Assembly (NCBI GenBank): GCA_024278315.1 | Contig: JAJRTL010000466.1 | Location: forward strand, 1-37,248 | Origin: Planctomycetota bacterium | GTDB taxonomy: Bacteria > Planctomycetota > UBA1135 > GCA-002748355 | Direction of reading: 5' to 3' | DNA length: 37,248 nucleotides | Shown: positions 1 through 37,248 of the stretch, one piece after another | How the letters are laid out: every line of letters starts with the position of its first letter | How positions within the stretch are numbered: position 1 is the first letter of the stretch | Position numbers and translations under genes: made by a program | Notes under the pieces: generated by a model | What the model was told of the DNA's origin: nothing | The model's input: the letters and a program-made list of their open reading frames with translations, nothing else | Databases searched by the model: none

Positions 1-2645
1 AGTGTCCGGTAGAGCTTCTCGGCCTCTGACCAGGACTCGCTCTTGACCAGGGCACGTCCCCGGAGAAGGAGGGAGGGTAGATCCGTGAGGCCCTCGAGAA
101 GAGCTGCGGACTTGTCGAAGTCCTCCATCTCATAGTAGGCGTCTGCCTCGAGCCGCCGTACGAGGTTGCGCGTCGCGACCTTGGCATCGAGGCCAGGTCC
201 CTTGCGCCAGGCCTCGTAGAGCACGACGGCCTTGCCGGACTCACCCTGCAGAGCGTGGGCCTGGGCCAGATGAACGCGAATATAGGGGTGGGCGTCGGTC
301 AGCTTCTGCAAGCTGGCCTGATAGCGGACGAGGAGGGCCGCCATGCGCTTGCGCCGCGGCAGGTCGAGCCCATCCAAACCATCGCTGAGCTCCAACAACT
401 GCAGGTAGAGGGCATCCCTCTTTGCGAGGAGGGCCAGCCTCGTCTTCTCGATCTTGTCCCGATCGGCAGTGCCCTCCGAGGTCTCCTCACTGAGGAGATG
501 CAGAGGTGCAGAATCCATGAGCCTCTGCGCACTCTCCCCCAGCCCGGCCTCGATCAGGCGAGTGCTGGCCGCCAGGATCGTGGGCGCGCCCAGTTCTTCA
601 CTCCGCACGAGCCCCGCCAGGGCGTCGTTCATTGCGGGAAGCTGGACGGCGAGTTGCTTGCGCCACTCGGGTCGTGTCTCTCCTTCCGATTCCCAAGCGA
701 CAACGGCTTCGATCAGCTTCTGGAGCGCCAGAGTGGAAACGCGATGGCTCTTGGCTTGTTTGAGGATCGTCTCCCGGAACTGGGAGATGCACCCTGCATC
801 TTGCTCGGCAATCAGCGAACTGCCCACGTCGCTCACGATCTGCAAGGAGTACTGACGACGCAGATCCTCGGTGAGGGGAACGACGGAAGGCGGGAAGTCC
901 TCCAGGGCTTTGCCCGACTCCTTGCGCAGCCTGGCTGACGCATCCCAGATGCAGGTCAGGAGGAAGTCGAGCTCGGCACGGATCAGCTCGTTCAGCTCCT
1001 TGGGCGAGGCGGCTTGCAGCTCACTCGCGATTTTGGTGTTGCCCCAGGCCAGAGCCTTGAGCCGAAGCGCTTCCTCGACCGAGTCGATCTCCGCCAACGC
1101 GACAGTGCTCCGACGATCGCGCGGTTGCACGATGCCACGCAGGGCATTGGAAACCAGATCGTGGGACAACTCACCGAGAATATCGAGGGCCTCGTCGCGA
1201 GCCTTGAGCGGGAGCTTCTTGTCGCGCACGCAGGCCAGGAGCTCGTCCCGCAGCTTCAAGACGAGCTCGGACTGTGACGGAATGCCCAAGCCCTTGAGGC
1301 AGGCGATCCCGGCCTCGACTCCTGCGGCATCCTCACTGAGCCGCCGACTCCGGACATGCTCGAAGACCTTCGCCCTCACTCCATCGCTGGGGAAGAGCGT
1401 CAGCAGTTCGACGATCCTTTTGCTGGGGATGGCCCCCAGGTGCTGGTCGAGATCGGTCAGGAGGATCCCCACGACCTCTTCTTCGTCCTTGCCTCCTGAG
1501 AGGTAGGCCATGTAGGCATACACGGAAAGCCAGGAGACTCTCTGCTCACCACCCGAGCGCCGATAGCCTTGCTTGACGCCCAGCAGCAGACGTTCCAACT
1601 CCTGCAGTTGCGACTTGGCCTCGGAGGGCTTCATCTCGCGCTTCTGGAGACCTGCGTAGAGCTCATCGAGAATGCGAACCTGATGCCTTGCCAGATCCTG
1701 CGCCTCCAAGAGGTAGAGGAACTCGTCCCAGGGCGGATGTTCCTGACTCAGACCCAAGGAGAGGATGCGTCGCACCAGGAGGAAGGCCTTGTCCGAGTTC
1801 AACCTCGCTTGTGCCTCCACCCGCTCCTCGTATTTGCGCGCCAGCTTGAGGGACTCGAGTGCGGTCTCCTTGGCGAGGTCCTCGTAGCTCTTGCTCCGGT
1901 TCAAGACCTCCCAGGCTTGGAAGTCCTCGATGTCGGAGAAGGGCTTGATGCGCAAGGTCAGCCTGGCCAGCGTCTCCTGTGCCAGACCACGCAACTCGAG
2001 ATTGGCCAGCATGGGAGCGATGGCCCCTGCGAGCTTGGGGTCCTCGGTCACGCCCGCGATCTGCAGAACGGCCCGGATCGTCTCCGGCTCGGGATGCCCG
2101 ACGGCACGCTCCAGGGTTGGCCTGGTGATCTCGTCGGGCATGAGCTGGAAGAAGCGCTCCACGCGTTCGCCGAGTGCAGGCTTCTTCCCGCTCTCCCAGG
2201 CATGGATCTCGATGAACCGGGTCAGGTAGGACTGGTAGATCTCGAGTCTGCGCTTGCGACGCTCGTTTCTCTTGAGGTCCAGATCCAAGGCCAGGCGCGA
2301 GGTCAGCGTATCCAGGATCAGTTGGATCGTGCGATCCGAAGCTTTCTTGGGATCCCGGTACTGTGCCAGGACTTCCTTGAGGATGGCCTGCGCCTCGTCG
2401 GCATCGGCCTCCGCCAGGGCCTTCACGGCAGTTTCCAGCTTGGGGCTACCCGCAGGCTCTCGGTCGGGACCGAGCAGAGCGATCCGATACTTCTCCAAGG
2501 CAGTCTTCTGTCCTGCCTCGAGCTGGACGGGAACCTCACCCCATGGGTCCTTGCGCGTCTGGCAGGAGAACGACAAGAACACCAGGACCACGAAGGCGAG
2601 TGCCACATCGCATCCCAGTCGCAGTCGAGGGGAGGTGATGATCAC
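1..2645 (-). CDS. Large secreted/lipoprotein-like helical-repeat protein, partial (C-terminus off left edge)
   Basis: Minus-strand frame open from GTG at 2645 to the window edge: VIITSPRLRLGCDVALAFVVLVFLSFSCQTRKDPWGEVPVQLEAGQKTALEKYRIALL... ending ...LYRT. Hydrophobic signal followed by Cys; helical repeat-like composition. Absent from ORF track because no stop lies inside the window. Confidence 0.75.
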   Translation of the reverse strand, partial: MIITSPRLRLGCDVALAFVVLVFLSFSCQTRKDPWGEVPVQLEAGQKTALEKYRIALLGPDREPAGSPKLETAVKALAEADADEAQAILKEVLAQYRDPKKASDRTIQLILDTLTSRLALDLDLKRNERRKRRLEIYQSYLTRFIEIHAWESGKKPALGERVERFFQLMPDEITRPTLERAVGHPEPETIRAVLQIAGVTEDPKLAGAIAPMLANLELRGLAQETLARLTLRIKPFSDIEDFQAWEVLNRSKSYEDLAKETALESLKLARKYEERVEAQARLNSDKAFLLVRRILSLGLSQEHPPWDEFLYLLEAQDLARHQVRILDELYAGLQKREMKPSEAKSQLQELERLLLGVKQGYRRSGGEQRVSWLSVYAYMAYLSGGKDEEEVVGILLTDLDQHLGAIPSKRIVELLTLFPSDGVRAKVFEHVRSRRLSEDAAGVEAGIACLKGLGIPSQSELVLKLRDELLACVRDKKLPLKARDEALDILGELSHDLVSNALRGIVQPRDRRSTVALAEIDSVEEALRLKALAWGNTKIASELQAASPKELNELIRAELDFLLTCIWDASARLRKESGKALEDFPPSVVPLTEDLRRQYSLQIVSDVGSSLIAEQDAGCISQFRETILKQAKSHRVSTLALQKLIEAVVAWESEGETRPEWRKQLAVQLPAMNDALAGLVRSEELGAPTILAASTRLIEAGLGESAQRLMDSAPLHLLSEETSEGTADRDKIEKTRLALLAKRDALYLQLLELSDGLDGLDLPRRKRMAALLVRYQASLQKLTDAHPYIRVHLAQAHALQGESGKAVVLYEAWRKGPGLDAKVATRNLVRRLEADAYYEMEDFDKSAALLEGLTDLPSLLLRGRALVKSESWSEAEKLYRT

Positions 2646-2996
2646 CCGAGCCGCTGGATCGCTCCGGGCACCGAGCAGCTTCCGGGTGCCGCGGGGGCAT
2701 CCCGTTCGATTCGGGCCTGTGGCCCTTTCTGCACCAGGGTTCAATCTCGTCCTGACCAATGGATCCAGCTTTTCGGCCTGCCCACCTCTCGGCGGGACCT
2801 CTGCAGAAGCCCCCGGAATCCCCCCGGGGCCCATCCTAACTCCAATCCCTTTTCGAAACTCCGGTGGATACGCCGAAAAGGGCCCATGGGAACGATGCAT
2901 CCAGCCCAGTCGGCAATCCCACCGGATCGAAGAGAAGTCCCCCCTACTTTTCGGGCGCTTGGACCTCTGCCTTGAGCCTTCGAGCAGCGATCCCTA

Positions 2997-3731
2997 TCAG
3001 CTTTCGAAGAGTGAGATCCGGGCTTGCGCACGCTCGAGAATCCGCCGTTCCTCGGGGCTCAAGAAGGGTGCCAGGGCCTCTTCGGCGAACTCGAGGGCCG
3101 GTCGGTAGTCGCGGTAGCGCCTGGGGCGGAAGCCCATCATCGGCACTCGCTTTCGAAATCGATCTGCCAAGGCCTCGAAGCCACGATCCAGCAGCCGCTC
3201 ATGGATAAAGGCACAGAACAACTCGACCACACGCGGAGAGTGGAACCTCCACCGCGCAGGCCACTCGCCATGGACGATGACCGTGTCGTAAGATCTCAGG
3301 ATCCGGCCTTGCTCCAGCACATGGCGCACCGGCAGCTTTCCATCCAGGGCATCCAAGAACCGCTGGAACAGCGCCTTGCTGTCGACCCGCAGCGCTTCCT
3401 GGAAAGCATACCTCCCTCGCCAGAAACCCAGGACCTCGACACGCATCCGGTCCCGCAGGATCCCTGGCCGGGCCTTTACCTCACCATCCCGGGTCGCCCG
3501 GGCACCGACGATCCCTTGGGTCGGGCTCGGCACGAGGTTGAAGGCGAAGACCTCGGGAAGGATCCACGGCCAGTCCGCGGAGGTCGATGGCAGGATGGAA
3601 CGGTAGCCTCCACGCGCATCGGGCGCAGGCAATCCAAGGAGAGGAGACGAGGAAGCGACTCCTTCGATCGGGAAATCTTGTGGAGTGGAACTGAACACGG
3701 CTTGAGATTCGAACCGACCATTGTCACCCAA
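2997..3731 (-). CDS. Hypothetical protein (start uncertain; listed start is TTG)
   Basis: 244 aa ORF with plausible composition (...RVEVLGFWRGRYAFQEALRVDSKALFQRFLDALDGK...); N-terminal part is less convincing. Confidence 0.5.
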   Translation of the reverse strand: MGDNGRFESQAVFSSTPQDFPIEGVASSSPLLGLPAPDARGGYRSILPSTSADWPWILPEVFAFNLVPSPTQGIVGARATRDGEVKARPGILRDRMRVEVLGFWRGRYAFQEALRVDSKALFQRFLDALDGKLPVRHVLEQGRILRSYDTVIVHGEWPARWRFHSPRVVELFCAFIHERLLDRGFEALADRFRKRVPMMGFRPRRYRDYRPALEFAEEALAPFLSPEERRILERAQARISLFES

Positions 3732-3864
3732 TCATGGGGACTTGTGAATGGCCCCCTTTCTGCCCGAAGCACATCGAGAGGCCGCAGAGACCAAAGCCCC
3801 AAACCAACGGGGGTTCGTACCCGACCCATCAGGAACCGCGCTGACACAGACACCGGAAGCGGCT

Positions 3865-4407
3865 TCAGTCTGGCTCGCCGGCTACGAGATAGAAGGCCTC
3901 CAACCGCGCACCACCAAGGTCCACACGGGTCAGATCCTCGATCTTCATGATGGTCGGCTCCGATGCCCAGAGAGCATCATCATCCACCTCGAGCACGAGG
4001 GCGCGCTGTTCATCGACCTCCATGACCCGTCCCTGACGCGAAACCCCGGGCTCGATCTCATCTCGGTAGAAGCCGACGACCGGTAGATGCTGGATCGAGG
4101 TCTCCAGCAGCGTCACCATGCTCTCGATGGAGAGAGCGGGTAGCTCGATCTCATCTTCTCCGCGCAACCGGAGCGCTTCTTCCACGAACTTCGCGTGCGG
4201 ATGGGGAGACGTGCATTCCACGAGATCACGCGGTCTCAACACGCGCATCCCGTCCAAGTGGAAACCGGCATCGAGCGTGAGGAACAGGACCAGATCGCGC
4301 TCGACCTCGATGGGAAAACAGCTCTGGGGCTGATCGGAGTATCGCGTACGCACCTGGACGAGGGATGCCTCGTCCCGTGCCTCGGAGAGGATACTGGGGT
4401 CGATCAC
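3865..4407 (-). CDS. Conserved-hypothetical-like protein, two similar beta-rich halves
   Basis: 180 aa ORF; pattern ...LDGMRVLRPRDLVEC...FVEEALRLRG... and ...MKIEDLTRVDLGGARLEAFYLVAG. GTG start. Confidence 0.6.
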   Translation of the reverse strand: MIDPSILSEARDEASLVQVRTRYSDQPQSCFPIEVERDLVLFLTLDAGFHLDGMRVLRPRDLVECTSPHPHAKFVEEALRLRGEDEIELPALSIESMVTLLETSIQHLPVVGFYRDEIEPGVSRQGRVMEVDEQRALVLEVDDDALWASEPTIMKIEDLTRVDLGGARLEAFYLVAGEPD

Positions 4408-4424
4408 GGAGTCCCGACCGGCCC

Positions 4425-4826
4425 CTAACAGGCCGGAAACGCCGTCTGGGAACTGTAGATCCAGTCCTCGGCGATATCGAGATTCCTGAACACCTGGATG
4501 CCCCCGCGCCCCCTCGTCTCGGCGAGGTCCTGGAACATGCGCGCCATGCAGTAGGCAGCCTCATTCCCCACGACGATGGCCACATGCCTCTCATCGGGAT
4601 CGGGCCGAAGCGTGGCCTCCGCACCCAGAAACTGTTCGCACTCCTCGTACGTACAGTAGATCTGCGAGCCTTCCCGGAAGTCCCATATCTCGTCGTACCG
4701 GCTCTCGTACTCCGGATCGGCCATGAGGGACTTGAGGCTATCGAGCCATTGACGGGGAGTCACACTCCCGGCGCTGATGCCGCGAACCAAACGGTTGTGA
4801 GGTTGGATCTGGGTCTTCAGGCTCAT
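4425..4826 (-). CDS. Hypothetical protein, possibly STAS/SpoIIAA-like
   Basis: ORF from internal ATG (MSLKTQIQPHNRLVRGISAGSVTPRQWLDSLKSLMADPEYESRYDEIWDFRE...); fold call is weak. Confidence 0.55.
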   Translation of the reverse strand: MSLKTQIQPHNRLVRGISAGSVTPRQWLDSLKSLMADPEYESRYDEIWDFREGSQIYCTYEECEQFLGAEATLRPDPDERHVAIVVGNEAAYCMARMFQDLAETRGRGGIQVFRNLDIAEDWIYSSQTAFPAC

Positions 4827-4999
4827 GCCTACCCCCCAGGGTATTAAGGATGTTTCAGGATCAAGCAATGGCTCCTAGTGAGGGTGATCGACCAAGGTTT
4901 CCCAACGATTCACAAGATTCTAGAAAAAACACCCGGAAGCCCGATCACACGGATGGATGCAAGGGTCGATTCTTTTCGAGCCTGGGCAGCCCTACCCAG

Positions 5000-5614
5000 T
5001 CACAGATCGGTGGTCCGACCCAAGATCGCAAGCAACTCCATCGCGCGTTGATCGATCCGCCCGCCCGGGTTGCTGAAACGGAGATCGCTGAGTTCCTTGA
5101 AGTGACGCGCCCGGCGCGTCAACAGCAGTCGCATCTCCTCCTGGATGCCTCTCCCCAACAACCGGGGGCGACTGCCCATGCCGCCGGACATTCGGACGCG
5201 TCGCTCCAGCTCACGGGGTTCGCATTCGATCCAGACACCCCGCCAGTGCTTCTCTTGCCTCAACATCTTGAGGGTCTGCCGGATCTCCGGGCTCTCGACA
5301 CTCCCCCCGCCGAGGGAGAGGATCCGCTTCCCCTTCAGCAGGCCGCCGAGCTCGAACTTCAGCTGGCGAGCCTCGACCTTCCGGAACATCTCCTCACCAA
5401 AGTCCTCCAGGACCTCTCCGACAGGCCGGCCCTCACGCTTGGCGATGCTCGCATCGAGATCCACATGCTCGAAACCCAGTTGCTGCGCCAGCTCCTCACC
5501 CAAGCTGGTCTTGCCCGATCCTCTGAGGCCCAGCAGATACAGGCCGACCAGGTCTCGGCCGATGCCAGCGATGCCACCGGCCGATCCTGGATCCGTATCG
5601 CCCGGGGCATCCAA
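5000..5614 (-). CDS. aroK: Shikimate kinase (start uncertain, TTG proposed)
   Basis: Walker A GLRGSGKTS, DLDASIAKREGRPVGEVLEDFGEEMFRKVEARQL and LSLGGGSV motifs. Track ORF extends to 6232 but that part overlaps aroDE in another frame. Confidence 0.85.
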   Translation of the reverse strand: MDAPGDTDPGSAGGIAGIGRDLVGLYLLGLRGSGKTSLGEELAQQLGFEHVDLDASIAKREGRPVGEVLEDFGEEMFRKVEARQLKFELGGLLKGKRILSLGGGSVESPEIRQTLKMLRQEKHWRGVWIECEPRELERRVRMSGGMGSRPRLLGRGIQEEMRLLLTRRARHFKELSDLRFSNPGGRIDQRAMELLAILGRTTDL

Positions 5615-5616
5615 GA

Positions 5617-7134
5617 TCAGGTCTCCAACGAGCGCAGGTCTCGTCCTTCGGGCCCCAGAAGGAGTGCCAGACTTTGGAGTCCAGGGAGGCTCTGCTTGGA
5701 TCCGAGGACATGGGCGATCTGGAACCAGGCCTGGTGGAGGAACATCCAGAGACCCGAGACCGGTCGCGCCCCCGCACGCTCGGCGCGCCTGAGGAGCTCG
5801 GTGTGGGCCGGTCGGTAGACCATGTCCAGGACCACGGCTCCCGCGGGGATGTCCTCGACCTCGAGTAGGCAGGCGGTACCACTGGACTCGTCTGAAAGGG
5901 AACCCACGGGCGTGGCATTCACGATGATCTGCGGCTCGAACTGCCGGATGGCCTTCGAGTCGATCGGGATCAGCGGGATCTCGTAGGGACGTGTGAAATC
6001 CTTGATGCGACCCTGCGTCCTGCAGGCCACATGCACCTCGCAACCATCCTTCATGAGAGCCAGGATGGCCGCACGTGCGCCCCCGCCCGACCCGATGACC
6101 AGGGCGCGACAGCCCTCGGGGATGCGCTGATTGGGCCAGGCACTCTTGAGCGCGCGTCGCACGCCCTCGACATCCGTATTCTGCCCGACCAGCATGCCAT
6201 CCCGATGGATGATCGTATTGACGGCGCCACACTCCTTGGCTTCACGCCCGATGCCGTCCAGGAGCCCCAGGACCCGGCTCTTGTGGGGAGCCGTGACGGA
6301 GAGGCCCAGGAATCTCGGACCAAAGGTGCGCAGATGGGCCAGGAGCGTCTCGGGATGCTTGGTGTCGAAGGGGAGGTACACCGGCACCTCACGAAGCCAA
6401 CGACCCAGCCCGTTGTGGAGGCGATAGCCCAGGCTGTTCTGAACAGGTGAACCCATGAGGCCCCAGAAACAGATGTCGGTCCCCAGGCTCTTGGCCCGGA
6501 AAACCTCCAGCGCATCGAACAGCTCCGGCTGCCCCGGCGCAGCCTCCTGTCCTGGTCCGAGAGCGGTATAGAGGAAGGGCGCTCCCTGCATCAGGGCCAG
6601 ATAGCGCGAGGCGACGCCTGCCTCTCCGGCCAGGAAGGCCACCAAGGGCACGGGGTAGTGCCTGCGATAGAGTTCGCCCACCACGCGGAGGTCTGCCGCG
6701 TCGTATCCCATGAGCGTGACCTTGACCGCATCGGCACCCGAGTAGGCCATCCGGTCCACGATGTTGAGAAGGTCCCGGGGAGCTCCATCGAGCTTGTGGT
6801 AGGAGCGCAGGAGGCGCGTCCGCAGACCACCCGGCAGGCTCAGGCCTTCCCAGTGCTCCACATCGATCCACTCGGCTCCGCCCTCGGCGGCCGCCACCAA
6901 CAACTCGCGACGCAGGTCGGGATCCCCGGTGAAGCTACCGCCATCCTCCTTGACCCTGCAGGAGGCCAACACCGGGGCCGGGCTGTTGCGGACCAGCTCC
7001 AGGACAGCAGTCGGAGAGGAGAACAGATCCAGGCGATACTCCACCATGTCCGCACCGCACATCTGGGCACGACGACAGGCATCCAGCCCCAACTCCACCG
7101 ACTCGGGGATCAGCGTGGTGACGATTCGACTCAT
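5617..7134 (-). CDS. Bifunctional 3-dehydroquinate dehydratase (type I) / shikimate dehydrogenase
   Basis: N-terminal AroD motifs (ADMVEYRLDLF, SYHKLDG, ADAVKVTLMG) fused to AroE motifs (LSVTAPHKSRVL, GAVNTII, GQNTDVEG, GSGGGARAA, NATPVGS, LDMVYRP). Confidence 0.92.
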   Translation of the reverse strand: MSRIVTTLIPESVELGLDACRRAQMCGADMVEYRLDLFSSPTAVLELVRNSPAPVLASCRVKEDGGSFTGDPDLRRELLVAAAEGGAEWIDVEHWEGLSLPGGLRTRLLRSYHKLDGAPRDLLNIVDRMAYSGADAVKVTLMGYDAADLRVVGELYRRHYPVPLVAFLAGEAGVASRYLALMQGAPFLYTALGPGQEAAPGQPELFDALEVFRAKSLGTDICFWGLMGSPVQNSLGYRLHNGLGRWLREVPVYLPFDTKHPETLLAHLRTFGPRFLGLSVTAPHKSRVLGLLDGIGREAKECGAVNTIIHRDGMLVGQNTDVEGVRRALKSAWPNQRIPEGCRALVIGSGGGARAAILALMKDGCEVHVACRTQGRIKDFTRPYEIPLIPIDSKAIRQFEPQIIVNATPVGSLSDESSGTACLLEVEDIPAGAVVLDMVYRPAHTELLRRAERAGARPVSGLWMFLHQAWFQIAHVLGSKQSLPGLQSLALLLGPEGRDLRSLET

Positions 7135-7236
7135 GTCCCTTCAATCTAACCGGAATCAGGCCCGATCTCGATACGTCGTATGGGCAGATCCCCGGGAGTT
7201 CCGGCCGGACTTGGGCACCGACTTGGGTGCTCGACT

Positions 7237-8115
7237 TCAAGGCGACTGGAGGAGTGCCTCGAGCGCATGGCACTTCTCGGGATCCAGTCCACCGCGGCCA
7301 GCGATCACCAGGGCTTCGCGCATGAGTGCACGATAGAGCGGTAGCAGTTCGGGAGCCCCCTCGCCCAGCGCTTGCAGGTGCAGTGACACGAGCCTGGCAT
7401 CGCCACGATGTACCGGACCGGTGAGAGCGGCTTCGGGCATCATGCTCTCGAGCGGATCCAGTGCGGAGACCACGAGGTCCAGAGCCTCGCGTTGCCCCAG
7501 GCTGTCACCACCGGCCTTGCGCAAGAGCTGGAGGCCCGCAGAGAAGAGCGCCGTGAAACCGTTGGCCAGCAGAGCCGCCGCCGCGTGATAGAGCGCCGGG
7601 TCCAGATCGGGACACCAGAGAGGGCGCGCCCCCATGCACTCGGCCAGGGCGCAGAGACTCTCGCGAGCCTCCTCGTCGCCTTGGATCACCAAGGGAGAAG
7701 CGTCCAGGCGCGAACCCTCGGGCAGGCTGCGCAGCGGGTGCATCATCGCCAACTCGAGCCCACGATCCTCGAAGGGAGCGAGACCGGCCTGTCCCTTGGA
7801 GCCCGAGGCATGGATCACGAATCGTGTCTTGCGCTGTTGCGGGCCGGGATCCTCGGCCAGGAGGGCCTGGACGAAAGCCTCGAAGGCATCGTCGGCCACA
7901 GCGATGAAGATGGCGTCCGCCTGGAAGAGCTCAGCCAGCTCGAGATTGCGGGCCGAATCCGGCAGGAGAGCCTGGGCCCGCAGGTCGGCCCAGCGTGCAG
8001 CACTGCGCACATGGACACCCAACACCGAAGGCTGACAGGGAGGCAGGGATCGCAGGATGGCGCTGGCCACGCGGCCGCCACCGGCGATGGCGATGGATTG
8101 GATCTGGGCAACCAT
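7237..8115 (-). CDS. Rossmann-like / DUF2520 family putative oxidoreductase
   Basis: N-terminal IAIAGGGRVASAI, MMHPLRSLPEG, YHAAAALLANGFTALFSAGLQLLRKAG typical of Rossmann + DUF2520 proteins. Confidence 0.8.
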   Translation of the reverse strand: MVAQIQSIAIAGGGRVASAILRSLPPCQPSVLGVHVRSAARWADLRAQALLPDSARNLELAELFQADAIFIAVADDAFEAFVQALLAEDPGPQQRKTRFVIHASGSKGQAGLAPFEDRGLELAMMHPLRSLPEGSRLDASPLVIQGDEEARESLCALAECMGARPLWCPDLDPALYHAAAALLANGFTALFSAGLQLLRKAGGDSLGQREALDLVVSALDPLESMMPEAALTGPVHRGDARLVSLHLQALGEGAPELLPLYRALMREALVIAGRGGLDPEKCHALEALLQSP

Positions 8116-8151
8116 GGGGAGACTCTATCGCGACAGGCGTCGTCAGCGGAT

Positions 8152-8655
8152 CTAGTTTCCCGCTTCAACGGCACCATTGCCGTGGGCGACGCTCGGTACA
8201 CCACGCGCAGACACGGCGGGCACCGGATCTTCGTAGTCCAGGTCATCGAAACGGGGCGCCACGTAGCCAGCCCTGCGCGACGCTTCGATCTCCAGCCGAT
8301 AGCCGGCCAGGATCGCCGTCTGCACGCGACAGCGCGTCTCGGCATTGATCGGATGGGCGACATCCGCGTAGAGCTTGCGACTGTCCAGGTTGGATTCGCC
8401 CGTGCGCGCCCTCGTCGGCCGTCCACACTCGTTGCAGAACCTGGCCCGGAGCGAGTTCTTGCACCCACAGTGATGGCAACGTCCCATGAGCTTCCGGCTG
8501 GGCATCGCCACGAAGAGTCCCTTGCTCCCTTCGATGATCTTGAGATCGCGGATGACGATCTCGTCATCGAAGGTGATCGAGCAGAAAGCCTTGAGCTTGT
8601 CTCTGCGATCTTCCATGGGCGCCATGAGCTTGATGCGGATTTCGGTGACCTTCAC
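8152..8655 (-). CDS. spoVG: SpoVG family protein with inserted zinc ribbon
   Basis: MKVTEIRIKL...AFCSITFDDEIVIRDLKIIEGSKGLFVAMPSRK and DVAHPINAETRCRVQTAIL match SpoVG; between them GRCHHCGCKNSLRARFCNECGRP. Confidence 0.9.
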   Translation of the reverse strand: MKVTEIRIKLMAPMEDRRDKLKAFCSITFDDEIVIRDLKIIEGSKGLFVAMPSRKLMGRCHHCGCKNSLRARFCNECGRPTRARTGESNLDSRKLYADVAHPINAETRCRVQTAILAGYRLEIEASRRAGYVAPRFDDLDYEDPVPAVSARGVPSVAHGNGAVEAGN

Positions 8656-8700
8656 GTTGCTGTCCTCTTCCGCGCCGCGAGTCCACTCTGGCCTGCACAG

Positions 8701-9747
8701 TCATTGCAGCGAACGGGTCCGTATCAAGCGGGATCCCTGAGTGATCCCGGCGAGCTTGGGGCTGGCCAGGAACTCTGCAAGCACCCCTTCGAGCCGCCGC
8801 ACCCTGTCTTCGAAAAGAGAAGCAACGAAGAGCGTCGATCCACTCCCCGAGAGACAGAATCTCGGAAGACCCTCCTGATCCAGAAGTCCGCGCAGCGTTC
8901 TGAGCACAGGGCTGGCTTCGAATGCGGCTGGTTCGAGATCATTGAAGAAGCCGATCGTCCAATCTCCGACATCGCAGCCCTGGTCCAGATGCTCGAGGAA
9001 GGCCTCTGCAGCGAAGGCATCGAGGGAGTCATCGACTCGCCTCTTTCCTTCGATCGCCGCGATTTCGAAAGCCGAACGACCAGTTGCTGAGCTTAGGTCG
9101 CTTGTCACCGGCGTAAAGCCCCCCCGAGCTTCCGATGCAGCGACCGGGGACTCGCGGTCGGAGACATGTGCAAAGACCTCTCCGGTGGGACAGGGAAATC
9201 CAGGAAAGAGCAGCAGGTAGTGAAGGGGCGGTCCACCCTGGATGGGATGGATCTGATCCCCTCGACCCTCCGCCCAGGCGCGTCCCCCATGGAGGAAGAA
9301 GGGGACGTCTGCGCCGAGGGCTCCTGCGATGTCCAGGATGACGGGGGCTCTCGACGACAGGCCGTGATGCTCGCAGAGGAGACGCAGGGCGGCAGCCGCA
9401 TCGCTGGAACCACCGCCGAGCCCGGCTCCGGAGGGGATGCGCTTGGAAAGCGCGAAGTGGCCAGACGCATCCAGGCCGGTGGCCGCAGAGAACGAACGCG
9501 CAGCCTTCAAGACCAGGTTGTCCTGTTCGGGCGGTAGAGGGAGTCCGGCCCCAGGCCCCGTCCCTGCCAAGCCTCCGCCCTCATCGTAATGACTCACCGT
9601 GAGCCGCGCGGGGCCGCCCTGTCCAGGCTCGTAGTCCAGATCATCGCCGAAGTGGAGAGCGTCGAAGATCGTCCACAGGCTGTGGTAGCCATCCTCTCGC
9701 AGCCCCAAGACCCGCAGGCAGAGATTGACCTTGGCCGGGGCCTTCAT
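8701..9747 (-). CDS. ispE: 4-diphosphocytidyl-2-C-methyl-D-erythritol kinase
   Basis: GHMP kinase: MKAPAKVNLCLRVLGLREDGYHSLWTIF, IPSGAGLGGGSSDAAAALRLL, CLSGSGSTLF. Confidence 0.93.
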   Translation of the reverse strand: MKAPAKVNLCLRVLGLREDGYHSLWTIFDALHFGDDLDYEPGQGGPARLTVSHYDEGGGLAGTGPGAGLPLPPEQDNLVLKAARSFSAATGLDASGHFALSKRIPSGAGLGGGSSDAAAALRLLCEHHGLSSRAPVILDIAGALGADVPFFLHGGRAWAEGRGDQIHPIQGGPPLHYLLLFPGFPCPTGEVFAHVSDRESPVAASEARGGFTPVTSDLSSATGRSAFEIAAIEGKRRVDDSLDAFAAEAFLEHLDQGCDVGDWTIGFFNDLEPAAFEASPVLRTLRGLLDQEGLPRFCLSGSGSTLFVASLFEDRVRRLEGVLAEFLASPKLAGITQGSRLIRTRSLQ

Positions 9748-10589
9748 CGTGGGTTCAGGAGCAGGTTGTCGAGGAGACGGACCCCACCGATCTTTGCCAC
9801 GAGCAACATGCGCGCGCGGCCTGGGTGCGAGTCCAAGGACTCGACCCGACCGAAGTCGAGTTCATCCCGAACCTCGACGTACTCCACCTCGAAGTCACCC
9901 GCCAGGCGCTCCTTCACGCTCGCGCAGAGCCGCGCCACATCGGCCTGACCGTGGCGCACACTCTTCCGGGCTTGTGACAAGGCCTCGTGGATCCGCGCCG
10001 CGAGGCCGCGATCCGCACCACTCAGGAAGCGGTTGCGCGAGGACATGGCCAGCCCATCGGCTTCGCGCTCGATCGGACAGGCATGAAGCTCGACCGGAAA
10101 GCCGAGGTCCTGGACCATCCGGCGCAGCACGCAGACCTGCTGGAAGTCCTTCCAACCGAAGTAGGCGCGATCCGGTTGGAAGAGGTGGAAGAGCTTGGCC
10201 ACGACCGTGCAGACACCATCGAAATGACCGGGGCGACGCTCACCCTCGAGCACCTGCGTCACCTCTCCTTGGATCACGACCGCCGTGCAGAAGCCCTCGG
10301 GATACAGGTCCCCGACCTCGCCCACGAAGACATGATCCACAGAGAGGCCCTCGAGCTTCTCCAGATCCGCTTCTTCGGTCCGAGGGTACTTCGAGAGATC
10401 TTCGCGGGCACCGAACTGAAGCGGGTTGACGAAGATGCTCACGGCAACGGCGTCGTTCTCCTCCTGAGCGCGACGAACCAGGCTCAGATGGCCGTCGTGC
10501 AGCGCGCCCATCGTCGGCACGAAGCCGAGGCTGCCGCGACTCTCCGCGAGCCCTTGCGCGAGCGCGGCCTGCGTGCGGTAGATCTTCAC
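9744..10589 (-). CDS. panC: Pantothenate synthetase (GTG start)
   Basis: VKIYRTQAALAQ...LGFVPTMGALHDGHLSLV, SIFVNPLQFG, YFGWKDFQQVCVLRRMV, SSRNRFLS. Track ORF extends too far upstream over folK. Confidence 0.93.
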   Translation of the reverse strand: MKIYRTQAALAQGLAESRGSLGFVPTMGALHDGHLSLVRRAQEENDAVAVSIFVNPLQFGAREDLSKYPRTEEADLEKLEGLSVDHVFVGEVGDLYPEGFCTAVVIQGEVTQVLEGERRPGHFDGVCTVVAKLFHLFQPDRAYFGWKDFQQVCVLRRMVQDLGFPVELHACPIEREADGLAMSSRNRFLSGADRGLAARIHEALSQARKSVRHGQADVARLCASVKERLAGDFEVEYVEVRDELDFGRVESLDSHPGRARMLLVAKIGGVRLLDNLLLNPR

Positions 10590-11143
10590 GATTCCCCTCT
10601 TGGCCGATCGACGATCCGACCCTGCGGACTTCGCGCCGACATCTCTTGTTGATTGTGCATCTGGATCCCCTCCGGTCCCGCCACTCTCTCGAGTGCCCCA
10701 CGTCCTTCTTCGAGGTGGCCGTCGGGAAAGAAGCGGTGCAAGCCCTCGAGCTCTGCGAGAGGCCTCCACACGAAGGCCCTTCCCTGCATGCGCGGATGCG
10801 GTAGCGAGAGCGCTGGCGAGCGTAGCAGGATTCCCTCCACAGCCAAGAGATCCAGATCCAGGCATCGCGGGGCGTTGCGCGGCGCATCCGCTGGGCGTCC
10901 GACATCGCGCTCGATGCGCTTGCAAAGGGCGAGGAGGTCCCAGGGGTCCCGGGCTCCGCGGCATTCGATCACCGCGTTCAGGTAGGGCAGGTCCTGGCAC
11001 CCACCCAAGGGCTCGCTCTCCCAGAGCCCACTGGCAGCGCACCACTCGATCCTGCCCTGCCCCAGGCCTTCGATCCCCAACTGCAGCGAGGCCAGCCGGT
11101 CTCCGAGATTGGATCCCAGGGCAATCATACAGGCACGCGCCAT
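10586..11143 (-). CDS. folK: 2-amino-4-hydroxy-6-hydroxymethyldihydropteridine pyrophosphokinase
   Basis: IALGSNLGDRLASL, RDPWDLLALCKRIERDVGR, APRCLDLDLL, LPHPRMQGRAFVWRPLAEL. Confidence 0.92.
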   Translation of the reverse strand: MARACMIALGSNLGDRLASLQLGIEGLGQGRIEWCAASGLWESEPLGGCQDLPYLNAVIECRGARDPWDLLALCKRIERDVGRPADAPRNAPRCLDLDLLAVEGILLRSPALSLPHPRMQGRAFVWRPLAELEGLHRFFPDGHLEEGRGALERVAGPEGIQMHNQQEMSARSPQGRIVDRPRGES

Positions 11144-11161
11144 GGATCAAGGTCTCCGCGA

Positions 11162-12166
11162 TCAGTTGCCGGTACGCGAACCCGGCCCATGGACGATCCC
11201 CGGATCCTCGGGGGCAGCACCCGTGCCACCTCCCTCCAGATCCTCCCCATCCAGTGGATCCTCGCCGAGATCCAGATCCGCGCACGGCGTCTTGGGCTTG
11301 CCAAAGACGCTCTGCCAGATCGCAAGGACAGGTCCCGAGAGCAGGTAGAGGCTGCACAGCACGATGAGGGTCTCATGCCAGGCAAAGGGAACCATGAGAA
11401 GAAGGAAGATGGCTCCGGCCAGGGCCGGGAAAGACTTCTTGCCCTTGAGCAGGCTGTTGAGCAGGTGCGGATAGGGCAGGTTGCTGACCATCAAGAGCCC
11501 ACACCCGATCATCGCGATGGGGATGGAGATGTTCACCCAGTTGTAGATCCCTGGGAACAACTGGGCCACGAGAGGCGAGCTCTCGGGATCCAATCCGGTC
11601 GAGGAGAAGAGGATCAAGGACGCGATCACCGCAGCGGCGGCTGGTGAGGGCAGGCCCTTGAAACCCAGGTGGCTCTCTTCTTCGAGGCCTTCGGTTTCGA
11701 CGTTGAAGCGGGCCAGACGCAGGATGGCACAGAGGGCGTAGAGCGCAGCGCAGAGGTAGGAGAACTTGGGCGGAAGGTCGGGGAAGAAGATGTCGAACGC
11801 GAACTTGCCGAGCAGCGCTGGCGTGGCGCCGAAGGTGATGGCATCGGCCAGGCTGTCGAGCTGGGCACCGAAGTCCGTGGCCTGATCCGTCAGGCGGGCG
11901 ACCTTGCCATCCAAGGCGTCGAAGAACATGGCCAGGAAGATGAGCATGCAGGCGCCCATGACCATGTGCAGGATCTCGGGAGTCACCGGAACCTCACCCG
12001 GTTCCACCGTGGCCAGAGACCTGCCGAAGAGCTCGCTCGCATCCACGATCCAGGCGATGGCCAGGAAACCGCAGAAGGCATTGCCCAGCGTCAGCAGACT
12101 CGGCAGGAAGGGGACTCCCTTCAGGCGACGGAAGGGCCTGCGACGTTTTCTCTGTGAAGTTTTCAT
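11162..12166 (-). CDS. pssA: CDP-diacylglycerol--serine O-phosphatidyltransferase
   Basis: CDP-alcohol phosphatidyltransferase motif DALDGKVARLTDQATDFGAQLDSLADAITFG; multiple TM segments. Confidence 0.88.
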   Translation of the reverse strand: MKTSQRKRRRPFRRLKGVPFLPSLLTLGNAFCGFLAIAWIVDASELFGRSLATVEPGEVPVTPEILHMVMGACMLIFLAMFFDALDGKVARLTDQATDFGAQLDSLADAITFGATPALLGKFAFDIFFPDLPPKFSYLCAALYALCAILRLARFNVETEGLEEESHLGFKGLPSPAAAAVIASLILFSSTGLDPESSPLVAQLFPGIYNWVNISIPIAMIGCGLLMVSNLPYPHLLNSLLKGKKSFPALAGAIFLLLMVPFAWHETLIVLCSLYLLSGPVLAIWQSVFGKPKTPCADLDLGEDPLDGEDLEGGGTGAAPEDPGIVHGPGSRTGN

Positions 12167-12271
12167 GCGCCCCTGATTCTATGCCCGTTCCGCCCAAATG
12201 GGGCTTCCAAAAGAGGCTCTTGAAGGCCCGGCACTGGAACCGCCAGCGTCGGGACCTAGGATCCTTCCCCC

Positions 12272-13207
12272 ATGAGCACCTCGAGTCCCCACGGTCCCGG
12301 AAGCCCCCTCTCGGTCCCCCTCACGGAGATCCAGAGCCTCCACGTCGATGAGGTCGGTCTCCTGGAGCGTGCCGCTGACCTGGGCCGTCGGTCCCTCAAG
12401 CGCGAAACCAAGCGGGAAGCGATCCAACGCGCCGTCTCGATGATCGACCTCACGACCCTGGAGGGCTCCGACTCGGTCGGGCGCGTGCGCAGCCTGTGCC
12501 GCAAGGCCCTCGACCCGGCACCCGGCATGGACCTGCCGCCCGCCGCGGCCGTCTGCGTCTATCCGAGATTGGTCGCCACTGCCGTGGCGGAGCTTGAGGG
12601 AACGCCGGTGGCGGTCGCATCGGTCAGCTCGGGCTTTCCCGCGGGCCAGGTGCCGCTGGACGTCAAGCTGGCCGACACGCGCTTCGCGGTGGAGTCCGGC
12701 GCCGACGAGATCGACATCGTCATCCCCCGCGGCGCCTTCCTGGGCGGCGAGTACCAACTCGTGCACGACGAAGTCGCGGCCCTCAAGGAGGCGGCCGGAC
12801 CTGCGCACCTCAAGGTGATCCTCGAGACCGGGGAGCTCGGGAGTTTCGAGAACATTGCCCGGGCCGCATGGATCGCCTGCGAGGCCGGTGCGGATTTCAT
12901 CAAGACCAGCACAGGCAAGGTCTCCCTCAACTCGACGCCTGCGACCTGCCTCTGCATGCTGCGCATCGTCGGCGAGTTCGAGCGCAGGACCGGCAAGCGG
13001 ATCGGCGTCAAGGTCGCCGGAGGGATCCGCAATGCGAAACAAGCTTTGCACTACCTCGTCCTCGTGCATGAGACGCTGGGCGCCGACTGGCTGTCCAACC
13101 GTTGGTTCCGCATCGGCGCCAGCTCGCTCATGAACGACTTGATCCGTCAGTGGATCAAGCAAACCAGGGGCTCCTATGTAGGACGCAATGATTTCAGCAA
13201 GGACTAG
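12272..13207 (+). CDS. deoC: Deoxyribose-phosphate aldolase
   Basis: VCVYPRLVATAV, VASVSSGFPAGQ, EIDIVIPRGAFL, LKVILETGEL, DFIKTSTGK, GVKVAGGIRN. Confidence 0.93.
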   Translation: MSTSSPHGPGSPLSVPLTEIQSLHVDEVGLLERAADLGRRSLKRETKREAIQRAVSMIDLTTLEGSDSVGRVRSLCRKALDPAPGMDLPPAAAVCVYPRLVATAVAELEGTPVAVASVSSGFPAGQVPLDVKLADTRFAVESGADEIDIVIPRGAFLGGEYQLVHDEVAALKEAAGPAHLKVILETGELGSFENIARAAWIACEAGADFIKTSTGKVSLNSTPATCLCMLRIVGEFERRTGKRIGVKVAGGIRNAKQALHYLVLVHETLGADWLSNRWFRIGASSLMNDLIRQWIKQTRGSYVGRNDFSKD

Positions 13208-13222
13208 GGACGGGAGAGAGAG

Positions 13223-14701
13223 ATGGACAGCACGGGCCTGAGGCCGCCACATCCGATGGCAGAAACTCCGCCGAGCTTCGAATACGCTACCGCGCTCGAA
13301 GATGCCTCCTTGGCAAAGATCGCACCCCGCCAACTGCTCTACATCGATGGCAAGTGGATCCGACCGGGCGGCAACCGCTACTTCCTGGCCATCAACCCGG
13401 CCGACGAGAGCCAGCTCTGCGAGATCGCCGATGCCAGCTCCAAGGATGTCGACAAGGCCGTCGCTGCGGCGCGGCGCGCGCTCCCCGCATGGGCCGCGCT
13501 GCCGGCCGCCGAGCGGGCGCGCCTGCTCTACGCCGTCTCCCGCATCCTGCAGGAGCGCAGCCGCGAGTTCGCCGTGCTGGAGACCCTCGACAACGGCAAG
13601 CCGATCCGCGAGTCGCGGGACGTCGACGTCCCGCTGGCCGCGCAGCATTTCTTCTACTATGCGGGTTGGGCCGACAAGCTCGAGTATGCGCGACCGGGGC
13701 ATCGTGCCCCCAAGCCGGTCGGCGTCTGCGGCCAGATCATCCCCTGGAACTTCCCGCTCATGATGTCCGCATGGAAGCTGGCCCCAGCGCTGGCCTGCGG
13801 CAATACAGTCATCCTGAAGCCCGCCGAGACCTCTTCTCTGACCCCCATCAGACTCATGGAGATCTTCGACGATGCGGGCTTCCCTCCGGGCGTGGTCAAC
13901 CTCGTCACCGGCGGCCCCAAGACCGGAGCGGCCCTGGCCTCGCATCCGGACCTGGACAAGATCGCCTTCACCGGCAGCACGGGAGTCGGCAAACAGATCC
14001 AGGCACACGCGGCCCGGACCGGCGCGCGCACGACGCTCGAGCTCGGCGGCAAGGCAGCGCACATCATCATGGATGACGCTCCGCTGCACGAAGCGGTCGA
14101 GGGCATCGTCAAGGGCATCTGGTTCAATCAGGGCCAGGTCTGCTGCGCGGGTTCACGGCTGCTGGTCCAGGAAGGCATCGAGGGTGAGCTGGTGCGCCTC
14201 CTGGAGGAACGACTCGCCCAGGTCCGCGTCGGCGATCCACTGGACAAGAACACCGACCTCGGCGCGATCAACTCGAGAGCGCAGCTCGAGAAGATCCAGA
14301 GCTACCTGGAGATCGGCAAGAGCGAGGGAGCGCGTCGCCATGGCTCGGACGCCAGGCTACCGGACAAGGGATTCTGGTGCTCGCCCTGCTTCTTCACGCA
14401 GGTCACCAACAACATGCGGATCGCGCGCGAGGAGATCTTTGGTCCCGTGCTCAGTGTTCTGACATTCCGAACACCCGAAGAAGCCATCAGCAAGGCCAAC
14501 GACACGCTCTATGGTCTCTCGGCCGGTGTGTGGACCGACAAGGGCAGTCGCATCTTCAAGATGATCGACCAGCTCCAGGCCGGCGTCGTCTGGGCCAACA
14601 CCTTCAATCGCTTCGATCCAGCGAGTCCCTTTGGGGGTTACAAAGAGAGCGGCTATGGGCGGGAAGGTGGTCGCCAGGGCCTCTTCCCCTACCTGGCTTG
14701 A
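13223..14701 (+). CDS. Aldehyde dehydrogenase, catalytically complete; ALDH16 N-terminal-domain-like
   Basis: GVCGQIIPWNFPLMM, FTGSTGVGKQIQ, LELGGKAAHIIMDD, FNQGQVCCAGSRLLVQ, PFGGYKESGYGREGG. Confidence 0.92.
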   Translation: MDSTGLRPPHPMAETPPSFEYATALEDASLAKIAPRQLLYIDGKWIRPGGNRYFLAINPADESQLCEIADASSKDVDKAVAAARRALPAWAALPAAERARLLYAVSRILQERSREFAVLETLDNGKPIRESRDVDVPLAAQHFFYYAGWADKLEYARPGHRAPKPVGVCGQIIPWNFPLMMSAWKLAPALACGNTVILKPAETSSLTPIRLMEIFDDAGFPPGVVNLVTGGPKTGAALASHPDLDKIAFTGSTGVGKQIQAHAARTGARTTLELGGKAAHIIMDDAPLHEAVEGIVKGIWFNQGQVCCAGSRLLVQEGIEGELVRLLEERLAQVRVGDPLDKNTDLGAINSRAQLEKIQSYLEIGKSEGARRHGSDARLPDKGFWCSPCFFTQVTNNMRIAREEIFGPVLSVLTFRTPEEAISKANDTLYGLSAGVWTDKGSRIFKMIDQLQAGVVWANTFNRFDPASPFGGYKESGYGREGGRQGLFPYLA

Positions 14702-14718
14702 GCAAGAGGAACAGCACC

Positions 14719-15615
14719 ATGGCCAAGGAAACTCCAGACGCTCCGATCCACAAGACCTACAAGCTCTTCATCGGCGGGGCCTTCCCCCGCAGTGAGTCGG
14801 GCCGGACACTGCCGATCGAAGGGCGCGCGGCCAAGGGCAGGAAGGGCTGCGTCGCCCAGATCTGTCGTGGCTCGCGCAAGGATCTGCGCAACGCGGTCGA
14901 CATCGCTCGCGGAGCGCAGCCGGGCTGGCATAAGGCCACAGGTCTCCTGCGGGGACAGATCCTCTATCGCATCGCCGAGATGCTAGCCGCCCGCAGCGGC
15001 GAGTTCGAGGACCTGCTCTGCGACTACCGCCTGGCGACCCCCGCGCAGGCCAAACAAGAGGTCAGCCTCTCGGCCCAGCGTCTCCTCTGGTATGCGGGTT
15101 GGTGCGACAAGCTGAGTCAGGTGAGTGGCTCGGTCAACACGGTCAATGGACCCTACTTCGACTTCTCCTTTCCCGAAGCCCAGGGCGTCGTCGCCATCCT
15201 GCCACCCGAGAAGCCCTGCCTGCTGGGCCTGGTCTCCACGCTGGCACCCGTCCTCGTACCTGGCAACAGCGCCGTCGTCGTCTCGAGCATCGAGACCGGC
15301 CCCCTGGTGCTGACCTTCGCCGAGGTCCTGGCCACCAGCGACGTCCCCGCAGGTGTCATCAACCTCATCACCGCGGATCGCGAAGAGGTCATCCCCACGC
15401 TCGCCTCCCACCGCGAGATCAACGCCAACTTCCTGGCCTGTGCCGGCGAAGTCGATCTCACAGAGATGCGCACCCAGGCCGCCGACCACGTCAAGCGAAG
15501 CCTCGACCTCCCCTCCCACGGCCAGGCCTGGTGGAAGGGCCCCGAAGCCCAGGACCTCACCTGGATCGAAACCTTCTGCGAACTCAAGACCGCCTGGCAC
15601 CCCATGGGCTATTGA
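14719..15615 (+). CDS. Truncated ALDH-fold protein lacking catalytic Cys domain; ALDH16 C-terminal-domain-like
   Basis: ATG 14719 preceded by AAGAGGA; 298 aa with ALDH NAD-domain pattern (YKLFIGGAFPRSESGRT...GVVAILPPEKPCLLGLVSTLAPVLVPGNSAVVVSS) but no GxVCC; ends ELKTAWHPMGY. Confidence 0.85.
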   Translation: MAKETPDAPIHKTYKLFIGGAFPRSESGRTLPIEGRAAKGRKGCVAQICRGSRKDLRNAVDIARGAQPGWHKATGLLRGQILYRIAEMLAARSGEFEDLLCDYRLATPAQAKQEVSLSAQRLLWYAGWCDKLSQVSGSVNTVNGPYFDFSFPEAQGVVAILPPEKPCLLGLVSTLAPVLVPGNSAVVVSSIETGPLVLTFAEVLATSDVPAGVINLITADREEVIPTLASHREINANFLACAGEVDLTEMRTQAADHVKRSLDLPSHGQAWWKGPEAQDLTWIETFCELKTAWHPMGY

Positions 15616-15626
15616 ACCGCCTGAAG

Positions 15627-15645
15627 AAAAGGGACGGGTCCTTTT
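15627..15645. terminator. Hairpin between convergent genes, candidate bidirectional terminator
   Basis: AAAAGG GACGGGT CCTTTT inverted repeat with T/A tracts on both strands, between the ALDH stop (15615) and the OsmC stop (15675). Confidence 0.6.
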
Positions 15646-15674
15646 GCGCACATCAGCACGAGCACGCAAGTCCT

Positions 15675-16094
15675 TCAGGCCTCCAACTCTCCCCACCCGA
15701 AGTGGATCGGCACCTCGATGTCGGGGTGCAGGCTCTGTTGCACGGGACAAGTCCTGGCGGCCGATTCGAGCCGCTGCTGGTCCTTGGCATCCCATCCTGC
15801 GGGCAGGCTGAAATCGACCTCGATCTTGCCGATGCGCCGCAGGGGATCCGCCACCATGTGCTTGGTGATGCGAACGCGCGAGCCCTCGAGAGGTAGACCG
15901 TCTCTTTGCGCGACGATCCCCATGATCGTGATCATGCAGGCGCCCAAGGCCGTGGCCGCGAGATCCGTAGGTGAGAAGCTCTCCCCCTTCCCCTGGTTGT
16001 CGACAGGGGCATCGGTCTGCAGCTGCGTGAGCGAAGGACCATGCTCGGCCTTCGTGCGCAGCGAGCCTTCGTAGACGATCTTGATCTCGACCAT
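15675..16094 (-). CDS. OsmC family protein
   Basis: GESFSPTDLAATALGACMITIMGI and ARTCPVQQSLHPDIEV, two conserved Cys of OsmC/Ohr-like proteins. Confidence 0.87.
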   Translation of the reverse strand: MVEIKIVYEGSLRTKAEHGPSLTQLQTDAPVDNQGKGESFSPTDLAATALGACMITIMGIVAQRDGLPLEGSRVRITKHMVADPLRRIGKIEVDFSLPAGWDAKDQQRLESAARTCPVQQSLHPDIEVPIHFGWGELEA

Positions 16095-16154
16095 TTCACT
16101 TCACCTCGTTCGTAAGCGAGACTCGGTCCCTGACCTCCCACGCGCACGCAGGTC

Positions 16155-16646
16155 TCAGGACTTCTTGCCCGGCTTGCGCCGCCCGAGCTTCAGGATGTGC
16201 TTCCACTCGGCAGCACTGACCGGCTGGATCGAGAGACGTGAACCCTTGCGCACCAGCATCATATCCTGGAGAGCAGGGTCTTCCTTGACCTCTTTCAGCG
16301 TCACGGGCCTTGGCAGTCTCTCCTGGAAGCGGATATGCACCCAGAACCAGCGTGGGTTCTCGGGATCACTCTTGGGATCGAAGTACTTGGCCTCGGGATC
16401 GAACTGCGTCTCGTCCGGAGCTCCTTCGCCCACGACTTCGCAGACGCCGACCACGGCCATGGGTGCAACACGCGAGTGATAGAAGAGGACTCCGTCGCCC
16501 TTCTTGATCTCATCGCGCAGGAGATTGCGCGCCTGGTAGTTGCGGATCCCATCCCAGGGCTCCACTCCATCCCGCTCCATGTCATCGATGCTGTAGGCGT
16601 CCGGCTCGGACTTGAAGAGCCAGTATTGCTTTTTCCTTGCTGCCAT
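16155..16646 (-). CDS. EVE domain protein
   Basis: QYWLFKSEPDAYSIDDMERDG...WDGIRNYQARNLLRDEIKKGDGVLFYHS...MAVVGVCEVV. Confidence 0.9.
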   Translation of the reverse strand: MAARKKQYWLFKSEPDAYSIDDMERDGVEPWDGIRNYQARNLLRDEIKKGDGVLFYHSRVAPMAVVGVCEVVGEGAPDETQFDPEAKYFDPKSDPENPRWFWVHIRFQERLPRPVTLKEVKEDPALQDMMLVRKGSRLSIQPVSAAEWKHILKLGRRKPGKKS

Positions 16647-16663
16647 CTTGGTGTTTGCGTGGG

Positions 16664-17698
16664 TTAGCGGAGGATGATCGAGTGTTCGCCCTTGGGCTTG
16701 AATCGACCGATGACGGCCGCGGCAGGCGTCTTGCGCACTTCCAGCTCGCTCAGCAACTGGTCGACCTTGTCCTCGGCGACGCCAATCAGGAGGCCGCCCG
16801 AGGTCTCTGCATCCAGGGAGAGATCCACGAGGTGGACGTCGAGTCCACTTCCGATCAGGAGGTCATCCCCGAGATAGCTCCGGGTGCGCTTGGCCCCGCC
16901 CGAGATCATGCCGCCCGCGACCAACTCGTAGGCCGACTCGAAGACCGGTACCTTGTCCAGGTCGATCTCGACCGTGAGTCCCGAACCGTGCGCCATCTCG
17001 ACGGCATGACCACTGAGGCCGAAACCCGTCACATCGGTCATGGTGTCGGCCTGCACCGCTTCTGCGGCCTCGGCTCCGCCTTTGTTCAGCGTCGCCATGC
17101 AGTCCATGGCCCTTCGGGCGATCTCCTCGGAGATCTTCTCGCTCTTGATGCCGGTGGCGATGGCTCCCATGCCGATCGGCTTGGTCAGCACAAGGACATC
17201 CCCTGCCCGGGCCCCCGCGTTGGTCAGGATGCGATCGGGATGGATACGACCGGTCACCGAGAGTCCATACTTGATCTCGGCATCCCGCACGGAATGGCCA
17301 CCGATGAGCATGGCCCCGGCCTCGTCGATCTTTTCCTGACCTCCCAGGAAGATCTGTCCGAGGAGATCCAGGGACAGTCCACTCGGCCAACCCACGATCC
17401 CCATGGCCGTGAAGGGTGTCCCCCCCATGGAGTAGACATCGCTGAGTGCATTGGCAGCAGCAATGCGCCCGAAGTAGATCGGGTCGTCCACGATGGGTGG
17501 GAAGAAGTCGAGTGTCTGTACGAGGGCCAAATCCTCGGAGATGCGGACGACGCCGGCATCATCGAGGGTAGAGGTCCCGACCAGGAGCTCGGGATAGTCC
17601 CGCTTGGGCAAAACGCTGAGGGCCTTCACGAGGTCCTCGGGGGAGAGCTTCGCAGCTCAACCAGCGCAGGAAGCGTAGTTGGTGAGTCTTTCGTCCAT
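16664..17698 (-). CDS. selD: Selenide, water dikinase; selenocysteine-containing (in-frame TGA at 17657-17659)
   Basis: Reading TGA as Sec gives MDERLTNYASCAGUAAKLSPEDLVKALSVLPKRDYPELLVGTS..., matching the SelD active-site region; downstream SelD motifs GGHSVRDAEIKYGLSVTG, TDVTGFGLSGHAVEMA, DAETSGGLLIGV. Track starts the ORF after the TGA. Confidence 0.93.
17618..17638 (-). promoter_or_regulatory. Candidate bacterial SECIS hairpin of selD
   Basis: GAGGACCTCGTGAAGGCCCTC: GAGG(A)CCU / AGG(C)CCUC stem with CGUGA loop, loop about 27-31 nt 3' of the UGA, with G as the second loop base. Confidence 0.6.
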
Positions 17699-17813
17699 CG
17701 TTCTTTTTGGCGATCAGGCGCAGTCCACAGTCACCGTTCCAGTCCGGAAGGCGGTGGCTCGCGAACGGCTGGGCTGGAATGCAGATGCTATACGATCCGG
17801 GTCCTCGCGCGTC

Positions 17814-19247
17814 TCAGCTTTCTGGCAGGTCCGGGGAGGAGCCTCGGAGCGACTCGAAGAGCAGCGGCAGCTCCGCGTCTTCTTCGGGCTGGAGGGAGCG
17901 CAGATCCATGAGGAACTCGTCGTTCTCGATGCGACCCCATAACGAAGGCCGAGCCGCCCGCAGGCCTGCCGCCAGGTCCTCGACCTTGCCATCTCCATCG
18001 GCCCATCGGATGCCAAGGGCGCGACTGCTGAGCGCGCGTGCCGGCGTGGCGCCCGAGCCGACGAAGGCCAGCCCGGATCGCAAGTGGACCTCAAGGCCCA
18101 GCCGGGTGCAGACCGGCTTCATGGCGGTGCGCAGTGCCTCACCGCGTCGCTCCAGCTCCTCCACCGACATGAAGATGGACCGCAGCACCGGGATCTCCTG
18201 CTTGGGCTCTCCGAACCGGTAGACGGCCAAGGTCGCTTCGAGCACGGCCAGGGAGAGCTTGTCCAGACGCAGGGCGCGGTAGAGCGGGTGGCTCGCACAG
18301 CGATCCACGAAGGCCTTCTTGCCGATCAGAATCCCTGCCTGGCAGGAGCCGAGCAGCTTGTCCCCGGAGATGGAGATCAAGTCCACGTCTTTGTTCAGTG
18401 TCTCGATCACCGAGCGCTCGCGCGCGTCATGGGGCAAAGGCTCCTCGAGGAGGTAGCCCGAACCCAGATCCTCGTAGACGGGCAGACCGTGCTCGCGCCC
18501 CAGCGTGACCAGGTCCTCCAGAGGCACCTCCGCCGTGAACCCCTCGATGCGATAGTTGCTTGGGTGCACCTTGAGCAGACAGCCGGTATCCGCGTCGATG
18601 ACGTGCTCGAAGTCGGCCAGGCGCGTCTTGTTGGTGGCCCCCACCTCGACGAGGATGCAGCCGGCCCTCTCCATGACGTCGGGCATCCGGAAGCCACCGC
18701 CGATCTCCACGAGTTCGCCCCGCGACACCGGTACCTTCTTGCCGCGCGCCAGGGCGTCCAGCGCCAGGAGTGTGGCTGCCGCGTTGTTGTTGACGACCAG
18801 GGCCGCCTCGGCACCGGTCAAAGCCATGAGATGCGCGGCCACGGCATGCTCGCGGCGGTTGCGCTTGCCGGTGTCGGGATCCACCTCCACGGTGGCGGCA
18901 CCACAGACCTCGGCCAATGCCGCCCGCGCCTTCGCCGCCAAGGGAGCGCGCCCCAGGCCCGTGTGCAGGAGAATGCCGGTCGCATTCAGGACACGTCTGT
19001 GCCAGGGGCGCTCGAGCTCATCGCGAAGCCCAAGCAGCCTCGCCGACAGGGCCTCCTCACAGAGCAGGGTCTCTTCGCCGCCGGCAGGAGGCCAGTCCCT
19101 CTGCATGCGTTGCCTGAGCTCATCGACGAGCCGCCGGGCGGCCTCGCGGCTCAAGGCCTGGGGAAGACCCTCCTGCAACCTCAAGAGCCGATCGATGGAC
19201 GGGAGTTTGCGGAAGGCGTTCGTTGGCGTTTTGTCGGTGGAAGTCAT
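17814..19247 (-). CDS. selA: L-seryl-tRNA(Sec) selenium transferase
   Basis: RVLNATGILLHTGLGRAPL, VNNNAAATLLAL, RGELVEIGGGFRMPDVMERAGCILVEVGATNKT, SISGDKLLGSCQAGILIG. Confidence 0.95.
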   Translation of the reverse strand: MTSTDKTPTNAFRKLPSIDRLLRLQEGLPQALSREAARRLVDELRQRMQRDWPPAGGEETLLCEEALSARLLGLRDELERPWHRRVLNATGILLHTGLGRAPLAAKARAALAEVCGAATVEVDPDTGKRNRREHAVAAHLMALTGAEAALVVNNNAAATLLALDALARGKKVPVSRGELVEIGGGFRMPDVMERAGCILVEVGATNKTRLADFEHVIDADTGCLLKVHPSNYRIEGFTAEVPLEDLVTLGREHGLPVYEDLGSGYLLEEPLPHDARERSVIETLNKDVDLISISGDKLLGSCQAGILIGKKAFVDRCASHPLYRALRLDKLSLAVLEATLAVYRFGEPKQEIPVLRSIFMSVEELERRGEALRTAMKPVCTRLGLEVHLRSGLAFVGSGATPARALSSRALGIRWADGDGKVEDLAAGLRAARPSLWGRIENDEFLMDLRSLQPEEDAELPLLFESLRGSSPDLPES

Positions 19248-19379
19248 GCGTTCGGGACCGGGACCTGCGCGAGCGAGCTCCCCCTACTCTACCCGATGCC
19301 CCAGGTCCCCTCCCCCCAAGGCCTCAGCAAAAAGTCCCACGCGAGGCAAGCCAAGGGGGCTAGACTCCCGTCACAGCGT

Positions 19380-19424
19380 TGCCCGATCACGCTTTGTCCG
19401 ATCACGTCTTGTCCGATCAGCGGG
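19380..19424. repeat. Three 15-nt tandem units upstream of recJ
   Basis: TGCCCGATCACGCTT / TGTCCGATCACGTCT / TGTCCGATCAGCGGG. Confidence 0.8.
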
Positions 19425-19436
19425 GGAGAAGAGAGC

Positions 19437-21173
19437 TTGCACAGATACCAGGGGATCCAACTGGCGGAGCCGGGCCCGGCGGAAGAACTGCGCATTCTCG
19501 GCCGGGACCTGGGTTGCTCCGAGCCGCTGGCCCAGGTGCTCTGGCAGCGCGGCCACAGGGATCGCGTCGCCGCGCGGGCCTATCTACGCCCAAGCACGGA
19601 CTCGCTGCACGACCCCTTCCTCTTTGGCGACATGGAGAAGGCCGTCGAGCGGATCGAGCAGGCCCTGGCCGAGGACGAACTCATCCTCATCCATGGCGAC
19701 TACGATGCCGATGGCCTCACGGGCACGGTCCTCCTGCTGCGGCTGCTGAAGCTCCTGGGAGGCCGGGCACAGGCGCACATCCCCGCGCGCAGCGAGGGTT
19801 ACTCCTTCGGCAAGGAGTCCATCACCCGCATCCTCAAAGGAGGCTTCGGGCTCTGCATCTCGGTCGACAACGGGACGGCTGCGCGCGAGGAGATCGCGAC
19901 GATACAGGCCGGGGGCTGTGACGTCATCGTCACCGACCACCACAGCAGTGGGCCCGATCCCGCCAAGGCCTTCGCGCTGCTCAACCCCCGCCAGGCCGAT
20001 TCGGGCTATCCCTTTGCGGACCTGGCAGGCGTTGGCGTGGCCTTCAAGCTCGCCTGGGCACTCGCCTCGCGGCAGCGCCGCCGTCGCTCGGTCGAGACGC
20101 GCCTCGGTGACTTCCTCCACGAAGCCGCCGCCTACGTGGCACTGGGCAGCGTGGCCGATGTCGTTCCGCTCGTAGGCGAGAATCGCTATCTCGTCCGACA
20201 GGGCCTCGACGCCTTGGTGCACGCCAGCACGCCGGGCCTGCGTGGCCTCATGCATCTCCTGGGCACATCCCCCACGCGACTCACGGCGCGTGACATCGCC
20301 TTCCGCCTGGCTCCCCGGCTCAATGCCGCGGGTCGCATGGCCCACGCCTCGCTCGCGCTCGACCTCCTGCTGGCCGAGACGACCGGTGAGGCCGAAGCCT
20401 GCGCACGCAAGCTCGACCAGCTCAACCGCCGTCGCCAGAAGACCGAGGCCATCGTCTGCGCCCAGGCCGAGAGCCGTCTGGAGCGCGACCCCACCCTGGC
20501 CGACAAGCGCGTGCTCTGCACCTGGGACCAGGACTGGCACCTCGGGGTTCTGGGCATCGTTGCCGCGCGGCTTGCGGGCTACTTCGAGAAGCCCTCCCTG
20601 GTGCTCGCCATCCACGGAGACGAAGCCCGGGGCTCGGGGCGGAGCTTCCAAGGCATCCATCTCAAGGATCTCCTGGACCGTGTGGAAGGAGTGGATATGC
20701 ACTACGGAGGGCATGCGGCTGCCGTGGGCCTCCACCTCGCCGCCAAGGATCTGCCCGCCCTCGAAGCGGCTCTTCAGGTCGCCGCCGCCAAGGGCAGAGC
20801 CGCACCGAAGCCACAGCCCCTGCTCTGCGAGGCAGAGGCCAGTCTCGCCCACTGGTCCTCGAGCCAGCTCAAGCGCCTCTCAGAGTTCGGGCCTTTCGGA
20901 CAAGGCAACGCCGCGCCGCGTTTCCTGGCGCAGCCCGTCCGCATCGGCGCGGGCCTGCACGCCCAAGGGCCGGACAACCGGGATCTGGCCTTCACGGCCA
21001 TCCAGGACGGCTGCGCCCTCCCAGCCCAGGCCCGGGGTCTGGGCCGGCACATCGAGGAGCTCCGCGTGCGCGACAGACTCTGGCGGATGGCCTACAGCCC
21101 ACGTTTCTCGGCACGTCCCGAACTGGGTGCCATCGAGATCGAGATCCACGACTTCGAACCCTGTCGGGACTGA
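19437..21173 (+). CDS. recJ: Single-stranded-DNA-specific exonuclease RecJ (TTG start proposed)
   Basis: LIHGDYDADGLTGT, IVTDHHSSGPDP, ALGSVADVVPLVGENR, RLAPRLNAAGRM, YGGHAAAVGLHL; purine-rich GGGGGAGAAGAGAG before TTG. The N-terminal part of the track ORF (from 18084) is antisense to selA. Confidence 0.9.
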   Translation: MHRYQGIQLAEPGPAEELRILGRDLGCSEPLAQVLWQRGHRDRVAARAYLRPSTDSLHDPFLFGDMEKAVERIEQALAEDELILIHGDYDADGLTGTVLLLRLLKLLGGRAQAHIPARSEGYSFGKESITRILKGGFGLCISVDNGTAAREEIATIQAGGCDVIVTDHHSSGPDPAKAFALLNPRQADSGYPFADLAGVGVAFKLAWALASRQRRRRSVETRLGDFLHEAAAYVALGSVADVVPLVGENRYLVRQGLDALVHASTPGLRGLMHLLGTSPTRLTARDIAFRLAPRLNAAGRMAHASLALDLLLAETTGEAEACARKLDQLNRRRQKTEAIVCAQAESRLERDPTLADKRVLCTWDQDWHLGVLGIVAARLAGYFEKPSLVLAIHGDEARGSGRSFQGIHLKDLLDRVEGVDMHYGGHAAAVGLHLAAKDLPALEAALQVAAAKGRAAPKPQPLLCEAEASLAHWSSSQLKRLSEFGPFGQGNAAPRFLAQPVRIGAGLHAQGPDNRDLAFTAIQDGCALPAQARGLGRHIEELRVRDRLWRMAYSPRFSARPELGAIEIEIHDFEPCRD

Positions 21174-21286
21174 GCCCTCAGGCCTGGCAGCCCAAAAGCG
21201 AAAAGAGCCCAGCATCCCACCGGAGAAGACCCTATTCTTCCCAGGATTCAACCTGATCGATTCCATCCAAAGGACCACTCAAGCGC

Positions 21287-22027
21287 ATGACCAGCAAGTC
21301 AACAGGCGAAACCGCCCCGGATGCCACGACCGCAGCCGACGGACCGCCGGCCAAGAAGGGCCTTCACCGCCGTCTCTACGACTGGATGATCTCGTTCGCG
21401 GACACGCCCTACGCGATTCCGGCCCTCTTCCTCTTCGCCTTTGCCGAGTCGAGCTTCTTTCCCATCCCGCCGGATGTCCTGCTCATCATGATCGTGCTGG
21501 GCAGGCCCAAGAGCGCCAAGGCAGCCGCGATCGCCTGTTGCATCGGCTCGGTGATCGGTGGACTCGCGGGCTACGGCATCGGGCACTTCTTCTGGAGCAT
21601 CCAGGGAGTACAGGATTTCTTCTTCACCTACGTGCCGGGGTTCACCCAGAGCAACTTCGGCAAGGTCCAGGGACTCTACGAAGAATGGAACTTCGCGATC
21701 GTCTTCGTCGCCGGTTTCACGCCGCTCCCCTACAAGGTGATCACGATCACCGCCGGCGTCGCAGGCATCAACCTACCCATCTTCATCCTGGCATCGACCG
21801 TATCGCGATCCGCGCGCTTCATTCTCGTGACCTGGCTCGTGCACAAGTTCGGCCCGCGCGCGAAGGACTTCATCGAACGCAGGTTCAACCTGCTGAGCAT
21901 CGCCTTCGTCGTCCTGCTGCTGGGAGGCTTCTTCGCTCTCAAGTATGTCCTGCCCCATGACAAGCCAGCCGCAGGACAGGAGGACCAGAAACAGACCCAG
22001 CCCAAAGAATCCGGAAAGAAGGGCTGA
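21287..22027 (+). CDS. DedA/VTT-domain (YqaA-like) membrane protein
   Basis: ALFLFAFAESSFFPIPPDVLLIMIVLGRPKSAK, GYGIGHFFW, FVAGFTPLPYKVITITAGVAGI; several TM helices. Confidence 0.85.
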   Translation: MTSKSTGETAPDATTAADGPPAKKGLHRRLYDWMISFADTPYAIPALFLFAFAESSFFPIPPDVLLIMIVLGRPKSAKAAAIACCIGSVIGGLAGYGIGHFFWSIQGVQDFFFTYVPGFTQSNFGKVQGLYEEWNFAIVFVAGFTPLPYKVITITAGVAGINLPIFILASTVSRSARFILVTWLVHKFGPRAKDFIERRFNLLSIAFVVLLLGGFFALKYVLPHDKPAAGQEDQKQTQPKESGKKG

Positions 22028-22048
22028 CCTGAGCATCGGGCCAGGAAG

Positions 22049-22068
22049 GCGCCCTCACTCGGGGGCGC
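22049..22068 (+). terminator. Hairpin between convergent genes
   Basis: GCGCCC-TCACTCGG-GGGCGC followed by TCAGTTCTTCTT on the + strand, after the DedA-like gene. Confidence 0.5.
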
Positions 22069-24621
22069 TCAGTTCTTCTTGGGGTCAGCCTTCTTGGGGT
22101 CGGCCTTCTTCGGGTCGGCATTCTTCGGGTCGGCCTTCTTGGAGCCGGCCTTCTTGGGGTCCTCGTCCTTGCGATCTGACGAGGTTCCGACCGCGCCGGT
22201 CTCGGTCGACTTGTACTTGAACCGGGCAATGACGGCCTCGGGGCTGTACGCGTTCTTCAGGATGGAGTCGAATCGTTCGGTGGAGAAGCGGATGCGGCGT
22301 TCTGCCATCGACCGGCGGGTCACGAGATCCATGCCGCCCTCTTTGCGCTCATCCAAGCGGACGACGTAGTAGGTCTGCTCCACGGCTTCCTCCATGACAT
22401 CGGAGACCCAGCCCTCCTTGGCGGCCAAGAGAGTCGTATCGGCTTCCAGGAACTTCTCGGCACCATCCTCCAGCAGAGAGAATCGCGCAGTCTGGCTGGC
22501 GTCCTTCGTGAACGGGCCGAGCTGCTGAACCTCGATACCCTGTTCCTTGAGAGCCAGACCGAATGCCTCGGCCATCTTGGGCTTGAGCTTCTTCTTGAGC
22601 TCGATCTCCAGCAGGTCCTCTTCGGTCTTCTTGATCTCGGCCTTCTTGTCGTCGGCCTTGGACAGCTCATCGTTCCAGGCCTGGATGTTGGTCTTGCGAC
22701 GAGCGATCGATCGTGCGGGCAAACCTCCCGCGGCGATTTCCTTCTCGGTATCCGCGATCATGCTCTCCAGTTTCTTTTTCCAGGCATCGAAATCCCCGTC
22801 GATCTTTTCCCTGCAGGCCTTGCGCATCTTGGCCACTTCTTCCGCCAGGAGCCCTTCGGCCTGGGTGCGGACGAGCTTGCGGAAGGCCTCGGCCTTCTCC
22901 TTCATCTCGTCGACGGCCTTCTGCTTGGCATGGATCTCCTGTGCCTCGGTGCGAATCTCCTCGATGGGTCTCACCACATCCTCGATCCGATCCGTGAGCT
23001 GGAAGAAGAAGGCCCCGTTCTGTGCCATCTGCACATCGGTTCCGAGCTCGCCCTTGCCGAAGACCTCGCGAAGCTTGTTGGTCGCTTCCCACACTCCGTA
23101 GGGTGAACCCTCACGGAAGGACTCGGGCCTTGCGGCCTTGGGGATACTGACGAAGAGAAGACCCTTGGGGAGCTTTCCAGCTTCGAACTGGTCGGCCAGC
23201 CAGGTCTTCAGAACGAACTCCTCGAACTTCTTTGCAGGCCCGACGGTCTCCTTCTTTCCGGCCTTCCCTTCCTTGCCCTCTTTTCCTTCCTTGGCGGCCT
23301 TCTCCTTGGCGGCCTTCTCCTCTTCCTTCTCCCTCTTGGCAGCAAGGGAAGCGGTGTAGGCGTCGAGGGCCTTGCGTCGGATGGCCTCGAGGAGTTGCTG
23401 CACTTCGAGGCGGCGGCGAATCTGATCCTTGACCTGCTCCAGGGGGATGTAGTCCGGTCCCTGTTGCGGCGGGATGGGCAGCCCCCCCGCCGAAGCATCC
23501 GGCGGAGTCACCCCATCCTGCAGCGTCGTTCCCTCCGCTTCGCCTGGCTTGTCAGCGGATGCAGCTGCCCCATCCTGAAGGAGCCCACCATGCTCGTCCT
23601 GCTTCTTGCCCTCAGGGGTCTTCGTGCCTTCCGTGTCCGAGCCCTTCTTGTTGGCGTCCGGATCTCCAGGTTCCTTCTTGTTGGCGCCTTCCTTTCCAGC
23701 CTCAGGCTTTCCAGCTTCCTTTTTTCCCGACTCATCAGGAGCTTTGACTTCCTTGATGTAGAGCTGGTCCTTGTTCTGATCGTAGTACTGCTCGACCTCG
23801 GCATCTCCGATGGGCGCCATGTCCTTGATCCATGCGCTCAGCGGCTTGGGATCCAGTTGCTTGTAGTCGGCATACACCAGGTTCCAGGCCACGTGCACGT
23901 CGTCTACGAGGGGCCGCTTGCGTTCTGCGTCCTCGAGGTTGGCCACCCACTCCAAGAGGTCCTTGTCGGACGGCGGCTTCTTCTTGTACTCCTCGATGAG
24001 GGGCTTCGTCGCCCAAGAGGCATAGCTCAGCAGCAGGGTCTCCCTATCCTTGCGAACGAACTCACTGAGGACGGCATCACCAGCCTCCATGCCACCCATG
24101 ATCTCGAGATAGACGTAGTTGGAGATCCGGATCGCCTCGCGGACGAGCAACTCCAACTCGGCCACACTCGTAACGCGGGAGCGTGGCCCGAGGTAGTGGA
24201 GGGGGTTGAAATCCTCGGCCTTGAGCTCAGGGTTGGCCTGGAGACGCAGCTTCTTGCCCACCTCGATGGCCTGGCTGACATCGTCATCGCTGACATCGAT
24301 GCCCGCCGCAATGGCGGCCCGGCGCAGGATCATGACGGCCTTCACATGCTCGCCCTGACCAATGGCAGCCGAGTTCGAGAGCCAGGCAAAGGGAGCCAGC
24401 GCACTTCCCCCCTGCAACTGCAGGTTGGAAAGGCTCTGAGCCAGAGCGCTGTCCTCGATCTCGATGGCGATCTTTTCCCCGTTCGGCATCACGATCGACC
24501 CCAAGCGGTTGGAAATAAAGAGCTGCGTAAAGAAGCCCATGACCGGCGCTGAGATCGAGAAGACGAGGAGGCAGAAGATCGCAACCCCGATGATCAGGTA
24601 TCGCTTGGTAGTCTCGTTCAT
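22069..24621 (-). CDS. Membrane-anchored PpiD/SurA-like folding factor with low-complexity Lys/Glu-rich segments
   Basis: Single N-terminal TM (YLIIGVAIFCLLVFSISAPVMGFFTQLF) then SurA_N-like helical region; central AKEKAAKEGKEGKEGK and C-terminal DPKKADPKKADPKKN repeats. Confidence 0.65.
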   Translation of the reverse strand: MNETTKRYLIIGVAIFCLLVFSISAPVMGFFTQLFISNRLGSIVMPNGEKIAIEIEDSALAQSLSNLQLQGGSALAPFAWLSNSAAIGQGEHVKAVMILRRAAIAAGIDVSDDDVSQAIEVGKKLRLQANPELKAEDFNPLHYLGPRSRVTSVAELELLVREAIRISNYVYLEIMGGMEAGDAVLSEFVRKDRETLLLSYASWATKPLIEEYKKKPPSDKDLLEWVANLEDAERKRPLVDDVHVAWNLVYADYKQLDPKPLSAWIKDMAPIGDAEVEQYYDQNKDQLYIKEVKAPDESGKKEAGKPEAGKEGANKKEPGDPDANKKGSDTEGTKTPEGKKQDEHGGLLQDGAAASADKPGEAEGTTLQDGVTPPDASAGGLPIPPQQGPDYIPLEQVKDQIRRRLEVQQLLEAIRRKALDAYTASLAAKREKEEEKAAKEKAAKEGKEGKEGKAGKKETVGPAKKFEEFVLKTWLADQFEAGKLPKGLLFVSIPKAARPESFREGSPYGVWEATNKLREVFGKGELGTDVQMAQNGAFFFQLTDRIEDVVRPIEEIRTEAQEIHAKQKAVDEMKEKAEAFRKLVRTQAEGLLAEEVAKMRKACREKIDGDFDAWKKKLESMIADTEKEIAAGGLPARSIARRKTNIQAWNDELSKADDKKAEIKKTEEDLLEIELKKKLKPKMAEAFGLALKEQGIEVQQLGPFTKDASQTARFSLLEDGAEKFLEADTTLLAAKEGWVSDVMEEAVEQTYYVVRLDERKEGGMDLVTRRSMAERRIRFSTERFDSILKNAYSPEAVIARFKYKSTETGAVGTSSDRKDEDPKKAGSKKADPKNADPKKADPKKADPKKN
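22072..22161 (-). repeat. 15-nt in-frame repeats encoding DPKKA/DPKNA/GSKKA
   Basis: + strand reads GGGGTCGGCCTTCTT-type units about six times in tandem. Confidence 0.85.
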
Positions 24622-24622
24622 G

Positions 24623-24811
24623 TCAGGGAATCAACTCGATGACGGACCCCGTCCCGGTGGGCCAGGCATGCTGCGAGGCTACGGGCCCTGGGGATGATGG
24701 ATGTCGGGGTACAGAACCTGTGGGCGAACCCGGCCAGCCCCAGGCTCTCGTCAGCTGGCGGCGCAAGAAAAGGAAGCGCAATAGGATAGCGAGGCCCACG
24801 GGCAGGAGCAA
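24623..24811 (-). CDS. Possible small membrane protein
   Basis: MLLPVGLAILLRFLFLRRQLTRAWGW..., one hydrophobic segment; stop lies 1 nt from the ATG of the following gene. Codon usage not tested. Confidence 0.25.
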   Translation of the reverse strand: MLLPVGLAILLRFLFLRRQLTRAWGWPGSPTGSVPRHPSSPGPVASQHAWPTGTGSVIELIP

Positions 24812-24888
24812 CGAGCAACGGAGGCCCTCCGCCAGTCCTTCCCAACCTGCTTCCCATCCTGGCCTCGGAGGCCTGCCAGCCCCAGGCT

Positions 24889-25716
24889 TCAGATCCGACC
24901 TTGCTTGAACTCCTTGAGGGAGGGTAGATCCGAAAGGGCCTTGAGGCCGAATCGATCCAGGAAGTTCTGGGTGGTCCCATACTGAAGGGGGGCTCCCGGC
25001 ACTTCGGCCCGGCCCACGACCTTCACCAGCTTGCGATCCAGAAGGGCACGGAGCATCGGGCCGACCTTGACGCCCCGAATCGCCTCGACCTCCGAGCGGA
25101 TCACGGGCTGGCGGTAGGCCACGATGGCGAGGGTCTCGAGAGCCGCAGGAGTGAGCTTCTCGACCTTCTTGAGGCTTCGCAGCCTTAGCAGGAAGGGATA
25201 GAACTCCTGCCGGGTATAGAGCCGGAATCCACCCCCGTGCTCTCGAATGAGGTAGGGGCGCTCCTCCCGATCCAGCTCCTCCTGCAGCTCCTCCAGGGAC
25301 TCTCTCACGAGTGCCACCGAGACGCCGACCACTTCCGACAGCCTTGCCGGAGCCAAGGCCTCGGTCGAAGCGAAGAGCAGCGCCTCCAGAGTCCGACGCA
25401 ACCGGACCTCATCCTCGACACCCAGCTCTTTGGGGAAGGTCGGCACCTCGACCGGTTCCTTGCCCGTGGGGAGAGCGCCCAGCTCGACTTCGCTGATCTC
25501 CTGGAAGGCGGCAGCCTGCAGTTCTTCTGGGGTTTCTTCGGGAGTCTCTGCCGCAACCTCGTCCGGAGTCTCGTCCGGAGTCTCTTCGCGCGTTTCTGCC
25601 GGTATCGCTTCGGGAGTCCCTTCTCGCGATTCCGCCGGAATCTCCGCGCGCAAGCCCGGCTCACGGGGGAGCAGCTCGGGCTCGTCCATATTGTCGCGAC
25701 CTGGAATCCGGATCAT
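24889..25716 (-). CDS. scpB: Segregation and condensation protein B with acidic N-terminal repeat tail
   Basis: RRTLEALLFASTEALAPARLSEVVGV...LIREHGGGFRLYTRQEF...TPAALETLAIVAYRQPVIRSEVEAIRGV; ATG 25716 preceded by GGAGGAGA. Confidence 0.88.
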   Translation of the reverse strand: MIRIPGRDNMDEPELLPREPGLRAEIPAESREGTPEAIPAETREETPDETPDEVAAETPEETPEELQAAAFQEISEVELGALPTGKEPVEVPTFPKELGVEDEVRLRRTLEALLFASTEALAPARLSEVVGVSVALVRESLEELQEELDREERPYLIREHGGGFRLYTRQEFYPFLLRLRSLKKVEKLTPAALETLAIVAYRQPVIRSEVEAIRGVKVGPMLRALLDRKLVKVVGRAEVPGAPLQYGTTQNFLDRFGLKALSDLPSLKEFKQGRI

Positions 25717-25904
25717 CCTGCTCTCCTCCTGCCCTGCCTGTCCTACCCTGTCTGAGATGCCGCCCATTCTGCAATCAGTCCACGCCAGCGTGGAGCCGAT
25801 TCTTCGGCAATCGGGAGAAAGGGCTCCAGCGGCAGACGGCGAACCCAAGCCTGTCGCCCCCACAAGCCCTGCCATCACCCAGCCCCTCCATACGGTCCCA
25901 CACG

Positions 25905-26849
25905 CTATTCGGCCCTCTTGAAGAGATCCAGGAACCGGTCCTCATAGCGTTTGAAGACATCGTGACGATCCAGGAGGGCCTTCAACTCGAGTGCCACATT
26001 GCGGTTCTTGGCCGCTCGTCCGAAGAGCTCTTCGATGCGCGCCAGGATGCCAGCATCGAGCTTCTCCTCCTTGAAGAACGAGGAGTCGAGGGACCAGGTA
26101 TCGTCCTGCTCTTCCTCCGCATCGGGGGCGGGCAGGGACTGCTGCAGGTGCTGCAGACGCTCCACCTGGGGAACCAGCTGGGCTTCGATCTCGGCTGCTT
26201 GCTGGTCGAGAGTGCCCAGATCGACATGGATGCCGGTCAGTTTCTCGAAGGCCCGGAGGATGGCGGCAGAAGCCTTGGGGTTGGGGATGGAGCTCGCATA
26301 GTAGGGGAACTCGCCCAGGAGGCAGGCTCCGGACAGTCCGCGCATGGCGGCTGCAGCCAGCAGGACTCCGTTGAGCCCCATGATCTGCCCCTCGCTCAGG
26401 ATGGCCAATCCGGCCTCCTGGATCTCGGACAGGAACTCCTGCCCCGTAGCGGCTGCCAGGACATGCGAAGGCGCAGTCGGGAGGCTCTGCGTGGCCATCG
26501 CCGCGAAAGTGACGACGCGCACGACGCCCTGGTCCTGAGCCATCGTCAGGATGTCTTCACAGAAACCCAGACCACGTTGCGAGGGTTGTGTGTCTGCATC
26601 CAGGATCAGGAGATCGGGCCCATCCTCTGGATTGTGCCATGCGAGCAGACGACTGTGAGGAAGATCGGCGTCCTGGATCAGGCCAGATTGGATCTGGACG
26701 CCTTGCAGATCGAAGTACTCGTCGGGCGCGATCTCGGCCACGATCTCGGCCCCCAGTTGCTCTGCGAGGTAGCGTCCAGCGATCTTGGCGACCCCCCCCA
26801 TGCCAGGCCAGGCAGCCAAGAGCCAAGGTTGATTCAACGAAAACTGCAT
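25905..26849 (-). CDS. PAC2 family protein
   Basis: LLAAWPGMGGVAKIAGRYLAEQLGAEIVAEIAPDEYFD...GLNGVLLAAAAMRGLSGACLLGEFPYYASSIPNPKASAAILRAFEKLTGI typical of PAC2. Confidence 0.85.
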   Translation of the reverse strand: MQFSLNQPWLLAAWPGMGGVAKIAGRYLAEQLGAEIVAEIAPDEYFDLQGVQIQSGLIQDADLPHSRLLAWHNPEDGPDLLILDADTQPSQRGLGFCEDILTMAQDQGVVRVVTFAAMATQSLPTAPSHVLAAATGQEFLSEIQEAGLAILSEGQIMGLNGVLLAAAAMRGLSGACLLGEFPYYASSIPNPKASAAILRAFEKLTGIHVDLGTLDQQAAEIEAQLVPQVERLQHLQQSLPAPDAEEEQDDTWSLDSSFFKEEKLDAGILARIEELFGRAAKNRNVALELKALLDRHDVFKRYEDRFLDLFKRAE

Positions 26850-26975
26850 GCCATCTCTCCATTCCAGGGTGCGAAGCTCGGAACACTCAATATAGGACGG
26901 CCGTTCTGCACTTTCACCTGCACGCGAATCAAGTCCTGCATGCAAGCTCCCCCCAGCCTGTCCGTGGATTCAGGA

Positions 26976-27935
26976 TCACCGACCCGACAGGAGGATCTCG
27001 AGCTCCGCCCCCTCCACAGGATGACGATCCAGCTCGAGCGAGATCTCGCCGCGCTGCAGCGCAAAACTGCGCAGGTCCGGTGCCACGATGTCGAGAACCT
27101 GGATGAAGGCGTAGCTCTCGCGCCCACTCGCGCTTTCGATCTCCCGCACCGCAGACACCTCGCCTTGGGCTAGCCCGATCGCGAGATCCACAGCTGGATG
27201 TCCAAAATCGAGGGGAAGGCGCGGAAGCTCCCCTCCCTTGGCAGCGCTCTCTGCAGTGGATTCCTTGAGGGCCAGGACTCTCAGGTCCGCACCCTGAGCC
27301 ACCTTTCCCCGCGCCTCGATGGCCTTGTCCTTGTCACCGGAGACATAGTACAGAAGCCGGACACTCCCGCGAACGCGCAGGAAATACCGCAGTGTGTAGG
27401 CACGCAAGAGACGCCTCCATGCCTGTCGCTCACTCCGCTTCTTGTACTGCGCAATGTTCAAGCCATGCCGGATCTCGAGCTGCTCCCCCAGACGGTTCTC
27501 GGGAACACCATCCCGCATGAGGATGCGTTTGGTCCGGGCCCAATCCCTCTTGGCTGCCAGACTCACCTCGGACGCAGGCACTTCGACCTGGTACTCGGCA
27601 GCCAACTGCGCGACACGCTCATCCAGAAGCAGGAGCTCGACAATGGCCTGTATCTGAGCCGGGTCCCGTTCCAGCAAGCGATCCACGATATGGTGGCTGC
27701 GCAGCGTGAGATCTCCCACCCTCGCGAGCACACGGTCCTCGGTCGACTCCCTGGGGTCCAACGGCGGGAGTTCATCCGAGACGAGATCCTCGATGTTCAT
27801 GGACGGCCCGAGGTCGGCTTTGGTCATCCTGCCCATGGGGACGGGATCGGCCTCGAACCCGGACTCCACACGACTCCCCTGACAGGACAGGAGGAGAACC
27901 GCCAGGATCGAAACAGGGAGGGGGACGCGCCTCAT
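26976..27935 (-). CDS. Lipoprotein with PPIC/parvulin-like C-terminal region
   Basis: MRRVPLPVSILAVLLLSC signal/lipobox-like start; GADLRVLALKESTAESAAKGGELPRLP...AIGLAQGEVSAVREIESASGRESYAFIQVLDI resembles rotamase domains. Confidence 0.65.
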   Translation of the reverse strand: MRRVPLPVSILAVLLLSCQGSRVESGFEADPVPMGRMTKADLGPSMNIEDLVSDELPPLDPRESTEDRVLARVGDLTLRSHHIVDRLLERDPAQIQAIVELLLLDERVAQLAAEYQVEVPASEVSLAAKRDWARTKRILMRDGVPENRLGEQLEIRHGLNIAQYKKRSERQAWRRLLRAYTLRYFLRVRGSVRLLYYVSGDKDKAIEARGKVAQGADLRVLALKESTAESAAKGGELPRLPLDFGHPAVDLAIGLAQGEVSAVREIESASGRESYAFIQVLDIVAPDLRSFALQRGEISLELDRHPVEGAELEILLSGR

Positions 27936-27969
27936 CCTCTTGCTACCCGAAGACAGCCCAAGGAGGCTG

Positions 27970-29535
27970 TCAATGGTAGCGAAGGAAGCGCTTGAATCGT
28001 TCACCGTGGCATGTGGGGCAGCGATTGCGAACCACCTTTCCGCTGACTGAGTCCTGGACTTCGAGGAAGCCCCGTCCCGAACAAGTGAGGCAAGGATTCA
28101 GGCCCGCGAAGGTCACGGCCATGTCCCCCCCCTTGTCCGCATAGTAGGCCACGAGCCATTGTTTGCGAACAGCTCTTGAAGCCTTCTTCCACCACGCTGC
28201 CGGTGTTTCGAGGCCGGCCTTGCTGGACGTCTCGGGCCCCTTCGAACGTGTCTTGCGGAGGAACTCACGGAGTCTCTTCTCATACTCCTTGTTGCGCTTG
28301 TTCGCTGCGCCTGCCCCTTTCGGCTTCTTGGCTTCCTGCGCCGCCCCCTGCTTGGTGTCCTTCAAGATCGCCCGACTCCCCAGCAGCCAGCTCCCGTTTC
28401 CATACGTGACCTTTCGAGGTTTCCAGACCTTGCGCTCTTCGCGCTCTCTGAAGAACTCCTCCACTTCCTGGACCTCCAGCCCGCGCTTCTTGCCGATGCT
28501 CTCGCGCACGAGCTTGCCGAACTCGCCCTCGGCAAGGCTCTGCGCCTCGTCGAAGGAGATCTTCGTATCGCCGGCAATCTTGTCGGCGATCTTCCACATC
28601 TGGTCGTACCAGTCCAGGGTCACACGCTTGACGAAGTAGGTCTCACGCGCTTCCGCAACCTTCTGCTTGCGACTCTCGTATTCCTGGGCCAAGGGGCTGT
28701 TGGGGAACTCTTTCTCGAAACGCGCACAGAGTTCGTTGGCCTTGGCGAACTGGTTGCGGTTCTTGGCGATCGTGATCTCGGCCAGGAGATCGGCTTGTTC
28801 CTTGTTGGCGATCAGGTCATCGACCCGCTTCAGCATCCCTTCGACCATCTTGGGTTGCGCGCCGCCGCCCAGCTCCTGGGCCTTGGTCAGGTGCAGCTTG
28901 GCCTTCTCCAGGAGGTCGACGCGAATCAGGTGCGCAGCCAGAAGGACATGCTTCTCCGCATCCTCCTCGGGAGCCAACTCTTCGAGCTTGCGCTCATAGA
29001 TCTCGTCCTTGCGCAGGATATCCGTGATGGGAACCTCGACCTCCTTGGGAGCACCCAGCAATCGAGATCGCTCGATCGTGATGCGATTGCCCTTCTTCTG
29101 AAGGACCAAGCGATCCTTGTTGCTCTCCACCATCTCCCCTTCCACCGTCTGCTTGGCGCCGGTCTTGTTGCGAAACTCGGCTCGCAACACACGGATCATC
29201 ACCTCGCTCGCGTCCAGATCGGTCAGCAGGTTGCTCTGAGCCTTGATGCGCTCGGCATCGTCTACCATGAGATCGTCCCAACGCAGGGAGATCTCCCCTC
29301 CATTGTCGAGCCGCCGTACGCGTAGTCCCTCCTCGTCAGCCTCCAGAAGCTCCGCTACCAGGAACTTGCCACTCCTGAGCCGCAAGGTCACACCCTGGAT
29401 CTCCTCACTCGCGATCTTCTTCTCCGTCGAAGTTCCGGCCTCCGCCGACGGATCCTGCGCCTGCAGCGGAGTAGAGAAGCAGAGGGCTCCAGACAGGAGA
29501 CCGGCGAACACGACGATGATGGACTTGAATGACAT
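27970..29535 (-). CDS. Secreted protein with C-terminal DnaJ-type CxxCxGxG zinc motifs
   Basis: MSFKSIIVVFAGLLSGALCFSTPLQAQ signal peptide; helical repeat middle; C-terminus CLTCSGRGF...RCPTCHGERF. Confidence 0.75.
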   Translation of the reverse strand: MSFKSIIVVFAGLLSGALCFSTPLQAQDPSAEAGTSTEKKIASEEIQGVTLRLRSGKFLVAELLEADEEGLRVRRLDNGGEISLRWDDLMVDDAERIKAQSNLLTDLDASEVMIRVLRAEFRNKTGAKQTVEGEMVESNKDRLVLQKKGNRITIERSRLLGAPKEVEVPITDILRKDEIYERKLEELAPEEDAEKHVLLAAHLIRVDLLEKAKLHLTKAQELGGGAQPKMVEGMLKRVDDLIANKEQADLLAEITIAKNRNQFAKANELCARFEKEFPNSPLAQEYESRKQKVAEARETYFVKRVTLDWYDQMWKIADKIAGDTKISFDEAQSLAEGEFGKLVRESIGKKRGLEVQEVEEFFREREERKVWKPRKVTYGNGSWLLGSRAILKDTKQGAAQEAKKPKGAGAANKRNKEYEKRLREFLRKTRSKGPETSSKAGLETPAAWWKKASRAVRKQWLVAYYADKGGDMAVTFAGLNPCLTCSGRGFLEVQDSVSGKVVRNRCPTCHGERFKRFLRYH

Positions 29536-29697
29536 GATCAGTACCTCGAGCAGCGACTCTTGGTCTGGCTCCCGATGGAGGCCAGGAGGACAGGGCTTCC
29601 CCCGTGACAATGGTAATGGTGACAGAGGCGGGGCCTGGGGGAAAGCCGCGGCAGGGATCGAACTCTGCAAGATTTGCGTCATGAGACCTGTGCCACG

Positions 29698-30153
29698 CTA
29701 TTTCCCCTGATACTTCTTGGCTCCCTCGTCGATCGCCATCTGAATGCGACGGGACAAGGGATACTGGCGACTCATGAAGAACCGGTATTCGTCGGTCACT
29801 GCCTCCCCGCGCTCCATCCAACCGACGGTGATCGTGACCAGGACCTGCGGGCCTAGATCGGGATCTCCCTCGAAGGCGAGGGAGTAGGTCAGGAAGGGGT
29901 AGTCCGGATGGCTGGCCCCTTCCACCGCCTGCGGCAAGGGCTCATGCGCAGCACCCAAGCTGCCGTCATGCGCCAACTGGTCCCTCACGGCCAGAGCCAG
30001 GCGGGAAGCATCGCGGATCAGCTCCCCGGACTGCTCCGTGGCGATGCCGGAGGCCAGGACCCCCATCACACCGGTCACGCCGATCGACAAGAGCAGCAGG
30101 GCCGCGAGAATCTCGACGAGGGTGAACCCCCCACTGTGGCGAGGTCTACCCAT
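29698..30153 (-). CDS. Type II secretion/pilus pseudopilin, GspI-like
   Basis: Prepilin signature SGGFTLVEILAALLLLSIGVTGVMGV. Confidence 0.85.
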   Translation of the reverse strand: MGRPRHSGGFTLVEILAALLLLSIGVTGVMGVLASGIATEQSGELIRDASRLALAVRDQLAHDGSLGAAHEPLPQAVEGASHPDYPFLTYSLAFEGDPDLGPQVLVTITVGWMERGEAVTDEYRFFMSRQYPLSRRIQMAIDEGAKKYQGK

Positions 30154-31354
30154 TCCAGTACTCCCTGGCTACGCGCAGCGGCAAGGTCATCTTGACTTCC
30201 AGACCACCCAGCACACGGGAACCCACCCGATGCGCTCGCGCACGTGTATTCCTCACACCGCGGGTCACGCCGATGAGTTGCTGCCCCTGGATCCCCGAGA
30301 ACCGGATCCACTCCTTGCCGATCTTCAGGTAGGGCTGCTCCTCAGGGTCCGGCAGGCGATCCATGAAGCTCAGACGGATGCGATTCGTTTCGCTGTCGAT
30401 GTCGTCTTCGAGAAGCGCGTAGTTGGCGAGATCGGCCGCCTCCGAGACCACGGCCAGAATCCGCACGCCCAAGGGCATGACATCGTCCAAGGGATCGGAC
30501 AGGCTGTCTTCGTCGAGATCCAAGGTGAAGCGAAGCACACTGTGATCGAGTGAAAAGAGTCCCCCGCGAGCACTATCCCAGCAGACCTCGGGTCCGGCTC
30601 CCTTTCGCTTCGAGGTGTAGGACTCCGTGAGCTGGGAACGATAGAGGAACTCGAAGTAGAGCAGGTTCTCGAGAACAGGGGCACCCAGTGATGGTGTCTC
30701 GCTCCCGTCGACCCAGCGGCCCTCGGCCGTCTCGTCGAGGAGCCTCCGGCTGCGATAGAGGGAGAGATAGGGGCTGTCTGCATCGGGATCCGGGACGACG
30801 CGGAGCTCCACCTCGCCGATGTCACTGGGGATCGCCACGGACAGGGCTTCCGCGACTTCCTTGGCCAGGACCTCGGGGAGCATCTGACCTTCTTCCTCGA
30901 GGATCTCCTCGCGCAACCCCTTCTCCAGGAGGGCTCGCCCCTCTGCAGGCGAGAAGCGGACAACCATGCGCACGCGCGGATACCAATCGTACTTTTGCGG
31001 CGCATTGTAGCTGTCGTCGGGATCTGCGACTCGGCCGCCTTGCCCATAGGGCAGGAGATCCGAGACCAATCGACCGGATAGCGGGGCCGTGGCCTGGCGC
31101 ATGGCAATCTGTCGTCCCAAACCGTAACTCACGGTGCGCAGCCCCAGCAAGCGCCCGAAGTCCTCGCTGCCCAGCTCAAGAGCAGCGGACCCGCGAGCCT
31201 GGAGACTGGCGCGTTCTTCGCCCCAGTGCCAGATCTGGAGGCTCTGGGTCAGGATGCGAATGAGGAAGACCGAGAGCAGTGCCAGGATCCCCATGGCCAC
31301 CATCAACTCGACCAAGGTGAAGCCCCGCTCCCTCTGTGACCGCCGATCCATCAC
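30146..31354 (-). CDS. Type II secretion/pilus pseudopilin, GspJ-like
   Basis: Prepilin signature ERGFTLVELMVAMGILALLSVFLIRIL; sits between GspI-like and GspK-like genes. Confidence 0.83.
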   Translation of the reverse strand: MMDRRSQRERGFTLVELMVAMGILALLSVFLIRILTQSLQIWHWGEERASLQARGSAALELGSEDFGRLLGLRTVSYGLGRQIAMRQATAPLSGRLVSDLLPYGQGGRVADPDDSYNAPQKYDWYPRVRMVVRFSPAEGRALLEKGLREEILEEEGQMLPEVLAKEVAEALSVAIPSDIGEVELRVVPDPDADSPYLSLYRSRRLLDETAEGRWVDGSETPSLGAPVLENLLYFEFLYRSQLTESYTSKRKGAGPEVCWDSARGGLFSLDHSVLRFTLDLDEDSLSDPLDDVMPLGVRILAVVSEAADLANYALLEDDIDSETNRIRLSFMDRLPDPEEQPYLKIGKEWIRFSGIQGQQLIGVTRGVRNTRARAHRVGSRVLGGLEVKMTLPLRVAREYWNG

Positions 31355-34300
31355 TTGAGCGTCTCCTGTTCTTCGAGAATCCGTGTCCGGCTCTCGTAGC
31401 TGTAGCCAAAGTTCTTGACGCGGGCAGTCTCCTTCCAGGCTCCGGCACGGAAATCAACGGCATCGAAGGAGCCTGAGCCGTACCTTACCTGGAACCGGAA
31501 GTCCCAGCGCGAGGCCTGGTATCCGACCCAGCGCCCGCGGTGCCCTTGCCCATCACCAGGATCAGTGAACAACCAGAGTCCATTCTTGCCATCGGGCTCG
31601 GCAGAGAAGGGAACCCGCTCATCCGCACGCACGAGACAAACCACATCCAGCAGTGCATCCGGAATCTGTTCCTCCCAGATGAACTTCGTCACGAACAGAT
31701 CCGGTGATTCGATCGATAACTGGAAGCGCCCCAGCTCGGGATCGTCACAGCGCTCCCGATACCGATCCATGTAACGCATCGGCCAGGCGATGATCATGGC
31801 GTCCGCAGAGTGTGCAGCAGGTGTAGTGCCAAAACGTCCACGGAAGATGCCCTGCCCTTGGACCACCGCATCAGGATCTTCGATCCTGGGCATCTGCAAG
31901 AGTTGGTTACCGCTCGTGTAGCTGTAGTGGATCATCTCCTGATCCACGAGAGCTGCCCCCCACGAGAGGGGGAGACGACGAGCATCCTGCACCATGAACA
32001 GGTCTCCATTGGCCGAGGTCTGACTCGTGAGATAGGTCGCCGGCATGGACTCCACGAAGACGCAACGCGCCCCAACGTCATGAGGTCTGGCCATGGTGCC
32101 CAGCATGCCGCGTCCGTTGGCTGCGAGCTCGACCCGACCACTCTGACGATCCACCGTCTTGAAACCCATGAGTTCGCCTTCGCACCAGAGCAAGCCCCCA
32201 CCTCGCAGGTTCCGCTGGCCACCCACAGTGACACTGCGGCCCTTGGGGCCGATCTGGACCGTGATCTGCAGCTGGGAGCGACGTGCCACGTTCAGCTGGA
32301 GCGTCCGCTCGGTATCGCTCACGGGCACCACCAAGCGCCCCACGATGGCCTGATCACTCCCGTTGGAACTCTGGTTGCTTCGGAAACCGTAGTAGCCCTG
32401 GATGTCATCCACCATGCCCTGAAACTTGGCGGGTGTGCGGCTCTGCGCCTCCCCCACCTTCATCCTGTCGGCCAGGAACATCGGCATTTCCCCACTGGGG
32501 AACTTGACGAAGCGGTCGTAGGTCCGCGAATCGTTCCCGAGACGTTGCCCGACCATGGGCAGACTCGTGCCCTGACGGAGTCCCACCAAGGTGCCTTGTG
32601 GGCCTCTCAGGTCCTGCATCCCTTGCGTACCATCGTCGAAGTAGTTGGGCCTCCAGTTGGAGAGCAGGAGTCTCGTCCACTGCACGGTGTTCCATTCTCT
32701 GATACCGCCGCTGCCCGCTGCCCGGGGAATCAAGGCCACACGATCCAATCTACCCAAACGCCCCAGCGTGTAGTCCCGCTCGCGCAAGGCCAGCCGATGC
32801 ACCGGCGTCACAACACTGCCACCCTGCTCATGCGTCGATGTCCCGGTCTCCGGGTCTCCCCGGAACCGGAAGGCCCGTCTTGCCACATAGGACGGGCCAT
32901 CCTCGAGACTGTCGGGATAGCCAATGCCCTTGAGTCCACCCGTGGGTGGATTGCGGAAGGTCCGGGGACCATTGACCCTGAGTGTAAAGCCGCCACCACC
33001 GCTCTGTCGGACCTGCACGGTATTGGATCCCGTAAGTTCATTCAGCAGCCTACTCATGGCAGCCAGACGGACACGCAAGGCATGCCCACCGACAACATGG
33101 TCGTAACGCACCCACTCGGTGAAGTCGTCATTGCCCTTGGGGTAGATCTGCAACCACTCGCTGTATCCCCGATCGGCGGGATCGAAGAGCTTCAATCCGC
33201 TCACATGGATCGAGCAGGGCACGACCCAGAGGAACATCTGCGGGTAGGTGTTGGGATCATCCCCGTTGGCGAGGAGGCCCTTGCTCCACTCGGTCACGAA
33301 CTTGCCGCCCCCGTTGGCAGCGGCATTGGAGCCATTGAACCAGGTCGTCTTGGCCATCCTGCCACGGTCCGGACCCAGCTCGAGGAAGCGCTGCGTGATC
33401 GTGATGCTAGAGCCATCGAAGTTGCTGTATTTGATCAACTCCACACCACCGGAGTACTGGTCCTGTGCCCGGTTGGTGTTCCCCCCCAGTGGGTTGAACC
33501 TCCACCGCACTGACTCCTGGATCAACAGGGCATATCCCTCGCCCTTCTCGAATCCCGGCAGGTCTTTTGCGCTGCCTCCCTTGCCACCCGCGATCGGAGC
33601 CGCCAGGTCCAGCCTGCCCAAGTACTTCTCATCGATGCCCTTGCCTAGAGGAATCGGTCCCACCTGGATGCTGTCCTTGGCCGTCGTTGCCCGGGCCACA
33701 CCCCAGCGGGCGAGGCTTCCCGAGACGAGGCTGCCCTCACCTGGGGTCACGATGGCGTTCTCAGCCACCGGAGTCGAGTAGCCGTAGAGCTCTACGGCAG
33801 CTCCCGTCCGATGCTCCGGCAAGGTGTATTTGAATTGCGATCCAGGAGCGGCACCGCTGTCGCTCTGGACGAACTCCCTCCAGTAGTGACGTCCCATGCG
33901 CCCCCCACGGGAGTTGACCCAGGCCGTGTTGAAACTGTTCCCCGAGATACTCGTGTATTCGATCAGCTCATTGCCTACGCGCAAGACCCCCTGTGGAGGG
34001 AAGCCCTCTGTCGACTCGACCGTGAGTGTGGGATAACGCTGCTTCTCGACCGTGTCCGGATTCACCTGGGCGGTCAGATCCACCTCGGGAAGCGCAGCAG
34101 CCAACCAGGTCAAGCAATAGGGCTTGCCCCTGGGAATGTTGTCGATGGCCGTGAAGGCCATGCCCGGCCGATGCCCCTGATACTCGACCTTGGCGTGGAA
34201 CCACTTGTCGGCTGCGATGTTGGTATCGGTCAGCAAGGTTTCCCACTTGATGCAGGTCTCGCGCGGCTGCGTCTCGTTGGGCGCAGGATCCTGCCCCGCC

Positions 34301-36495
34301 ATGTCGTAGACCCGCAACACGATCCGGTCGGCTTCCAGGGACAGGAGCATGCGGTTGGAAAAATCGTCGCCCACGGTGTTGGGCAGTTCGAAGAGCGTGG
34401 AAGCCCCCAGGCTGCGTGGCTTGAACCAGGCTCCCACACCGAATCCGATCCCGAGGCCCGTGCCCGAATCGTTGGCCAACATCATCGGAATGCGGTTGAA
34501 ACGCCCGCTCGTCGCACCATGCGTCGAGACTCCTCCGCCCCCGCTCGGCAATCCGACCTGGATCGTGGGCGCATCCTCCTTGGTCAGGTCCAATCCACCG
34601 GGATAGCGTGAGGCCTCGAAGTTGCGGACGAAGTTCTGGGGACCGTAGTTGTAGCTCGGGACGATGGAGGGCCGGAACCAGCCATCCCCCCGCTTCTTGC
34701 TCGGGAAACGAGCTTCCTGACCATGGAACCAAGGGAAGAGATGGGCCACGCTCTGGTCGGCGGGTTCGCCAGGAGCCACACCGGCGATCGTGGCGAAACG
34801 CATGTGGCTGTTCATGGGTCCGGTCATCCAATAGCTGCTCTGCCGGCCCAGGCGTGAGTACTCGTCCAGTACGCGCTGGCTCGCCGCGAATCGATCCACC
34901 TGCCGACCCGGTTGCGCATGCGCGATGCCGCGCTTCTCCGTCTCGGCCAGGGTCTTGCCGATGCCAGCCAGGACCTCGCCCGCCATTCGATACTTCACGA
35001 GTCCGGAACTCTCCAAACAGAAAGCCGGATGGGCTTGCAGGAAACCCGCCTGCGGGCCGTTCAGGAACATGCGGTAGACGCCCACGGCCTCGGGCTTGCT
35101 GAATGCCGAACCACCGCCCTGATCCTCGAAGAGACGCTTGAAAATATCCTCCATGCTCTCGAAGGGATGCTCCCACGCCTCATCCTCGGTCGGACCGCGC
35201 CGTGTCACGATATCCTCGGCAAGCTCTTCGGCGCGCGTCCTGCTCATGGCCGGATAGATGAGGTACTGGGTCTCGAAGGCACTGTCCGCGTTGGGCTGCC
35301 GGTGCGACCGCAGGCCTTCCATCGTGAGGGCCAGGGTCCCCTTGGAGACAGTGTTGATGTTGATCGGCACGGGTCGCAGCACACGAACCATGCCCTCGGC
35401 TTCGGCCGCGTCCAACCGGACTGGCCGATCCAGGATCAGGCGGGCCGCGTAGTCCAGACGGATGGATGTGCTCCGCCCCTGCCCTCGTGTGTGCCCCACG
35501 ACGAGCGCATAGTCGATCTGATCACCGACCTCGACGCGCACAATGCTCCCTCCGGGCATGGCAGCACCATCCCGGACGACCAGCATCTGCGTCTCACCTG
35601 AGACGAGTGCGTTGAAGATGCGCTCCTTCTTGCCGAGACTCGTCCCCATGGGTCGTCCGGCATGGAAGCTCAGGTGCGGGCGCATGGCTTCGATGTCCGC
35701 CCGCTCCAACTCTCCGTAGCCCGCCTCCCCGACCCTGACGAGCTCCTCGACCGATGCCCAGGGACGGAAGCGGTTACGAGGGCCTTGCTGATGCTCCACA
35801 CCCTGCTCGAACTGCCAGGTCACCAGGTTGCGCACCCGTGGATCCACGATGAGCTGATCGCGCCGGTGCTTGCCCGGCGGGCCGTAGGGGTCGGCCACCG
35901 TCTGGCCCTCGGAGGAGTTGACGCCTCGCGTCAGCTTCTCGAACGAGGAGGGTGACTTGCTCTCGTAGCGGATCAGCTCGGTGCCCACCCAGACATAGCC
36001 CTCATCCGGGAAGTCCGCGGTAGAGCTGACCTGGATCTCGTCCTCCTCCTCGGCTTCGAGATCTGCCGAGAGATAGCAGTAGAGTCCCGTGAGGTTGGCC
36101 CACATCTGCATGGGTGCCGTGGGTGCATGGATACGTCCCTGCAGATCTTCGACTTCGAGCGTGTAGACATGCCGACTGTCCACGAAGCCCGAGTCCTTCT
36201 CCCCGGGCCTCGCGAGCTTGCCGCTGAACTCGTCGAGACCATCGAAGTCCGGCGTAGGATCCATACTGCCCTGGGTCTCTCCCAGTTTAGTGAGAAAAGC
36301 ATCCAGGCTCCCCGCGACCCCAAGGCTGCGATCGTTGCGGTTGCTCTCATCCAACGCAGACCGCTCCACGTCCCCCATGGACATCAGGAATGGGCCTACG
36401 ATGGCGGTCAGCAGGAAGAGCAGGACCAAGACGGCAATGAGGGCAAAGCCTCTTCCCTCCCGGAGCTCTCCGCAGTCCCATGGTTGATTCTTCAT
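31351..36495 (-). CDS. Giant GspK-like pseudopilin (~1714 aa) with LamG-like domain and repeated modules
   Basis: N-terminal GRGFALIAVLVLLFLLTAIVGPFL (GspK-type, no E5), VEDLQGRIHAP, PININTVSKGTLALTMEGL (helix-hairpin region), then a very long C-terminal extension. ATG 36495. Confidence 0.82.
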   Translation of the reverse strand: MKNQPWDCGELREGRGFALIAVLVLLFLLTAIVGPFLMSMGDVERSALDESNRNDRSLGVAGSLDAFLTKLGETQGSMDPTPDFDGLDEFSGKLARPGEKDSGFVDSRHVYTLEVEDLQGRIHAPTAPMQMWANLTGLYCYLSADLEAEEEDEIQVSSTADFPDEGYVWVGTELIRYESKSPSSFEKLTRGVNSSEGQTVADPYGPPGKHRRDQLIVDPRVRNLVTWQFEQGVEHQQGPRNRFRPWASVEELVRVGEAGYGELERADIEAMRPHLSFHAGRPMGTSLGKKERIFNALVSGETQMLVVRDGAAMPGGSIVRVEVGDQIDYALVVGHTRGQGRSTSIRLDYAARLILDRPVRLDAAEAEGMVRVLRPVPININTVSKGTLALTMEGLRSHRQPNADSAFETQYLIYPAMSRTRAEELAEDIVTRRGPTEDEAWEHPFESMEDIFKRLFEDQGGGSAFSKPEAVGVYRMFLNGPQAGFLQAHPAFCLESSGLVKYRMAGEVLAGIGKTLAETEKRGIAHAQPGRQVDRFAASQRVLDEYSRLGRQSSYWMTGPMNSHMRFATIAGVAPGEPADQSVAHLFPWFHGQEARFPSKKRGDGWFRPSIVPSYNYGPQNFVRNFEASRYPGGLDLTKEDAPTIQVGLPSGGGGVSTHGATSGRFNRIPMMLANDSGTGLGIGFGVGAWFKPRSLGASTLFELPNTVGDDFSNRMLLSLEADRIVLRVYDMAGQDPAPNETQPRETCIKWETLLTDTNIAADKWFHAKVEYQGHRPGMAFTAIDNIPRGKPYCLTWLAAALPEVDLTAQVNPDTVEKQRYPTLTVESTEGFPPQGVLRVGNELIEYTSISGNSFNTAWVNSRGGRMGRHYWREFVQSDSGAAPGSQFKYTLPEHRTGAAVELYGYSTPVAENAIVTPGEGSLVSGSLARWGVARATTAKDSIQVGPIPLGKGIDEKYLGRLDLAAPIAGGKGGSAKDLPGFEKGEGYALLIQESVRWRFNPLGGNTNRAQDQYSGGVELIKYSNFDGSSITITQRFLELGPDRGRMAKTTWFNGSNAAANGGGKFVTEWSKGLLANGDDPNTYPQMFLWVVPCSIHVSGLKLFDPADRGYSEWLQIYPKGNDDFTEWVRYDHVVGGHALRVRLAAMSRLLNELTGSNTVQVRQSGGGGFTLRVNGPRTFRNPPTGGLKGIGYPDSLEDGPSYVARRAFRFRGDPETGTSTHEQGGSVVTPVHRLALRERDYTLGRLGRLDRVALIPRAAGSGGIREWNTVQWTRLLLSNWRPNYFDDGTQGMQDLRGPQGTLVGLRQGTSLPMVGQRLGNDSRTYDRFVKFPSGEMPMFLADRMKVGEAQSRTPAKFQGMVDDIQGYYGFRSNQSSNGSDQAIVGRLVVPVSDTERTLQLNVARRSQLQITVQIGPKGRSVTVGGQRNLRGGGLLWCEGELMGFKTVDRQSGRVELAANGRGMLGTMARPHDVGARCVFVESMPATYLTSQTSANGDLFMVQDARRLPLSWGAALVDQEMIHYSYTSGNQLLQMPRIEDPDAVVQGQGIFRGRFGTTPAAHSADAMIIAWPMRYMDRYRERCDDPELGRFQLSIESPDLFVTKFIWEEQIPDALLDVVCLVRADERVPFSAEPDGKNGLWLFTDPGDGQGHRGRWVGYQASRWDFRFQVRYGSGSFDAVDFRAGAWKETARVKNFGYSYESRTRILEEQETLK

Positions 36496-36510
36496 GATCG
36501 CTGTCCCCCC

Positions 36511-36555
36511 TTCCTTGGAGTCACCATTCCTGCAGTCACCGTTACTCGAGTCACA
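36511..36555. repeat. Three 15-nt tandem units upstream of the giant GspK-like gene
   Basis: TTCCTTGGAGTCACC / ATTCCTGCAGTCACC / GTTACTCGAGTCACA. Confidence 0.65.
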
Positions 36556-36596
36556 GTCATGTAGCTCTCCTCCGGCCGGCATGGTGCATACACGCC

Positions 36597-37248
36597 TCAC
36601 TTGACGAGGCCATTGTTCTGGAAGCCGACCATTTCCTCACCCTTCATGCCGATCAACAGGAAGTGAGGCAGCTCGGGGTGATAATAGGGATCCAGGCGCC
36701 CTTCCGAGGTGAAGTGGAGTTCTCTCGAGCTGGCTTGGATCTGCACCTCCGGCGGGAGGACTTCCTGCTTCAGGATCTCGAAACCGTAGAGCCGGATGGA
36801 ATCGATGCGCCCCTGCACGGGAAGTCCACCATCCGAGATCTTCAGGAATCCTTGACGGTTCCAGAAGAGCCGGGCGGGGAGTTCGCCGGGCAGGCCCTTC
36901 TTCTGGAGATGATCCACTTCCACACCATCGACCAGCAGAACGAAGTCCCCTCGTTGGGCCCGGAGCTGGATGCGGTGCCATTCTCTCAGAGAGAGGGCCT
37001 GGTGAGCCTTCAATTTGATGCGTGAGCCCACCTGTGCGCCCGCACCTCCAGGGAGATCTGCGCCTCGACGAAACCACTCCCGTCCACACCGATTTCGACC
37101 ATCCTCTCAGCTCGAGTACCTTGCAGTCGGAGAGTTCATCCAGGTAGAGGTCCAACTGGATCAGACAACCCTCACGAAAGTCGAAGGCACTCTCACTACC
37201 GAGCCGCACCTGCAAGGCGCTGGCGCCCCCCTCCGGGTCAGGGACCAG
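36597..37248 (-). pseudogene. Partial lectin-like (LamG/concanavalin-type) protein gene, apparently frameshifted twice
   Basis: Frame A LVPDPEGGASALQVRLGSESAFDFREGCLIQLDLYLDELSDCKVLELRG, frame B MVEIGVDGSGFVEAQISLEVRAH, frame C VGSRIKLKAHQALSLREWHRIQLRAQRGDFVLLVDGVEVDHL... read as one continuous domain across two shifts. Confidence 0.5.

Follow-up and report, generated by a model that had tools for sequence, protein, structure and literature searches.

In bacteria, the activated selenium from which selenocysteine (Sec) is built is produced by the enzyme SelD, and the question raised by this locus is whether the selD gene of a planctomycete is itself a selenoprotein gene, with an in-frame TGA near its start read as Sec, or begins only after this codon, as the conventional open reading frame has it. 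The window, that is, the whole stretch of 37,248 nucleotides analysed, contains selD next to selA, and the features discussed below are collected in Table 1.

Table 1. Position of selD, its neighbour and the associated elements; coordinates refer to the window, except in the last row.
Feature	Position	Strand	Remarks
selD, selenophosphate synthetase	16664..17698	-	344 aa, Sec at codon 14; TIGR00476 match
In-frame TGA, read as Sec	17657..17659	-	Matches the catalytic Cys in E. coli SelD; codon 17 is Lys; TGA kept in relatives
Predicted bacterial SECIS hairpin	17618..17638	-	GAGG-A-CCU-CGUGA-AGG-C-CCUC; pairing and synonymous conservation
selA, L-seryl-tRNA(Sec) selenium transferase	17814..19247	-	TIGR00474, 457.6 bits, cut-off 267.9
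Further candidate selenoproteins	G000 contigs C116, C118, C200, C103, C158, C127, C471, C355, C477, C112		Loci L093, L079, L083, L084, L086-L089, L101, L102

Reading frame, catalytic site and conservation of the TGA

As read on the minus strand, the frame that opens at ATG 17698 gives MDERLTNYASCAG-U-AAKLSPEDLVKAL and continues to a TAA stop at 16664, being intact apart from a single TGA. The table-11 ORF comprises only 321 aa (16664..17629) and starts with MKALSVL at GTG 17629, the first start codon past the TGA; gene callers lose the front end of SelD because of the in-frame UGA. The preceding in-frame stop upstream is TGA 17716-17714, so that ATG 17698 is the sole ATG, GTG or TTG start available before codon 14; no obvious Shine-Dalgarno sequence was seen upstream of it. 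The preliminary description had proposed that SelD is a selenoprotein cut short in the ORF track, and its coordinates, codon number and sequence were all correct when the strand was read again.

When the TGA is translated as Sec, the product matches TIGR00476 with 363.4 bits (cut-off 125) over residues 4-311 and PRK00943 with 320.7 bits (cut-off 299), and it aligns with E. coli SelD (3u0o) over nearly its full length with 219 bits, so the match spans the TGA and the assignment to the SelD family is not in doubt. The segment RLTNYASCAGUAAKLSP aligns with RLTQYSHGAGCGCKISP of 3u0o, and an equivalent alignment was obtained with the SelD of 2yye (SSGCAAKVGPGDL). Therefore, the TGA occupies the place of the catalytic Cys, with the Lys three residues on (UxxK), as had been suggested from the DNA alone; the U/CxxK signature of SelD is present, and the UGA is aligned with a Cys both in E. 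coli SelD and in two relatives of the same order (G023 and G009).

A full-length SelD was available from 58 other genomes in the order, and 56 of them carry exactly one in-frame TGA. It was read directly at the exact site in 51 of these, while in the five remaining ones, where the N-terminal site lay outside the pattern match, it was counted only by the single in-frame TGA. The exceptions are Cys-type, with TGT in G023 (L026) and TGC in G009 (L062). U at the site is also carried by four relatives in GTDB contigs at 57-64% identity (three titled Planctomycetota and one uncultured bacterium) and by one from Thermodesulfobacteriota at 45% identity. The alignment across the TGA together with the TGA of the relatives confirms, at the level of sequence comparison, that the in-frame TGA at codon 14 is not due to chance. 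A sequencing or assembly error, or a pseudogene, in which a Cys codon is read as TGA would require a change of one base only, and Cys codons (TGT or TGC) occur at this site in two relatives; nevertheless, the recurrence of the TGA in separately assembled genomes, the otherwise intact frame and the synonymous constraint on the hairpin described below leave such an explanation a negligible probability. In G023, selB and tRNA-Sec still exceed their cut-offs, which suggests that Sec was replaced by Cys inside a Sec-decoding lineage.

The residues upstream of the TGA are also conserved in the relatives, and this conservation speaks against a SelD start at MKALSVL, a possibility that had been named beforehand as one that could overturn the proposal. 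The TGA might instead be a true stop, with a shorter SelD translated from GTG 17629, which is indeed where an ordinary table-11 ORF begins. However, such a product would be devoid of both the catalytic residue and the Lys, the residues preceding the GTG are aligned in E. coli SelD as well, and the genome contains the Sec machinery; we consider a true stop extremely improbable.

Sec-decoding machinery and further candidate selenoproteins

The proposal of an adjacent selA on the same strand held, the gene lying 115 nt upstream of selD. The absence of selB or selC had been put forward as evidence that would count against Sec decoding, and both were found: a full-length selB (contig C476) with 341 bits against a curated cut-off of 242, and a tRNA-Sec (contig C363) with 78 bits against a cut-off of 47, for which ARAGORN gives a tRNA-Sec fold of 98 nt and the anticodon UCA. 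The genome thus has selA, selB, selC and selD, the set by which bacterial Sec decoding is recognised; selB and tRNA-Sec are placed on contigs other than that of selD, the completeness of the assembly being 84.78% and its contamination 1.06%. The selenouridine synthase (ybbB, TIGR03167) was not found in the genome at this completeness. Among seven other members of the family that were searched, tRNA-Sec was over the cut-off in all and selB in six, the seventh (G007, 66% complete) showing a separate match to the C-terminal part of SelB. Another relative, G014, has a full selB (353 bits) and neither a full SelD match nor a tRNA-Sec over the cut-off, a pattern that reflects either missing contigs or a loss in progress.

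Searches with a few protein families revealed at least ten more candidate selenoproteins in the genome, each with one TGA at a redox-active position: FdhA (SRA-U-H), a SelW-like protein (CQMU), a peroxiredoxin (TPTU), two AhpD-like proteins with CxxU (HCLYU and HCYYU), and five thioredoxin-like proteins, of which four have WUGPC and the fifth WUAGC. Since the candidates carry TGA at such positions, the use of UGA as Sec appears to be general in this genome, and the organism is a candidate selenoprotein-rich planctomycete. When the window was scanned for other frames that look coding but are interrupted by a single TGA, seven purely mechanical candidates emerged, every one of them on the plus strand.

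With regard to the neighbourhood, the selA-selD order is retained in every relative of the order that was checked. Genes for an EVE-domain protein and an OsmC-like protein directly follow selA-selD (15675-16646, minus strand), as they do in several relatives, and we know of no functional link of these genes to selenium. Upstream of selA, a 422-aa ORF (19584-20852, minus strand) has no Pfam match and shows 31-34% identity to ORFs upstream of selA in four relatives. Elsewhere in the window, an 850-aa ORF (22069-24621, minus strand) has no Pfam match at E <= 0.001.

The predicted SECIS hairpin and the Cys at position -3

A predicted SECIS hairpin begins 18 nt past the UGA, with a stem formed by GAGG/CCUC and CCU/AGG and the loop CGUGA. 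The DNA downstream of the UGA could be aligned without gaps in 21 sequences, in which 94.6% of the cells were compatible with pairing, as compared with 31-64% when one side was slid by 1-3 columns. Paired changes were observed, the bottom pair being G-C, A-U or C-G, and the pair at columns 25-39 reading G-C ten times and A-U equally often. By itself, the support from covariation is modest, because independent changes are few and the shuffle control was only partly exceeded. The synonymous-codon test gives stronger evidence: in a nine-codon window over the hairpin, synonymous agreement reached 0.84 of same-residue pairs against 0.45 expected, the highest of 322 selD windows, and when synonyms were shuffled within the gene 500 times, 0.84 was never attained anywhere in selD; the shuffles ignore relatedness, for which the rank against the other windows of selD is the control. 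Such a peak is as expected for an RNA signal overlapping the code, as a bacterial SECIS would be. Folding of the region as a single sequence did not make the hairpin stand out (z about -1.1 to -1.2), so the case for this stem-loop, a hallmark of selenoprotein genes, rests on comparison.

The preliminary description had further noted a Cys three residues before the Sec, expecting Ser or Ala at this position, and raised the idea of a CxxU redox pair. The expectation proved wrong, as Cys is the commonest residue there among 50 sequences of the order (Cys 29, Ser 8, Ala 6, Gly 6, Lys 1). This frequency could be taken to indicate that Sec-14 and Cys-11 act as a redox pair in addition to the role in selenophosphate synthesis. 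However, within the family to which the window belongs (n=7), four sequences have Cys, two Ala (G005 and G007) and one Ser (G003), with Gly or Ser elsewhere in the order, and Cys-11 is not conserved like a resolving cysteine. Because Ala, Gly and Ser are unable to form a bond with Sec, an essential or obligatory CxxU pair is unlikely in SelD, and the idea that the two residues form a redox pair at all seems doubtful in the extreme. A frequent yet non-universal Cys could also serve as a CxxU selenenylsulfide switch tuning selenophosphate supply to the redox state, which we regard as marginally less probable still.

Proposed mechanism and relation to known systems

We conclude, with a probability of about 97%, that selD is a selenoprotein gene in which UGA 17659-17657 is decoded as a catalytic Sec, a reading suggested earlier and supported by selB, the tRNA-Sec, the adjacent selA, the conserved TGA and the SECIS-like hairpin; no evidence of weight was found against it. 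According to the mechanism that we propose from gene, site, machinery, conservation and hairpin, SelB and Sec-tRNA(UCA) would insert Sec at this UGA, directed by the SECIS hairpin just 3' of it, and Sec-14 would be the catalytic residue of selenophosphate synthetase. SelA would take the selenophosphate supplied by SelD to make Sec-tRNA, and SelD would thus both require and sustain its own decoding system.

Previous studies place this arrangement among well-known ones. Sec is present in 19% of the SelD genes of reference prokaryotes, always at one position, the rest having Cys, and the misannotation of selenoprotein genes is already known in general (PMC4561486). SelD has been listed with the motif UxxK and entered as an experimentally verified family (PMC9312934), and both Sec-to-Cys changes in SelD and remnant SECIS structures have been described (PMC1794560). 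The Sec-type SelD/SPS of bacteria and archaea (COG0709) and the eukaryotic SPS2 share with the planctomycete protein the family, the Sec position and the downstream Lys, and in Sec-type systems SelA, SelB and tRNA-Sec coexist as they do here; the difference is one of sequence divergence only, the Cys at -3 being found in many relatives. In contrast, Cys-type SelD, such as that of E. coli (3u0o), has Cys where the planctomycete has Sec. Within the phylum, one report describes Sec machinery and selenoproteins in the Porphyra-associated planctomycetes P1 and P2 and in Gemmata and Isosphaera (PMC4807772), and to that extent Sec decoding is shared at phylum level with the planctomycete studied here. 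A Sec-containing SelD is a common arrangement, and the present case is real, well supported and ordinary rather than novel.

For the field this is a routine case, by which the annotation of selD is corrected with respect to its start and its Sec residue, and by which this planctomycete lineage is shown to possess the genes for Sec decoding. The conserved hairpin of selD could, moreover, be used to train SECIS models for high-GC planctomycetes.
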